The position numbers were made by a program, and so were the translations under genes. From an uncultured Clostridia bacterium (GTDB taxonomy: Bacteria > Bacillota > Clostridia > Lachnospirales > Bianqueaceae): a DNA stretch of 57,172 bases. The stretch covers positions 1 through 57,172 of the forward strand of contig CALWPV010000069.1 in assembly GCA_944383515.1 (NCBI GenBank), given 5' to 3'. The notes beneath the pieces are model-generated. The model ran no database searches, was not told where the DNA came from, and saw only the letters and a program-made list of their open reading frames with translations. This document shows, in pieces, positions 1 through 57,172 of the stretch (the first letter of the stretch is position 1; every line of letters begins with the position of its first letter).

Positions 1-2
1 GG

Positions 3-1496
3 TTTGCGCATTATGATTACTGGGAAGATCGCGTGCGACGTTCTATTTTAATTGATTCGGGCGCCGATATGCTGATTTACGGCATGGCCGAGCGGGCTAC
101 CAAGGAGGTTTGCCGGCGCCTTAGCGCGGGCGAGCGCCTGTCGCAGATTCATGGCGTTCCGGGCACTTGTTATCTGAGCCCGGAGCTGCCAGAGCATGTT
201 ATGGAAATTCCCGGGTATGACGAAGTGGCTGCCGATAAAAAGGTGTATGCTCAGTGCTTTGCCACGCAGTATTTAGAGCAAGACCCCATTCGCGGCCGCA
301 GTTTGGGGCAAAAACATGGGAATCAGTATGTGATCGTGGAAAAGCCGGCCATGCCGCTAGATCGCCAGGAGCTGGACGAGCTGAGCCGGCTGCATTATGA
401 ACGCACCTGGCACCCGGATTACGATAAGGCAGGCGGTATCGCGGCGCTGCAAGAAGTTAAGTTTTCCATTACCGCCAACCGCGGCTGCTTTGGGGAATGT
501 GCGTTTTGCGCGCTCACGTTTCACCAGGGGCGCATCGTGCAGTCGCGCTCGGTGGAGTCCATTGTCGAAGAAGCAAAGGAGCTTACGAAGCTCCCTGATT
601 TTAAAGGCTATATCCATGATATTGGCGGCCCAACCGCCAACTTCATGCGGCCCGCCTGCGACGCGCAGCTAAAGCGCGGTACCTGCCGGGGCAAGCGCTG
701 CCTGTCGCCCACGCCCTGTAGCCAGCTGAAGGTCGATCACAGCGAGTATTTAAAAGCGTTAGAGGCTGTACGGCGCCTGCCGGGAGTTAAAAAAGTGTTT
801 GTCCGCTCCGGCGTGCGCTTCGACTATGCGCTGCTCGACCATTCCGACCGGTTTATACGCGAGCTCTGCCAGCACCATGTAAGCGGGCAGCTACGCGTTG
901 CGCCTGAACATGTGGCGCACGGCGTGCTTTCGCTCATGGGCAAGCCGGACTGTCAGGTGTTCAACCGGTTTGAACAGATGTTTTACGACATTAACAAAAA
1001 GCTGGGAAAAGATCAATACATAGTTTCTTATTTTATGTCCAGCCATCCCGGCAGCACGCTGCGCGAAGCCGTACAGCTCGCAGAATACATGCGCGATCAC
1101 CATATTAACCCCAAACAGGTACAGGATTTTTACCCCACGCCGGGAACGCGCGCAACCACCATGTACTACACAGGCTACGATCCGCTCACCATGCAGCGCG
1201 TCTACGTTCCTAAAACGTATGAAGAAAAAGCCATGCAGCGGGCGCTGCTCCAATACCGCGATCCTAAAAACTACGCGCTGGTGCGTAAAGCCCTGCGCCT
1301 AGCTCACCGCGAAGACTTAATCGGCTATGATCGGCGCTGTTTAGTACCGCCAGAGCCCGCAGAGCGGGAAAAAGGAAACAGACGCCGCCCTGGCGGCGCG
1401 GCGCAGAGGCCGGCTTCTAAAAGCGCGGCCGCTCCCCAAGGAAAGAAGACGCCGCGGTACGCCAAAAAGAAAAGGTTGCAATCTGGTAAAAAGTAA
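3..1496 (+). CDS. YgiQ family radical SAM protein (5' end outside the window)
   Basis: This is the C-terminal 497 residues or so of a UPF0313/YgiQ radical SAM protein. The frame is open from the first bases, and the residues before the first possible GTG (33) read HYDYWEDRVRRS, which fits the family, so the true start lies upstream. The radical SAM cysteines follow a C-x3-C-x2-C pattern encoded at 486-488, 498-500 and 507-509 (CFGECAFC) and should hold a 4Fe-4S cluster. A second Cys-rich stretch (CRGKRCLSPTPC) follows. The last 50 residues are a Lys/Arg/Pro-rich tail. The reaction and substrate of the family are not established. The promoter of fba lies inside the 3' end of this gene. Confidence 0.9.
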   Translation, partial: FAHYDYWEDRVRRSILIDSGADMLIYGMAERATKEVCRRLSAGERLSQIHGVPGTCYLSPELPEHVMEIPGYDEVAADKKVYAQCFATQYLEQDPIRGRSLGQKHGNQYVIVEKPAMPLDRQELDELSRLHYERTWHPDYDKAGGIAALQEVKFSITANRGCFGECAFCALTFHQGRIVQSRSVESIVEEAKELTKLPDFKGYIHDIGGPTANFMRPACDAQLKRGTCRGKRCLSPTPCSQLKVDHSEYLKALEAVRRLPGVKKVFVRSGVRFDYALLDHSDRFIRELCQHHVSGQLRVAPEHVAHGVLSLMGKPDCQVFNRFEQMFYDINKKLGKDQYIVSYFMSSHPGSTLREAVQLAEYMRDHHINPKQVQDFYPTPGTRATTMYYTGYDPLTMQRVYVPKTYEEKAMQRALLQYRDPKNYALVRKALRLAHREDLIGYDRRCLVPPEPAEREKGNRRRPGGAAQRPASKSAAAPQGKKTPRYAKKKRLQSGKK

Positions 1497-1504
1497 CTTA
1501 TAAT
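1476..1504 (+). promoter_or_regulatory. Sigma-A type promoter for fba
   Basis: TTGCAA (1476-1481) and TATAAT (1499-1504) are separated by exactly 17 bp. The -35 box lies within the final codons of the YgiQ gene, and the expected start site is about 50 nt before the fba start codon. No terminator is visible between the two genes. Confidence 0.75.
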
Positions 1505-1563
1505 ATTGATTTAGAACATAAGGCAGTGATGCTTTATTAATACAACGATTAGGAGGAATCAAC

Positions 1564-2427
1564 ATGCTAGTATCTGCAGCTGAAATGCTAAAGAAAGCAA
1601 AAGCAGGCCATTATGCCGTTGGCCAGTTTAACATTAACAATTTGGAGTGGACCAAAATGATTCTGCAGGCCGCAGAAGAAAATAAGTCCCCGGTTATTTT
1701 AGGTGTATCTGAGGGCGCCGGCAAATATATGACCGGTTTCAAAACCGTAGCCGCTATGGTATCGGCCATGGTAGAGGAAATGGGCATTACCGTGCCGGTA
1801 GCGCTGCATCTGGATCATGGCAGCTATGAAGGCGCCAAGAAATGCATTGAGGCCGGTTTCTCGTCGGTTATGTTCGACGGCTCTCATTATGATATTGAGG
1901 AAAATATTCAAAAAACCCGCGAGATTATTGAGCTTGCTCACAGCCAGGGTATTTCTGTAGAGGCTGAAGTAGGCGCCATTGGCGGCGAGGAAGACGGCGT
2001 TGTTGGCGGCGGCGAAGTGGCCGATCCGGAAGAGTGCAAACAAATTGCCGATCTGGGCGTTGACATGCTGGCAGCCGGTATTGGTAACATTCATGGCGTA
2101 TATCCTGAAAACTGGCAGGGCCTGAACTTTGACGTGCTGGCTAAAATTCAGGAGAAAACGGGGGCTATGCCTCTGGTTCTGCACGGCGGTACCGGTATTC
2201 CGGACGACATGATTAAACAGGCGATCGACCTGGGCGTTTCTAAGATCAATGTTAACACGGAGTGTCAGCTGGTATTTGCCGCGGCAACCCGCGAATATAT
2301 TGAGGCCGGTAAAGATCAGCAGGGTAAAGGCTTTGATCCTCGTAAACTGTTAGCGCCCGGCGCAGCAGCGATTAAGGACAAAGTTACCGAGAAAATGCAG
2401 CTCTTCGGATCTGTCGGCAAGGCTTGA
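1564..2427 (+). CDS. fba: Class II fructose-bisphosphate aldolase
   Basis: This zinc-dependent aldolase interconverts fructose-1,6-bisphosphate with dihydroxyacetone phosphate and glyceraldehyde-3-phosphate in cytoplasmic glycolysis and gluconeogenesis. The 287-residue length is normal for the short class II form. The motif ALHLDHGS supplies the catalytic Asp84 and zinc ligand His85. Further metal and phosphate sites are in AEVGAIGG, AAGIGNIHG, LVLHGGTGI and the C-terminal VSKINVNTE. An AGGAGG-type site (around 1551) sits 7 nt before ATG. It has its own promoter and is followed with a 4-base overlap by a DUF1294 gene. A tagatose-bisphosphate aldolase cannot be excluded by eye, but the glycolytic enzyme is more likely. 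Confidence 0.93.
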   Translation: MLVSAAEMLKKAKAGHYAVGQFNINNLEWTKMILQAAEENKSPVILGVSEGAGKYMTGFKTVAAMVSAMVEEMGITVPVALHLDHGSYEGAKKCIEAGFSSVMFDGSHYDIEENIQKTREIIELAHSQGISVEAEVGAIGGEEDGVVGGGEVADPEECKQIADLGVDMLAAGIGNIHGVYPENWQGLNFDVLAKIQEKTGAMPLVLHGGTGIPDDMIKQAIDLGVSKINVNTECQLVFAAATREYIEAGKDQQGKGFDPRKLLAPGAAAIKDKVTEKMQLFGSVGKA

Positions 2428-2729
2428 TTGTCACAGCTTCGGCTTTCTGGCGGCAGCCGTGGTTTTGGATCTGCGTGTATGGCGCTGCGATCAATCTGCT
2501 GGGTCTGATCTGTTTTGGCGTTGATAAGCAGAGGGCCCGGAAAGGGCGATGGCGCATTCCGGAGCGGCGCCTAATCGGGATTGCCGCTTTAGGCGGCAGC
2601 CTGGGGTGTCTGCTGGGCATGTACTGCTTTCACCATAAGACCAGGCATTTGAAATTTACCCTTGGGGTGCCGCTGATACTAGGAGTTCAGGTGCTGCTTA
2701 TAGCGGCTCTCTGTTACTTATGGCATTAA
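2424..2729 (+). CDS. DUF1294 family small membrane protein
   Basis: This 101-residue protein carries the DUF1294 signature: an N-terminal hydrophobic segment with NLLGLICFGVDK, then the basic stretch RKGRWRIPERRL, a glycine-rich membrane segment, HKTRHLKF and a last hydrophobic helix. Three membrane segments are likely, at about residues 12-29, 46-65 and 79-98. The function of the family is unknown. The proposed start is a TTG that overlaps the fba stop codon, which suggests translational coupling. There is no strong ribosome binding site, so the exact start is less sure than the gene. Confidence 0.82.
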   Translation: MIVTASAFWRQPWFWICVYGAAINLLGLICFGVDKQRARKGRWRIPERRLIGIAALGGSLGCLLGMYCFHHKTRHLKFTLGVPLILGVQVLLIAALCYLWH

Positions 2730-2733
2730 AAAG

Positions 2734-2779
2734 CGCCGCTCTACCCAGGAAAACTTCCTGAGTCGAGCGGCGTATTTTT
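2734..2779. terminator. Bidirectional terminator between DUF1294 and XRE genes
   Basis: CGCCGCTC (2734-2741) pairs with GAGCGGCG (2765-2772). The stem is flanked by A residues on the left and by TATTTTTATTT on the right, so it can stop transcription from both converging units. Confidence 0.8.
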
Positions 2780-3137
2780 ATTTGTCTTTCGCCTCGCCTT
2801 CCGTTTCGTCCGAGCGCAGCTGATCGCGGCGCTGCTTCCAGCGCAAGAAGAGTATGTATTCATTAACCAAGGCTCGGTGCTCCCGGTCCATCGATTTCAT
2901 GTAGCAAAAGCGGCTGGGGCAGGAGCTTTCCTGCCTTACCGGATTGTCCAGCAAATAATCCAGCGAGACGCGAAATGTTTTCGCAATGTCAATTAAAATT
3001 TGCTGGTTTTTAGGAAAGCGATCGTCTGTCTCATAATAGCCCACCACGCGGGCCGATACATGAATCTTTTGTCCCAACTGCTCCTGGCTCATGCCGGCTT
3101 CCAGCCGTAACGTACGAAGCCGATTACCAAATGTCAT
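2778..3137 (-). CDS. XRE family helix-turn-helix transcriptional regulator
   Basis: This is a 119-residue DNA-binding protein. An HTH_3/Cro-CI type domain fills residues 1-62, with the helices around MSQEQLGQKIHVSARVVGYYE and the following YLLDNP end. The C-terminal half is charged and has no recognisable ligand domain. It starts with an ATGA overlap on the upstream flavin reductase gene and has its own site, AAGGAGG, so the two are co-transcribed. It may regulate its own operon, but no operator was identified. Confidence 0.85.
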   Translation of the reverse strand: MTFGNRLRTLRLEAGMSQEQLGQKIHVSARVVGYYETDDRFPKNQQILIDIAKTFRVSLDYLLDNPVRQESSCPSRFCYMKSMDREHRALVNEYILFLRWKQRRDQLRSDETEGEAKDK

Positions 3138-3772
3138 ATGCGCTTACCTCCTTTAGCGATTCTGGGCCTAACTTGCGGCCTAGGCGAAACCGGCGCTTTT
3201 TTGCGCACAGAAAATCCAAAGCGTCCCAGGGCTTTTCCCAGTTCATAGTACATGCCGTGAGAATAGGCAACCAGATGCGCCCGGTCCAAATGCAGCCGTC
3301 CGCTGCTATCTAGCAGGGATTCGTCCACTCTAACGGCGGTAATATGAGCCAAAAACATATCATGGGAGCCCAGCGGTAGTTGCTGGGTAACCTTACATTC
3401 CAGGTTTACAGGGCTTTCGGCAATGAGCGGCGCGTCAACGGTTGCCGCGCGCTGCGCGGTAATAGGGTAGCGCTCAAATTTATGAACGTCGCGCCCGGAG
3501 AGTACGCCGCAGGCGTCGGCAACGGATGCCAGAGAGGCGGTGGTCAGGTTAATAACAAATTCGCCGGTTTCTTTTATTATGGCATGAGAATGCCGGGAAG
3601 GACGGATAGAAACATAGGTCATGGCCGGATCGGAACAGACGGTACCGGTCCAGGCGACGGTAATAATATTACAGCCGGTTTCGTCGCCGGGGGAGTGATA
3701 GCGGCCGCACGATACCATAACGGCCGGAACAGGATACAGCATATTGCCGGGTTTCCAAATGAGTTTACTCAT
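3134..3772 (-). CDS. Flavin reductase family protein (FMN-binding split barrel)
   Basis: This 212-residue protein resembles the flavin reductase-like FMN-binding domain family. The features are KPGNMLYPVPAVMVSCG near the N-terminus, then NIITVAWTGTVCSDPAMTYVSIRPSRHSHAII, and TGEFVINL. Such proteins bind FMN and act as NAD(P)H:flavin reductases or small electron carriers. The start at 3772 is chosen because TGGAGG lies just upstream; longer in-frame starts run through that site. The last 25 residues are basic. A TATAAT-like -10 box is visible on the minus strand at about 3828-3833, with a weak -35. The gene leads the operon with the XRE regulator. Confidence 0.85.
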   Translation of the reverse strand: MSKLIWKPGNMLYPVPAVMVSCGRYHSPGDETGCNIITVAWTGTVCSDPAMTYVSIRPSRHSHAIIKETGEFVINLTTASLASVADACGVLSGRDVHKFERYPITAQRAATVDAPLIAESPVNLECKVTQQLPLGSHDMFLAHITAVRVDESLLDSSGRLHLDRAHLVAYSHGMYYELGKALGRFGFSVRKKAPVSPRPQVRPRIAKGGKRI

Positions 3773-3877
3773 GATTACCTCCATTCCGAAGCAGCAGCGC
3801 AAGCATGCGCCCGGGTTCTTTGTTAGCATTATATCAAAAAAATAAGGGAGACTCCAGAGGAATTTTTGAAAAATGTC

Positions 3878-3906
3878 TTGCATGAAAAAAAAGCCTATGC
3901 TATAAT
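3878..3906 (+). promoter_or_regulatory. Promoter for rpmE
   Basis: TTGCAT (3878-3883) and TATAAT (3901-3906) have a 17-bp spacer. The promoter is divergent from the flavin reductase unit. Confidence 0.75.
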
Positions 3907-3972
3907 ACATGAAGTGCTTTTTGGTCGGCAATCAAACTGCGCAAATATCCCAAGAAAGAGGTGAATCCCCTA

Positions 3973-4176
3973 ATGAAGCAAGGAATTCATCCTGAATATT
4001 TTCAGGCTAAAGTAAAGTGCCATTGCGGTAATGAGTTCACAGTTGGTTCTACTGTTCCGGAAATCACGGTAGAAATCTGCTCGAAATGCCACCCGTTCTA
4101 TACCGGTACGCAGAAGTCCGTTGCGGCTCGCGGTCGTGTAGAGAAGTTCAACCGCAAATACAACATGGGCAACTAA
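3973..4176 (+). CDS. rpmE: 50S ribosomal protein bL31, zinc-binding (C+) form
   Basis: The 67-residue product [10 protein letters not shown]... is a bL31 ribosomal protein. Cys16, Cys18, Cys36 and Cys39 (CHC and CSKC) form the zinc site of the C+ form. C- paralogues, induced on zinc limitation in related bacteria, lack these residues. ATG 3973 is chosen over the in-frame GTG at 3961 because bL31 proteins begin MKxxIHP and because AGAGGTG at about 3955-3961 serves as its ribosome binding site. A short hairpin follows the gene. Confidence 0.95.
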
Positions 4177-4219
4177 TCGTGCCCTTTCTGCCAGTGGCAG
4201 ATCAACACACAAACATTAT

Positions 4220-4256
4220 AACCGGCTGGAGCAAGGCGCTTCAGCCGGTTATTTCA
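4220..4256 (+). terminator. Probable weak terminator after rpmE
   Basis: AACCGGCTG (4220-4228) pairs with CAGCCGGTT (4242-4250) and is followed by ATTTCAT. The T tract is short, so read-through into the DUF1385 gene is likely. Confidence 0.5.
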
Positions 4257-4269
4257 TAGGAGAAGAAAA

Positions 4270-5235
4270 ATGAACGATCAGGCAAGACCTTCCATTGGCG
4301 GTCAAGCGGTTATGGAAGGCGTTATGATGAATGGACGCAGTCACTATGCAGTGGCTGTGCGTAAGACCGATGGATCGATTGAGGCCGCTTTATTTGACCA
4401 TGGGTCTATGACGGAGCGGCACAAGATTTTATCTTGGCCGCTGATTCGCGGGGTGATCCGTTTTGCCGAATCACTCATTGTCGGCATGAAAACGCTCACC
4501 TATTCAGCCGATTTCTTTATGGAAGAAGAGGAAGAAGAAAAAAAAGAGCCCAAAGGAAAGCTGGGGCGCTGGTGGCAGGAGCATGGCGATTCTATTACCA
4601 TGGGCATTACTATGGTTCTTGCCGTTTTGCTGTGTCTGGGTTTGTTTGTCGCGCTGCCGGTAGCGATTTCGCGGTTTTTGTATACGTATATTCCCAGCAC
4701 ATATGTTATGGGTATTGTCGAAGGGATTGTGCGCATGCTCTTGTTTTTGCTTTATATGGTTTTAATTGCCAAAATGAAAGACATTCAGCGTACTTTTGAA
4801 TACCATGGCGCCGAGCATAAAGTTATCAATTGTTTTGAGGCGGGGCTTCCGCTCACGGTAGAAAACGTTAAAACCTGCAGCCGTTTTAATAAACGGTGTG
4901 GCACCAGCTTTATATTTATTATTATGCTGCTGAGTATTTTATTGAATGCCTTTATTCAAGTGACCAATCCGGGACTGCGCTTTTTATGTCATTTAGCGCT
5001 GATTCCAGTTATTGCCGGCGCGTCGTATGAAGTTTTAAAATTTTCGGCCCGGTCGAAGTCTAAGATTATCGATTGGCTGGTTTCTCCGGGGCTTATGATT
5101 CAGCGGATTACTACAAACGAGCCCGACGATCAGGAAATAGAGGTAGCGATTGCCTCTGTTAAAACGCTCTTAGAGAAGGAGCATCCGCAGTTAATTCCGG
5201 AATGCTTCGGCGAGGAAAACCTTTATGAAGCCTGA
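4270..5235 (+). CDS. DUF1385 family integral membrane protein
   Basis: This 321-residue protein begins with the DUF1385 signature PSIGGQAVMEGVMMNGR. The family is widespread in Firmicutes, lies next to prmC and prfA in many genomes, and has no known biochemical role. An acidic and Lys-rich stretch (residues about 82-93, EEEEEEKKEPKGK) precedes a first pair of membrane helices (about 112-133 and 145-170). The family motif FEYHGAEHKVINCFE comes next, and another pair of helices lies around 216-255. AGGAG lies just before ATG. Its end overlaps prmC by 11 nt, indicating co-transcription with the release-factor genes. Confidence 0.88.
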   Translation: MNDQARPSIGGQAVMEGVMMNGRSHYAVAVRKTDGSIEAALFDHGSMTERHKILSWPLIRGVIRFAESLIVGMKTLTYSADFFMEEEEEEKKEPKGKLGRWWQEHGDSITMGITMVLAVLLCLGLFVALPVAISRFLYTYIPSTYVMGIVEGIVRMLLFLLYMVLIAKMKDIQRTFEYHGAEHKVINCFEAGLPLTVENVKTCSRFNKRCGTSFIFIIMLLSILLNAFIQVTNPGLRFLCHLALIPVIAGASYEVLKFSARSKSKIIDWLVSPGLMIQRITTNEPDDQEIEVAIASVKTLLEKEHPQLIPECFGEENLYEA

Positions 5236-6091
5236 AGGAGAGAAAATTACGCTGCGGCAGCTGCTTGCGGAAGGACAAAGCGCGCTGAGCGGCGAAGACG
5301 CGCAGCTGGAGGCCTGGCTTTTATTGGAGTCTGTTTTTTCGCTGGACCGCGCTGCGTTTTGGCTGCGGTGTGACGAAGCCGCCTCGCCGGAGGGCTGCCG
5401 GCAGTATCGGCAGCGGATCGCGCGCCGGCAAGCAGGTGAACCTGTTGCCTATATACTGGAAAAATGGGAGTTTATGGGCCTTCCGTTTCGGGTAAGTTCT
5501 GCGGTGCTGATTCCGCGTCCGGATACAGAAACGCTGGTAGAAGAGGTTCTTGCCTGGGCCGGGAACCGTCCGTTACAGGTACTGGACTTATGCACGGGCA
5601 GCGGATGCATTGCGGTCAGCTTGGCAAAGTATTTGCCGCAGGCATGCGTAGACGCCGCCGATATTTCGCCGGAGGCGATAAACATAGCCGGCGGCAATGC
5701 GGCGCTTAACCAAGTAACGATTTCAGTTTATCAAGGGGATTTATGGGAAGCGGTGCCGGCGGGCCGGCAATATGACGTAATTACAGCGAATCCTCCCTAT
5801 ATTGACGAGGAAGAGATGAAGCAGCTGAGCCGGGATGTGCGAGAGTATGAACCGCGCCTGGCGCTGGACGGCGGGGCAGACGGATTAACATTCTACCGGC
5901 GGCTGGCGGCGGAATCGGGACGCTTTTTAAAGCCGGCGGGCCGGGCGTTTTGGGAAATTGGCTATCGGCAGGCGGCTGCGGTAACGGAATTGGCGCGGCA
6001 AGCGGGCCTGCGGGTGGTCGCTGTGAAAAAGGACTTAGCTGGTCACGACCGGGTGGTTATCGTAGAAAGAGGAAAGAATCATGGTAGATAA
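5225..6091 (+). CDS. prmC: Peptide chain release factor N5-glutamine methyltransferase
   Basis: PrmC (HemK) methylates the glutamine of the GGQ motif of release factors using S-adenosylmethionine. The 288-residue protein has an N-terminal helical domain and then a Rossmann methyltransferase domain with [13 protein letters not shown] (motif I, about 117-129) and the substrate-binding NPPYI motif at about residue 188. It overlaps the genes on both sides, DUF1385 upstream and prfA downstream. Placing the enzyme beside its substrate RF1 is the usual arrangement. Confidence 0.95.
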
Positions 6092-7157
6092 ATTAAAAGA
6101 AATGGTAATACGATATGAAGAAATGGGCATTCGTCTGAATGATCCGTCGGTGATTGCCGATCAGGAGCAGTGGCAAAAGCTCATGAAGGAACATGCGTCT
6201 TTGCAGCCTTTGGTAGAGACGTATCAGGCGTATGAAAAGGCCTTAGATCAGGAGCAGGAAGCACTGGGGCTTCTTGAAAATGAGTCCGATGAAGAGCTGA
6301 AGCAGCTGGCCAAAGAAGAGCTGGAGGCCAGCTGGGAAGCAAAGGAAAAACTGCTGAATCAGCTGAAGATTTTACTGCTGCCTAAGGATCCTAATGACGA
6401 GAAAAACGTAATTATGGAAATTCGCGCCGGTGCGGGCGGCGATGAAGCGGCGCTTTTTGCCTCCGAGCTGTACCGCATGTATGGGCGCTATGCGGAGCGG
6501 CGAGGTTGGAAAACAGAGCTGGCCAGCCTCAATGAAAATGGACTGGGCGGCTTTAAGGAAGTGGTGTTTATGGTACAGGGACGCGGCGCGTATTCCCGGC
6601 TTAAGTATGAGAGCGGCGTTCACCGCGTGCAGCGCGTACCGGTAACGGAATCCGGCGGACGGATTCATACTTCAACGGTTACGGTGGCGGTGCTTCCGGA
6701 GGCGGAAGAAGTGGATGTGCAGATTGATATGAACGATATCCGGGTCGATGTGTTTCGCTCTTCGGGCCATGGCGGGCAATCAGTGAATACGACGGACTCA
6801 GCGGTACGTATTACCCATTACCCTACGGGAATTGTGGTAAGCTGCCAGGATGAAAAAAGTCAGCTGAAAAATAAGGATAAGGCGCTTAAGGTGTTAAGAG
6901 CCAGATTATATGAAATTGAGCTTAGCAAACAACAGGCGGCGGTTTCCGCGGATCGGCGCAGTCAGGTGGGAAGCGGAGATCGCAGCGAAAAAATTCGCAC
7001 CTATAATTTTCCGCAGACGCGAGTGACGGATCACCGCATTAAACTGACGACGCACCGCATGCAGGATATTTTGGACGGAGATTTAGAGGAGCTCATTGAC
7101 CGGCTAATTACCGCGGATCAGGCGGAAAAGCTGGCCAAGATGAATGATAACGAATAA
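6081..7157 (+). CDS. prfA: Peptide chain release factor 1
   Basis: RF1 reads UAA and UAG stop codons and triggers peptidyl-tRNA hydrolysis on the ribosome. The 358-residue length is normal. GGQ is at residues 231-233 in [17 protein letters not shown]. The codon-reading tripeptide is PVT in [10 protein letters not shown], the RF1 P-x-T type rather than the SPF of RF2. The N-terminal domain is a long coiled coil. The start overlaps prmC by 11 nt and is preceded by GAGGAAAG. No terminator is obvious before the next unit. Confidence 0.96.
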
Positions 7158-7306
7158 ATCCGGATTTCTTTTGTAAAAAAACGATGTTTTGCATAATTTT
7201 CTCTTTTCAAATGGAGAAAAATGTGGTAAGATCATACAAAGAGAAATCAAGAAGCCAAAGCGTTTGGGTTTTTCTTTCCAATATCTTGAAATAGGAGGAC
7301 ATACTT

Positions 7307-9394
7307 ATGGAAGTATATTCCGCGGAAAATATCCGCAACATCGTATTATTAGGACATGGCGGTGTCGGTAAAACGACGATCGCAGAGCAGATGGCCTTTA
7401 TTTCAAAAGGGACAACGCGTTTAGGGCGTGTGGCCGATAAGAACACGATTAGTGATTTCGATCCGGAAGAAACCAAGCGTGGTTTTTCAATCAATACGTC
7501 GGTGCTGCCGATTGAATGGAGCAGTAGTTTTATTAAACATAAAATTAATGTAATGGATACGCCCGGGTATTTTGATTTCGCCGGTGAAGTGGATGAAGCG
7601 CTGCGAGTCGCCAGCGGCGCCGTAATTGTGGTTTCGGCTAAGGCAGGGGTGCAGGTAGGCACCGAGCTGGCCTGGGAAAAAGCCGAAAAAGCCGGACTGC
7701 CGCGTATGATCTTTGTCAATGGTATGGATGAGGACGAGGCGGATCTGGTTAAGGTTCTGGAAGAATTGCAGGAGAAATTTGGCAAGGCCATTGCCCCCTT
7801 CCAGGTACCGTTTAAAGAAGATGGCAAATTTGCCGGATTTGTTAACGTACCCAAAATGGAGGGGCGGCGTTTTTCCGGCAACCGTGTAGAGGAGTGCCCG
7901 GTGCCGGAGGACATGCAGGAAGAAATTGAGCCTGTGCGCCAGATGATTCTGGAAGCAGTGGCGTCTACCGACGACGACCTTATGGAGCGCTTCTTCAATG
8001 ACGAAGAATTTACGCAGGAAGAAATTTTAACGGCTCTGCGCGTTGGTATTATGGCAGGGGATATTGTTCCGGTGCTTTGCGGCTCTGCCGCCAATGGTAT
8101 GGGTATTGGTGTCTTAATGAGTTCAATTTGCAGCTATTTCCCAAATCCGGTGTTGGCGCAGCCTACCAATCCGGCGCAGGATTTGAATGGCAATGCGATT
8201 GAGGTGCCTTGTCAGCCGGCGGGTAATATTTCTTTGCTGGTATTTAAGACGAGCGTGGATCCCTATTTAGGGAAGATTTCGTATTTTAAAGTGATGTCCG
8301 GTACGCTGCGTAAAGATACTACGCTGATGAATATCAATAAAGAGGTCGAGACGAAGGTAAGCCGTGTATATGTGATGCGCGGTAAGGAACAGATTGAGGT
8401 TCCGGAGCTGCGGGCCGGCGATATTGGCGCGCTGAGTAAACTGACGGTAACGACGACGGGAGATACGCTTTGCAGTAAGGGCTTTAATGTAAAATACGAG
8501 GGAGTGGAGTTTGCTCCTTCATTACTGTGTATGGCGATTCAACCTAAAAACAAGGGAGACGAGGACAAGGTAAGTTCTAGCCTAGCCAAGATTATGGAAG
8601 AGGATCCGACCGTGCGCACCGAGGTGGACAGCGAGCTGAAGCAGCAGCTGATCTATGGCGTAGGCGATCAGCATTTGGATGTCATTGTTAATAAACTGAA
8701 GAATAAGTTTAAAGTTGAAGTTGATCTGAGCAAGCCGAAAGTTTCGTATCGCGAGACTATTAACGGCAAGGCTGAAGTGCGCGGCAAATATAAGAAACAG
8801 TCGGGCGGACACGGACAGTATGGCGACGTTCTCATGGTATTTGAGCCCTCGGGCGATTTGAGCACTCCATATGTGTTTGAAGAGAAGATTTTTGGCGGTT
8901 CGGTGCCGAAAAACTACTTCCCGGCCGTAGAAAAGGGAATTCAGGAGAGCGTGAAGAGCGGCGTGCTGGCCGGCTATCCTATGGTAGGAGTTAAAGCTAC
9001 GCTGATCGACGGTTCGTATCATCCGGTGGATTCTTCGGAAATGGCGTTTAAAATGGCAACTTCTATGGCCTTTAAAGACGGAATTCCTAAAGCGAAACCG
9101 GTTATTTTGGAGCCGATTGTGGCCGTTCATATTTTGGTGGACGAAGCCTACATGGGTGACATTATGAGCGATATGACAAAGCGTCGGGGCCGCGTACTGG
9201 GCATGGAGCCGCAAGGCGGAAAGCAGATGATTGATGCGGAAGTGCCCATGGCCGAGATGTTCTCGTATCCTACGGATCTTCGTTCCATGACGCAGGGGCG
9301 TGGTTCTTATACCATGGAGTTTGTACGGTACGAAGAAGCCAGCCATGAAGTAATGGAAAAGATTATCGCGGAAAGTCAGGCAGCGCAGGCCTAA
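7307..9394 (+). CDS. Elongation factor G paralogue (EF-G-like translational GTPase)
   Basis: This 695-residue protein has the full domain order of EF-G: G domain, beta barrel, then domains III-V ending in RGRVLGMEPQGG and the RSMTQGRGSY region. It differs from housekeeping FusA. The P-loop is GHGGVGKTT (residues 16-24) instead of AHIDAGKTT, and the base-recognition motif NKMD reads NGMD (VNGMDEDEAD). DTPGYFDF (G3) and the switch I KRGFSINTS are intact. No rpsL, rpsG or tuf lies nearby, which also argues against the main FusA. AGGAGG precedes ATG, and a strong terminator ends the gene. The family is of uncertain function. Confidence 0.88.
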   Translation: MEVYSAENIRNIVLLGHGGVGKTTIAEQMAFISKGTTRLGRVADKNTISDFDPEETKRGFSINTSVLPIEWSSSFIKHKINVMDTPGYFDFAGEVDEALRVASGAVIVVSAKAGVQVGTELAWEKAEKAGLPRMIFVNGMDEDEADLVKVLEELQEKFGKAIAPFQVPFKEDGKFAGFVNVPKMEGRRFSGNRVEECPVPEDMQEEIEPVRQMILEAVASTDDDLMERFFNDEEFTQEEILTALRVGIMAGDIVPVLCGSAANGMGIGVLMSSICSYFPNPVLAQPTNPAQDLNGNAIEVPCQPAGNISLLVFKTSVDPYLGKISYFKVMSGTLRKDTTLMNINKEVETKVSRVYVMRGKEQIEVPELRAGDIGALSKLTVTTTGDTLCSKGFNVKYEGVEFAPSLLCMAIQPKNKGDEDKVSSSLAKIMEEDPTVRTEVDSELKQQLIYGVGDQHLDVIVNKLKNKFKVEVDLSKPKVSYRETINGKAEVRGKYKKQSGGHGQYGDVLMVFEPSGDLSTPYVFEEKIFGGSVPKNYFPAVEKGIQESVKSGVLAGYPMVGVKATLIDGSYHPVDSSEMAFKMATSMAFKDGIPKAKPVILEPIVAVHILVDEAYMGDIMSDMTKRRGRVLGMEPQGGKQMIDAEVPMAEMFSYPTDLRSMTQGRGSYTMEFVRYEEASHEVMEKIIAESQAAQA

Positions 9395-9417
9395 GCCTGT
9401 GATTGGCCCTAGTTTAT

Positions 9418-9463
9418 AAGCTCTTTAGCTGTGGAAAGCTGCCACGGCTAAAGAGCTTTTTTA
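9418..9463 (+). terminator. Strong intrinsic terminator after the EF-G-like gene
   Basis: AAGCTCTTTAGC (9418-9429) pairs with GCTAAAGAGCTT and runs into a T tract (9457-9462). Confidence 0.9.
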
Positions 9464-9485
9464 CAAATTGGAAACAGGAAAAGAG

Positions 9486-9514
9486 TTGTAATTTGGTGAA
9501 GGAATCGGTATAAT
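9486..9514 (+). promoter_or_regulatory. Promoter for the LCP gene
   Basis: TTGTAA (9486-9491) and TATAAT (9509-9514) have a 17-bp spacer, 44 bp before the proposed GTG start. Confidence 0.75.
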
Positions 9515-9557
9515 GAAAAATGGTTATTTTTATTGATTTATAGGAGTGACAAATAAC

Positions 9558-11699
9558 GTGGATCAAAAAGACCAAAGGAAAAGCGATCCGAACGGCAGAT
9601 CGATACCGCCAAGAAAACGGCCGGTTCGCTATGACGAGAACGGCAGACCGATACCGCCGAAAAAGCGTCCGGTTCGCTATGACGAGAACGGCAGACCGAT
9701 ACCGCCAAGAAAACGGCCGGTTCGCTACGACGAGAACGGGAGGCCGATACCGCCAAAAAAACGGCCGGTCCGCTACGACGCTAGTGGAAAGCCGATAGCG
9801 CCGTCTTCCCGAAATAGAACTACGCAAGATGAAGCGGCCAGAGCTCGCGCAGCAGCACGCAGAGCGAAAAGTAGTACTACCAGAACATTGGCGCATGAGG
9901 CAGATTTACACTCAGCACATATTAAACGCAGAGAAGAAGAGGCTAGGCTTCGGAGAATTCGGCAAAAAAAGAGAAGACAAGCAAGAGTGAGTCTATTAAC
10001 AGTGGGCATTCAGGTGATTCTTTCTATTGTGCTTTTTGTTATGGTGCTATTGCTGAATATGTTACCGCTTCAATACGTCCTGTTAATTCTTTTGGCATTG
10101 GTTTTGCTGGCTGGCATAATTATTTGGCTGCAGCGCAGCCCTAAGGCTAGGCGCGTAGGGCTAACCGTAAGCGTATTCTTTTCTGCTTTATTTTTAGTAG
10201 GTTCTATTTATATCGGCAAAACGTATTCGGTTATACAGAACCTTACGGCTGGCCAGCTAGGGGGTACTCGCGAGAGTAAGGTTTCTATTATTGTTTTACA
10301 GAACAGCACGGCGACGGGACTGGAAGATTTGGCCAGTCAGCGTTTTGGTATTCAAGAAACGATTGACAGAGAAAATACGGATCTTACCCTGCAAGATATT
10401 AGTATGAAGCTGGGCACGCAGCTGAATACGCTAGAGTACCAAAGCATTCCGGCACAAACGGAGGCGCTGTATTCAGGCGAGATTGACGCTATGGTGATTA
10501 ACGAAATGTATCGGTCTCTGATTCTGGAAAAGCATCCTGATTTTGATACCGAAACAAGAGTGCTCGATGCCTTTACGTACGAGCAAGAAGTAGAGGAATC
10601 TTCTAAAGCGGACATTCAGGTTAGCATGGAGCCTTTTAGCGTGTATCTGTCTGGAAACGACGAGTGGGGCGAGGTTTCTCTCGATAACGGACGTGCCGAT
10701 GTCAATATTATTGCGACGGTCAATCCTACAACGAAGCAGGTGCTGCTAACAACTGTCCCCCGTGATTATTATGTAGATCTACCGTTTATGAAGGAGAGCG
10801 ATTTGCCTGATAAGCTGACGCATGCGGGCTTATATGGTATTGATACCTCTATGGAGACGCTAGAAAATTTGTTAGATGTTCAGCTGGATTATTATGTACG
10901 CATCAATTTCAGCGGTTTTCAAAATATTATTGAGGCGCTGGGAGGCGTTACCGTATATTCCGAATATGACTTTACGTCTATTGACGGTAAGGAATTTGTG
11001 AAAGGGTATAATGATCTAAACGGTTATGAGGCACTGCTTTTTGTTCGCGAGCGTTATGCCTTTGAAAATGGCGACGTACAGCGCGGACGAAACCAGATGG
11101 CCATGATTCAGGCTATGCTGGATAAAATCTTTTCACCAACCATTCTTACCAATTATATGAGCTTAATGGATAGCCTTTCGTCTTGTTTTATTACCGATAT
11201 GCCTACCAGTAAAATTGGCGATCTGGTGCGAATGCAGCTGGACGATTGGGCGCAGTGGAATATTGTCTCAAACAGCTTAACCGGCTATATTGCGGATATG
11301 CCCACGTATTCCTATGGTTCTTCGGAGACGCTGTCTGTGATTCTTCCAGATGAAAGTGATGTAGAAAACGCGAAAGAACTCATTGACGCCTGCATCAATG
11401 GAGAAACGCTGCGCGAACCGGTGAAAGACGTTGGCCTGCGATATGCCAGTGATTATCCGCAGGTTCTTGCTCGGTATTCCGACGATTATACCGATGATTA
11501 TGATTACAATTATGATTATGGGTACGATTATGAGGCGGATTCCTACGGGTACGGGTATAGCGATTCGGCGGACGACTACGATTATGGCTATGACAATGAT
11601 TATGGCTATGACAACGAGTATGACTATGGGTATGAGGACGGGACAACGTACGATTATAGTTATGAGTCCAGCTATTCTTCGTATGGTCAATACGACTAG
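9558..11699 (+). CDS. LytR-CpsA-Psr (LCP) family envelope protein with repeat-rich tails
   Basis: LCP enzymes transfer glycopolymers such as teichoic acids or capsule from lipid carriers to peptidoglycan outside the membrane. Here a cytoplasmic N-terminus carries four 16-residue basic repeats (RPIPPxKRPVRYDENG). Two or three membrane helices follow at about residues 144-220. After an unassigned outer region comes the LCP domain at about 380-525, with TVPRDYYV, DYYVRINFSGF, ALGGVTV and the LLFVRER and RGRNQ arginine motifs. The C-terminus (about 640-713) is almost only Asp, Tyr, Gly, Glu and Ser. GTG 9558 is preferred because an in-frame GTG at 9546 lies within the AGGAG site. The position before sigK may be incidental. 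Confidence 0.9.
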   Translation: MDQKDQRKSDPNGRSIPPRKRPVRYDENGRPIPPKKRPVRYDENGRPIPPRKRPVRYDENGRPIPPKKRPVRYDASGKPIAPSSRNRTTQDEAARARAAARRAKSSTTRTLAHEADLHSAHIKRREEEARLRRIRQKKRRQARVSLLTVGIQVILSIVLFVMVLLLNMLPLQYVLLILLALVLLAGIIIWLQRSPKARRVGLTVSVFFSALFLVGSIYIGKTYSVIQNLTAGQLGGTRESKVSIIVLQNSTATGLEDLASQRFGIQETIDRENTDLTLQDISMKLGTQLNTLEYQSIPAQTEALYSGEIDAMVINEMYRSLILEKHPDFDTETRVLDAFTYEQEVEESSKADIQVSMEPFSVYLSGNDEWGEVSLDNGRADVNIIATVNPTTKQVLLTTVPRDYYVDLPFMKESDLPDKLTHAGLYGIDTSMETLENLLDVQLDYYVRINFSGFQNIIEALGGVTVYSEYDFTSIDGKEFVKGYNDLNGYEALLFVRERYAFENGDVQRGRNQMAMIQAMLDKIFSPTILTNYMSLMDSLSSCFITDMPTSKIGDLVRMQLDDWAQWNIVSNSLTGYIADMPTYSYGSSETLSVILPDESDVENAKELIDACINGETLREPVKDVGLRYASDYPQVLARYSDDYTDDYDYNYDYGYDYEADSYGYGYSDSADDYDYGYDNDYGYDNEYDYGYEDGTTYDYSYESSYSSYGQYD
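9594..9785 (+). repeat. Four tandem 48-bp coding repeats
   Basis: The units are 9594-9641, 9642-9689, 9690-9737 and 9738-9785, each encoding one 16-residue basic Pro/Arg/Lys repeat of the LCP protein. Units 1-3 are nearly identical in DNA, and unit 4 is more diverged. Changes in copy number between strains would be expected. Confidence 0.9.
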
Positions 11700-11730
11700 C
11701 CGATTTTTCTGAAATTCTTCATTTTAAAAA

Positions 11731-11786
11731 GAGAAACCACATATGCTGTAAAAGACTACTTAGGAGCAGTATTATGTGGTTTACTC
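11731..11786 (+). promoter_or_regulatory. Inverted repeat enclosing the sigK ribosome binding site and start
   Basis: AAACCACATA (11734-11743) is the exact reverse complement of TATGTGGTTT (11773-11782), which contains the sigK ATG (11774-11776). The arms extend to GAG/CTC with one bulged base. The loop holds the ribosome binding site TAGGAG (11761-11766). It could sequester the start codon or act as a terminator for the LCP transcript. Confidence 0.55.
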
Positions 11787-12457
11787 TTTTATTACAGGTT
11801 CTTTTTCATGCACGATATGAAGCGGGAGGAGGGTCTTTTGCCAAACCGATGTCGGCGGCCGAAGAGCAGGCATGCTTAACGCGGCTGGCTGCCGGAGACC
11901 CGAAGGCGCGGGAAGAACTAATTGAGCGCAATATGAGGCTGGTTGCTCATATTGTACGAAAATATGCGGCAACCGTTACCAGCTGGGAACCGGACGATCT
12001 GATTTCGGTAGGGGCGATTGGGCTGATTAAAGGAATTGATACCTATGATATGGAGAAAAAAGCAAAGTTAAGTACGTATCTGGCGCGCTGCATCGAAAAT
12101 GAAATTTTAATGCTTTTACGGGCAGACAAGAAAAAGAAACAAGATGTTTCTCTGCAAGAACCGATCGGACAGGACAAAGAGGGCAATACAATTTCCTGGG
12201 ACGACGTGCTGGTATATGAAGATGAATCGGTAACGGAACAGGTTGATCTGGCCATGAATAAAAAAGAGCTGTTAGCAGCGATGCAGCAAGAGCTTACACT
12301 GCGCGAGCGCGACGTATTAGAGAGGCGCTATGGCTTAAAAGGAAATAAAGAAGAAACGCAGCGACAGGTGGCTAAATCTATGGGCATTAGCCGGAGCTAT
12401 GTATCCCGAATAGAGAAAAAAGCGTTAGAAAAATTGCAAAAGAAAATGTGCCGATGA
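11774..12457 (+). CDS. sigK: RNA polymerase sporulation sigma factor, SigK type
   Basis: This 227-residue sigma-70 family factor matches the late mother-cell factor SigK in length and layout. A hydrophobic, pro-sequence-like N-terminus (MWFTLLLQVLFHARY) is followed by region 2 (NMRLVAHIVRKY, DDLISVGAIGLIKGIDTY, LSTYLARCIENEILMLLR), the DVSLQEPIGQDKEGN linker and region 4 with LTLRERDVLERRYGL and the HTH SRSYVSRIEKKALEKL. In the mother cell SigK directs coat and cortex genes. The gene is continuous, with no skin-type interruption. TAGGAG lies 7 nt before ATG. SigE also has a pro-sequence, but the context and the IGQDKEGN motif fit SigK. Confidence 0.85.
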   Translation: MWFTLLLQVLFHARYEAGGGSFAKPMSAAEEQACLTRLAAGDPKAREELIERNMRLVAHIVRKYAATVTSWEPDDLISVGAIGLIKGIDTYDMEKKAKLSTYLARCIENEILMLLRADKKKKQDVSLQEPIGQDKEGNTISWDDVLVYEDESVTEQVDLAMNKKELLAAMQQELTLRERDVLERRYGLKGNKEETQRQVAKSMGISRSYVSRIEKKALEKLQKKMCR

Positions 12458-12496
12458 AAAAACGGTAATAAGCAGGCGCGTGGGCAAATAGGTAAC

Positions 12497-12533
12497 AAAA
12501 AAACGGGGGTAAGAGAGGATCCCCCGTTTTTTT
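12497..12533 (+). terminator. Intrinsic terminator after sigK
   Basis: ACGGGGG and CCCCCGT form the stem, with A and T tracts on either side. The T tract is seven bases. Confidence 0.9.
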
Positions 12534-12547
12534 AATTTACAACGTGC

Positions 12548-12744
12548 TTAATAGCCGCTTGAGGTCAATAATATAGACAGGCGCGTTGTATTTGCATTGA
12601 TCAGAAGTCGATGGGTGCAGCAAGCAATATGCGTAGGCGCACCGGATAGAAACGAAGATTCATGAAGCTCTTCAATGGTAATGCTTAGCTGGTGCAGTTT
12701 GGCTACATCTTCATCGGTCACTTCCCATCCGTTCTGGACTTTGA
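12548..12744 (-). pseudogene. Open C-terminal coding remnant, unrecognised
   Basis: The minus strand is open from about 12744 to a TAA at 12548 and reads NGWEVTDEDVAKLHQLSI, continuing for about 57 residues after a possible GTG at 12721. No ATG, ribosome binding site or promoter is seen, and the sequence upstream on this strand looks decayed. The composition resembles real coding sequence more than chance. I do not recognise the family. It ends against the sigK terminator. Confidence 0.35.
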
Positions 12745-12984
12745 AAAGAAGAAGCGATAAAAGAAGTGGCGGCTCTGAAAGCCAGAAAAGCAGATTTTTA
12801 GGGGGAGAACGCTGCTTTTGAGGAAATCAATAAAAATCATTGTGAATAGTTACAGCAGAGTGATGATAAAATCCATTCTCTGCAAGATGATTTGAAGCAG
12901 TCCGAGCAAGAAGTAGAAAAGGCAAAAACGCAGGCTAATAAAGGCAGAGGAAATAGGTTGAGAAAGAGCAGAAATAGGGTAATT
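12745..12984 (+). pseudogene. Degraded coiled-coil coding remnant
   Basis: One + frame from 12745 reads as a Lys/Glu/Ala-rich coiled coil interrupted by two TAG stops: KEEAIKEVAALKARKADF, stop, GENAAFEEINKNHCE, stop, LQQSDDKIHSLQDDLKQ and on to EVEKAKTQANK. After that the same style continues in the next frame (KAEEIG). Coiled coils of this type occur in the C-terminus of Mob/Pre-type relaxases, but this assignment is only a guess. It is evidence that this interval once held a mobile or accessory gene. Confidence 0.4.
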
Positions 12985-13034
12985 CATTTGCTGGCAGAGC
13001 TTTGTTATTTCCCAATAAAAGCTATATATAATAC

Positions 13035-13063
13035 TTGAAACTTTACGCATAAACTTGTATAAT
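13035..13063 (+). promoter_or_regulatory. Promoter of the DeoR-kinase unit with possible operator
   Basis: TTGAAA (13035-13040) and TATAAT (13058-13063) are 17 bp apart. Just downstream, AACAAACAATTGCAAACAAAC (13079-13099, given here as its key units AACAAACA and GCAAACAAAC) is a short direct repeat of the CAAACA type often bound by DeoR proteins, so autoregulation is possible. Confidence 0.6.
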
Positions 13064-13131
13064 CAATTATAAATAAGAACAAACAATTGCAAACAAACCC
13101 TGGAATGAGAATAAAAGGGAGTGATAATGAT

Positions 13132-13911
13132 ATGTTCATGGAAGAAAGGCAAAGAGATATTGTAAACAGAGTAAATGAGACAGGAAGAATTATGGTATCT
13201 GAAATTCAAGAGCTATATCAAATATCTGCAGATTGCGCCAGGAGAGATCTGCGGGTACTGGAAAGCAGAGGACTGTTGCAAAGAACTCATGGAGGTGCTA
13301 TTGCAGCAACACCAAAAGGAATTTATCCGGATGCAAACTATAATCCAAAAGATTTATCAGAAATAAAAAAGAGTTACTTGGCCATTGCGAAACGAGCAAT
13401 AGAATATATAAAGGAGCATGATGTAATCTACATTACTACATCATCAGTAGGCTATTATATGGCTTTGAATTTACCTGATAATATAAATATAACCGTTTTA
13501 ACATACTCTGTCACAATAGCAGAAGTTTTGAGAAAAAAAGAAAATATTACTGTTATTCTTCTGGGAGGAGAAATGTCACATAAAGGACATTGTCATGATT
13601 ACTATACGATACAAATGGTGAAAAACATACGAACAGATAAATCCTTTTTATCCCATTCAGCGTTATCTATGGATTTTGGAGCATCTATACATAATAGTGC
13701 GGGTGTAGAGTTTGGAAGAGCAGTTATGGAGAATAGTATCATGAATATAGGGTTATATCCATCTGAAAAAATAGAGAAATCATCTGTTCACTCTGTATGT
13801 AAAATCGATGATTATGATTTGCTCATAACTGATAAAAATGTTTCTGACGATTGTTTATTGCAAATGGATGAAATAGGGGGCAATTATATCGTGGTTGACG
13901 CGGAGGGTTAA
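13132..13911 (+). CDS. DeoR/GlpR family transcriptional regulator
   Basis: This 259-residue protein has an N-terminal DeoR-type winged helix (EERQRDIVNRVNETG ... CARRDLRVLESRGLLQRTHGGAI, residues about 4-60). A C-terminal DeoRC sugar-phosphate sensor domain follows, with TTSSVGYYMA, ILLGGEMSHKGHC and LLITDKNVSDD. ATG 13132 has GGGAG 10 nt upstream; the upstream TTG at 13087 has no ribosome binding site. The gene and its partner kinase are visibly richer in A/T than their neighbours and lie between decayed remnants, so recent acquisition is likely. The likely role is to control the adjoining kinase gene in response to a phosphorylated sugar, but the effector is unknown. Confidence 0.88.
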   Translation: MFMEERQRDIVNRVNETGRIMVSEIQELYQISADCARRDLRVLESRGLLQRTHGGAIAATPKGIYPDANYNPKDLSEIKKSYLAIAKRAIEYIKEHDVIYITTSSVGYYMALNLPDNINITVLTYSVTIAEVLRKKENITVILLGGEMSHKGHCHDYYTIQMVKNIRTDKSFLSHSALSMDFGASIHNSAGVEFGRAVMENSIMNIGLYPSEKIEKSSVHSVCKIDDYDLLITDKNVSDDCLLQMDEIGGNYIVVDAEG

Positions 13912-13913
13912 AA

Positions 13914-14519
13914 ATGTACTGTATCTTAGTGACCGGGATTCCTGCTGCGGGGAAAAGCACAATGGCAGCACTTTTAGCAGAACACTTCGGATTACCTGTT
14001 ATTTCAAAAGATAAAATTAAAGAATTAATGTATGATGATATAGGGTTTTGTTCCAGGGAAGAAAAAGTTAAATTAGGTATTGCTAGTATGAATATTATGT
14101 ACTATATGGCGGAACAGTTAATGAAAAATAGTCAGCCATTTATACTTGAAAATAATTTTGAAAAAGTATCAAGGAAGCCCCTAATAGAAATTCTTGAAAG
14201 ATATTCATATATAGCGATTACTGTAACATTGACAGGAAATTACTCTATAATATATGAACGTTTTGTAGAAAGAAATAATAGCCCGGACAGACATAGAGGT
14301 CATGTTGTAAATGACTGCTATCCAGAAAAAACTCCGAATAAAGATGTTAAACCTATTTCATATGAAAACTTTGTGAGTGGAATTATTGATAGAGGGGTAG
14401 ACAACTTCGTAGCGAATGGTCCGCGTATTGTTATGGACACAACGGATTTTAATAAAATACATATGGAAATGCTGATAAAGAAGATAAATAGTTATAGAGA
14501 GGAAATATTACATGGTTGA
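13914..14519 (+). CDS. AAA_33-type P-loop kinase / ATP-binding protein
   Basis: This 201-residue P-loop protein begins with a Walker A motif GIPAAGKST (residues 8-16) followed by ISKDKIKELMYDD. The layout is typical of zeta-toxin-like or gluconate/nucleoside-type small kinases of the AAA_33 group. FILENNF and ERFVERNNSPDRHRGHV resemble the second acidic site and the arginine lid. It starts 2 nt after the DeoR stop, so the pair is one unit. The substrate is unknown; a sugar or nucleoside is plausible given the DeoR partner. No antitoxin-like neighbour is seen, so a zeta toxin is unlikely. Base composition is A/T-rich, as in its partner. Confidence 0.8.
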   Translation: MYCILVTGIPAAGKSTMAALLAEHFGLPVISKDKIKELMYDDIGFCSREEKVKLGIASMNIMYYMAEQLMKNSQPFILENNFEKVSRKPLIEILERYSYIAITVTLTGNYSIIYERFVERNNSPDRHRGHVVNDCYPEKTPNKDVKPISYENFVSGIIDRGVDNFVANGPRIVMDTTDFNKIHMEMLIKKINSYREEILHG

Positions 14520-14520
14520 T

Positions 14521-15031
14521 TCTCAATTCCTTTTAAAATAATTTCTGTACCAAAGAACGGTGCATCATATTTTTCGTAGGAAACTGCCAAATATTCCTAG
14601 TTGGTTTGGTGCTTACAGAGTCAGGCATCATGAATTTCAGCCTTAGCGCTTCCCAGCTCGGTTCCGGTATGAATGGAAAAAAAGCTGCTTTGAAAATAGG
14701 CAAACTTTAACCCGACTCCTTTTTCGCCAATTTGATTCTCGTCATCCGATTTGTCGGTGGAGAAGGGACGGAGAAGCTCGATCAGTTTTTCTGGCGCGAT
14801 ACCGCAACCATTGTCACGAATAGAAATGGCGTGCTGCTGACAGTCTATATGTAGCTCAATTTTACCAGGGGACGAAGCAGTAGAACGCCGAATCGCGTCT
14901 ACTGCATTTTGAACCAGTTCAGCCAGAATATCCCAGAAGTTATTATAGCTATCATCGATACCACGAATACTCTGGCGAATCTGATTGAGCGTAGGAACTA
15001 AAAAATCCAGAAAGATCTCACTTACTCCCAT
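14521..15031 (-). pseudogene. Truncated GHKL-type ATPase (histidine kinase/Hsp90/MutL fold)
   Basis: The first 136 residues (15031 to 14621) hold a GHKL nucleotide-binding fold: N-box ELVQNAVDA, G1 box DNGCGIAPEK and G2 box GEKGVGLKFA. The frame then meets TGA at 14621. Beyond it the same frame reads LCKHQTN, a TAG, and EYLAVSYEKYDAPFFGTEII up to about 14521, which is clearly former coding sequence. The remainder of the gene is replaced by the kinase gene on the other strand. Full-length relatives of this ATP-binding group are several hundred residues long, so this copy is almost certainly dead. The 5' end has a reasonable site (AGGAGGTATGG) at ATG 15031. Confidence 0.75.
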
Positions 15032-15072
15032 ACCTCCTACTTTTTTATTACTGCGGGCAACAATTTACTTAT

Positions 15073-15810
15073 TTATTTTTTAGGCGACCGATCAACAAAC
15101 TGGCCGTTAATCTTCAAAATGCTGCGCGGCAGCGCATCTTTAGCGTTTTTCCAGGGTTTATCCTTGTAACGGTAATCGAATTTCAGGGTGAACCATTCTA
15201 AATCGTCCTCCACCCGTTTTAAATTTTCCATTTCAAGTGCAGCGATTTGATCGCGAAATTCTTTGGCAGCGTCGGCACTTAAATGCTGCGCGGCTGCTTC
15301 GTAAATTTGCATAAAATGATTCAGGCAAAATCCTTGGCTGCCGGTAACGAGATCACGAAATTCGCCGCCTTTTTTCCAGAGCATAAAAAAAGCACTGATA
15401 TATCGGTCAAAAATCTCATCCACTCGGTGGCATACATAGCAGCTCTCTGTAAAATGGCGCCGGTTTGCTTCTAATGGACTGACGTCAGCTTGCTTCTTAG
15501 AAAAAAGGCCGCGCTTACCAGAAGTGCTCTGGGAGAGAAGCTTCTGCACGGTCTCGTGCTGCGCCTTCATATGCGAATGCAGCATCAGCGCAAGGCCGAG
15601 CGCATTTCCCTCGGCATAAAGCCGCTGCATATGTTCATGACAAAAGCCTTTGTCGTTAGTTTCTCCCCGTACATCTTCTTCCATGTACGCGGGACTTAAA
15701 ACATAGTCTATTGTTTTATCTTCCAGTGTGCGCCGCATGGCGCAAAAAGGACATTCGCAATCTTCTTTAAATCCATCCATCACAGGAATGGTGTAAATTT
15801 CTTCTTTCAT
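15073..15810 (-). CDS. DUF6062 family protein
   Basis: This 245-residue cytoplasmic protein opens MKEEIYTIPVMDGFKEDCECPFC and has several Cys/His pairs: CECPFC, GFCHEHM, CYVCHRV and GFCLNHF. This suggests two metal-binding or redox half-sites in a duplicated fold. The family is found in Clostridia and has no known function. The start at 15810 is chosen because AGGAGG lies directly upstream; the longer frame to 15858 runs through that site. The gene is transcribed divergently from pta from a promoter at 15870-15898. Confidence 0.8.
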   Translation of the reverse strand: MKEEIYTIPVMDGFKEDCECPFCAMRRTLEDKTIDYVLSPAYMEEDVRGETNDKGFCHEHMQRLYAEGNALGLALMLHSHMKAQHETVQKLLSQSTSGKRGLFSKKQADVSPLEANRRHFTESCYVCHRVDEIFDRYISAFFMLWKKGGEFRDLVTGSQGFCLNHFMQIYEAAAQHLSADAAKEFRDQIAALEMENLKRVEDDLEWFTLKFDYRYKDKPWKNAKDALPRSILKINGQFVDRSPKK

Positions 15811-15869
15811 GAATTCCTCCTGCAAAATGATGATGACCTTGATAAGCAGGTTCACCATAACTTACTCTT

Positions 15870-15898
15870 ATTATGAAGGTTTTCACAAAAAAAGTCAA
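15870..15898 (-). promoter_or_regulatory. Promoter for the DUF6062 gene
   Basis: On the minus strand TTGACT (15898-15893) and CATAAT (15875-15870) have a 17-bp spacer. Its -35 box is 7 bp from the -35 box of the pta promoter. Confidence 0.65.
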
Positions 15899-15905
15899 TT
15901 AGAAC

Positions 15906-15934
15906 TTGCAAATATCCTGCAATCGTCTTATAAT
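15906..15934 (+). promoter_or_regulatory. Promoter for pta-ackA
   Basis: TTGCAA (15906-15911) and TATAAT (15929-15934) have a 17-bp spacer. Confidence 0.75.
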
Positions 15935-15996
15935 GTTGATAGATTGTGACCTAAAAGTCACTATACATTAAGGAAAACAAATCAGAAGGGGGACAT

Positions 15997-17001
15997 ATGT
16001 CCATGAGTACTTTTTTGGAAAGCGTTAAGGCACGCGCAAAAGCCGACAAAAAAACCATTGTACTGCCAGAGTCAATGGATAGACGCACATTTGAAGCGGC
16101 GGCGGTTATTTTAAAAGAAGAAATCGCCAATCTGATTATTGTTGGCACGCCGGAAGAGGTTGAGGCTAACAGTCAGGGGCTGGATATCAGCGGCGCTACG
16201 ATTGTGAATCCGGCAACGTATGAGAAAACGCAGCAATATATCGATCAGTTGGTTGAGCTTAGAAAAGCCAAAGGCATGACCAAAGAAATGGCCGAAGACC
16301 TGATGCTGCATGAATACATGTATTTTGCTTGCATGATGGTTAAAGCAGGCGATGCCGACGGCGTTGTTTCCGGTGCTTGCCATTCAACGGCAAACACGCT
16401 GAAGCCCTCGCTTCAAATTATTAAAACAGCTCCGGGTACTAAATTAGTTTCCTCTTTCTTTATTATGGTGGTTCCGGATTGCGATATGGGAGCCAATGGT
16501 ACATTCGTTTTCAGTGATTGTGGTCTGGTGCAGAATCCTAGTTCGGAAGAACTGGCAGCCATTGCCGCTTCTTCGGCACAGTCATTCCAGATGTTGGTTC
16601 AGGAAGAGCCTAAAGTAGCGCTGCTGTCTCATTCTTCTAAGGGAAGCGCTAAGCATGCCGATGTTGATAAAGTGGTAGAGGCCGTTCGGATTGCGAAAGA
16701 GCAGAATCCGCAGCTGAAACTGGACGGCGAATTACAGCTGGATGCAGCGATTGTTCCCAGTGTGGGTGCTTCGAAGGCGCCGGGCAGTGAAGTGGCCGGG
16801 CAGGCGAATGTGCTGATTTTCCCGGATCTGGATGCCGGTAATATCGGTTATAAATTGGTACAGCGTCTGGCTAAAGCCGAAGCTTATGGCCCAGTTACCC
16901 AGGGGATTGCGGCGCCGATTAACGATTTGTCTCGCGGCTGCTCCGCCGAGGACATTGTTGGCGTAGTAGCCATTACGGCTGTACAGGCGCAAAAGCACTA
17001 A
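15997..17001 (+). CDS. pta: Phosphate acetyltransferase
   Basis: Pta converts acetyl-CoA and phosphate to acetyl phosphate, the first step of acetate formation. The 334-residue protein is the short single-domain form. It shows KTIVLPESMDRRT, DADGVVSGACHSTANTLKPSLQIIKT, MLSHSSKGSAKH-like text (ALLSHSSKGSAKH) and the ending NDLSRGCSAEDIVGV. AAGGGGG lies 4 nt before ATG 15997 and 10 nt before a second ATG (16003), so either may be used. ackA follows after 25 nt, completing the ATP-yielding acetate pathway. Confidence 0.95.
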   Translation: MSMSTFLESVKARAKADKKTIVLPESMDRRTFEAAAVILKEEIANLIIVGTPEEVEANSQGLDISGATIVNPATYEKTQQYIDQLVELRKAKGMTKEMAEDLMLHEYMYFACMMVKAGDADGVVSGACHSTANTLKPSLQIIKTAPGTKLVSSFFIMVVPDCDMGANGTFVFSDCGLVQNPSSEELAAIAASSAQSFQMLVQEEPKVALLSHSSKGSAKHADVDKVVEAVRIAKEQNPQLKLDGELQLDAAIVPSVGASKAPGSEVAGQANVLIFPDLDAGNIGYKLVQRLAKAEAYGPVTQGIAAPINDLSRGCSAEDIVGVVAITAVQAQKH

Positions 17002-17026
17002 AATTAAAAAATACGGGAGAATAGAA

Positions 17027-18229
17027 ATGGCAAAAGTATTGGTAATCAATTGTGGCAGCTCTTCCTTAAAGTATCAGCTGATTGATATGGACCATGAAAG
17101 TGTTCTGGCTAAGGGACTGTGCGAAAGAATTGGTATTGAAGGTTCTAAGCTGACGCATAATCCGGCTGGTAAGCCTTCTTATGAGAAGGAGTGCGATATG
17201 AAGGATCACCGGGTCGCGGTAGAAATGGTACTGGCCGCGCTGCAAGATCCTGAACACGGCGTTATTGAGCATGCCGATGAAATTTCTGCGATTGGTCATC
17301 GCGTACTGCACGGCGGTACTGTTTACAGCGATTCTATCGTGGTAGATGCAGATGTTAAGCGCGTGATTCGTGAGTGTTTCGATTTGGGCCCGCTGCACAA
17401 TCCGGCTAATCTGATCGGTATTGAAGCCTGTGAAGCGGCTATGCCGGGCAAACCGAACGTAGCAGTATTCGATACGGCTTTTGGCATGTCTATGCCGGAA
17501 AAAGCCTATATGTACGCGATTCCTCATGAGTATTATGAAAAATATGGTATTCGCCGGTATGGTTTCCATGGCACCAGCCATAAATTTGTTTCCGGAGAGG
17601 CCATTCGGTATGCGAATCTGGATCCGGAAAAGGCGAAAGTTATTGTTTGTCATTTGGGCAACGGTTCTAGCGTATCGGCTTCGATTGGCGGAAAATGCGT
17701 AGATACCAGTATGGGTTTAACACCTCTGGAAGGGCTGATCATGGGAACCCGCAGCGGCGATTTGGATCCGGCTGTCGTACAGTTCATTTGCAATAAAGAG
17801 GGCATAGATGTAAACGAAATGCTCAATATACTGAATAAGAAATCCGGTTTCCTTGGCATGACAAACGGCCTGTCCAGCGACAACCGGGATGTAAGCCAGG
17901 CAGCTAAGGACGGCAATCCGCTGGCCAAAGTCGCCATTGAGGCTGCGCATTACCGCACGGCAAAATATATTGGCGCCTATACGGCGGCCATGAATGGCGT
18001 AGACGCTATTGTGTTTACAGCCGGCATCGGTGAGAACGATGCAGATACACGGATTGGCGTATGCCAGTATTTGGGGTATTTAGGCGTAGAGCTCGATGCG
18101 GAAAAAGTAAAGGTGAGAGGCGAGAGAATGGTTATTTCGACGCCAAACTCCAAGGTTAAAGTTATGGTCATTCCGACAAACGAGGAGCTGGCCATTGCTC
18201 GCGAAACCAAAGAGATTGTCGGCTGCTAA
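17027..18229 (+). CDS. ackA: Acetate kinase
   Basis: Acetate kinase turns acetyl phosphate and ADP into acetate and ATP in the cytoplasm. The 400-residue protein shows VLVINCGSSSLKYQL at the N-terminus, HRVLHGG, FHGTSHKFV, HLGNGSSVSAS, SMGLTPLEGLIMGTRSGDLDP and FTAGIGENDA, all standard for the ASKHA fold. GGGAGA precedes ATG. It forms an operon with pta. No terminator is visible before the yceD promoter 26 bp downstream. Confidence 0.97.
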   Translation: MAKVLVINCGSSSLKYQLIDMDHESVLAKGLCERIGIEGSKLTHNPAGKPSYEKECDMKDHRVAVEMVLAALQDPEHGVIEHADEISAIGHRVLHGGTVYSDSIVVDADVKRVIRECFDLGPLHNPANLIGIEACEAAMPGKPNVAVFDTAFGMSMPEKAYMYAIPHEYYEKYGIRRYGFHGTSHKFVSGEAIRYANLDPEKAKVIVCHLGNGSSVSASIGGKCVDTSMGLTPLEGLIMGTRSGDLDPAVVQFICNKEGIDVNEMLNILNKKSGFLGMTNGLSSDNRDVSQAAKDGNPLAKVAIEAAHYRTAKYIGAYTAAMNGVDAIVFTAGIGENDADTRIGVCQYLGYLGVELDAEKVKVRGERMVISTPNSKVKVMVIPTNEELAIARETKEIVGC

Positions 18230-18254
18230 TTTTCCTAATCGCTAAAAAAGATAG

Positions 18255-18283
18255 TTGACAAACCTGGTCAAGGTGTGTATAAT
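18255..18283 (+). promoter_or_regulatory. Consensus sigma-A promoter for yceD-rpmF
   Basis: TTGACA (18255-18260) and TATAAT (18278-18283) match consensus at all twelve positions with a 17-bp spacer. Confidence 0.9.
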
Positions 18284-18314
18284 GGTCAGAGTGACGAAAA
18301 GGGAGGTGTGAGCT

Positions 18315-18836
18315 ATGCTGATTTTTCAGGTGCGTAATTTGCTTCTGGATCCTAGCCTGCACATTCCGGTAGAAGCCACATGGGAGATCGACCGTGTGCA
18401 TACGGGTGAGGAAGAAGTTCATTTTCTGGAACCCTGGCATATTCAGGGAGAGATCGTAAATGTTGGCGGAGATGCGCTTGAGTTTAGTGCTCAGGTTACT
18501 ACCAGTGTCCAAATGGCTTGTGCCCGTTGTACAAAGCCGGTACAGGTGCCACTTTGCGTCACAATTCAGCAGCGTTTTGCGAAGGACCAAGCTTCCAGTA
18601 CGGATCCTTTAGATCAGGATTTTGACGTCCTGCCGATTGAGAACGATCGCATCGATCTGGAGGAGACCATTCTTCATGAGGTTCAGCTCGGAATACCGAT
18701 GAAAGTCTTATGTAAAGAGGATTGCAAAGGGCTGTGTCCTATCTGCGGACAAGATTTAAATGAGGGTCAGTGTGATTGTGAAACCGACAGCGGCGATCCT
18801 CGGTGGGAAGCGTTAAAAGGTCTATTTTCAGAATAG
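18315..18836 (+). CDS. DUF177 (YceD) family protein
   Basis: This 173-residue YceD-type protein carries two Cys pairs typical of the family: CARC in the middle and CPICGQDLNEGQC near the C-terminus, probably a zinc site. YceD is nearly always encoded beside rpmF and is implicated in 23S rRNA or large-subunit biogenesis. The protein begins MLIFQVRNLLLDP, and GGGAGGTG lies just upstream. rpmF follows 45 nt later in the same transcript. Confidence 0.88.
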   Translation: MLIFQVRNLLLDPSLHIPVEATWEIDRVHTGEEEVHFLEPWHIQGEIVNVGGDALEFSAQVTTSVQMACARCTKPVQVPLCVTIQQRFAKDQASSTDPLDQDFDVLPIENDRIDLEETILHEVQLGIPMKVLCKEDCKGLCPICGQDLNEGQCDCETDSGDPRWEALKGLFSE

Positions 18837-18881
18837 GCAACCGCTTGTAAGGCGGGATCATAGGAATTAGGAGGTGTAATC

Positions 18882-19070
18882 ATGGGCGCTATCGGACCGA
18901 AAAACAGAACATCTAAAGCTCGTCGCGATAAGAGAAGAGCGAATTGGAAATTGTCTGTTCCCAGCTTGGCAAAGTGCAGCAAGTGTGGTGCATTAGTTAT
19001 GCCTCACCGCGTTTGCAGAGAGTGTGGAACCTACAATAAAAGACAGGTTATTAAAGTAGAAGAAGACTAA
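18882..19070 (+). CDS. rpmF: 50S ribosomal protein bL32, zinc-binding form
   Basis: The 62-residue product has the bL32 core TSKARRDKRRANWKL and a zinc ribbon with Cys32, Cys35, Cys45 and Cys48 (CSKC and CREC). The N-terminus MGAIGPKNR differs from the usual MAVPKRK, but GGAGGTG sits at the right distance from this ATG. It is co-transcribed with yceD and ends at a terminator. Confidence 0.95.
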   Translation: MGAIGPKNRTSKARRDKRRANWKLSVPSLAKCSKCGALVMPHRVCRECGTYNKRQVIKVEED

Positions 19071-19080
19071 GATGTTTTCG

Positions 19081-19111
19081 AAAGGAACCATTACACAATG
19101 GTTCCTTTTTT
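19081..19111 (+). terminator. Terminator after rpmF
   Basis: AAAGGAACCATT pairs with AATGGTTCCTTT across a 4-nt loop and is followed by a T tract. Confidence 0.9.
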
Positions 19112-19142
19112 GTCGAAAATTGTACCGGAGGAACTGATACAT

Positions 19143-20033
19143 ATGAGCTTAAAAACTGTTATAGCCCAAATCCGCTGGAAAGACTTTTTTAATATAAAGA
19201 GTCTTTTCTTTATTGCGCTGGGCAATTTAATTTATGCGCTGGGGGTGGTTATGTTTATTTTACCGAATGGACTGATCACCGGGGGTACTACAGGACTGGG
19301 ACTTTTCATGTACCACCAGTTTGGCGTTCCCGTTTCCACCTTTGTCGCTATTTTTAATGTAGTGATGTTTGTGCTTGGATTTGCTTTTTTGGGTGCTTCC
19401 TTTGCCATGTCTACCTTAGTGAGCACATTTATTTATCCTGCTTTTTTAGCTGTTTTTCAAAATATTCCCCAGCTGAGTTCTATGACGGATGACCCGCTTT
19501 TGGCGGTCATTATGGCTGGCCTGATGATTGGCTTTGGTCTGGGGCTGGTTGTTAAGGTGGGAGCATCGACTGGCGGCATGGATATTCCGCCCCTGATTTT
19601 GAATAAAAAGTTTGGACTCTCTGTTTCGGTAGGGCTTTATTTTTTTGATTTTGCTATTTTATTGACGCAGATGATGTTTACGAACCGGGAAAATGTGATT
19701 TACGGTATTTTGCTGGTGTTGATCTATACGGTAGTGCTGGACAAGGTATTGCTGATGGGCGAGAAGCAAATGCAGGTAAAAATTATTAGCGAGCAGTATC
19801 AGGCGATCAATGAGGCGATCTTAACCCAGCTAAACCGCGGCAGCACACTGCTGAAAGCAGAAACAGGTTACCATAAAAAAGACGGTTTCGTAGTCATGTC
19901 AATTGTATCGAAGCGAGAACTGAATCGTCTGCGCCAGATCGTGGGAGAGATTGATCCGGTGGCGTTTATGATTGTCAATCAGGTTAATGAGGTACGGGGA
20001 AGAGGGTTTTCTCTGGCCAAAAAGTATGAATAA
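19143..20033 (+). CDS. YitT family membrane protein (DUF161 and DUF2179)
   Basis: This 296-residue protein has about five membrane helices with the YitT glycine motifs (LITGGTTGLGL and KVGASTGGMDIPP). A cytoplasmic C-terminal DUF2179 domain follows, including RGSTLLKAETGYHKKDGFVV. Family members are suggested to be transporters, but the substrate is unknown. The start is placed at 19143 with GGAGG at 19127-19131. An in-frame extension to 19098 would begin inside the rpmF terminator stem and is rejected. The stop TAATG overlaps the next gene's ATG. Confidence 0.87.
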   Translation: MSLKTVIAQIRWKDFFNIKSLFFIALGNLIYALGVVMFILPNGLITGGTTGLGLFMYHQFGVPVSTFVAIFNVVMFVLGFAFLGASFAMSTLVSTFIYPAFLAVFQNIPQLSSMTDDPLLAVIMAGLMIGFGLGLVVKVGASTGGMDIPPLILNKKFGLSVSVGLYFFDFAILLTQMMFTNRENVIYGILLVLIYTVVLDKVLLMGEKQMQVKIISEQYQAINEAILTQLNRGSTLLKAETGYHKKDGFVVMSIVSKRELNRLRQIVGEIDPVAFMIVNQVNEVRGRGFSLAKKYE

Positions 20034-21469
20034 TGTTTGATTTAACAATTACATTACAAGAAAATAAAGACCTTCCGTTGTATGAACAGCTATACCGGGC
20101 GATTGTGAGGCAAATTCAGGCCGGCGAGCTGAAGGCGGGAGAAAAGCTGCCGTCTAAGCGGTTTCTTTGTCAGCATTTGACAATTAGTCATAGTACGGTG
20201 GAGACGGCATATGGCCTTCTCATGGCCGAGGGGTATATTGAATCTCTGCCAAGAGCCTGTTATCGGGTATGCGAGATTATTCCCATGAAACGAGTGGCGG
20301 ACCATTCCGTTGCTGAATCGGAAGAAGAAAAAGAAGTAAAGCAAAAGCGGCCGGGGCGCCAGCAACAGCTTCCGGAAGAGAAGGCGCCCGGGCTTTCGTT
20401 TTCAACCGGGGCTGTCGATACGAAAATTTTTCCTTACGCCTCATGGGCTAAAATATATAAAGAAGTGATTTACCAAAACCCGCAGCTGTTGCAGCGGGGG
20501 GACGCCCAGGGGGACTGGGCATTTCGCCAAACGCTGAGCCTCTTTTTGCAGGAATACCGCGGGGTACGGTGCCATGCGAGGCAAATTGTGGTAGGCGCCG
20601 GTATGGAATACCTGCTCGATTTATTGCTTCAGCTTTTTCCGCATGGGAGCCGGGTGGCTCTAGAAGACCCTGGCTATAGCACGGCGTATCGCGTGGTACA
20701 AAGCGGCGGAAAAATTCCGGTTTCTATTCCTCTAGATGAGCAAGGAATGGATGTAGGGCGGCTGCAGCGCGTAGGCGCCGATTTAGCCTACGTTACGCCG
20801 TCGCATCAGTTTCCTATGGGAATCACTATGCCCGCGGGGCGCAGAAGTCAGCTTTTGGAATGGGCCGATACGCAGGGGGCATGGATTATTGAAGACGACT
20901 ACGACAGTGAATTTCGGTATCGCTCACGGCCTATTTCGGCCATGCAAGGAATGGATCATGCGGGACGTGTGGTATATATCGGAACGTTCAGCCGCAGCAT
21001 TGCGCCTTCGATTCGTGCTGCGTATATGGTATTACCCGAACCGTTATTGGAAGCCTTTCAGAAACGGTTTGGACGGCAAGCTTCTACGATTTCACGTTTT
21101 GAACAGCACGCGCTGGAGCGGTTTATCCGGCAGGGACTTTATCTTCGGCATTTGCGGCGTTCTACCAATGTATATAAGAAAAGAATGCTTACGTTAAAGG
21201 AAAAGCTGATGCAAATAGCGCCAAACGGCTATGTTAGCGGTGAAGAAGCTGGTTTGCATCTGCTGTTTCATATTCCGGGAGTAAGAGAAACCGACGTCGT
21301 TTTGGCCGCCGCGCGGCGTGGTCTGAGCGTTCATGGGCTTTCGGAGTATTGCCATAGTCAGAGCGTTTCAAAGCAGGAAGCCGTGTTGGTATTAGGGTTT
21401 GCCGGTCTGCAAGAGACAGAAATGGATCAGGCTGTGAATATTTTGCAGCAGAGCATTACATGCGGCTGA
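20033..21469 (+). CDS. MocR-type regulator: GntR HTH fused to an aminotransferase-like domain
   Basis: The 478-residue protein has a GntR winged helix at residues about 8-80 (PLYEQLYRAIVRQI, KLPSKRFLCQ) and, after a charged linker, a fold-type I aminotransferase domain (about 120-470). MocR proteins sense PLP or amine adducts; many control vitamin B6 or amino-acid genes. EDDYDSEFRYRSRP, which holds the usual Asp and Tyr of the PLP pocket, is present. The lysine that would form the Schiff base is replaced: the motif reads GTFSRSIAP with Arg321. Start and stop overlap YitT by one base, so the two are coupled, and the regulator may control that gene. Confidence 0.9.
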   Translation: MFDLTITLQENKDLPLYEQLYRAIVRQIQAGELKAGEKLPSKRFLCQHLTISHSTVETAYGLLMAEGYIESLPRACYRVCEIIPMKRVADHSVAESEEEKEVKQKRPGRQQQLPEEKAPGLSFSTGAVDTKIFPYASWAKIYKEVIYQNPQLLQRGDAQGDWAFRQTLSLFLQEYRGVRCHARQIVVGAGMEYLLDLLLQLFPHGSRVALEDPGYSTAYRVVQSGGKIPVSIPLDEQGMDVGRLQRVGADLAYVTPSHQFPMGITMPAGRRSQLLEWADTQGAWIIEDDYDSEFRYRSRPISAMQGMDHAGRVVYIGTFSRSIAPSIRAAYMVLPEPLLEAFQKRFGRQASTISRFEQHALERFIRQGLYLRHLRRSTNVYKKRMLTLKEKLMQIAPNGYVSGEEAGLHLLFHIPGVRETDVVLAAARRGLSVHGLSEYCHSQSVSKQEAVLVLGFAGLQETEMDQAVNILQQSITCG

Positions 21470-21556
21470 TCAATACGTGGCATAGGGCATTTATGATTTG
21501 AGCCTTGATTTAGCGCGTGGGGTGTGCTATAGTATTCTAAAAAGGGGAATGCCTTT

Positions 21557-21769
21557 ATGCTATTATTATTGTTTTTTGTGCTTATGATAGCAGTTTTTGT
21601 GAAGCTGCTGTTTTTAGCGATCCGGGGAGCGTGGAGCATTACGAAGATTGTGCTTTCTGTGGTGCTGTTTCCGCTCATTTTAGTTGGCATTGCGCTGTCG
21701 GGATTTCTATACATAGCCTTGCTGGCAGTTGTTTTATTAGGCATCTTTTCTTTCCTTAAAAGAGTATAA
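21557..21769 (+). CDS. Small hydrophobic membrane protein, unknown function
   Basis: The 70-residue product consists almost wholly of hydrophobic residues with two or three likely membrane helices (residues about 2-24, 29-50 and 50-66) and ends KRV. AAAAGGGG lies about 11 nt before ATG. I do not recognise a family. It stands alone between the MocR regulator and the pepC leader. A chance hydrophobic frame is possible but less likely, given the start signal. Confidence 0.6.
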   Translation: MLLLLFFVLMIAVFVKLLFLAIRGAWSITKIVLSVVLFPLILVGIALSGFLYIALLAVVLLGIFSFLKRV

Positions 21770-21784
21770 AAACGGAGGAAAAGT

Positions 21785-21817
21785 GTAAACAATCAGCTTG
21801 AATAGCTGATTGTTTAC
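21785..21817 (+). terminator. Perfect 14-bp hairpin after the small membrane protein gene
   Basis: GTAAACAATCAGCT (21785-21798) pairs completely with AGCTGATTGTTTAC (21804-21817) across a 5-nt loop. There is no following T tract, so it may be a processing site or part of the pepC leader rather than a true terminator. Confidence 0.5.
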
Positions 21818-21820
21818 ATG

Positions 21821-21916
21821 GCTATTTACGCCGAAGCGTCACAAATAGCTTTTTTCGCAGGCAAAAACGTTAAGTTTTTGCCGCGACCTTCGCGTTAAAG
21901 CGCTTCGGAATGGAGG
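21821..21916 (+). promoter_or_regulatory. Structured leader element upstream of pepC (copy 1)
   Basis: CCGAAGCG (21831-21838) pairs exactly with CGCTTCGG (21901-21908). An inner stem, TCGC-A-GGCAAAAAC (21855-21868) with GTTTTTGCCGCGA (21874-21886), stands inside it. The 3' side runs into the ribosome binding site GGAGGA. Both ends recur almost unchanged upstream of rubrerythrin at 26857-26922, which shows it is a defined element. No match to a known riboswitch class is apparent. Confidence 0.7.
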
Positions 21917-21922
21917 AATACA

Positions 21923-23257
21923 ATGCAAATTTCTATTACACAAGAAGAGCTCCAGAGGCTGGAAGCTGATTTTTTGGCGGATCGCGCCAATTTAATTGCT
22001 ATGGATGCAGTGATGCAAAATGGCTTGCTTTCTAGCGCAAAAAACGCAGAGGCACAGCGAAGCACGGTACATGAATTTTCGGTTAGCCTTAAACAGGGAG
22101 AGATTACTAACCAAAAACAGAGTGGCCGCTGCTGGATGTTCGCCGCGCTGAATTGCCTGCGTTTTCAGGTAATGAAAAACCTGAATTTGGAAACCTTTGA
22201 GCTGTCGCAAAATTATACGCTGTTTTATGACAAGCTGGAAAAAGCGAATTACTTTTTAGAAAGCATTTTGGAGACGCTGGATGAACCGATCGGCGGACGG
22301 CTCATTGCGCACCTGCTGACGGCGCCGCTGAATGACGGCGGGCAGTGGGATATGATGGCGAATTTAACTCAAAAATATGGCGTGGTTCCTAAAAGCGCAA
22401 TGCCGGAAACGGTTTCGTCTTCTAAAACAATGGAAATGAACAATACGCTTACGGAAAAGCTGCGCGAAGACGCCTGCATTCTGCGGCGCATGCATAGCAA
22501 GGGCAGCAGTGAAACAGAGCTGCGGCAGGCCAAAGAGGCCATGCTGAAAACCATATATAACGCCTTGTGCATCTGTCTAGGAGTGCCGCCGAAAACAGTG
22601 GATCTTCAAGTGCGCGATAAAGACGATCAGTTCATTTGCGACCTAGGGTTAACGCCCAAACAGTTTTACGAGAAGTACGTGCGGATTTCATTAAACGATT
22701 ATGTGAGCTGTATCAATGCGCCCACAGCGGATAAACCGTATTATCATAGCTATAGCGTTAAGTTTTTAGGCAATGTAAAAGAGGGACGCATAGTTCGGTA
22801 TGTAAATCTTCCTATTGAAGAGCTGAAAAATGCGGCCATCGCACAGCTCAAAGACGGTGAGCCCGTGTGGTTCGGCTGCGATGTGGGAAAACGCTCCGAG
22901 CGCGATATGGGCCTTATGGATCTTACTTTGTATCATACCGAGCAGCTGCTAGGCACCGAGTTTACTATGACAAAAGGGGAGCGGCTGGATTACGGGCAAA
23001 GCCTTATGACGCATGCCATGGTTTTCCAGGGCGTTAACCTGGACGAAAATGGCGCGCCCAACCGCTGGCGCGTTGAAAACAGCTGGGGCAAAGAGCCCGG
23101 AAAAGACGGATATTACGTTATGACCGATGATTGGTTCAATGAATATACTTACCAGATTGTAGTCAACAAAAAATACTTGTCCGAAAAAGCACTAGAGGCA
23201 TATGCTAAGGAGCCTATTATGCTTGAACCCTGGGATCCCATGGGATCTTTAGCGTAA
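21923..23257 (+). CDS. pepC: Aminopeptidase C (C1B bleomycin hydrolase family)
   Basis: PepC is a cytoplasmic cysteine aminopeptidase that removes N-terminal residues from peptides. The 444-residue length is normal. The catalytic Cys70 lies in NQKQSGRCWMFAALN, the histidine in LMTHAMVFQGV and the asparagine in WRVENSWG. The C-terminus, which in this family enters the active site, ends PWDPMGSLA. It sits behind the structured leader and is followed after 20 nt by a double GNAT gene. Confidence 0.95.
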   Translation: MQISITQEELQRLEADFLADRANLIAMDAVMQNGLLSSAKNAEAQRSTVHEFSVSLKQGEITNQKQSGRCWMFAALNCLRFQVMKNLNLETFELSQNYTLFYDKLEKANYFLESILETLDEPIGGRLIAHLLTAPLNDGGQWDMMANLTQKYGVVPKSAMPETVSSSKTMEMNNTLTEKLREDACILRRMHSKGSSETELRQAKEAMLKTIYNALCICLGVPPKTVDLQVRDKDDQFICDLGLTPKQFYEKYVRISLNDYVSCINAPTADKPYYHSYSVKFLGNVKEGRIVRYVNLPIEELKNAAIAQLKDGEPVWFGCDVGKRSERDMGLMDLTLYHTEQLLGTEFTMTKGERLDYGQSLMTHAMVFQGVNLDENGAPNRWRVENSWGKEPGKDGYYVMTDDWFNEYTYQIVVNKKYLSEKALEAYAKEPIMLEPWDPMGSLA

Positions 23258-23277
23258 GGAATAGCGGGAGAAATACA

Positions 23278-24264
23278 ATGCAAATGCAAAGAGTAACGCC
23301 TAGCGATATAGCGCAGGTTGCCGAGCTGTTTAATCGGTATGCCGAGCAGGAGGTCGTTTATAAAAAGCTGCCGGAAGCAGAGTTTGAACACACGTTTATT
23401 ACCCCGAAACAGCAGGTTAAAAAAATCAATTTAACCGCCAAGGCGGAAACAGGAGAAGTAATCGGCTTTGCCAGCGGCAGTTTGGTGACGGGTAAAGACA
23501 TTGCTTATGTTACCTTCGTTCTGGTTGATAAGGCGCATCGCCGGCAGGGGGTAGGAAGCCGTTTGCTAGCGGCGCTGGAGGCGGCGCTGCAACAGGAAGC
23601 GGAGCAGCCGCTGCATAAGTACCAGATGATTTTCTTTAATCCTGTTACTTTAACATGGATTGTGCCGGGAACGCCCGGGCATGATCACCCCAACGCGCCG
23701 GGGGTAGATGTAGCCAGTGACGCGTATATTTTCTTTAAAAATCAGGGTTATACGGATCGGGTATTTCAAAATTCGTTCTATCTGCCTTTGGAGCATTTTG
23801 CCATTCAGCCACAGGTGCGGGAAAAAATGAACGCGCTGCCGCAGCACGATCTTGCCATTGGGTTTTATGATCCCGCGAAACACTTTGGTATGGAAGCATT
23901 ATTAGAAGATCTGGGCAGCGACGACTGGAAAAAAGAAATTTTAGGCAATTTGGCCAGGGACAATGGCGGAGATCCGGTGATTATTGCCGAGCACAAGGGA
24001 AAGGTTGTTGGTTTTACGGGCCCTATCCGGGTGCAGGAAAGCGGCCGCGGCTATTTCGCGGGAATTGGTGTGCATTCACAGTACCGGCAGTATGGACTGG
24101 GAAAATCACTGTTTTCCACTTTGTGCCAATCGCTGAAAGACATTGGCGCTGGATATATGACGCTATTTACCGGAGAAACCAATCCGGCACGGCGCATTTA
24201 TCAATCGGCAGGGTTTAAGATTGTTAAAACCTGGTCGGATATGGAAAAGGAGGTTCTCTCATGA
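23278..24264 (+). CDS. Double-domain GNAT N-acetyltransferase
   Basis: The 328-residue protein contains two GNAT acetyl-CoA-binding domains. The first has VLVDKAHRRQGVGSRLLAAL (residues about 80-100), and the second has GIGVHSQYRQYGLGKSLFSTL near 265-285, each holding the Q/RxxGxG/A pyrophosphate loop. The second ends in the typical NPARRIYQSAGF. Substrates are unknown. GGGAGA precedes ATG, and the gene overlaps the following PIG-L deacetylase by four bases (ATGA), so an acetylation/deacetylation pair is plausible. Confidence 0.88.
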   Translation: MQMQRVTPSDIAQVAELFNRYAEQEVVYKKLPEAEFEHTFITPKQQVKKINLTAKAETGEVIGFASGSLVTGKDIAYVTFVLVDKAHRRQGVGSRLLAALEAALQQEAEQPLHKYQMIFFNPVTLTWIVPGTPGHDHPNAPGVDVASDAYIFFKNQGYTDRVFQNSFYLPLEHFAIQPQVREKMNALPQHDLAIGFYDPAKHFGMEALLEDLGSDDWKKEILGNLARDNGGDPVIIAEHKGKVVGFTGPIRVQESGRGYFAGIGVHSQYRQYGLGKSLFSTLCQSLKDIGAGYMTLFTGETNPARRIYQSAGFKIVKTWSDMEKEVLS

Positions 24265-24965
24265 CGGAATCAGGAAAAGTCATTATGGCTGTTGGAGGCC
24301 ATGTGGGTGATATGGAGCTGACGGCTGGCGGTGTGCTGGCTACCATGGCTCTAAAAGGATATAAAATTGTAACCGTAGCGCTTACCGGAGGAGAACGGGG
24401 ATGTCCGCCGCATATAACCGTACCGGAGTATTTAAAACAAAAAAAGGAAGAGGCGCGTATTTTTGCTGAAATGCTGGGCGGCGAAAGCGTTGTGTTTGAC
24501 TACCCGGACTGCGAGCTTCCCGTTACCATGGAAGTTGCGTTTCAGCTTTGCGATTTAATTCGTAAATATAAAGCCGACGTGCTGCTGACGCACTGGAAGG
24601 GCTCGATTCATAAAGACCATATGGCTACGCATCAGATTGTGAAAGACGCGCAGCAATTTGCCGGTTTGCCGGCGATTGAAAGAGCGTATCCGGCCAAGTT
24701 TGCGGCAGGGCCCTATTACTGCGAAAACTGGGAAGACCCTTACGATTTTATTCCCCACACGTATATGGAGGTATCGGACGAGGGATTTGAACTTTGGGAA
24801 AAAGCCATTTCTCATCACTGGTTTGCGGTGCATTCCAAAGATTTTCCGTATAAGGAATATTACACGCATCTCATGCGGGTGCGCGGCATTGAAATGAGGA
24901 AAAACAGGGCGCAAACCTTTATGATTGATCCTATGAGTATGCGGGAGTTTCGCTCGGAGTTTTAA
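24261..24965 (+). CDS. PIG-L/LmbE family N-deacetylase
   Basis: This 234-residue protein belongs to the zinc-dependent PIG-L (LmbE) deacetylases that act on N-acetylglucosamine-type substrates. The first metal motif, usually AHPDDE, reads GGHVGDMEL here: the Asp and Glu are kept but the first Pro-Asp is lost. The second motif HKDHMATH is intact. TLTGGERG-like text (ALTGGERG) follows the first strand. It is coupled to the GNAT gene by an ATGA overlap and ends at a terminator. The modified first motif occurs in a subgroup, so activity is still likely. Confidence 0.85.
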   Translation: MTESGKVIMAVGGHVGDMELTAGGVLATMALKGYKIVTVALTGGERGCPPHITVPEYLKQKKEEARIFAEMLGGESVVFDYPDCELPVTMEVAFQLCDLIRKYKADVLLTHWKGSIHKDHMATHQIVKDAQQFAGLPAIERAYPAKFAAGPYYCENWEDPYDFIPHTYMEVSDEGFELWEKAISHHWFAVHSKDFPYKEYYTHLMRVRGIEMRKNRAQTFMIDPMSMREFRSEF

Positions 24966-24978
24966 GTAACAGAAAAAA

Positions 24979-25013
24979 ACCGTTCCTGTCAACTGACTGG
25001 GAACGGTCTTTTT
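24979..25013. terminator. Bidirectional terminator
   Basis: ACCGTTCC (24979-24986) pairs with GGAACGGT (25000-25007), with A and T tracts on the two sides. It serves the PIG-L unit and the converging aldo/keto reductase gene. Confidence 0.85.
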
Positions 25014-25034
25014 ATATGAAATATTTCTTTTATA

Positions 25035-25955
25035 TTAGGGCAGCATGTTGCCCGCGGAAGTATAGAGCCGGTACCATTCCTGGCGGGTTAGCGGAAGATC
25101 GGAGCCGCTAACTACTTCTTTCATGCGTGAAGGTTTGGTAGAGCCTGCAATAACCTGAATATTAGCAGGATGCCGTGTAATCCAGGCAGTTGCAATGGCT
25201 GTATTAGAAACCCCATATTGAGCGGCCAGTTCGTCGATAACTTCGTTGAGTTTTTGATACCGGTCGTGATTTTGGAAAATAAGTCCTTCAAAATATCCAT
25301 ATTGGAAGGGAGACCAGGCCTGAATTGTAATCTGGTGCAAGCGGGCATATTCCAGAAATTCGCCAGTGCGGTGCGTGCTTTGGTCAATGGTCATATTAGC
25401 GGTGAGTCCTGCGTCGACCAGAGGCGTGTGGCCCAGACCGAATTGCAGCTGATTAAAGCTGAGTTTGAAGGGGCAGTAGCGCTGTAAAAGTTCTACCTGA
25501 AGAGAGTTTTGGTTGGAGACGCCGAAGGCGCGAACCTTGCCGCTCTGATGCAGCTGGGTAAAAGCTTCGGCCACTTCTTCCGGATCCATTAGCGTATCGG
25601 GGCGGTGCAGCAGTAAAACATCGATATAGTCAGTTTGCAGACGGGCGAGGCTTTGATCGACACTGTTAATAATATGCTCTTTGGAAAAATCAAAATAACC
25701 GCCGCGGATGCCGCATTTAGTTTGAATAATCATCTGTTCGCGCAGAGAAGAGCGCAGATTCACGGCTTGACCAAAGTGACGTTCACATTCTCCTTTGCCA
25801 TAAATATCCGCATGGTCAAAAAAATTGATTCCCAGTTCCATATTAGAACGAATGAGGTGTTCCAGTTCCTCGTTCGACAGAGAAGCAATACGCATGCACC
25901 CCATAATAATATTCGATGCCTTCCAGTGCGTTCCGGGAATAGATAAATATTTCAT
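25035..25955 (-). CDS. Aldo/keto reductase
   Basis: This 306-residue NAD(P)H-dependent oxidoreductase shows the family catalytic tetrad: Asp and Tyr in NFFDHADIYG, Lys in IIQTKCGIR and His in VLLLHRP. The C-terminal NTAIATAWITRHPANIQVIAGSTK is the cofactor-binding end. It resembles the YdhF-like group. ATG 25955 is chosen because AGGAGG lies immediately upstream; the frame extends further, but without a start signal. Its 5' leader on the minus strand contains an 11-bp hairpin (26013-26044), with a TATAAT-like -10 beyond it at about 26072. Confidence 0.92.
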   Translation of the reverse strand: MKYLSIPGTHWKASNIIMGCMRIASLSNEELEHLIRSNMELGINFFDHADIYGKGECERHFGQAVNLRSSLREQMIIQTKCGIRGGYFDFSKEHIINSVDQSLARLQTDYIDVLLLHRPDTLMDPEEVAEAFTQLHQSGKVRAFGVSNQNSLQVELLQRYCPFKLSFNQLQFGLGHTPLVDAGLTANMTIDQSTHRTGEFLEYARLHQITIQAWSPFQYGYFEGLIFQNHDRYQKLNEVIDELAAQYGVSNTAIATAWITRHPANIQVIAGSTKPSRMKEVVSGSDLPLTRQEWYRLYTSAGNMLP

Positions 25956-26012
25956 AAATAACCTCCTGAGCCATTCATTTTCCTGCCTGCAGCATCTGCT
26001 GATAAGCAGTAG

Positions 26013-26044
26013 AAGAATTTTCATTTATTTTGTTGAAAATTCTT
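26013..26044 (-). promoter_or_regulatory. Hairpin in the aldo/keto reductase leader
   Basis: AAGAATTTTCA (26013-26023) is the exact reverse complement of TGAAAATTCTT (26034-26044), with a 10-nt loop. The element lies between the probable promoter and the start codon of the minus-strand gene. A smaller stem, CTGCT/AGCAG, lies beside it. Confidence 0.5.
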
Positions 26045-26146
26045 GCAGTTGCTCTATGAGGGTATTATACCATACGAAGAAAAGCTTTTCACTATCTTTC
26101 TATATAAAGCTATCGACAAAAAAGAAAAGATATTTTGAAATAGCTC

Positions 26147-26175
26147 TTGACAGGCGGGATTAAAAATGATATGAT
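26147..26175 (+). promoter_or_regulatory. Promoter for reverse rubrerythrin
   Basis: TTGACA (26147-26152) and TATGAT (26170-26175) have a 17-bp spacer. Confidence 0.85.
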
Positions 26176-26185
26176 AGTTTCATCA

Positions 26186-26218
26186 GTTAGGACTTAATCC
26201 TATTAAGACTTAGCTAAC
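26186..26218 (+). promoter_or_regulatory. Palindromic operator candidate at the reverse rubrerythrin start site
   Basis: CTTAAT-CCT-ATTAAG (26193-26207) lies within an outer GTTAG...CTAAC pair (26186-26190 and 26214-26218). It starts 11 bp after the -10 box and would overlap early transcription. The A/T-rich dyad recalls PerR/Fur-type boxes, and reverse rubrerythrin is PerR-controlled in Clostridium acetobutylicum. The regulator here is inferred. Confidence 0.5.
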
Positions 26219-26243
26219 ATTAAGAGAAACGAGGTAGATTCCA

Positions 26244-26792
26244 ATGGCAAAATTCGTATGTAGTGTATGTGGTTATGTGTATGAAGGCGAGACCGCTCCG
26301 GAGAAATGTCCGCAGTGTGGTGTGCCGGGCAGCAAATTCAATAAAGTAGAGGAAGGCGACAAACTGGTATTTGCTTGCGAGCATGAGATTGGCAGTGCAA
26401 AAGGACTGGATCCTCGTGTAGTAGAAGGACTGCAGGCTAACTTCACTGGTGAGTGCACCGAAGTGGGTATGTATTTGGCTATGGCTAGAGCCGCTCATAG
26501 AGAAGGTTATCCTGAGATTGGACTGTACTGGGAGAAAGCTGCTTATGAAGAAGCTGAGCATGCTGCTAAATTTGCAGAGCTGCTGGGCGAAGTGGTAAGC
26601 GCTAGCACCAAAGAGAATCTTGAAGCACGCGTACAGGCTGAGCATGGCGCTACGGCTGGTAAGTTTGAACTGGCAAAACTGGCTAAGGAGCTGGGTTATG
26701 ACGCGGTTCATGATACCGTTCATGAGATGGCGAAAGACGAGGCTAGACATGGTAAAGCCTTTGAAGGTCTGTTAAAGAGATACTTCGGCTAA
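26244..26792 (+). CDS. Reverse rubrerythrin (rubredoxin domain first, then ferritin-like domain)
   Basis: The 182-residue protein has a rubredoxin-like Fe(Cys)4 site at the N-terminus (Cys6, Cys9, Cys22, Cys25 in [10 protein letters not shown] and CPQCG). A four-helix diiron domain follows, with Glu/His motifs [26 protein letters not shown] and [10 protein letters not shown]. This order is the reverse of classical rubrerythrin. Such proteins reduce hydrogen peroxide and oxygen in anaerobes, fed by rubredoxin reductase. The gene has its own promoter, a palindromic site and a following hairpin, so it is regulated separately from the second rubrerythrin. Confidence 0.93.
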
Positions 26793-26815
26793 GAACAGTC
26801 AAACATGGAATACGG

Positions 26816-26848
26816 TCGGAAGAGAGCTCGGGCTCTCTTCCGATATTG
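26816..26848 (+). terminator. Hairpin terminator after reverse rubrerythrin
   Basis: TCGGAAGAGAGC pairs perfectly with GCTCTCTTCCGA across a 4-nt loop (26816-26843). The following T stretch (TATTGATTT) is weak. Confidence 0.65.
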
Positions 26849-26856
26849 ATTTACAA

Positions 26857-26922
26857 GCTATTTGTGCCGAAGCGTCACAAACAGTATTTTTTAATCATTG
26901 CTAAAGCGCTTCAGAATGGAGG
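26857..26922 (+). promoter_or_regulatory. Structured leader element upstream of rubrerythrin (copy 2)
   Basis: GCTATTTGTGCCGAAGCG, TCACAAACAG and then TAAAGCGCTTC-A-GAATGGAGGA repeat the pepC leader with two or three changes. CCGAAGCG (26867-26874) pairs with CGCTTCAG (26907-26914) with one mismatch. The inner hairpin of copy 1 is missing and is replaced by a short A/T-rich loop. Confidence 0.7.
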
Positions 26923-26927
26923 ATATT

Positions 26928-27464
26928 ATGTCGAAATACGCTGGCACGAAAACAGAACAAAACTTATTGCAGGCTTTTGCAGGAGAATCGGAGGCTCGCA
27001 ATAAATATACATATTATGCTTCACAGGCTAAAAAGGCTGGCTATGAACAGCTGGCCGCGCTGTATCTTGAAACAGCTGATCAGGAAAAAGAGCACGCAAA
27101 AATGTGGTTTAAAGAGTTTCATGGTATTGGCGATGTAGAAGAAAATCTGGAAGATGCCGCTGCCGGTGAAAATTATGAATGGACCGACATGTATGCTCGT
27201 ATGGCTCGCGAGGCCAGAGAAGAGGGGTTCGATGCGCTGGCCGCCAAATTTGAGGGAGTAGCCAAAGTGGAAGCCGCTCATGAACGACGCTATCGGAAAT
27301 TATTAGAGTCGTATCGTGCAGACAAGACGTTTAAAGGCGATGCTCCCTTGGGCTGGAAATGCCGGAACTGCGGCTATGTGCACGAGGGCGAAGATGCGCC
27401 GGAGGTATGTCCTGTTTGTGCGCACCCCAAGGCGTTCTTTGAAAGAAAAGTAGAAAACTATTGA
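26928..27464 (+). CDS. Rubrerythrin (classical domain order)
   Basis: The 178-residue protein has the diiron four-helix domain first ([49 protein letters not shown]) and a rubredoxin-like domain last ([22 protein letters not shown]). It reduces hydrogen peroxide in the cytoplasm of anaerobes. The start at 26928 follows GGAGGA that forms the 3' end of the shared leader element; an upstream in-frame ATG lies inside that element. It complements the reverse rubrerythrin just upstream. Confidence 0.95.
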
Positions 27465-27482
27465 TCTATATTTGAGTTAGGC

Positions 27483-27530
27483 GCAATGCTTCTCCAGGCT
27501 TATTAGATTGGAGAAGCATTGCTTAAAAAA
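27483..27530 (+). terminator. Hairpin terminator after rubrerythrin
   Basis: GCAATGCTTCTCCA (27483-27496) pairs perfectly with TGGAGAAGCATTGC (27509-27522). The trailing sequence TTAAAAAA is poor in T, so termination may be partial. Confidence 0.65.
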
Positions 27531-27568
27531 CGCGCATGAAAAAATTAAAAAAAATTGAAAAAACATGT

Positions 27569-27597
27569 TGACAAATAGGAGAGGGTTTGTTATACTA
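27569..27597 (+). promoter_or_regulatory. Promoter of the tRNA cluster
   Basis: TTGACA (27569-27574) and TATACT (27592-27597) have a 17-bp spacer, about 40 bp before the first tRNA. Confidence 0.85.
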
Positions 27598-27638
27598 ATA
27601 CTCGCTTCGGTCAAAAAATGATTGAAAAGAAATAAACT

Positions 27639-27710
27639 GGCCCCGTGGTCAAGCGGCTAAGACGTCGCCCTCTCACGGCGAAAACCCGGGTTCGATTCCC
27701 GGCGGGGTCA
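27639..27710 (+). tRNA. tRNA-Glu (anticodon CTC)
   Basis: A full cloverleaf can be folded. The acceptor GGCCCCG pairs with CGGGGTC, the anticodon stem is TCGCC/GGCGA with loop CTCTCAC (anticodon CTC), and the T arm is CCGGGTTCGATTCCCGG. The discriminator is A, and CCA is not encoded. Confidence 0.9.
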
Positions 27711-27715
27711 TTTAT

Positions 27716-27789
27716 GGGCCTTTAGCTCAGTTGGTTAGAGCGTCCGGCTCATAACCGGATGGTCCCGGGTTCGAGTCCCTGAAGGCCCA
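27716..27789 (+). tRNA. tRNA with CAT anticodon, probably tRNA-Ile2 (lysidine type)
   Basis: The acceptor GGGCCTT pairs with AAGGCCC, and the anticodon stem TCCGG/CCGGA holds loop CTCATAA. The overall sequence (TTTAGCTCAGTTGGTTAGAGC, CTCATAA) resembles Gram-positive tRNA-Ile2, in which C34 is changed to lysidine by TilS, more than elongator Met. The T stem CCGGG/CCCTG has one C-T mismatch. CCA is not encoded. Confidence 0.8.
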
Positions 27790-27813
27790 TTCCGTAAGCC
27801 AATGACTCGTTAT

Positions 27814-27887
27814 GGCGGAGTAGCTCAGCTGGCTAGAGCACGCGGTTCATACCCGCGGTGTCAGGAGTTCAAGTCTCTTCTCCGCTA
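27814..27887 (+). tRNA. tRNA-Met (CAT), elongator
   Basis: The acceptor GGCGGAG pairs with CTCCGCT, the anticodon stem CGCGG/CCGCG holds loop TTCATAC, and the T loop is TTCAAGT. The form resembles elongator tRNA-Met of Bacillus. CCA is encoded directly after it (27888-27890), unlike in its neighbours. Confidence 0.88.
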
Positions 27888-27891
27888 CCAT

Positions 27892-27963
27892 GCGCGAATG
27901 GCTCAGTGGTAGAGCATCGCCTTGCCAAGGCGAGGGTCGCGAGTTCGAATCTCGTTTCGCGCT
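27892..27963 (+). tRNA. tRNA-Gly (anticodon GCC)
   Basis: The acceptor GCGCGAA pairs with TTCGCGC, and the anticodon stem TCGCC/GGCGA holds loop TTGCCAA. The T arm is GCGAGTTCGAATCTCGT. The gene starts 1 nt after the preceding CCA. Confidence 0.9.
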
Positions 27964-27968
27964 CTGGT

Positions 27969-28009
27969 AAACCTCAGAAAATGTCTTGCGCAGTTTCTGA
28001 GGTTTTTTC
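27969..28009 (+). terminator. Terminator of the tRNA cluster
   Basis: AAACCTCAGAAA pairs with TTTCTGAGGTTT (27994-28005) and is followed by a T tract. Confidence 0.9.
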
Positions 28010-28079
28010 TTTTTAAAAAAAGCTCTGCGAGGAATCGGCTCATACTATACTGAATCCGTGAAGAAAGGAGAGGCTTGGA

Positions 28080-28670
28080 ATGAAGATTTTAGCGCTGGCC
28101 GATAATGAATCTAAATTCTTATGGGACTATTTTGACAAAGACTATGTGCGCGATATTGATCTCATCCTGTCCTGCGGCGATTTAAAAGCCTCTTATCTGA
28201 GCTTTATGGCTACCATGTGCAAAGCGCCCGTGTTGTACGTCCACGGCAATCATGACGGTCGTTATGCCTATAAACCACCGGAAGGTTGTATTTGTGTAGA
28301 GGATCAAATCTATAAGTTTAACGGTCTACGCATTTTAGGACTTGGCGGCAGCATTTGTTATAATCACGGCAAGCATCAGTATACCGAAGAGCAAATGAAA
28401 AAGCGAATTGCAAAGTTACGGTTTCAGCTATTTAAAAATCATGGTTTTGACATTTTGCTTACGCATTCGCCGGCTGCTGGGTGCGGAGACGGTACGGATT
28501 TGGCGCATAATGGATTTAACGCGTTTGCCGAGCTTATGCACCGGTACAAGCCTGCTTACATGGTGCATGGTCATATGCATGCGAACTATGGCTCAAAGTT
28601 TAAACGCGTTCGTCAGTTTGAAGATACGCAGGTGATTAACGCCTACGAAAAATATGTTTTTGAAATTTAA
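28080..28670 (+). CDS. Calcineurin-like metallophosphoesterase
   Basis: This 196-residue protein has the metallophosphoesterase motifs in order: ALADNES (the usual D-x-H reads ADN), LILSCGDL, VHGNHDGRY, LLTHSP and HGHMHANYG. They would bind two metals and hydrolyse phosphoesters; the substrate is unknown. The first metal motif lacks the usual histidine, which may reduce activity or mark a subgroup. AAGGAGAGG precedes ATG. It stands alone between the tRNA terminator and its own hairpin. Confidence 0.87.
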   Translation: MKILALADNESKFLWDYFDKDYVRDIDLILSCGDLKASYLSFMATMCKAPVLYVHGNHDGRYAYKPPEGCICVEDQIYKFNGLRILGLGGSICYNHGKHQYTEEQMKKRIAKLRFQLFKNHGFDILLTHSPAAGCGDGTDLAHNGFNAFAELMHRYKPAYMVHGHMHANYGSKFKRVRQFEDTQVINAYEKYVFEI

Positions 28671-28678
28671 AAAGTTAA

Positions 28679-28730
28679 CCGGCTCTTACTCGCTATTTCA
28701 GGTAGCAGTAGGAGTCGGATATTTGTTTTT
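28679..28730 (+). terminator. Probable terminator after the phosphoesterase gene
   Basis: A long imperfect hairpin (CCGGCTCTTACTCGCTA with TAGCAGTAGGAGTCGG) is followed by ATATTTGTTTTT. Confidence 0.65.
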
Positions 28731-28757
28731 ATGGGATTTACGTTTCAAGAATTCTGC

Positions 28758-28786
28758 TTGCAATCCGTGAGCGCTCAGGCTATAAT
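28758..28786 (+). promoter_or_regulatory. Promoter abutting the HAD start codon
   Basis: TTGCAA (28758-28763) and TATAAT (28781-28786) have a 17-bp spacer. The ATG begins at 28793, where transcription itself should start, so the transcript may have no leader. Confidence 0.7.
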
Positions 28787-28792
28787 GAGAAT

Positions 28793-29437
28793 ATGAAAAC
28801 GTTTAATGGATATATTTGGGATTTTGACGGTACGTTATTTGATTCGTATCCAAGAATGAGCCTTGCATTTTGTAAGGCAGTTCGGGCCTATGCGCAGCAA
28901 AATCATTGTCAGATTCCGATTTCACAGCCGGAAGTGCGGCGCTATATGAAGCAATCGGTTTCCTGCGCATGGCACGAGTATCAACGTCGTTATCAGCTGC
29001 CTAATACTGTATTAGAGCAGTATACGATATTGGAAAAGACAATGGAAGAAGAACCGTTTCGTCCTTTTAGCGAAACGCCCTTTGTGCTGCGTGCTCTTAA
29101 GGAAAGAGGCGCTAGGCAGTTTATTTATACCCACCGGGACCGAAAAGTAGTCGATTATCTGCGAGACTTTGGGCTGCTGGAGTACTTCGAGGGGATCATT
29201 ACGGCTGAAGACGCCTATCGATTTCCGCCAAAGCCAGCGCCGCAGGCCATTGTATATCTGCTTCAAACTTACCATTTGGATCCACAAAAGACCATTATGA
29301 TCGGGGATCGATCGATTGATATTGAAGCGGCGCACCGGGCCGGAATTGCCGGATGCTTAGTGGATCCGGAATTCGAAATAGCAGGCTGTCAGGCCGAATA
29401 CACGATACGATCAGTGGCATCTGTCGCTGTTGAATAA
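28793..29437 (+). CDS. HAD family hydrolase
   Basis: This 214-residue haloacid dehalogenase-type phosphatase shows motif I WDFDGTLFDSYP (nucleophile Asp at about 11), motif II YTHRD (usually ending in Ser/Thr), a conserved Lys in FPPKPAP and motif IV MIGDRSIDIEAAHRAGI. It fits the phosphoglycolate phosphatase/beta-phosphoglucomutase group with a helical cap. The substrate is unknown. There is no ribosome binding site, because the promoter's -10 box ends 6 nt before ATG. It is the first gene of a run through hisA and the aromatic genes; hisA begins 27 nt after its stop. Confidence 0.88.
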   Translation: MKTFNGYIWDFDGTLFDSYPRMSLAFCKAVRAYAQQNHCQIPISQPEVRRYMKQSVSCAWHEYQRRYQLPNTVLEQYTILEKTMEEEPFRPFSETPFVLRALKERGARQFIYTHRDRKVVDYLRDFGLLEYFEGIITAEDAYRFPPKPAPQAIVYLLQTYHLDPQKTIMIGDRSIDIEAAHRAGIAGCLVDPEFEIAGCQAEYTIRSVASVAVE

Positions 29438-29464
29438 TAAAAGAACTAAAGGAGGAGCAATCCT

Positions 29465-30181
29465 ATGCTGATTTATCCGGCAATTGATATTTTTCATAAC
29501 CAATGCGTACGCCTGCGTCAGGGGCGTATAGACGATCGCACCATTTATGACATAGGGCCGGTGGAAATGGCCAAACTCTGGGAACAAAAGGGAGCCAGAT
29601 ACCTGCACGTTATCGATTTGGACGGTGCGCTAGAGGGGAAAAGCGTTAATCACGATGTGATTCAGGAGCTTTGTCAGGCCGTTAGTATACCGGTACAGGT
29701 AGGCGGAGGCATTCGTCGCCTGGAAGATATTGAAGGAAAGCTGAGCGCAGGGGCTGCTCGCGTTAGTATTGGAACGGCGGCCGTTAAAAATCCGCCTTTT
29801 TTGCAGCAAGCTTTACGAAAATACGGAGCCGATAAGATTATTGTCGGCATCGATATAAAAGAGGGAAAAGCGGCGCTGGAAGGCTGGGAAGAAAGCAGCG
29901 AGGTAGATCCGCTGCGTCTGGCGGTTAAGGTTAAAGCGCTCGGGGTAAAAACATTGGTAGTAACCGATATTGAACGGGACGGCATGATGACCGGTCCCAA
30001 TCTGGCGCTGTGCCGGCAAATGAAAGAAGCGACGGATCTGGCCATTATTTGTTCTGGCGGTGTAGCCACCGCAGAAGATTTAAAAGCGTTACAGCAGGCA
30101 GGGGTAGAAGGAGCCATCTGCGGCCGGGCGCTGTATGACGAAAAGCTTGTGCTCAGTACGGTACAAGAAGAGCTTCTATGA
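29465..30181 (+). CDS. hisA: HisA: phosphoribosyl-AICAR isomerase, ProFAR isomerase
   Basis: This 238-residue (beta/alpha)8 barrel catalyses the Amadori isomerisation in histidine synthesis. The catalytic acids are Asp8 (YPAIDIF) and Asp130 (VGIDIKEG). The phosphate loops VQVGGGIR and ICSGGVAT are present, as is TDIERDGMMTGPN. GGAGGAG precedes ATG. It is the only histidine gene in the window and lies at the head of tyrA-aroA-aroC-pheA, with an ATGA overlap to tyrA. That context leaves open a PriA-like double role including the TrpF reaction. A plain HisA is the simpler reading. Confidence 0.9.
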   Translation: MLIYPAIDIFHNQCVRLRQGRIDDRTIYDIGPVEMAKLWEQKGARYLHVIDLDGALEGKSVNHDVIQELCQAVSIPVQVGGGIRRLEDIEGKLSAGAARVSIGTAAVKNPPFLQQALRKYGADKIIVGIDIKEGKAALEGWEESSEVDPLRLAVKVKALGVKTLVVTDIERDGMMTGPNLALCRQMKEATDLAIICSGGVATAEDLKALQQAGVEGAICGRALYDEKLVLSTVQEELL

Positions 30182-31113
30182 AAGGTCCCAAAGAACTGGT
30201 AGTCGCCGGGCTGGGGCTCATGGGAACCTCGCTCATTAAGGCGCTGAAGGAGACGGGGCCGGTCAGAGCGGTGGGCCTAGACCGGGACCGGCGGCCCATT
30301 CAAAGAGCGCAGCAGGATCACGTGATAGAAGAAGGAGCCCTGCTAGGCGGAGAAGAAGAAAATAAAGTACGGCGTTTACTGAGAGCCAGCCGGTTTATTG
30401 TATTAGCGCTGTATCCCGATGGCATTTTACCGTTTATTCAGTTATACCGCGATGCATTCCAGCCGGGAACGCTGGTTATGGATATTTGCGGTTTAAAAGG
30501 CGCCTTTGTTGAAAAAGCGCAGGCGCTCATGCCGGAGGGGGTTGAGTATGTGGGTACGCACCCCATGGCCGGCAAAGAAAAAAGCGGCTATGAATATGGA
30601 GACGGCGAGCTGTTTCTGGGCGCTAATTTTATTATTACGCCCACCCGGCATAACCGGCCGGAGTCTCTTCAAATGGTGCGAGATCTGGCCACTGCCATGG
30701 GATGCGGGCGAATCCGTGAAATCTCGCCTACGGAGCATGACCGCATGATCGCGTATACCAGTCAGCTGCCCCATGTGCTGGCCGCCGCTCTGATTCGAAG
30801 TTGGAACGGTACCGAAGATATCGTTTCCTATGCGGGCGGGAGCTTTCGCGACGCTACGCGCGTAGCCGAAATTAACACAGGCCTATGGACGCAGCTATTT
30901 TGTTTTAACCAAACCGAGCTGCTCGCTGAGCTAACCAGATACCAAAACCAGCTTGAGACATTTCGCGCTCTGCTGGAAACCAAAGACGAAAACGCAATGG
31001 AAGCCTTTTTGGCCCAGGCGTCACAAAGAAAAATAAACTGGAGAAAAACGCAGGAAGGAGACCGGTATGATAGCGGACGTTCAGACCATACATCCGACAA
31101 AAGTCGGCGGTAA
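30178..31113 (+). CDS. tyrA: Prephenate dehydrogenase
   Basis: TyrA oxidises and decarboxylates prephenate to 4-hydroxyphenylpyruvate for tyrosine. The 311-residue protein has an NAD-binding Rossmann motif GLGLMG (residues 11-16), the catalytic region GTHPMAGKEKSGYE and the helical domain with SQLPHVLAAAL. There is no ACT domain, so feedback control, if any, is elsewhere. It overlaps hisA by four bases upstream and aroA by 47 bases downstream. Confidence 0.95.
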   Translation: MKGPKELVVAGLGLMGTSLIKALKETGPVRAVGLDRDRRPIQRAQQDHVIEEGALLGGEEENKVRRLLRASRFIVLALYPDGILPFIQLYRDAFQPGTLVMDICGLKGAFVEKAQALMPEGVEYVGTHPMAGKEKSGYEYGDGELFLGANFIITPTRHNRPESLQMVRDLATAMGCGRIREISPTEHDRMIAYTSQLPHVLAAALIRSWNGTEDIVSYAGGSFRDATRVAEINTGLWTQLFCFNQTELLAELTRYQNQLETFRALLETKDENAMEAFLAQASQRKINWRKTQEGDRYDSGRSDHTSDKSRR

Positions 31114-32353
31114 AGCACAGGTACCCTCTTCCAAAAGTTTATGTCACCGGGCAATTTTGGCCGCGGCGCTGGCCGAAGGCGAAAGCCAAATTCATTCTGT
31201 ATCATTTTCTGAAGACATCGAGGCGACGCTGGATGTAGTCCGGGCGCTGGGCGCGCAGATTACTCCTATAGAGCAAGGGCTGCATATTAAAGGCATTGGC
31301 GGCGCAAAGCGCATGGACGCGGCGCAGCCACTGCATATTGACTGCCGCGAGTCGGGATCGACGCTGCGTTTTGTGGTGCCTATTTTGGCTGCGTTGGGGA
31401 TTTCCGCAACGTATACCGGAAAGGGCAGACTGGGCGAGCGGCCCATGGATGTATATTATCAGATTTTCGAAAAACAAAACATGCAATACGAAACCGCAAA
31501 GGGACGGCTGCCCTTAACGGTGCGCAGTTCGTTACAGGCCGGCGATTTTGTCATTGACGGCGGAATCAGTTCGCAGTTTATTACCGGTCTTTTAATGGCG
31601 CTGCCTCTTTTAGCGCAGCCTTCCACCCTTCGTATTTTTCATTTGCAATCGAGGCCGTATGTTGATTTAACTTTAGAGGTACTGCGCCTGTTTGGCATTG
31701 TCATTCATAAAGAAGAGCAGGAAGAAACGCTGGTGCTTTCCATTCCGGGTGGGCAGCGTTACCATTCGGCCTGCTATACGGTAGAGCCCGATGCTTCGCA
31801 GGCGGCGTTCTGGATTGCCGCCGGCGGTATTGCGGCAGAGAAGCAGGGGCTTTTAATTCGCCATTATACGCCGGAAACGGTGCAGGGCGACAAAGTGTTT
31901 TTGGATCTGTTTGCCGCCCTTGGCGGCCGGTTTTGCCATGAAGCGGAGGGGCTGCGTGTGTTTCGCTCTAAGCTGCAGGGAGATCAAACGGTAGATGTGA
32001 GCCAGTGCCCGGATTTGGTGCCCATTATGGCAGTACTGGGAACGTATAACCAGGGAAGGCTTCATATTGTCGGCGCGGGCCGCGTACGCATTAAAGAATC
32101 GGATCGTTTAGCAGCGATCTCTCGCGAGCTTGGCCGCTTAGGCGCGCAGATTACTGAGGAGCCCGAGGGACTTTGGGTTCAGGCAGCAGCGTTACATGGC
32201 GGCACGGTAGAAAGCTGGAATGATCACCGCATTGCCATGGCTCTGGGCGTGGCGGCTTTGGGCGCGCAAGGGCCGGTTTATATTCAGGGAGCCGGTAGCG
32301 CGGCTAAATCTTGGCCTTCGTTTTGGGACGATTTTAAGCAAATAATGAGGTAA
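31067..32353 (+). CDS. aroA: 3-Phosphoshikimate 1-carboxyvinyltransferase (EPSP synthase)
   Basis: AroA joins phosphoenolpyruvate to shikimate-3-phosphate. The 428-residue protein shows PSSKSLCHRAILAAALAEG, the phosphate-binding RESGSTLRF, GRLGERPM, and the C-terminal RIKESDRLAAI and NDHRIAMALG. AAGGAG lies 9 nt before the ATG, inside tyrA. The residues around the glyphosate site read YTGKGRLGERPMD in place of the class I form with GNAGTAMRP, which points to a class other than that of E. coli. aroC begins 2 nt after the stop. Confidence 0.95.
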   Translation: MIADVQTIHPTKVGGKAQVPSSKSLCHRAILAAALAEGESQIHSVSFSEDIEATLDVVRALGAQITPIEQGLHIKGIGGAKRMDAAQPLHIDCRESGSTLRFVVPILAALGISATYTGKGRLGERPMDVYYQIFEKQNMQYETAKGRLPLTVRSSLQAGDFVIDGGISSQFITGLLMALPLLAQPSTLRIFHLQSRPYVDLTLEVLRLFGIVIHKEEQEETLVLSIPGGQRYHSACYTVEPDASQAAFWIAAGGIAAEKQGLLIRHYTPETVQGDKVFLDLFAALGGRFCHEAEGLRVFRSKLQGDQTVDVSQCPDLVPIMAVLGTYNQGRLHIVGAGRVRIKESDRLAAISRELGRLGAQITEEPEGLWVQAAALHGGTVESWNDHRIAMALGVAALGAQGPVYIQGAGSAAKSWPSFWDDFKQIMR

Positions 32354-32355
32354 AC

Positions 32356-33429
32356 ATGAGTAATACATGGGGAAAAAACATTCGTCTCTCGATTTTTGGA
32401 GAGTCACATGGCGCCGGTATTGGCATGGTATTAGACGGTCTGCCGGCTGGAACTCCGATTGATAGAGAAGAGATACGCCGGCAAATGGCCCGGCGCGCGC
32501 CGGGAGGCGCGCTGGCTACCAGCCGCAAAGAAGCGGATGAAGTTGAATTTTTAAGCGGTATTGTGGACGATGTCACCTGCGGGAGTCCGATTTGCGGTAT
32601 CATTCGAAATACCAATACGCGCTCGCACGATTATGAAAAAACCAAGGCGTGGCTGCGTCCGTCTCATGCCGATTATACGGCGTCCGTGAAATACCATGGA
32701 TTTGCGGATTTTCGGGGAGGCGGCCATTTTTCCGGTAGAATTACGGCTCCGCTGGTGCTGGCCGGCAGTCTTTGCGCGCAGGTGCTTAAGCAGCATTTTG
32801 CGCTGCAGATCGGCAGCCATATTCTTCAGCTGGGGGCGTATGAGGAAGCGGGGTGGAGCAGCCCAGAGCCGGCGTTATTGGAGCAGATGGCCCAGAGCAC
32901 GGTGCCTTGTGAGCAGCCGGAAACAGTAAAACAGATTATTGAAGAAGTTCGGCTGGAGGCAGACAGCGTGGGCGGCCGTGTGGAAACGGCCATATGCGGC
33001 GTGCCCGCCGGATGGGGAGATCCGTTCTTTGATTCTTTAGAAAGCTGTCTGGCGCATTTGCTTTTTTCTGTTCCCGCCGTAAAAGCCGTTTCGTTTGGAG
33101 CCGGTGAGCGGTTTGGCGCTATGCGCGGCTCACAGGCTAACGATGCCTTTTGCATTCAAAACGGAAGCATTCAAACCCGCACCAACCATAACGGCGGTAT
33201 TTTGGGCGGTATCTCATCGGGCATGCCGATTATATTTCAGACGACAATAAAACCAACGCCTTCCATTGGACAGCGGCAGCGTTCGGTGAATCTGCAGACC
33301 ATGCAGGAAGAAGAGAGGCAGATTGTGGGGCGGCATGACCCCTGTATTGTGCTGCGGGCGATTCCGGTATTGGAAGCGGTAGCGAATATTGCGCTGTTAG
33401 ACGCGTGGAAAGGAGCGGATATCAGGTGA
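32356..33429 (+). CDS. aroC: Chorismate synthase
   Basis: AroC eliminates phosphate from EPSP to give chorismate and uses reduced FMN as a cofactor. The 357-residue protein shows GESHGAGIGMVLDGLPAG, RRAPGG, the TNTRSHDYEK region, RPSHADYT, DFRGGGHFSGR and the end GRHDPCIVLRAIPVLEAV. It follows aroA directly and overlaps pheA by the GTGA tetranucleotide. Confidence 0.96.
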   Translation: MSNTWGKNIRLSIFGESHGAGIGMVLDGLPAGTPIDREEIRRQMARRAPGGALATSRKEADEVEFLSGIVDDVTCGSPICGIIRNTNTRSHDYEKTKAWLRPSHADYTASVKYHGFADFRGGGHFSGRITAPLVLAGSLCAQVLKQHFALQIGSHILQLGAYEEAGWSSPEPALLEQMAQSTVPCEQPETVKQIIEEVRLEADSVGGRVETAICGVPAGWGDPFFDSLESCLAHLLFSVPAVKAVSFGAGERFGAMRGSQANDAFCIQNGSIQTRTNHNGGILGGISSGMPIIFQTTIKPTPSIGQRQRSVNLQTMQEEERQIVGRHDPCIVLRAIPVLEAVANIALLDAWKGADIR

Positions 33430-34514
33430 GAGAGCTGGGAGATATTCGGCAGGAAATTAATGCGGTAGATGAGCAGCTGGGAAAACTGTTTGAGCGGCGT
33501 ATGGCGCTGGCCGAGGACGTGGCGCTCTATAAACAAGCGCACGATCTGCCGGTATTAGACAAAGAAAGAGAAGCGCAGGTGTTGGAGAGCCGAACCAATG
33601 CGTTTCCTGGCCGTGATCAAGAGTTTATTCGGTCGGTAAGGGTATTTTATCAGACCCTTATGGATCTGAGTAAAGAGGCGCAGGTAAAAAGGATTAACCG
33701 TCCGGTAACGATTGGGTTTTACGGAGCCTATGGGTCGTTTACCCATGAAGCGTTTTTGCGCCTGTTTGGCGAAGAAACAAAGAGCCAGAGCTTTGAGGCG
33801 TTTGAGGCTATTTTTCAGGCACTAGCGGCGCAGGAGATTCGTTACGGGGTGCTCCCGGTAGAAAATTCGCTGACCGGTATTATCAATGACGTATATGATT
33901 TGCTGAGCCATTATGATTTTTATATTGTGCGGGAAGCGGTGCTGCCGATTCAGCAGAATTTGCTGGGCGTTCCTGGCGCCAGCCTGGATCAGATTCAAGA
34001 AGTCTATTCGCACCCGCAAGGCTTTGCGCAATCGACGCAGTTTTTGAGCCAATATCCGCAGTGGAAGCTAATTCCTTATTTCAATACGGCGCACAGCGCC
34101 GCTCTGGTGGAAAAAGAGCACGATCAGACCAAGGCCTGTATTGCCGGGCAGGGAAGCGCGAGGCTCTATCATTTAGCAACGCTAAAAGAAGGCATTCAAG
34201 ACGCCAGACAGAATTTTACTCGCTTTGTTGTGATTAGCCGGAGCATGGAAACAGGGCCGGAGGCCAATAAAATTAGCCTGTATTTTACCCTGGATCATAA
34301 ACCGGGCAGCCTGTACGGGGCTCTGGAGGCATTTTCACAGCGCGGCCTGAACCTGCTGAAAATTGAGTCGCGCCCCATGAAGGGAAAGGTGTGGGAATAT
34401 GGATTCTTTGTGGATATTGAAGGAAACCTGGCCGACGAGAAGGTGGTGGAGACACTGCAAATGGTTAGAAACCATTGTCGGTCGTGGAAAATATTAGGGA
34501 ATTATAAAGCGTAA
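33426..34514 (+). CDS. pheA: Bifunctional chorismate mutase / prephenate dehydratase (P-protein)
   Basis: This enzyme converts chorismate to prephenate and then phenylpyruvate. In 362 residues it has an AroQ chorismate mutase domain (about 1-88; [22 protein letters not shown]), a prephenate dehydratase domain (about 98-275; [34 protein letters not shown]) and a C-terminal ACT domain (about 285-360; [23 protein letters not shown]) for phenylalanine feedback. GTG 33426 is chosen, with AAGGAG at 33409-33414, over an in-frame GTG at 33405 lying before that site. The mutase also supplies TyrA upstream. Confidence 0.94.
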
Positions 34515-35008
34515 TGACACAGATTAGTATTTATACCGACGGCGCATGCAGGGGCAATCCGGGGCCGGGGGGCTATGGATGTATTTTGCGTTATGCCGGC
34601 CCGGACGGAAAGATTTATGAAAAAGAGCTGAGCGCCGGCTTTGAGGCCACTACGAATAACCGAATGGAAATTCTGGCAGCGGTGGTTGCGCTGGAAGCGC
34701 TGAAAAGACCCTGCGAAATCCAGCTTTATTCCGATTCGCAGTATCTGGTGAATGCGTTTAGGCAGGGGTGGCTGGCCAGGTGGAAGAAGAATGCTTGGTT
34801 CCGCGACGCCAAAAGAAGAGAAAAAGTAAAAAACGTGGATCTTTGGCAGAGACTGGAGCAGGTAATGCAGCCGCATCAGGTCAGCTTTCATTGGGTGAAG
34901 GGGCATGCGGATAATCCCTTTAATAATCGCTGTGACGAAATGGCGGTACAAGCGGCGCTGGATAAAGAAAACCGAAAAATAGACGAAGGGTTTGTTCAAG
35001 AGATATAA
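34514..35008 (+). CDS. rnhA: Ribonuclease HI
   Basis: RNase HI cuts RNA in RNA-DNA hybrids. The 164-residue protein keeps the metal-binding acids Asp9 ([17 protein letters not shown]), the Glu in TNNRMEILA, Asp in [11 protein letters not shown] and Asp in the C-terminal [12 protein letters not shown]. The positively charged handle ([20 protein letters not shown]) matches the E. coli form. Start and pheA stop overlap by one base (TAATG). Confidence 0.94.
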
Positions 35009-35027
35009 AAAGCAAGGAGTGGGCAGT

Positions 35028-35840
35028 ATGGAGATACAAGAATGGAGAAAATTCTTGATTCCCTATAATCAAACGGTACAGGAGCTTTTAGTTAAGTTTC
35101 AGAACATTATTTTGGAGTATAAAAATTTGGGGGAATATTCGCCGGTAGAACAAGTAACCGGCAGGGTTAAGAGTATTAGCAGTATCATGGAAAAAATGAG
35201 TAAAAACCAGATTTCGTTTGACGAGCTGGAAGATCGCATTTCAGATATTGCAGGGATTCGTATTATCTGTCAGTTTGTAGAAGATATCGATAAGGTCGTA
35301 GCCTTAATACGGGAACGGCGCGATATGGAAATTACCGAAGAGACCAATTATGTGGCGCATAAGAAAAAAAGCGGCTACCGAAGCTACCATATGGTCATTA
35401 ACTATCCGGTGTATACGGTATTTGGCCAGAAAACAGTGCGGGCCGAAATTCAAATTCGTACGCTGGGTATGAATTTTTGGTCTATTATTGAGCATTCGCT
35501 TTCTTATAAGTACCGCGGCGCGCTTCCCAGCGACGTAAGGGTTCGCCTTCAAAAAGCGGCGGAGGCCGCGTTCGCCATGGATCAGGAAATGTCGGCCATT
35601 CGCGACGAAATTATCGATGCGCAGGAAAAATTTAAAATTAAGGCAACGTTAGTGAGCGATGTGCTCAATAATATTCAGAGCATTTACGCCAATAGCGAGA
35701 GAATCGCTATGCAAGAAGCGCAGCGTCAGATTTTACAGATGGTGCGTGATAACGAGGTGGACAAAATAAGAGAATTTGGAGCCGATCTAGACGCGGTAGC
35801 GCGGCACCATGGCGTGCAAAACTTAGCGGAACCAGAGTAA
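35028..35840 (+). CDS. relQ: Small alarmone synthetase (RelQ/YjbM type)
   Basis: This 270-residue protein contains only the RelA/SpoT synthetase domain and no HD hydrolase or TGS domain. It transfers pyrophosphate from ATP to GTP or GDP to make (p)ppGpp. Signature regions are ISDIAGIRIICQF, SGYRSYHMVI and EIQIRTLGMNFWSIIEHSLSYKY. The C-terminal helices suit the tetramer form. ATG 35028 follows AAGGAGTGGG; the longer frame has no start signal. RelP (YwaC) is the alternative assignment, but the RelQ motifs fit better. Confidence 0.86.
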   Translation: MEIQEWRKFLIPYNQTVQELLVKFQNIILEYKNLGEYSPVEQVTGRVKSISSIMEKMSKNQISFDELEDRISDIAGIRIICQFVEDIDKVVALIRERRDMEITEETNYVAHKKKSGYRSYHMVINYPVYTVFGQKTVRAEIQIRTLGMNFWSIIEHSLSYKYRGALPSDVRVRLQKAAEAAFAMDQEMSAIRDEIIDAQEKFKIKATLVSDVLNNIQSIYANSERIAMQEAQRQILQMVRDNEVDKIREFGADLDAVARHHGVQNLAEPE

Positions 35841-35858
35841 ACGGAATGGAGGATTGCA

Positions 35859-36317
35859 ATGAAATGCCCTTTTTGCGGACATGACGATACCAGAGTCATT
35901 GATTCAAGACCTTCGGAAGACGGGAGCAGTATTCGCCGCCGGCGAGCCTGCGAACAATGTCAAAAACGGTTTACCACCTATGAAAAAGTGGAGACCATGC
36001 CGCTGGTTGTCATTAAAAAAGATGGCAGCCGGCAGCCTTTCGACAGAGAAAAGCTGATTGAAAGAATTTTGCGGGCTTGTCATAAACGGAAGGTATCGCT
36101 AACGGAAATCGAGAGACTGGCCGATGAAATTGAAAACGCGGCGCTGGGCTCTTTGAATAAAGAAATTCCGACCAGCGAAATAGGAGAACGTGTATTAAAC
36201 GGACTATGGAAGCTGGACGAAGTGGCATATATTCGGTTTGCTTCCGTATATCGCGACTTCGCGGATTTGGATTCTTTTTTGGCTGATTTGCAGAAAATGC
36301 GTAGCACACGCGGGTAA
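35859..36317 (+). CDS. nrdR: Transcriptional repressor NrdR
   Basis: NrdR represses ribonucleotide reductase genes in response to ATP/dATP. The 152-residue protein has a zinc ribbon with Cys3, Cys6, Cys31 and Cys34 and an ATP-cone domain (VIKKDGSRQPFDREKLIERIL, residues about 48-140). GGAGG precedes ATG. No nrd gene lies in this window; addA follows 8 nt later. Confidence 0.96.
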   Translation: MKCPFCGHDDTRVIDSRPSEDGSSIRRRRACEQCQKRFTTYEKVETMPLVVIKKDGSRQPFDREKLIERILRACHKRKVSLTEIERLADEIENAALGSLNKEIPTSEIGERVLNGLWKLDEVAYIRFASVYRDFADLDSFLADLQKMRSTRG

Positions 36318-36325
36318 ATACAGAT

Positions 36326-39300
36326 ATGGCAATTGCATTTACTCCTGAGCAGGAGACGATCATTCAGCATCGCGAGGGAAATGTACTGGTGTCCGCGGCG
36401 GCGGGCTCAGGAAAGACAGCGGTATTGGTAGAACGAATTGTTCAAATGATTTTAGATCCGAATGATCCGGTGCCTGTTGATCAGATTTTAGTCGTGACAT
36501 TTACGAATGCCGCGGCTCGTCAAATGAAAGAGAAAATTCGCCAGCGCATTGAAGAGGCTCTGGACGACAGACCGGAGGATCTCTTTCTGGAAGAACAATA
36601 CCATGCCATGGCGGTTTCCAGCATTATGACGCTGCACGCGTTTTGTTTGCGTATTATGGAAGAATATATTACCCGGATACCGGATTTGGATCCGGGTTTT
36701 CGCGTTGCTGACGAGACCGAAATGCTGCTGCTTAAAACCGATGTTTTGGCCGCCGTTTTGGAACGGTTTTATACCGAAGCATTAAAACCGGAGCCGGGTC
36801 AGGAAAGCCAGGACTTTTTAGCCTTTATGGAAGCGTTTGGCGGCAGCCGCCGGGACAATCAGGTAGAAGAGCGCCTGTTATCGATCTATCAATTTATGCA
36901 AAGCGATCCCGATCCCATGGGCTGGTTAGCGCGTTCGGTGGCGGCGCTGGACCCGGACACCTGGCATGCGCCGCGGGAAAGCGAGCAGGCCGCGGTAGGT
37001 TGGAGCCGCCTGGTAGAACAGAAAGTGCAGACGCTGGTGCAGCAAGGCTGGGCTGCCTACCAAGCGCTGGACGAGCAATTTGCCAGAGCGCTCCAAGCCC
37101 CGCATTTAACAGAAAAAGAGTTAGCGCGAGGCCAAAAACTACGCGCCGCACTGGGCGAGGCATGGGACGCGGTTCATTTTGAAGCCGCGGGCGCCGTTAT
37201 TGCCGAGCAGTGCAGCCGCATAGCCTGGCCCCGTATGAGTTACGATCTTTTTAAAGAAGATCCGCAGCAAGCTGAACTGGCTAAACAAACCGTAAGCCGC
37301 ATGAAAGAAGCCGTGGGGCGCTGCGGCAGCTTCTACGCGTCCTTTTACGCGCCAGAGGCGCAAAAACGACAGCGCGAACTGGTTTTACCGGCCGCGCGCG
37401 GTATGGCGCAGCTTATTCGCGCTTTCGACGCAGCGTATCAGGCGGCCAAACACGAGAAGAATCTGGTAGAATTTGCGGATTTTGAGCATCATGCGTTGGC
37501 GATTTTGCAGGATGCGCAAATCTGTGCCGATTTACGGGATCAATATCGGTATATTTATATTGACGAATACCAGGACAGCAGCCCCATTCAAGAAGCAATT
37601 ATTGAGAAAATTGCCCGTAAAACGGCCGAAGGACAGTCTTGCAATGTGTTTATGGTAGGAGATATTAAGCAAAGCATTTATCGTTTTCGGCAGGCGGATC
37701 CTACGCTATTTTTGGAAAAATATCAATCGTATGATCGCCAGGCGGTAGCGCCGCGGCCGCGTCTTTTAGTACTCAGCCAAAACTTTCGCAGCAGCCGGTC
37801 TGTCATTGCAGCCGTTAATGATATTTTTGAGGCCCTGATGCAAACCGAAAGCGCGGAAATGGAATATGGAGACGATCAGCGCCTGCGACCAGGGCTTGCA
37901 GAGGAGGCGCAGGGCCGGCCGGCCGAGCTTTGGGTATTGGAGGCGCCTCAGGGAGAAGACAGTCAGGCTAAAATAGAAGCCGAAGCCGCCTTGACAGCGC
38001 GTCAAATCGAGTCTTTACTAGCAGAGGGATATGCCAAGCGCGATATCGTTATTTTGCTTCGGTCTATCGCGCAGCAGGGCGAGATCTACCGAAAAGCGCT
38101 GGCGGCGCGGGGCATTGAGGCGTATACAGAAAGCAGTGAAAATTTTTACGATACGCTGGAAGTGCGCACGGTTTTAAATTTGCTGCACATAATTGATAAC
38201 CCCAGGCAGGACATTCCGCTAATGGGCGTTTTGCATTCGCCCATGGTTGGGCTAAGCGCGGCGCAGCTTGGGCAGATTCGCCTAGCGGCAAGGCAAGCCG
38301 ATTTTTACGAAGCGCTTCTAGCCTTCGCGCAGGGAGATCCGGCGTCGGATACCGTACAAAAAGTAAAGCGTTTTTTAAACCAGTTAAGCGGCTGGCGAGA
38401 AGCAGCGCGCCGTTACACGGTTCATGATTTGTTATGGAAGCTATATCGCGAAACGCAGTACGATGTATACGTTTCTTCCATGCCGGGCGGAGCGCTGAGG
38501 CGGGCCAATTTAGATCTGTTGCTGGAGAAAAGCATTGCTTTTGAAAAGGGAATGTATAGCGGCCTGTATCAGTTTTTGCGTTATATCGAGAAGATTGATA
38601 AGAATAGAAAAACGCAGGAAGAAGCCAAGATTCTCGGGGAAGAAGAAGACCTGGTTAGAATTATGACAATTCACAAAAGCAAAGGGCTGGAATTTCCCAT
38701 TGTGTTTGTGGCCGGACTCGGGCGTGAATTCAATCGCCGGGATCAGAGGGACGCTTTATTATTGCATGCCAAATTGGGAATCGGCGTGGACGCCGTAGAT
38801 GCGCAGCACTACGTGCGCTACAAAACGGCGACAAAGGCCGTACTGCAGGAGCAGCTGCAGAAAGAAATGATTGCCGAAGAAATGCGCCTGCTGTATGTGG
38901 CCATGACACGCGCTCAAAAACAGCTGATTATGGTGGGCACCAGAGCCGCGCGAAAAGAAGAACCCTTCGCGAGCTGCGGCCCATGGAAAATGCCGCCGGA
39001 GCAGGCGCTGCAGGCTAAATGCTATCTGGACTTTCTACTGCCGATTCTTCAGCATAACGAAAATATTGCTGTTGCGTATCATGCAGTGCCTATGGACCAG
39101 CTGCCTTCCGAAGAAGATAAGAAGAAGGCGCCGGATCCGGTAATAGAAGAAGCTGGCGAGCTGCAAGAAACCGAGCAGATAGAGAAGCGGCTGAGCTGGC
39201 AGTATCCGAATACTTGGGCCAGCCGCGTTCCACTTCGGTTAACGGTATCGCAAATCAAAACGCAAAGGCGCTGGGAAGAGGAAGAAGACGAAAAGAGCGA

Positions 39301-39895
39301 GACGGCATACTTTATAGCGGAAAGCGCATCGGCTCACGAGCCAGGCGGCGCGCTGCGAGGCACCGCGCTGCATACGGTACTGGCGCAGGCCGATTTGATC
39401 AAGCTGCGCGAAGCCGCTTCGTGCGAGGCGGAAATACAGCGCCTTGTCACTTGCGGAAACATGTCGGCCGACATGGGCAAACTGGTAAACCGAAGCTGGT
39501 TGCAGCGGTTTGCCGCTTCTTCTTTGTGCGACCGTATGGTACAAAGTCAGCGGTATTACCGTGAAAGACCCTTTATGATGCGTATGTCATTGGCCGAGCT
39601 GGCCGAGTTTTCTGAGGCGCTGGCCTACGGGGGCAGATCCGCAGACGGAAAAATGAATGAAAGCCTGCAGCAGGCATACATTATGGTACAGGGCATGATT
39701 GACTGCTATTTTGAGGAGGCCGGCGGATTGGTGCTGGTTGACTATAAAACCGATTGGATATTGGACGAAGAAAAAATAGAAGGATACGCGGTGCAGCTGA
39801 GGCTGTATGAAAGAGCGCTCACACGAGCGCTGCAAAAACCGGTTGTACAGCGCATTCTTTACGACGTACGCAGAGGAAAGGAAATAGAGTGCTAA
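36326..39895 (+). CDS. addA: ATP-dependent helicase/nuclease subunit A
   Basis: AddA is the UvrD-like 3'-5' helicase with a C-terminal RecB-family nuclease, working with AddB in double-strand break repair. The 1189-residue protein has Walker A VSAAAGSGKTAVL (about 27-39), TFTNAAARQMKEKI, the Walker B IYIDEYQDSSPIQE, GDIKQSIYRFRQADP, the MTIHKSKGLEFP and MRLLYVAMTRAQ motifs and the nuclease motif LVDYKTDWI with YAVQLRLYERAL. addB, usually adjacent, is not seen: nrdR lies upstream and a separate helicase lies downstream with a 7-base overlap. Confidence 0.93.
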   Translation: MAIAFTPEQETIIQHREGNVLVSAAAGSGKTAVLVERIVQMILDPNDPVPVDQILVVTFTNAAARQMKEKIRQRIEEALDDRPEDLFLEEQYHAMAVSSIMTLHAFCLRIMEEYITRIPDLDPGFRVADETEMLLLKTDVLAAVLERFYTEALKPEPGQESQDFLAFMEAFGGSRRDNQVEERLLSIYQFMQSDPDPMGWLARSVAALDPDTWHAPRESEQAAVGWSRLVEQKVQTLVQQGWAAYQALDEQFARALQAPHLTEKELARGQKLRAALGEAWDAVHFEAAGAVIAEQCSRIAWPRMSYDLFKEDPQQAELAKQTVSRMKEAVGRCGSFYASFYAPEAQKRQRELVLPAARGMAQLIRAFDAAYQAAKHEKNLVEFADFEHHALAILQDAQICADLRDQYRYIYIDEYQDSSPIQEAIIEKIARKTAEGQSCNVFMVGDIKQSIYRFRQADPTLFLEKYQSYDRQAVAPRPRLLVLSQNFRSSRSVIAAVNDIFEALMQTESAEMEYGDDQRLRPGLAEEAQGRPAELWVLEAPQGEDSQAKIEAEAALTARQIESLLAEGYAKRDIVILLRSIAQQGEIYRKALAARGIEAYTESSENFYDTLEVRTVLNLLHIIDNPRQDIPLMGVLHSPMVGLSAAQLGQIRLAARQADFYEALLAFAQGDPASDTVQKVKRFLNQLSGWREAARRYTVHDLLWKLYRETQYDVYVSSMPGGALRRANLDLLLEKSIAFEKGMYSGLYQFLRYIEKIDKNRKTQEEAKILGEEEDLVRIMTIHKSKGLEFPIVFVAGLGREFNRRDQRDALLLHAKLGIGVDAVDAQHYVRYKTATKAVLQEQLQKEMIAEEMRLLYVAMTRAQKQLIMVGTRAARKEEPFASCGPWKMPPEQALQAKCYLDFLLPILQHNENIAVAYHAVPMDQLPSEEDKKKAPDPVIEEAGELQETEQIEKRLSWQYPNTWASRVPLRLTVSQIKTQRRWEEEEDEKSETAYFIAESASAHEPGGALRGTALHTVLAQADLIKLREAASCEAEIQRLVTCGNMSADMGKLVNRSWLQRFAASSLCDRMVQSQRYYRERPFMMRMSLAELAEFSEALAYGGRSADGKMNESLQQAYIMVQGMIDCYFEEAGGLVLVDYKTDWILDEEKIEGYAVQLRLYERALTRALQKPVVQRILYDVRRGKEIEC

Positions 39896-41562
39896 CCGAA
39901 GAACAGGAGCGGGCAGCCGCGCATGTAAACGGTCCCATGATGGTCGTTGCCGGACCGGGCTCCGGTAAAACAACAGTTTTGACGCAGCGAATTCAGCGTC
40001 TTTTACGCTATACGCGGCCGGAGCGCATTGTAGTCATTACCTTTGCTAAAAAAGCGGCAAGGGAGATGCAAAAACGATTTGCCGCCTTGGCGGGCGAAAA
40101 TGTGGCGGAGCGCGTAGTATTTGGCACGTTTCATGCAGTCTTTTATCGCTGGCTGCGAGAATGGGGGGTGCTAGACGCTGAGGTACAGATTATAGATGAA
40201 GAGGGGGCGGAAAAGCTCTATGCGGAACTTGGCTGGGACATGGACAATGTCCCGGCTTTTTTGTTAACCAATCGGGACGCAGCCAGGCGGTACGAAAGAG
40301 AGAAGCGCCGGCGGCATATGGTTGATTTTGAAGATCTGATTACGCTGACAGATCGAGTGATTGGAAGTCATGCGGTATGGCGGCAATATGATTATTTTTT
40401 AATTGACGAATTTCAGGATATTAACCCGGCGCAATACCGCGTTGTCTTGCAGATGGTAGGAGCGGGAACCGTTGCCAGACCTAATTTATTTGTGGTCGGA
40501 GACGAAGATCAGGCGATTTATGCGTTTCGCGGGTCGGATCCGAAGATTTTTTTAAACTTTTCCAATGATTTTCCCGGATGTCAGCGCGTGGATTTAACCT
40601 GGAACTTTCGGTGTCAGGCGCGCATTGTAGAAGCGGCGGGCCGGCTGATTCATTTTAATCAGGAGCGATTCGAGAAACAGATTCGGGCGTCTAAAGAGCC
40701 GGGGCCGCCTCCGCGGCTTTGTATGGTTGGCGATGAACAGGAGGAGGCACGGCTTATACGGCAGTATATGGGTAAAGCCAAAAGGAGGGGAATCGGCTGG
40801 GAAGAGATGGCCATTCTGTGCCGGACAGGTTCGCAGGTGCGCCGCGTGGCGGCCATGCTGGAAGAAGCCGGCATTCCTTACGTGAGCCGTCAGCAGCCGG
40901 AGGCAGCGGAAAAATCTGCTCAGCTGCTAATAGAGCAAGATTTTAGCGCAATGTGGACACTGGCGCACGAGGAAGATAATCGAGGAGCGTATGCGCGTAT
41001 TTTACAGTTTTGGCCCACGCTGCGCGGAGCCGGGAATGTGCATAGAGTTTCTTTAGGAGAATCCATAGGGAAGGCACTGGAAAAGCAGCCAGTCAGCGCG
41101 GAAAAGCGGCGGGAGCTGAGGGAGCTAGCAAAGGTTTTATCGCGGCTAAAAACAATGGAGAAAACGCAGGCATATGAGTATTTCTGGCTGCAAACCGGTT
41201 ATGGCGCCTATGCGATTCGCAGGGCGCGGCAGAGAGGACTCTCATTATATGAACTATTAAGGCAAATGCGGCAGGTAAAGCGGAAACTGGAGGGCGCGGA
41301 GCCATTTGGCGCGTTGGTATCCACTATGCATGGCGCGAAAGGGCTGGAGTTTGAATGGGTGTGGGTTATGGGATTGGTAGAAGGTAATTGTCCGCATGGA
41401 GAGGCTAAAGTGGAAGAAGAAAGACGTTTATTGTATGTAGCCATGACCCGGGCCAAAGCAGAGCTTACTCTTTCTTATTACGAAGGAAGCGGTAGCCGGC
41501 CCTCTCGCTTTTTACTGGAGAGCGGAATCATGAGGCCTAGGGCGAAAAAAGAAGAAAAGTGA
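39889..41562 (+). CDS. Short UvrD/Rep-like superfamily I helicase
   Basis: This 557-residue helicase has Walker A VAGPGSGKTTVL (about 21-32), TFAKKAAREMQKR, Walker B FLIDEFQDINPAQ, GDEDQAIYAFRGSDP, LTWNFRC, STMHGAKGLEFEWVW and RRLLYVAMTRAKAELTLSYY. It is shorter than UvrD or PcrA (about 700 residues), chiefly in the insertion subdomains. GTG 39889 overlaps the end of addA, so the two are co-expressed. A role alongside AddA in repair or plasmid/phage DNA handling is likely but not shown. Confidence 0.88.
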   Translation: MLTEEQERAAAHVNGPMMVVAGPGSGKTTVLTQRIQRLLRYTRPERIVVITFAKKAAREMQKRFAALAGENVAERVVFGTFHAVFYRWLREWGVLDAEVQIIDEEGAEKLYAELGWDMDNVPAFLLTNRDAARRYEREKRRRHMVDFEDLITLTDRVIGSHAVWRQYDYFLIDEFQDINPAQYRVVLQMVGAGTVARPNLFVVGDEDQAIYAFRGSDPKIFLNFSNDFPGCQRVDLTWNFRCQARIVEAAGRLIHFNQERFEKQIRASKEPGPPPRLCMVGDEQEEARLIRQYMGKAKRRGIGWEEMAILCRTGSQVRRVAAMLEEAGIPYVSRQQPEAAEKSAQLLIEQDFSAMWTLAHEEDNRGAYARILQFWPTLRGAGNVHRVSLGESIGKALEKQPVSAEKRRELRELAKVLSRLKTMEKTQAYEYFWLQTGYGAYAIRRARQRGLSLYELLRQMRQVKRKLEGAEPFGALVSTMHGAKGLEFEWVWVMGLVEGNCPHGEAKVEEERRLLYVAMTRAKAELTLSYYEGSGSRPSRFLLESGIMRPRAKKEEK

Positions 41563-41585
41563 AGCATAAAGAGGAGAGAAAAAGT

Positions 41586-41614
41586 TTGTGCCTTAGTTGT
41601 TTTTGTGATATACT
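41586..41614 (+). promoter_or_regulatory. Promoter for the VanW-family gene
   Basis: TTGTGC (41586-41591) and TATACT (41609-41614) have a 17-bp spacer, and the region between genes has no other candidate. Confidence 0.6.
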
Positions 41615-41641
41615 ACCTGTAAATAAAGGAGTGGTGCTTGT

Positions 41642-43093
41642 ATGAAGAAAAACAAAAAATTTTGGATTATTCTTTCTAGCTGTATTGGCGCTGTCATTTT
41701 AGCTGGCGGCGGCGTATGGCTGGGCATTCATCGGTATACACAAAAGAATTGGCAGCAAAAAGTAGAGGCAGATCGTCAGAGCAGCGGAGAAGCGCTTCTT
41801 CAGCTGAGCAAACAAATGCAGGAGGAGCTGGATCATGAAGAGTTTTATGACGGAGTCTCGGTTATGGGAGTTTCTTTGGGCGGCATGACGCAGGCGGAGG
41901 CGCAGGAAGCGGTGTCAAAGCAGGTGCAGTCGCAGGTTTTGGAGCAGAAAATAACATTAACATATCAAGATCAATCTTGGACGTATTCTTTAGCGGAGCT
42001 AGGCGTGACTGTCGATACGGAAGGTGCGTTAGTGGCGGCTTATGAGCTGGGGCGCAGCGGCGACTGGCGGCAGCGGAAACAAGAGGTATCCGCACTTTCA
42101 ACGAGCCCGGAAGAAATTGACGCGGCGGTTTCGGTTACTGACGAAACGCTGGATGCGGTGCTGGGGGTAGTGGCGGCAGAGATTCAGGTGGATCCCGTTA
42201 ACGCGACCATAATTAGGTCGGGCGACAGCTTTACAGTAACCCCGGAACAAAAAGGAATTGCACTGGATGTGGAAGCTACCAAAACAGCTCTGGTAGAAGC
42301 CGTGAAACAGGAGAAGGCTCCGGAAAGCGTAACGCTTACTGTAAAAGAAACCATGCCCGCCCGCACGGCGGAGGCACTTTCCACGATTACCGATAAAATC
42401 GGTAGCTATAGCACGTATTATAGTACCAGTAATTATGGGAGAGAACAAAACTTAATTGTAGGCGCGAGTAAGATTAACGGCACAGTGTTAATGCCGGGAG
42501 AGGTGCTTTCGTTTAATGAGCTGGTGGCGCCCATTACAGTGGAAAATGGGTATCATGAGGCTAATGTTATTTTAAATGGCGAGTATGTACCGGGGCTGGG
42601 CGGCGGTTTGTGCCAGGTGAGTACCACATTATATAATGCGGTAATTCGGGCAGAGCTGGGCCTGGTAGAACGCGACTGCCATGCCTACCCGGCGGATTAT
42701 GTGCCCATGGGTTTAGACGCAGCCGTCGCGCAGGGGTACATTGATTTTAAATTTGAAAATACATCGGGATATCCCGTGTATATTGAAATGTGGGCCGGCG
42801 GAGGAGAAATCGGAGCGGCTATTTACGGTACCGAGATTCATGATCCGTCGCGGACGCTGAGCTTCGATTACGTAGTGACCAACGTAATTGAGCAGCCGGC
42901 CGATGAAGTGACGGAAGATCCCAGTTTGGCGCCGGGAGAAAGAGTTGTGACTTCAGCCGGTCATACGGGGTATGAAGTAGACGTATATAAAACCGTAACG
43001 GAAAACGGAACTTCATATACCGAATATTTTAATTCGAGTTACTATATGGCATCTGCCAATCAAGTTAAGGTAGGACCGGCAAAATCTTCGTAA
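41642..43093 (+). CDS. VanW family protein with peptidoglycan-binding and G5-like domains
   Basis: The 483-residue protein is anchored by one N-terminal membrane helix (residues about 8-29). Two PG_binding_4-like repeats follow (about 70-240, each with a GVSLGGM or PVNATI start). The VanW domain is at about 265-400 (YSTYYSTSNYGREQNL, NGTVLMPGEVLSFNE, GGGLCQVSTTLYNAV), and a G5-like end is at about 430-475. Such proteins lie outside the membrane and are linked to cell wall metabolism; VanW is an accessory of some vancomycin clusters, but no van genes are here. Function is therefore unassigned. Confidence 0.88.
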   Translation: MKKNKKFWIILSSCIGAVILAGGGVWLGIHRYTQKNWQQKVEADRQSSGEALLQLSKQMQEELDHEEFYDGVSVMGVSLGGMTQAEAQEAVSKQVQSQVLEQKITLTYQDQSWTYSLAELGVTVDTEGALVAAYELGRSGDWRQRKQEVSALSTSPEEIDAAVSVTDETLDAVLGVVAAEIQVDPVNATIIRSGDSFTVTPEQKGIALDVEATKTALVEAVKQEKAPESVTLTVKETMPARTAEALSTITDKIGSYSTYYSTSNYGREQNLIVGASKINGTVLMPGEVLSFNELVAPITVENGYHEANVILNGEYVPGLGGGLCQVSTTLYNAVIRAELGLVERDCHAYPADYVPMGLDAAVAQGYIDFKFENTSGYPVYIEMWAGGGEIGAAIYGTEIHDPSRTLSFDYVVTNVIEQPADEVTEDPSLAPGERVVTSAGHTGYEVDVYKTVTENGTSYTEYFNSSYYMASANQVKVGPAKSS

Positions 43094-43121
43094 GAAGCGC
43101 CGGCAAGGGTTCGGAGGAAAA

Positions 43122-43604
43122 ATGAGAAAAGAACTTTTGGAAGTTTTAGAAAAAGACAGCCGTATTTCGGTGCAGGATCTGGCCATTATGCTGGGAGAAA
43201 CACCGGAAGCCGTTCAAAGCGAGATGCAGAAAATGCAGGAAGAGCAGATTATCGCCGGGTATCATACCATGATTAACTGGGATAAAACCGAAGACGAACG
43301 GGTAACAGCGCTGATCGAGGTTAAGGTTGTGCCCCAGCGTGACGGCGGCTTTGACAAAATTGCCAAGCGTATTTATGAGTTTGAGGAAGTATCCAGCGTG
43401 TATCTTATGTCAGGCGCCTTTGACTTAACCGTTATTGTTGAGGGGCGCAGCATGAAAGAAGTGGCTCTGTTTGTGCGCCAGCGCCTGGCTGTGTTAGATC
43501 CTGTTACCAGCACGGCTACGCATTTTGTGCTGAAAAAATATAAAGACAATGGCATTTTAATGGAGCCGGAAAAGAGAGATGAAAGGATGATCGTATCGCC
43601 GTGA
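43122..43604 (+). CDS. Lrp/AsnC family transcriptional regulator
   Basis: The 160-residue protein has an AsnC-type winged helix (LLEVLEKDSRISVQDLAIMLG, residues about 4-50) and a C-terminal RAM/ACT-like sensor domain (ALIEVKVVPQRDGGFDKIAKRIYEF, LMSGAFDLTVIVEG). Lrp proteins form octamers that sense amino acids. GGAGG precedes ATG. It overlaps the aminotransferase gene by GTGA, so it probably controls amino-acid transamination encoded by its own operon. Confidence 0.92.
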   Translation: MRKELLEVLEKDSRISVQDLAIMLGETPEAVQSEMQKMQEEQIIAGYHTMINWDKTEDERVTALIEVKVVPQRDGGFDKIAKRIYEFEEVSSVYLMSGAFDLTVIVEGRSMKEVALFVRQRLAVLDPVTSTATHFVLKKYKDNGILMEPEKRDERMIVSP

Positions 43605-44773
43605 GAGACTTTATTAACCCGGCCGTAAAGGCCATTAAGCCCTCGGGCATTCGGCGATTCTTTGATATTGCCGCGGAAATGGATCATGTGATTTCTCTGG
43701 GCGTAGGCGAACCGGATTTCGATACGCCCTGGAGTATTCGCGAGGCGGCGATCTACTCTCTGGAGCAGGGGCAAACCGTATATACGGCTAATGCCGGCCT
43801 TAAAGAGCTGCGGCAAGAGCTAGCGGCGTATACGCACCGCAAGTACAGCCTTTCGTACGATCCGATTCATGAAATTTTAATCACTGTAGGCGGTAGCGAA
43901 GCGATTGATATTGGGCTGCGAGCCATGGTAGAAGCAGGCGATGAAGTGCTGATTCCCGAGCCTTCTTATGTGTCTTATATTCCCTGTGTTACCTTGGCGG
44001 GCGGTACGCCGGTTCCGGTACCGCTGCAGGCAAGCAACGACTTTAAGCTTACGGTAGAAGATTTAGAGCAAAAGATTACGCCTAAAAGCAAAATACTGAT
44101 TTTTCCGTTTCCCAATAATCCTACCGGATCCATTATGACGCGGGAAGATCTGGAGCCAATCGCTGCGTTTGTGAAGGCGCATGATTTGTTTGTCATTACG
44201 GATGAAATCTATGCAGAGCTCAGTTATGCCAAAGAGCCGCATGTTTCACTGGCGAGTCTGCCGGATATGCAGCAGCGCTGCCTGGTAATCAACGGATTCT
44301 CCAAGGCCTTCTCTATGACCGGATGGCGACTGGGATATGCCATGGGGCCGGCTGCGCTGGTGGAACAGATGACAAAAATTCACCAATTCGCGATTATGTG
44401 CGCGCCGACCACCAGTCAGTATGCCGCCATTAACGCGCTGCGAAACTGCGAAGAAGAGGTGGCTAAAATGCGGCGCGAATATAACCACCGACGCCGTTAT
44501 GTCGTTAAAAGCTTTCGAGACATGGGGCTGCCTTGCTTTGAACCGTTTGGGGCCTTTTATGTATTTCCCAGTATCGCGCAATTTGGTATGAGCTCCGAAG
44601 AATTTTGTTCGGCGCTGCTGTATGATCAGCGCGTGGCGGTTGTACCCGGAACGGCCTTTGGCGATAGCGGCGAAGGATTTATTCGGGTTTCTTACGCCTA
44701 TAGTATGGAAGAACTGAAAACAGCGCTGGGCCGCATTCAGACCTTTATTCAAACTTTAAACAGCAGAGGATAA
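43601..44773 (+). CDS. Class I/II PLP-dependent aminotransferase
   Basis: The 390-residue fold-type I aminotransferase shows the PLP lysine Lys235 in NGFSKAFSMTGWRLGYAMGP, the GVGEPDFDTP N-terminal strand, NNPTGS and the substrate-carboxylate arginine near FIRVSYAYS. It is similar to aspartate or aromatic aminotransferases (PatA/AraT group), so phenylpyruvate, 4-hydroxyphenylpyruvate or alanine/aspartate are possible substrates. It starts with GTG overlapping the Lrp gene. It could complete phenylalanine and tyrosine synthesis begun in the aro operon, though it is not adjacent to it. Confidence 0.92.
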   Translation: MRDFINPAVKAIKPSGIRRFFDIAAEMDHVISLGVGEPDFDTPWSIREAAIYSLEQGQTVYTANAGLKELRQELAAYTHRKYSLSYDPIHEILITVGGSEAIDIGLRAMVEAGDEVLIPEPSYVSYIPCVTLAGGTPVPVPLQASNDFKLTVEDLEQKITPKSKILIFPFPNNPTGSIMTREDLEPIAAFVKAHDLFVITDEIYAELSYAKEPHVSLASLPDMQQRCLVINGFSKAFSMTGWRLGYAMGPAALVEQMTKIHQFAIMCAPTTSQYAAINALRNCEEEVAKMRREYNHRRRYVVKSFRDMGLPCFEPFGAFYVFPSIAQFGMSSEEFCSALLYDQRVAVVPGTAFGDSGEGFIRVSYAYSMEELKTALGRIQTFIQTLNSRG

Positions 44774-44777
44774 AAAC

Positions 44778-45275
44778 ATGCATATTGTACTTCATGAACC
44801 GGAAATTCCGCAAAATACAGGGAATATTGCCAGAACCTGTGCATGCACGGGTTCTCCCTTGCATTTAATTCAGCCGCTGGGCTTTTCTCTGGACGAGAAG
44901 CATTTAAAGCGGGCGGGGCTAGACTACTGGTCTCAATTAGAGCTATACGTTTACGAAAGTTATGAAGATTTTTTAGAGCGCCATCCGGGCATTCAGCTTT
45001 GGCTGGCTACTACGAAAGCGCCCAATGTGTACAGCCAGGTTAGCTATGGTCCCGACGATTACATTATGTTTGGTAAAGAAACCGCCGGTATACCGGAAGA
45101 GATTCTCGCCAGGCATAAAAAAGATTGTATTCGAATTCCGATGGGCGCCGGATTTCGATCTCTCAATTTATCAAACTCCGTTGCCATCGTTTTATATGAA
45201 GGGCTGCGGCAACAAAATTTTGCGGGTCTGCAAGAAACCGGACAGCTGAGAACCTGTACCTATATTGACGGGTAA
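44778..45275 (+). CDS. trmL: tRNA (cytidine/uridine-34 2'-O)-methyltransferase
   Basis: TrmL methylates the wobble ribose of tRNA-Leu. The 165-residue SPOUT protein begins MHIVLHEPEIPQNTGNIARTCA and has the trefoil-knot SAM site GKETAGIPEE and IPMGAGFRSLNLSNSVAIVLYE. It begins 4 nt after the aminotransferase stop and is followed by mutS2. Confidence 0.93.
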   Translation: MHIVLHEPEIPQNTGNIARTCACTGSPLHLIQPLGFSLDEKHLKRAGLDYWSQLELYVYESYEDFLERHPGIQLWLATTKAPNVYSQVSYGPDDYIMFGKETAGIPEEILARHKKDCIRIPMGAGFRSLNLSNSVAIVLYEGLRQQNFAGLQETGQLRTCTYIDG

Positions 45276-45312
45276 AACGCTGTTTCCGCGCGGATCCGTT
45301 ATAGGAGAAGCG

Positions 45313-47760
45313 ATGAACGAAAAAGCAAAAAAGAAACTGGAATATAATAAAGTGATTGAAAGGCTGGCAGAAAAAGCAGCTTCCCCCAGCGGAAAACAGC
45401 GCTGCCGGGAGCTAGAGCCTTCAACGAATGTACTTGAAATTACCCGCTGGCAGGAAGAAACCGACGAGGCGCTGCGGTATCTGTGGAGCAAAAGCGAGCC
45501 TTCCTTTGGCGGATTACATGACATTAGAACCAGTGTCAAGCGGACAATGGTGGGCGGCGTATTATCTATGGAAGAACTGCTGGATATTGCCGATTCACAG
45601 TACGTTGTACAAAAAATCAAAGAGTATGGAAAGCGCCAGGATACACAGGAAGTAAGGCAGGGCACCGTAGACGCTCCGCAGATAGAAGGCAGCTTTGAGC
45701 ATCTGGATCCTCTGTTTCAGGGCCTGCAGACGGTATCCGAAGTTGAAAATGAAATTCGCCGCTGCATCATCAGTGTCGACGAAATGAGTGATAACGCCAG
45801 CAGCAAGCTGCATCAGCTGCGCCGGGAAATTCATGTGCAGCAAGAGCGGGTGCGCAGCCAGCTGCAGAATATGATTCATTCCGAATCCTATCGCACCGTG
45901 CTGCAAGACCAGGTAGTGACCATGCGGGGCGGCCGTTTTTGCCTGCCCGTGAAAGCAGAGCATAAAAACAGCGTTCACGGCATGGTTCACGATCAATCCG
46001 CCAGCGGTTCCACACTTTTTATTGAACCTATGGCCGTGGTAGAAACCAACAATCGGATTACCGAGCTCATGGTCGCCGAGCAAGAAGAGGTGCGGCGCAT
46101 TTTAGCCGAGCTCAGCCACAGGGTAGCCAGCTATGAACAGCCGCTGCTGGCCAATTTTGAAATTTTAACCGAGCTGGATTTTATCTTTGCTAAAGGTAAG
46201 CTGGCAAAAGAAATGGAGGCCGTGAAGCCGCTCATTAGTGAAGAGCGGGTGATCGACCTTCCCAAGGCGCGGCATCCGCTGCTCAACCCCAAAACAGTGG
46301 TGCCCATTAGTATTCGCTTAGGAGAGGGATTTACCTCGCTCATTATTACCGGCCCCAACACCGGCGGAAAAACCGTAACGCTCAAAACGCTGGGGCTTCT
46401 TTCGCTTATGGGACAGGCCGGGCTTCATATTCCCACGGCCGATCGGCCGAAATTGACGGTGCTCGACGAGGTATTCGCGGATATTGGAGACGAACAAAGT
46501 ATTGAGCAGAGCCTGAGTACCTTCTCCTCTCACATGGTCAATATTGTCGATATTCTCGAGCAGGTAACGCCCTGGTCGCTTGTTTTACTGGACGAATTAG
46601 GAGCCGGTACGGATCCTACGGAAGGCGCCGCCTTGGCGCAGGCCATTCTCAGTGATTTGCGGCAGCGCCGCATTTTAACGGCGGCTACTACGCATTACAG
46701 CGAACTGAAGGTCTATGCCTTGTCAACGGAAGGCGTGGAGAATGCCAGCTGTGAATTTGACGTAAATACCCTGCGGCCAACCTACCGGTTGCTGATTGGG
46801 GTGCCGGGGAAGAGTAATGCGTTTGCTATATCCAGAAGGCTGGGGCTCTCGGAGGAGATTATCACGCAGGCCGGCGAGCTGCTGGCCAGTAATGATATTC
46901 AGTTTGAGGACATGATGAGCGATCTCGAGATCAGGCGCAAACAGATTGAAGAGGAGCAGGAGAAAATTCAGTCGCTGCGCGCGGAGCTATCTGCCCTGCA
47001 ACGGGAAGCCCAAACGGCCAAGGAAAAGGTGGAGGCTCAGAAAGAGCGTGTCATTCGGGCGGCCCAGGAACAGGCGTCGGAAATGCTTCGGAAGGCGAAA
47101 GAAGAGGCCGATCAAACGATTGCCCGTATCAATAAACTGATTCAACAGGGAGCGCAGGGAGGCATGGACATGAGCGCCCTGGAAAAGGAACGGGCGCATT
47201 TAAGAGAAACGCTGGATCAAATGCAGCAGAAAGCGCCGGCTTCTTCTGTGGGGCGCTCCGGGGCTATCGATGTTCGGCAGCTGATTCCTGGTGTCAAGGT
47301 TAGAATCGAGGGCTTTGATCAGGATTATAGCGTGCTGACGGTGCCGGATCATAGGGGAAATGTCACGGTACAAGCCGGCATTATGAAATTGCAGATTAAA
47401 ACCGGCGATATTGTAAAGATTCTACAGGATCCGGACGAGAAGCCAAAGAAAAAGACTAAAAAAGACAGCTCGATTTCGGCCGGCAGTTTTGGCAAGGCGC
47501 AGACAATTCATTTAGAAGTCGATTTGCGAGGCATGATGACCGACGAAGGCATTGCCGTACTTGATAAATATCTGGATGACGCGTATTTGGCCGGTATGCC
47601 ACAGGTGCGCGTAATCCATGGCAAAGGGACAGGCGCTATGAGAAGAGCGGTACAAAACTATCTTCGCCGGGCGCCGCATGTCGCATCGTACCGCCTGGGA
47701 GCACTAGGCGAAGGCGATACGGGTGTCACCATTGTTGACATGAAAAAAAGGAAATCGTAA
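45313..47760 (+). CDS. mutS2: Endonuclease MutS2
   Basis: MutS2 lacks the mismatch-recognition domain of MutS and acts on branched DNA or stalled, collided ribosomes. The 815-residue protein has the MutS core, the ATPase with GPNTGGKTVTLKTLG and LVLLDELGAGTDPTEG, a long coiled coil (about 530-640) and the C-terminal Smr nuclease domain (LDLRGMMTDEG, VIHGKGTGAMRRAV). ATG 45313 follows TAGGAG; an in-frame extension lies in trmL and has no start signal. Confidence 0.94.
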   Translation: MNEKAKKKLEYNKVIERLAEKAASPSGKQRCRELEPSTNVLEITRWQEETDEALRYLWSKSEPSFGGLHDIRTSVKRTMVGGVLSMEELLDIADSQYVVQKIKEYGKRQDTQEVRQGTVDAPQIEGSFEHLDPLFQGLQTVSEVENEIRRCIISVDEMSDNASSKLHQLRREIHVQQERVRSQLQNMIHSESYRTVLQDQVVTMRGGRFCLPVKAEHKNSVHGMVHDQSASGSTLFIEPMAVVETNNRITELMVAEQEEVRRILAELSHRVASYEQPLLANFEILTELDFIFAKGKLAKEMEAVKPLISEERVIDLPKARHPLLNPKTVVPISIRLGEGFTSLIITGPNTGGKTVTLKTLGLLSLMGQAGLHIPTADRPKLTVLDEVFADIGDEQSIEQSLSTFSSHMVNIVDILEQVTPWSLVLLDELGAGTDPTEGAALAQAILSDLRQRRILTAATTHYSELKVYALSTEGVENASCEFDVNTLRPTYRLLIGVPGKSNAFAISRRLGLSEEIITQAGELLASNDIQFEDMMSDLEIRRKQIEEEQEKIQSLRAELSALQREAQTAKEKVEAQKERVIRAAQEQASEMLRKAKEEADQTIARINKLIQQGAQGGMDMSALEKERAHLRETLDQMQQKAPASSVGRSGAIDVRQLIPGVKVRIEGFDQDYSVLTVPDHRGNVTVQAGIMKLQIKTGDIVKILQDPDEKPKKKTKKDSSISAGSFGKAQTIHLEVDLRGMMTDEGIAVLDKYLDDAYLAGMPQVRVIHGKGTGAMRRAVQNYLRRAPHVASYRLGALGEGDTGVTIVDMKKRKS

Positions 47761-47778
47761 CGAAAGGATATGTGAAGT

Positions 47779-48471
47779 ATGAATGCGAAACAGAGAATTT
47801 TAATTGCAGATGACGACGCGAACATTGCAGAGCTGATCGCGTTATACCTGACGAAGGAAGGGTATGAAACCAGAAAAGCCGGCGACGGCCGGGAAGCGCT
47901 GCAATTAGTGCAGACATTCAATCCGGATCTCATCATACTCGATATCATGATGCCGGAAATGGATGGATACGAGGTATGCCGAGAGGTTCGTAAAGAAAGT
48001 ACCACGCCGATTATCATGCTAACGGCCAAGGGAGAAACCTTCGACAAAGTCTTAGGACTGGAGCTGGGCGCAGACGACTATATGGTTAAACCGTTTGATA
48101 CCAAAGAATTGGTGGCCAGAGTTAAGGCGGTGCTGCGCCGGATGGAAAATAAAGAAACAAACATGAAGAAAATCTCTTTTGACAATCTGACGATTAACCT
48201 TTCTAACTACTCGGTAACCTATCAAAACGAAAGTGTGGAAATGCCGCCGAAGGAGCTTGAGCTGCTCTTCTTTTTGGCATCGCACCCGAATCAGGTGTTT
48301 ACCAGAGAGCAGCTGCTCAATCAGATTTGGGGCTATGAGTACTATGGCGATACCCGCACCGTGGATGTACACATTAAGCGGATTCGCGAGAAGCTGGGAA
48401 GCGACGAGGAACATGCTCAGTGGAGCATTAAGACAGTTTGGGGAGTAGGCTATAAGTTTGAAGTCAAATGA
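47779..48471 (+). CDS. OmpR/PhoB family response regulator
   Basis: The 230-residue protein has a receiver domain (residues 1-120) with ADDD acidic pocket, phosphoacceptor Asp55 in LIILDIMMPEMDG, and Lys in MVKPFD. A winged-helix DNA-binding domain (about 130-228) follows, with PPKELELLFFLASHPNQVFTR and TRTVDVHIKRIREKLG. It precedes and overlaps its kinase gene. It probably controls envelope-stress genes, including the HtrA-like gene behind the kinase. Confidence 0.95.
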   Translation: MNAKQRILIADDDANIAELIALYLTKEGYETRKAGDGREALQLVQTFNPDLIILDIMMPEMDGYEVCREVRKESTTPIIMLTAKGETFDKVLGLELGADDYMVKPFDTKELVARVKAVLRRMENKETNMKKISFDNLTINLSNYSVTYQNESVEMPPKELELLFFLASHPNQVFTREQLLNQIWGYEYYGDTRTVDVHIKRIREKLGSDEEHAQWSIKTVWGVGYKFEVK

Positions 48472-49999
48472 AAAATGGCAGCAGCCTAAGAAATCGTTTT
48501 TGTCGCTGCGGGTCAAAATGCTGGGAAGCTATATTTTGCTTCTCGTGATTATTATGGTTGTGGTCGCGTATGTGCTTCCGAATATTTTTAACGACTTTTT
48601 CATAACCGAAAAGCGAAATAATCTGGAGAAAACCAGAGAAATTATTAGCGAAGTACTTTCGGAGCGCAATTTCCGTACCGACCCGGAAGCGCAGAGCATT
48701 CTGGAAACGGCGGCTAGTGCTGCAGAAGTCAATATCTGGATTTGTACGCAGGTAGATCAATCGACCGTGCGTATTTATCCGTTTGGCGCTACAAGCAATC
48801 AGGTAGAAGATCTGGCGTTTAACTCACTCACTACCAGTGAGAAAGATCTGATTCAGCAGGTAGTAGAGGGAAGTGATATCGGATATGCCCGCAACGCGTT
48901 TCCCACCGCGTTTTTTGGACAGACGATATCGCTGGGCTACCAGCAGGAATATCAGGATTCTGTGAGTCTGGTTTTGGAAAAAAAAGTAGAAGAGGCCTCG
49001 GTAGTCAAACAGGGAGCTGTTTTTATTCATATTGCGATGGATGATATTTCAATGACAACGCAAAGCATTCTGAATATGGTTTTAATTACGCTTCTTCTGG
49101 TTTCGCTGGCAGCGACGCTCATGACGTTTTTAATGACCAATAATATTATTATTCCCATTGCGCAAATGAAAAAGGCGGCGGAGGCAATTACCAAAGGAGA
49201 CTTCTCACAAGAGGTACATATTACGTCTAACGATGAGGTGGGAGAGCTAGCCAGCTCGTTTAATGTCATGGCGAAAGAGCTGCAATCGGTGGATACGCTG
49301 CAAAGCGATTTTATTGCCAATATTTCTCACGATTTTCGCTCGCCGCTCACCTCGATTAAGGGGTATGTGGAGGCTATTTTAGACGGAACCATTCCGCAGG
49401 AGCAGTATCCTAAATATCTCTCTATTGTACTGGACGAGGCCAACAGGCTAACCAAAATGACCAATAATATTTTGGACCTAACCAAAATGGAAAATGGTCA
49501 GATTGAGCTGCACCGCGTGAATTTCGATATTAACGAAATGATTATTAAGCTGGCGCTCAGCCTGGAGCAGCGGTTTGAAGAAAAGAAGATTCATGTGGAT
49601 TTTCAGTTTATTCAGGAAAAGCTCTATGTCAATGCCGATCTGGACTTGATTCAGCGGGTGGTATATAACCTGCTGGATAATGCGCTCAAATTTACAGAAG
49701 AGGGCGATTCTATTACAGTGGAAACGAGCATTGTAGCGCGAAAAGCTTATATAGTAGTTTCGGACACGGGCATGGGCATTAGTGAAGAGGTGCTGCCGCA
49801 TATTTTTGAACGTTTCCATAAGGGGGATAAATCCCGCGGAAAGAATAAAATGGGCGCCGGTTTGGGGCTGGCGATTGTCAAGCAGATTATGCTCACGCAT
49901 CATGAAGATATTACGGTGCGCAGCCAAGTGGGAGAAGGGACAAAATTTGCCTTTAGTCTGCCGCTAGCGTATCGATACAACTTGGTAGAAAAGAAATAA
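48458..49999 (+). CDS. Sensor histidine kinase
   Basis: The 513-residue kinase has two membrane helices (about 21-46 and 200-223) flanking an extracytoplasmic sensor domain of about 150 residues. HAMP (about 224-277), HisKA with His291 in FIANISHDFRSPLTSIKGY and HATPase_c with NLLDNALKF, DTGMGI, FHKGDKSRG and GAGLGLAI follow. It starts from a TTG that overlaps the regulator gene by 14 bases, with GGGGAG upstream; an internal ATG at 48518 is an alternative but would leave out the N-terminal cytoplasmic tail. Confidence 0.93.
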   Translation: MKSNEKWQQPKKSFLSLRVKMLGSYILLLVIIMVVVAYVLPNIFNDFFITEKRNNLEKTREIISEVLSERNFRTDPEAQSILETAASAAEVNIWICTQVDQSTVRIYPFGATSNQVEDLAFNSLTTSEKDLIQQVVEGSDIGYARNAFPTAFFGQTISLGYQQEYQDSVSLVLEKKVEEASVVKQGAVFIHIAMDDISMTTQSILNMVLITLLLVSLAATLMTFLMTNNIIIPIAQMKKAAEAITKGDFSQEVHITSNDEVGELASSFNVMAKELQSVDTLQSDFIANISHDFRSPLTSIKGYVEAILDGTIPQEQYPKYLSIVLDEANRLTKMTNNILDLTKMENGQIELHRVNFDINEMIIKLALSLEQRFEEKKIHVDFQFIQEKLYVNADLDLIQRVVYNLLDNALKFTEEGDSITVETSIVARKAYIVVSDTGMGISEEVLPHIFERFHKGDKSRGKNKMGAGLGLAIVKQIMLTHHEDITVRSQVGEGTKFAFSLPLAYRYNLVEKK

Positions 50000-50015
50000 G
50001 ATAATGGAGATTGGT

Positions 50016-51395
50016 ATGGACGAACAAAACATAAACCAGAATGGGGAGCGGCACTCAGAACCGCAGCCCTCGGCGGCGCCGCAGTGGCAGCCGGAGGAAA
50101 AGCAGGATAATGGATACCAAGGCACCTATGGAACAGGGCCGTATACGGAAGGGTGTGTTCCTCCTTTTGAGAGGTATACGCCCCCTTTTCAGGGGCCTCC
50201 GCCTAAAAGGCACGGCTGGCAGGTGGCCATTGCCTGTGTATGCTGCCTTGCTTTTTGCGTGGCAGTACTGGGAGGCGTTCGCCTGAGCGCCTGGCTTTTA
50301 GACCGGCCGTCCGGCGGCGACTTTTCCATTCAGCAGGCTTCGGCAGACGAAGACGCTATGGGATATTTAGACTCGGTTCAGAATTCTTCTTATGAATCGG
50401 TATCGGATATTGCGGAAGATGTAGGGCAGTCCGTGGTAACAATTGTTATCACGCTTTCTTACGGAAGCACGCTCGACGCGTATACGACGCAGTTTTTGGG
50501 CTCCGGCGTTATTATTGGAGAGGATGCCGATAAAATTTTTATTGCCACCAATTACGAAGTCATTGCGTCGGCGTCGGATGTGAGTATCATTGCCGGCACC
50601 GACGAATCGACGGCAATACAGGCCTATTATCAGGGGTCCGATGTCGACACGAATCTTGCGGTTATTTTTATCCGCAAGGCGGATGTACCGGAGGCTGTAC
50701 GCTCGCAGATGAAAATCGCAACGCTCGGCGATTCGGCCGCTATGCGGCTGGGGGACCTGGCCATTGCGATTGGCAGCCCGGTGGATAAGAGCTTTGGCAA
50801 TTCTGTCACAGTGGGAGCTATTAGCGGACTGGAGCGCAGCGTTTCGTTTATTGACGAGGAGACGCAGACAACCCAGACTATGACGCTGATGCAAACGGAT
50901 GCGGCAATCAATCCGGGTAACTATGGCGGCGCACTGGTGAATGGCCGCGGCGAGGTAATCGGTATCAACTGTTCCAAGATTACGTCTACCGAGGTGGAAG
51001 GCATGGGCTTTGCCATTCCGTCGAATATTGCGGTTCCAGTGTTGGAAGATCTGGTAAATTATGGAAAGGTAAGCCGGCCGTATATTGGAATAACCGGCGG
51101 CAACGCGGCCAGCTATCAGGATTTTGCGGCGCAGTATCAGATTGTATCCGGCGTTATTGTTGTTACTGTGGTGCAGCAAGGCCCGGCCGCGTTAGCAGGG
51201 CTGCAGCCGTATGACATTATTATTACTTTTGACGGAAAACCGGTAGAGGATTTTGACGATTTATCGGCAGCGATTGATGAAGCGGGAGTTGGTAAAACGG
51301 TAGAAGTGGAGGTGCTTCGCGGCTATCAGCAGGGCGAGGCCGAAACGACAATGCTTACGCTTACCATTCAGGAAAAAGATTCTACCGGACGTTAA
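50016..51395 (+). CDS. HtrA/DegP-like trypsin-fold PDZ protein lacking all catalytic residues
   Basis: The 459-residue protein has a Pro/Gln-rich cytoplasmic N-terminus (1-66), one membrane helix (about 68-90), an S1C trypsin-like domain (about 125-345) and a PDZ domain (about 355-445). In active HtrA the triad is His, Asp and Ser. Here the aligned positions are Glu181 (TNYEVI), Asn213 (DVDTNLAV) and Tyr303 (NPGNYGGAL), so it cannot be a serine protease of this type. The fold itself appears intact. ATG 50016 follows GGAGA; an ATG at 50004 has no such site. It lies 16 nt after the kinase gene, as with CssRS-HtrA, and may work as a chaperone or scaffold. Confidence 0.92.
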   Translation: MDEQNINQNGERHSEPQPSAAPQWQPEEKQDNGYQGTYGTGPYTEGCVPPFERYTPPFQGPPPKRHGWQVAIACVCCLAFCVAVLGGVRLSAWLLDRPSGGDFSIQQASADEDAMGYLDSVQNSSYESVSDIAEDVGQSVVTIVITLSYGSTLDAYTTQFLGSGVIIGEDADKIFIATNYEVIASASDVSIIAGTDESTAIQAYYQGSDVDTNLAVIFIRKADVPEAVRSQMKIATLGDSAAMRLGDLAIAIGSPVDKSFGNSVTVGAISGLERSVSFIDEETQTTQTMTLMQTDAAINPGNYGGALVNGRGEVIGINCSKITSTEVEGMGFAIPSNIAVPVLEDLVNYGKVSRPYIGITGGNAASYQDFAAQYQIVSGVIVVTVVQQGPAALAGLQPYDIIITFDGKPVEDFDDLSAAIDEAGVGKTVEVEVLRGYQQGEAETTMLTLTIQEKDSTGR

Positions 51396-51432
51396 GAGAG
51401 CAAAAAAAGGGATTGGAAAAGGGGAAGACCAT

Positions 51433-52395
51433 ATGGAGTTTATCGAATCCTTCAAAGAAGGGCAGCGCGTGATTGGGCACTATTTGTGCAAGGATAAACA
51501 GATGATGACGGCCAGAACCGGAAAAAATTATTTAAAGCTGGTGCTTGAGGACAAAACCGGTAGCATTACAGCCATGGTTTGGGAGCTGGGGCCGCAAATC
51601 GGACCGTTTGATAAGGGCGAGATCATTAAGATCGATGGTACAACGTCGATATACCAAGGAGCAATGCAGCTCAGCGTAACCAGGCTTCGGCGGAGCGAGG
51701 CGCATGAGTATGCGGTGGGCGATTACTACCGAACCAGTCGCGAGAGCAGCCAGGTGCTTTATGAGCGGCTTCTTGGCTATATGCAGCAGATTCGGGATAT
51801 GGGGCTGCGTCACCTGGTAGAAAGCTTTTATGTAGACGATCAGGCGCTGATCGAGCGTTTACTCCGGCACCCGGCTGCCAAAAGCGTGCACCATAATTAT
51901 ATTGGCGGGTTGTTGGAGCATACGGTATCGGTAACCGGGCTGGCTCTGTATATGGCGGAGCAGTATCAGCCGGCCAATCCCGATTTAATTATTGCGGGAG
52001 CGCTGCTGCACGATATCGGTAAGCTGCGAGAAATCAAGCCGCTTCCTCTTAATGAATACAGCGACGAAGGACAGCTGTTAGGGCATATTGCGATTGGATA
52101 TATGATGGTGCATGAGCGGGGCGTTCAGATTCCCGACCTTTCTCCTCAGCTTTTAATGCAGCTGGAACATATGATTTTAGCGCATCATGGCGAGCTAGAG
52201 TTTGGCTCGCCCAAAGTTCCCTCCACCATTGACGCCATGATCTTATATTTGGCAGATTTAAGCGATTCCAAATTAAAACAGGTAGAGGATGCTATCGATA
52301 CCGACCATGGCGAGGGACACTGGACAGCGTATCACCGCATTTTAGGCCGAACATTTTATAAACCGGATGGGGAGAGTCATGAAGCAGCAGAGTAA
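51433..52395 (+). CDS. yhaM: YhaM family 3'-5' exoribonuclease (OB fold and HD domain)
   Basis: The 320-residue protein has an N-terminal OB fold (about 1-90; KNYLKLVLEDKTGSITAMVW) and an HD phosphohydrolase domain (about 150-290) with LLEHTVSV, LLHDIGKLREI and ILAHHG. YhaM degrades RNA or single-stranded DNA from the 3' end with manganese. GGGGAAG precedes ATG. The gene overlaps rlmD by 17 bases. Confidence 0.9.
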   Translation: MEFIESFKEGQRVIGHYLCKDKQMMTARTGKNYLKLVLEDKTGSITAMVWELGPQIGPFDKGEIIKIDGTTSIYQGAMQLSVTRLRRSEAHEYAVGDYYRTSRESSQVLYERLLGYMQQIRDMGLRHLVESFYVDDQALIERLLRHPAAKSVHHNYIGGLLEHTVSVTGLALYMAEQYQPANPDLIIAGALLHDIGKLREIKPLPLNEYSDEGQLLGHIAIGYMMVHERGVQIPDLSPQLLMQLEHMILAHHGELEFGSPKVPSTIDAMILYLADLSDSKLKQVEDAIDTDHGEGHWTAYHRILGRTFYKPDGESHEAAE

Positions 52396-53791
52396 GGCGC
52401 CGGTAAGCAAAAACCAGGAGCTAGAGCTGGTTATTGAAGGCTGGGGCAGCCGGGGCGAAGGCATAGGGCGTTACTGCCAGTTCGCCATTTTTGTACCAGG
52501 GGCGCTTCCGGGAGAAACCGTGCGCATTCGTATTGTTAAAGTAGAAAAACATTTGGCGTATGGCAAGGTGTTGCAGGTTCTGATTCCCAGCGCCGATCGA
52601 GCCTCAGAGGAGGAAGCGGGCGCTTGCCCTCTGTATGGCCGCTGCGGGGGCTGCCAGCTGAGTCATATGCGCTATGAAGCGCAGCTTGCGTTTAAACGCG
52701 ATAAAGTAAAGCAGGCCTTAGTTCGCATTGGGTCTATGTCGCCGGATCAGGTGGAGGCGGTTCTGGCGCCTCAAACACATGGTATGCCCCAGGGCGACTG
52801 GCATTATTATCGTAATAAAGCCCAGTTTCCACTACAAATGGTAGAAGGTCGTCCGAGAGCGGGTTTTTATGCGCCGCGCAGTCACCGGCTGCTGCCGGTC
52901 ACGGATTGCCTGCTACAGTCGAAGGCCGCTGCCCGCGTGATACAGGCCATTGAAGCGTTTCTGGAGCAGCATGCGGTACCCATTTATCAAGAAGAAACGC
53001 ATAAAGGCGTGCTGCGTCATGTGCTGATCCGCGACGGACGCGCTACCGGCGAGATTTCTGTATGTTTGGTCATTAACAGCGCGGCGCTGCCGCAAAAGGA
53101 CGCTTGGATCGCTCTTATGAAGCAGCTAGGAGTCGACAGCTTCTCAATTAACATCAATCGGCAGCGTGGCAACGTGATTTTGGGCACTCAAACAGAGGTG
53201 ATATGGGGCTGCTCCACGATTACCGACCGTCTGGGCGGTGTTCAATTTCATATTGCGCCCGCGGCGTTTTATCAGGTGAATCCGGTACAAACCGAGCGTT
53301 TATACCAAAAAGCTCTTGCAATGGCGCAGCTGAGCGGAGACGAGGTGGTTTGGGACGCGTATTGCGGCATTGGCACCATTAGTCTGTTTTTGGCACAGAA
53401 GGCCAAACAGGTATACGGCGTCGAGATTGTTCCCGATGCCATTGAAAATGCCCGTGAAAATGCGCGTCTGAATCAAATGGATAACGTTTGCTTTTATGTG
53501 GGCGAAGCAGAAACCGTGATTCCTAGGCTTTATCATGAAGAAGGAATTAAGGCCGATGTTATGGTGCTGGACCCGCCGCGATCCGGATGCGAAGAGCGTC
53601 TATTACGTACGCTTTTAGACATGGCGCCTGGGCGCATTGTGTATGTTTCCTGTGATCCGGCTACGTTGGCGCGGGACTGTAAGCGGTTATGTGAGTCTCA
53701 GTATCGTGTTGAGAAGGTAGAGACATTTGACCTTTTTCCGAACACGTATCATGTGGAGACGGTTGTCTTGCTTTCCCTCAAAAATACATGA
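52379..53791 (+). CDS. rlmD: 23S rRNA (uracil-C5)-methyltransferase, RlmD/RumA type
   Basis: The 470-residue enzyme has a TRAM domain (ELELVIEGWGSRGEGIGR, about 15-75) and an Fe-S cluster site CPLYGRCGGC with a later Cys (TDCLL). A methyltransferase domain follows, with VWDAYCGIGTISLFLA, the DPPRSGCE motif and the nucleophile Cys in VYVSCDPATLARD. It methylates U1939 or a nearby uracil in 23S rRNA. ATG 52379 follows GGGGAG; ATG 52367 lacks a site. There may be RlmCD-like dual specificity, as in Gram-positives. It ends the conserved region, and a decayed IS lies next. Confidence 0.92.
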   Translation: MKQQSKAPVSKNQELELVIEGWGSRGEGIGRYCQFAIFVPGALPGETVRIRIVKVEKHLAYGKVLQVLIPSADRASEEEAGACPLYGRCGGCQLSHMRYEAQLAFKRDKVKQALVRIGSMSPDQVEAVLAPQTHGMPQGDWHYYRNKAQFPLQMVEGRPRAGFYAPRSHRLLPVTDCLLQSKAAARVIQAIEAFLEQHAVPIYQEETHKGVLRHVLIRDGRATGEISVCLVINSAALPQKDAWIALMKQLGVDSFSININRQRGNVILGTQTEVIWGCSTITDRLGGVQFHIAPAAFYQVNPVQTERLYQKALAMAQLSGDEVVWDAYCGIGTISLFLAQKAKQVYGVEIVPDAIENARENARLNQMDNVCFYVGEAETVIPRLYHEEGIKADVMVLDPPRSGCEERLLRTLLDMAPGRIVYVSCDPATLARDCKRLCESQYRVEKVETFDLFPNTYHVETVVLLSLKNT

Positions 53792-53863
53792 CAGCATAAT
53801 CAGCGTAAAAGTGGAGTTTTGGCGAGGGAGAAGTAGCTATAATTGCAAATTTTTCTGTGCGTA

Positions 53864-53892
53864 TTGACTCGGTAGCATAAAATAAGTATAAT
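53864..53892 (+). promoter_or_regulatory. Orphan promoter facing the IS relic
   Basis: TTGACT (53864-53869) and TATAAT (53887-53892) have a 17-bp spacer. The left inverted repeat of the IS relic begins 27 bp downstream, and the next intact gene is the methyltransferase at 55117. Confidence 0.7.
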
Positions 53893-53989
53893 ATGGTTAC
53901 AATATTACCACCAAATACAAGGTAGTGCCAAGTAACTTATGAAAAAAGGAGTCGAAAAAATAAGGCTCAAGAGAACCTTGAAAATTGTA

Positions 53990-54135
53990 GATATTGATAT
54001 TAAAAAGCTCTCCGAGAGCCTAGGGCGCTGCCCTGAGAACCCGCAAGGAACCAGTCCTTTGACCCTAAATCGGGCTCTGCCCGAACCCGTTCTCGCTGGA
54101 AGGCAGGAAAGGGGCACAGTTGTCCCTTTCCTGCA
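53990..54135. repeat. Cluster of short G/C-rich hairpins inside the IS relic
   Basis: GGGC-GCT-GCCC, CGGGC-TCT-GCCCG and an 11-bp stem GCAGGAAAGGG with CCCTTTCCTGC lie close together. The segment does not code convincingly in any frame. Similar G/C-rich stretches occur near mobilization genes in Lachnospiraceae, so it may be a second mobile-element fragment; this is only an impression. Confidence 0.4.
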
Positions 54136-54216
54136 GAAAAGGATTATCCGTGAGCCTTATGTCAATATACTTTCGCGGCATATCCTCACAGCCGGCTGCA
54201 CCGGTATTCCACGGTT

Positions 54217-54951
54217 CTATTGACAACAGCTCCGCTCCCGTGCTGCGGCTCCATTCTTTTGTATATTTAGGATTGCTTGCTGTCCCAAGAAAATGAGAAG
54301 CAGCCATTTGCCCGGCATGTTGTCAGCACTGTGCGGTAACTCTACTTCGTTAAGAACCTTATAACGATTGTATTTGTGTGGGCGAAGAAAGTTATAGTAA
54401 GCAACCCAGAGAGTTAAGTCGTAGTTGGCGCATTCGATGTTGTCAAAGCCATTGGTTTTCCAGTAGGAGGCCTTATAGATCCGGTTCAGCCGTTAGACAA
54501 TCTGTTTGAACGGGCGGTATTCTTTGGAAACAGCATCGTCGTTGGTAAGTCCAAGAACCTGGGTGATGCGGAAGGTAAAGTCTTTGCCAAACTTTTTTGT
54601 GAATTCCATGGCGGCAAGGGGATAGGCACTGTAGCCGTCATGGATGAACTTGAAGTTTTCAGGGAGCTTTTTAAGGCCATGGAAGGCCATACGCATAGCA
54701 AGGATACAAGGGCCGACTCCGCGGTTATCAGATAGATAGTATTCCAGAAGGAACTGCCAATTCTGTTTGATAAAGGTCCTGATACGTGGGGGTTCGTCAA
54801 TTTTAAATTTCTAATACTTTTGGGAGTGGGAATCGTCAAAAGCCCATTGTTTGAGAGGGATATATCTGCAGATAAAATTTAACAACCGGCAATTCATTTG
54901 ATAAAGGTATTGAATGATGGTGAGAAGATGAAGTATAATGTCCATGAGCAT
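54217..54951 (-). pseudogene. Internally deleted DDE transposase (IS6/IS240-like)
   Basis: From ATG 54951, preceded by AAAGGAG, the minus strand reads MLMDIILHLLTIIQYLY and IPLKQWAFDDSHSQKY, then a TAG and PPRIRTFIKQNWQFLLEYY. It then jumps in frame to LSDNRGVGPCILAMRMAFHGL, DGYSAYPLAAMEF, QVLGLTNDDAVSKEYRPFKQIV, a TAA, and RLNRIYKASYWKTNGF to NFLRPHKYN and NMPGKWLLLIFLGQQ. The middle of the protein (zinc-finger region and first catalytic acids, about 250 residues in full-length relatives) is missing. Two stops and the deletion make it inactive. Confidence 0.85.
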
Positions 54952-55116
54952 TGGCTCCTTTCTAGGATGTTGGTTTGGTGATTGCGATTATACCAGAAAG
55001 GGGAGGTCAATGATCTTTTTATTTCAGATTTCCCTTAAAATCAAGGTTTTTATTATATTTTGGAACAAAAAACAGGTAGTATTTGACACTACCTTAAAGA
55101 ATGACGAGGAAACTAT

Positions 55117-56403
55117 ATGCCAAAGATGGATGCGCAATATAGCTACAATTTTATCGACCTCTTCGCGGGTGCCGGCGGGCTTTCAGAAGGGTTCCTTCAG
55201 GCTGGCTTCAAGCCTGTCGCTCATGTCGAAATGAATGAATTTGCGGCTAAAACGCTTGAAACGAGAAGTGCTTATTATTACTTGAAGGGCACTGACAATC
55301 TCGGTTTATATAAAAAGTATGTGTCCGGGAAAATCTCCCGAAATGATTTTATGAAGCAAATTCCAGCTTCTATGACGAAAACCATCATCAATGAAACGAT
55401 GTCGGATGAGACGCTCCCGGCAATTTTCAAGACTATTGATGGGATAATGAAAATACGAGGTATCACTAAGATCGATGTCATTGTAGGAGGACCACCCTGT
55501 CAGGCGTATTCCTTGGTTGGGAGAGCGCAAAGTAGTCACATGGAAGTGCCGATGGCCGAAGACCCTCGAAACTACTTATACAAACTGTATGCGCGTTTCT
55601 TAAAACGCTATCAGCCTCGTATGTTTGTGTTTGAGAATGTTACGGGTATTGAATCGGCCAATGGCGGAGCTACATGGAAGAACATTCAAAAATACTTAAA
55701 ACGAGTGGGATATGAAATCGAATGCCGTGAGCAGAATGCTCATACCTTTGGTGTACTCCAAAACAGACGTCGAATGATTATCGTCGGATGGTTAAAGAAA
55801 AGCGGTCTGAAATATCCCGATTTTCTTGAAGTTAAAACGGACGCTAAAGTAAATGATCTCTTTGCTGATTTGCCAAAGCTACATCCCGGAGAGAGTTCCG
55901 ATAAGTACACAAAAACAAAAGCCACAAGCTATGTTGTGGAATCAGGAATACGGACGAAGGATGACGTGCTGACTCACCATAACTGCCGACCGAATATAGA
56001 TCGGGATATCAAGATTTACAGGCGGGCTGTTGAATTGTGGAATGATGGTCATAAACGCCTAAATTACAATGATCTCCCAGACGAATTAAAAACGCACAAG
56101 AACAGACATTCATTTACGGACAGGTTCAAAGTTGTCGAGGGCGATGAATCGTGCTGCCATACTATTCTGGCACACCTTTCAAAGGATGGTCATTATTTCA
56201 TTCATCCTGACATCGAACAGAACAGATCAATTACCGTCCGTGAGGCGGCAAGAATACAGTCCTTCCCGGACAGCTATTTCTTTGAGGGATCACGCGCATC
56301 ACAATTCATCCAGATTGGAAATGCTGTGCCTCCAATGATGGCAAGAGGGATAGCGATGGGTATTTTTGAGCAACTGTATAAAGGAGATTCAGATGGAAGG
56401 TAA
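55117..56403 (+). CDS. DNA (cytosine-5) methyltransferase
   Basis: The 428-residue C5-cytosine methyltransferase has motif I DLFAGAGGLSEGF, motif IV VIVGGPPCQAYS with catalytic Cys128, motif VI FVFENVTGI, motif VIII QNRRRMIIVG and motif X IQIGNAVPP. There is an unusually long insert between motifs I and IV (about 50-115). The target-recognition region is at about 235-350. It overlaps an SNF2-like helicase gene by 11 bases. A C5 methyltransferase coupled to such a helicase suggests a DISARM-like or related defence cluster rather than a simple type II system, but no nuclease gene is visible before the window ends. The ribosome binding site CGAGGA is weak. Confidence 0.93.
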   Translation: MPKMDAQYSYNFIDLFAGAGGLSEGFLQAGFKPVAHVEMNEFAAKTLETRSAYYYLKGTDNLGLYKKYVSGKISRNDFMKQIPASMTKTIINETMSDETLPAIFKTIDGIMKIRGITKIDVIVGGPPCQAYSLVGRAQSSHMEVPMAEDPRNYLYKLYARFLKRYQPRMFVFENVTGIESANGGATWKNIQKYLKRVGYEIECREQNAHTFGVLQNRRRMIIVGWLKKSGLKYPDFLEVKTDAKVNDLFADLPKLHPGESSDKYTKTKATSYVVESGIRTKDDVLTHHNCRPNIDRDIKIYRRAVELWNDGHKRLNYNDLPDELKTHKNRHSFTDRFKVVEGDESCCHTILAHLSKDGHYFIHPDIEQNRSITVREAARIQSFPDSYFFEGSRASQFIQIGNAVPPMMARGIAMGIFEQLYKGDSDGR

Positions 56404-57172
56404 TTTGCTGCTTGAACAATTCAGTAGATATAAAAAGCTGGAACTTGAGGCTTCTCCGTTCCACTTCCTTTTGGATGCGAATATTGAATTAAATCCCCAT
56501 CAGATCAATGCCTTTTGTGCTGCGATTCAGGCGTTGAAAACAGGCGGTATTGTGTTGGCGGATGAGGTTGGTCTCGGAAAGACCATTGAAGCCGGGCTTG
56601 TACTTAAATATGTTCTTGAGTCTGGTGCAAAGCGTGTCTTGATTGCACTTCCGGCATCCTTGAGAAAACAGTGGGAGCTGGAGCTTGAGGATAAGTTTGG
56701 CTTGCAGTCAATAATACTTGACAGGTTGACGGTGGAAAAAGACAGTTCAAACTGGCGCAAGAGACTCACTGACAATAAAACCGTTCGAATTGTTCTTACC
56801 TCCTATGACTATTCATCCAAGCTGATGAAACGGTTCCCGGAGGTGAAATGGGATTTTATCATCATAGATGAGGCGCATAACCTAAGAAACGTATTTCACG
56901 GTACTAAAAGGGCAAAGAATCTGTATGAATTATCAAAGGGAATACCGAAGATTCTGCTGACCGCTACACCACTTCAGAATTCGCTGACAGACCTTCACGG
57001 GCTGGTTTCCTTTATCGACCAGCGGATTTTCGGCAGCGAGAAGGTCTTTAACAAACGCTACATCGAGGGACAGGATTACTCCGATCTAAAGCGTGAGCTT
57101 TCGCCGGTTCTTTATCGGACGCTCCGCAAAGATGTGGCAAAGTACATGAATTTCAAAAAGAGAACCTGCAAG
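56393..57172 (+). CDS. SNF2/HepA-like DEAD/DEAH helicase (3' end outside the window)
   Basis: The first 260 residues of a superfamily II helicase are present and the frame is open to the last base. Residues about 35-65 hold NPHQINAFCAAI and the Walker A motif ADEVGLGKTIEAGLVL. LIALPASLRKQW, LTSYDY, the DEAH box IIIDEAHNLRN and LTATPLQNSLTDLHGLVSFI follow. The order and spacing are of the SNF2/RapA type. AAGGAG lies 6 nt before ATG 56393, which overlaps the methyltransferase stop, so the two are translationally coupled. The C-terminal half, which would tell a DrmD-like from another defence helicase, is not in the window. Confidence 0.88.
   Translation, partial: MEGNLLLEQFSRYKKLELEASPFHFLLDANIELNPHQINAFCAAIQALKTGGIVLADEVGLGKTIEAGLVLKYVLESGAKRVLIALPASLRKQWELELEDKFGLQSIILDRLTVEKDSSNWRKRLTDNKTVRIVLTSYDYSSKLMKRFPEVKWDFIIIDEAHNLRNVFHGTKRAKNLYELSKGIPKILLTATPLQNSLTDLHGLVSFIDQRIFGSEKVFNKRYIEGQDYSDLKRELSPVLYRTLRKDVAKYMNFKKRTCK

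Follow-up and report, generated by a model that had tools for sequence, protein, structure and literature searches.

How much of the role of HtrA proteins, which are described as protease-chaperones, depends on cutting is an open question. The window analysed here, a stretch of 57,172 nucleotides, raises it in a concrete form: does an HtrA-like gene in which all three catalytic residues are replaced encode an enzyme in decay, or a protein kept for a task that needs no proteolysis?

A membrane-anchored HtrA protein with a replaced triad

The gene belongs to a tight plus-strand block, mutS2, response regulator, histidine kinase, htrA, yhaM and rlmD, with the following features.

45265–47760, + strand: mutS2, with which the conserved block opens
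47779–48471, + strand: OmpR-type response regulator
48458–49999, + strand: sensor histidine kinase (HAMP, HisKA, HATPase) with the phospho-acceptor motif NISHDFRSP present
50016–51395, + strand: htrA-like pseudoprotease gene, 459 amino acids, one open frame with no internal stops
50556–50558, + strand: codon 181, GAA (Glu), in place of the catalytic His; the sister species G001 has CAT
50652–50654, + strand: codon 213, AAT (Asn), in place of the catalytic Asp; G001 has GAT
50922–50924, + strand: codon 303, TAT (Tyr), in place of the catalytic Ser, within GN-Y-GG; G001 has TCT
51433–52395, + strand: yhaM-like gene (OB-fold and HD domain), which we take to be yhaM from its sequence and from knowledge of the family; the most constant neighbour of htrA across the order
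52367–53791, + strand: rlmD-like 23S rRNA methyltransferase, named from its sequence; end of the conserved block

The single open frame and a GGAG ribosome-binding site 6 nt 5' of the ATG rule out an error in the reading frame. The product consists of a cytoplasmic Pro-rich N-terminus, a transmembrane helix (residues 67–93), a trypsin-like domain (about 124–350) and one PDZ domain (about 355–450). Pfam recognizes Trypsin_2 (2.3e-20) and PDZ_2 (5.8e-15), the NCBIfam Do/HtrA model TIGR02037 matches at 2.1e-66, and an AlphaFold2 model (mean pLDDT 81, above 90 across most of the protease and PDZ domains) aligns structurally to AlgW, Deg1 and DegS with Z scores of 31–33, DegS and AlgW being the best matches. 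Together with PDB sequence comparison, these data place the protein in the HtrA/Do (S1C) fold family, a trypsin-like domain followed by a PDZ domain, and agree with the initial annotation, which had described both domains as complete.

The same annotation had read the triad as Glu181, Asn213 and Tyr303. Indeed, phmmer alignments to solved HtrAs put E181, N213 and Y303 in the catalytic His, Asp and Ser columns, an alignment with over 30 homologues gives the same placement, and the oxyanion-loop NPGN and GG are retained around Tyr303. Only two His are found in the protein, at residues 13 and 66, and each precedes the protease domain; in the G001 orthologue, the catalytic His is the sole His of the corresponding part. 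Since there is no His after residue 66, a rescued triad is impossible, and an intact triad elsewhere in the domain, which was looked for, is ruled out. Judging from the missing His, the protein is almost certainly unable to cut. The product of 50016–51395 is a membrane-anchored HtrA/Do (S1C) protein with its triad replaced: it lacks the His-Asp-Ser of an active HtrA/Do serine endopeptidase and has the make-up of an HtrA pseudoprotease, with fold, frame and domain order kept, the triad lost and active relatives in existence. Among these relatives are two further HtrAs on other contigs of the same genome, both with intact His-Asp-Ser and only 33–34% identical to it, which answers the suggestion that an active htrA be sought elsewhere in the genome.

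The position in the operon is also kept, as had been claimed from the window alone: the block from mutS2 to rlmD is common across the window's family (5 genera, 19 genomes). The proposed parallel with CssRS-HtrA fared less well. The regulator scores best against WalR/YycF and the kinase against WalK, both below the curated cut-off, and no CssRS model is among the NCBIfam matches listed for the two proteins; the link is weak, and the comparison would be an analogy only. A pattern scan for promoters and terminators directly upstream of htrA gave no informative site. Outside the conserved block, positions 55117–56403 (+ strand) hold a C5-cytosine methyltransferase gene (GPPCQAYS motif), possibly part of a restriction-modification neighbourhood.

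Selection or decay in the window's family

The sister species G001, source of the only same-genus orthologue (67% identical), has a normal triad, and His-Asp-Ser is found in seven more orthologues of the family, three in genus g5 (G013, G015, G016) and four in g2 (G002, G006, G010, G014). Six orthologues from g3/g4 (L012, L013, L014, L017, L021, L026) have kept His and Asp, with the Ser changed to Thr, as is likewise the case in MamO (PMC4794232), and with the oxyanion-loop NPG lost. In three g5 genomes (G005, G009 and G018; loci L059, L060 and L061), the kinase adjoins yhaM, htrA is absent and the rest of the block is intact, which is a clean gene loss. One genome, G017, is incomplete at the locus and stands outside these triad counts. 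In a tree of the family built without the triad columns, the window protein pairs with that of G001 (support 97) and groups with the His-Asp-Ser orthologues, away from the other inactive clades, while the g3/g4 proteins form a separate clade (100). Because the tree separates the two, the inactivations in g3/g4 and in the window species are independent.

It had been suggested that related genomes be searched for the same Glu/Asn/Tyr set. This set proved private to one genome and one assembly: the codon motif N-P-G-N-Y-G-G occurs in no other genome of the 392 searched within the order, and with the looser DNA pattern N-x-G-N-Y-G-G none of the 19 other loci examined in these genomes is an HtrA, such matches being chance-like, at a rate that resembles the reversed-pattern control. 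The search thus rejects the presence of the same Tyr substitution in relatives.

The strongest alternative to a retained function is recent neutral decay, in which catalysis became dispensable because of the two other HtrAs, the triad was lost by drift and there has been too little time for the remainder of the gene to rot. It is favoured by the two intact paralogues, by the absence of the gene from three family members, which shows that it can be dispensable, and by the normal triad of the sister species, named by the initial annotation itself as a sign of recent decay. However, decay should strike conserved positions broadly. The eight active-type orthologues of the family share 85 invariant positions in the protease domain; the window protein differs at exactly three of them, and these are the triad (hypergeometric P = 1.0e-5). 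When 15 further active-type sequences from the order are included, 34 positions remain invariant, and the window protein departs from them at 3, once more those of the triad (P = 1.7e-4). The His position (GAA versus CAT) requires at least two base changes, and frame, start, ribosome-binding site and synteny are all retained. In addition, long-lived inactive copies exist at the same locus across a whole family, the Lachnospiraceae.

Substitution rates point the same way. In a codon model, the branch leading to the window protein has an omega of 0.06 versus a background of 0.04, with no difference between the two and with omega = 1 rejected (2ΔlnL = 13.9), although the size of omega is rough, synonymous sites being near saturation. 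The window protein carries 19 unique changes against 14 in G001, so that its rate is not raised, and neither the codon model nor the relative-rate comparison detected an acceleration that would point to decay or adaptation. The protease domain is under purifying selection over the branch as a whole, an average in which the period after inactivation is neither separable nor datable. Since only the triad changed among conserved positions, omega (~0.06) lies below 1 and the rate is not raised, simple decay is a poor fit despite the normal-triad sister species, and we consider it unlikely. The claim that the gene was selected for a non-proteolytic role is, in turn, plausible from the triad-only change, the low omega and the recurrence at the locus, while the normal triad of the sister species continues to weigh against it. 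The still intact oxyanion and substrate-side residues suggest that the inactivation is recent relative to that in the Lachnospiraceae.

Triad-less copies of the locus in Lachnospiraceae

A triad-less HtrA in genome G023, of family f6, sits in the same neighbourhood as the window gene. Because another HtrA of G023 shows 100% identity over 463 residues with an HtrA of Butyrivibrio hungatei DSM 14810, we take f6 to be Lachnospiraceae, a family of the same order; given this identity, a cultured carrier strain is probably available. The catalytic triad is missing from 47 of 47 f6 locus copies (htrA beside yhaM and/or mutS2; L255–L303), the first 30 of which were picked by similarity to an inactive query, while the rest, which include lower-scoring matches and loci found through yhaM, gave the same result; beyond these 47, the gene is missing in two genomes and one genome is ambiguous. 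Together with the deletions in G005, G009 and G018, the two missing genes indicate that the function is dispensable in some lineages.

None of the 47 copies has His at the His position, and the other two positions are mostly Gly, with 33 different combinations. Two alignments of these copies disagree on some of the old-triad letters, because the loops there now align poorly, and either way His-Asp-Ser is found in no copy. The proteins nevertheless still match the Trypsin_2 and PDZ models, with serine protease HtrA/Do remaining the best-matching model, and they retain the structural glycines and the PDZ domain. Protease-domain identity is 33% among the inactive f6 proteins versus 56% among active-type proteins; for the PDZ domain, the values are 35% versus 38%. 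The inactive proteins fall into a single clade (100), with the active-type paralogues of f6 close by (97). Locus copies in families f2, f21, f22 and f24 have His-Asp-Ser, as do 167 of the HtrA-like proteins surveyed for contrast (the query and 177 ORFs). Synteny with the kinase, which had been proposed for checking, holds across the window's family, but not in general: in f6, the htrA-yhaM pair is usually divergent from mutS2, regulator and kinase, so the constant neighbours of htrA are yhaM and mutS2, not the kinase.

Because the f6 clade, the g3/g4 clade and the window species are separate, the HtrA of this locus was, as far as the sequences tell, inactivated independently at least three times. 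Recurrent loss of catalysis at one locus lends indirect support to a useful non-proteolytic role, and stronger support than the initial annotation had. We tentatively propose, at slightly less than even odds, that the htrA beside mutS2/yhaM was turned on at least three occasions (early in the Lachnospiraceae, in g3/g4 and in the window species) into a membrane PDZ protein that does not cut, hence that the locus has a task free of cutting, such as to hold or sense secreted proteins at the envelope, a task that does not need proteolysis or would be harmed by it. The locus thereby provides a natural series for studying such a job; at one end, in the window genome, only the triad is lost, and at the other, in dozens of Lachnospiraceae genera, the active site is eroded throughout. 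Many of the Lachnospiraceae proteins recognized by HtrA models probably lack protease activity, a point that bears on how many proteases are counted in gut bacteria.

A possible role without cutting and its precedents

The reading that we favour, with a probability of roughly 0.6, is that the window protein is a pseudoprotease of fairly young age, that the locus HtrA was inactivated independently at least three times, this being one of them, and that the protein has been retained as a chaperone or sensor that binds substrates with its PDZ domain. The HtrA would have been inherited in the mutS2-regulator-kinase-htrA-yhaM-rlmD block, and the entire triad lost on the lineage to the window species, with the trypsin-like fold, the oxyanion loop, the substrate-side loops, the membrane anchor and the PDZ domain held by purifying selection. 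Most likely, the protein is exposed on the outside of the membrane. Presumably co-expressed with the kinase, it would use its PDZ domain and body to bind the ends of misfolded or secreted proteins, leave them uncut and serve either as a holdase/chaperone or as a sensor that responds to a ligand; cutting would fall to the two other HtrAs, whose triads are intact. Counting against this reading, Tyr303 might obstruct the substrate groove.

Alternatively, the dead protein could join or compete with the active HtrAs and thereby tune their activity. HtrAs are trimers, and active-type copies coexist with the inactive one both in the window genome and in the Lachnospiraceae checked. Moreover, MamO promotes MamE-dependent proteolysis without catalysis of its own (PMC4794232). 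However, the low identity of the paralogues makes mixed trimers uncertain, and the inactive copy descends from the gene at the locus, not from a duplicate newly made in the genus, which leaves this kind of regulation improbable. That the three codons are not those of the living organism, through assembly, strain mixture or sequence artefact, is very improbable: they are known from only one assembly (134 contigs), with no independent record found, and a change of exactly three catalytic codons and nothing else is unusually tidy, but they lie at three separate sites, require at least four base changes and leave the frame undisturbed, in a genome that is 98% complete and 1% contaminated and has one copy of the gene.

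A retained chaperone or sensor has precedents. A protease-dead HtrA (S260A) provides a chaperone-type benefit for protein production in B. subtilis (PMC10715036), and chaperone-only point mutants of HtrA suffice for stress survival in H. pylori (PMC6892219). The working mode proposed here resembles that of these proteins, in which a dead HtrA aids protein production or survival; they were, however, engineered in an active enzyme, whereas the window protein is a natural replacement of the full triad. MamO and inactive MamEs are known HtrA pseudoproteases of magnetotactic bacteria (PMC4794232), and share with the present case a degenerate triad in an HtrA trypsin-like domain, repeated independent inactivation and active homologues alongside; the non-proteolytic role is MamO's and is proposed here. 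By contrast, phylum, locus and domain layout differ, the C-terminal transporter domain being MamO's, and MamO binds metal by a surface di-His. With no His in its ectodomain, the window protein is not a metal-binding pseudoprotease of the MamO type. The Gram-positive HtrAs (B. subtilis HtrA/YkdA, HtrB/YvtA and HtrC/YyxA; PMC12826053) have the same N-terminal transmembrane anchor, one protease domain and one PDZ domain, with a two-component system adjoining in some loci, but cut with His-Asp-Ser. DegS and AlgW likewise combine a transmembrane anchor, a protease domain and one PDZ domain, but signal by cutting RseA/MucA, of which the window protein is predicted to be incapable. We found no account of Lachnospiraceae or clostridial HtrA pseudoproteases in the open literature, and within the literature searched this recurrent, family-wide case appears to be undescribed.

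Two further HtrAs, in L105 (Clostridiales bacterium Ehx436_bin4) and at positions 5323–6720 of L224, have only the catalytic His changed, to Tyr, with no two-component system adjoining in the available DNA. Family f11 has tandem pairs of HtrA genes (L031; G028:C9:3842-6015).
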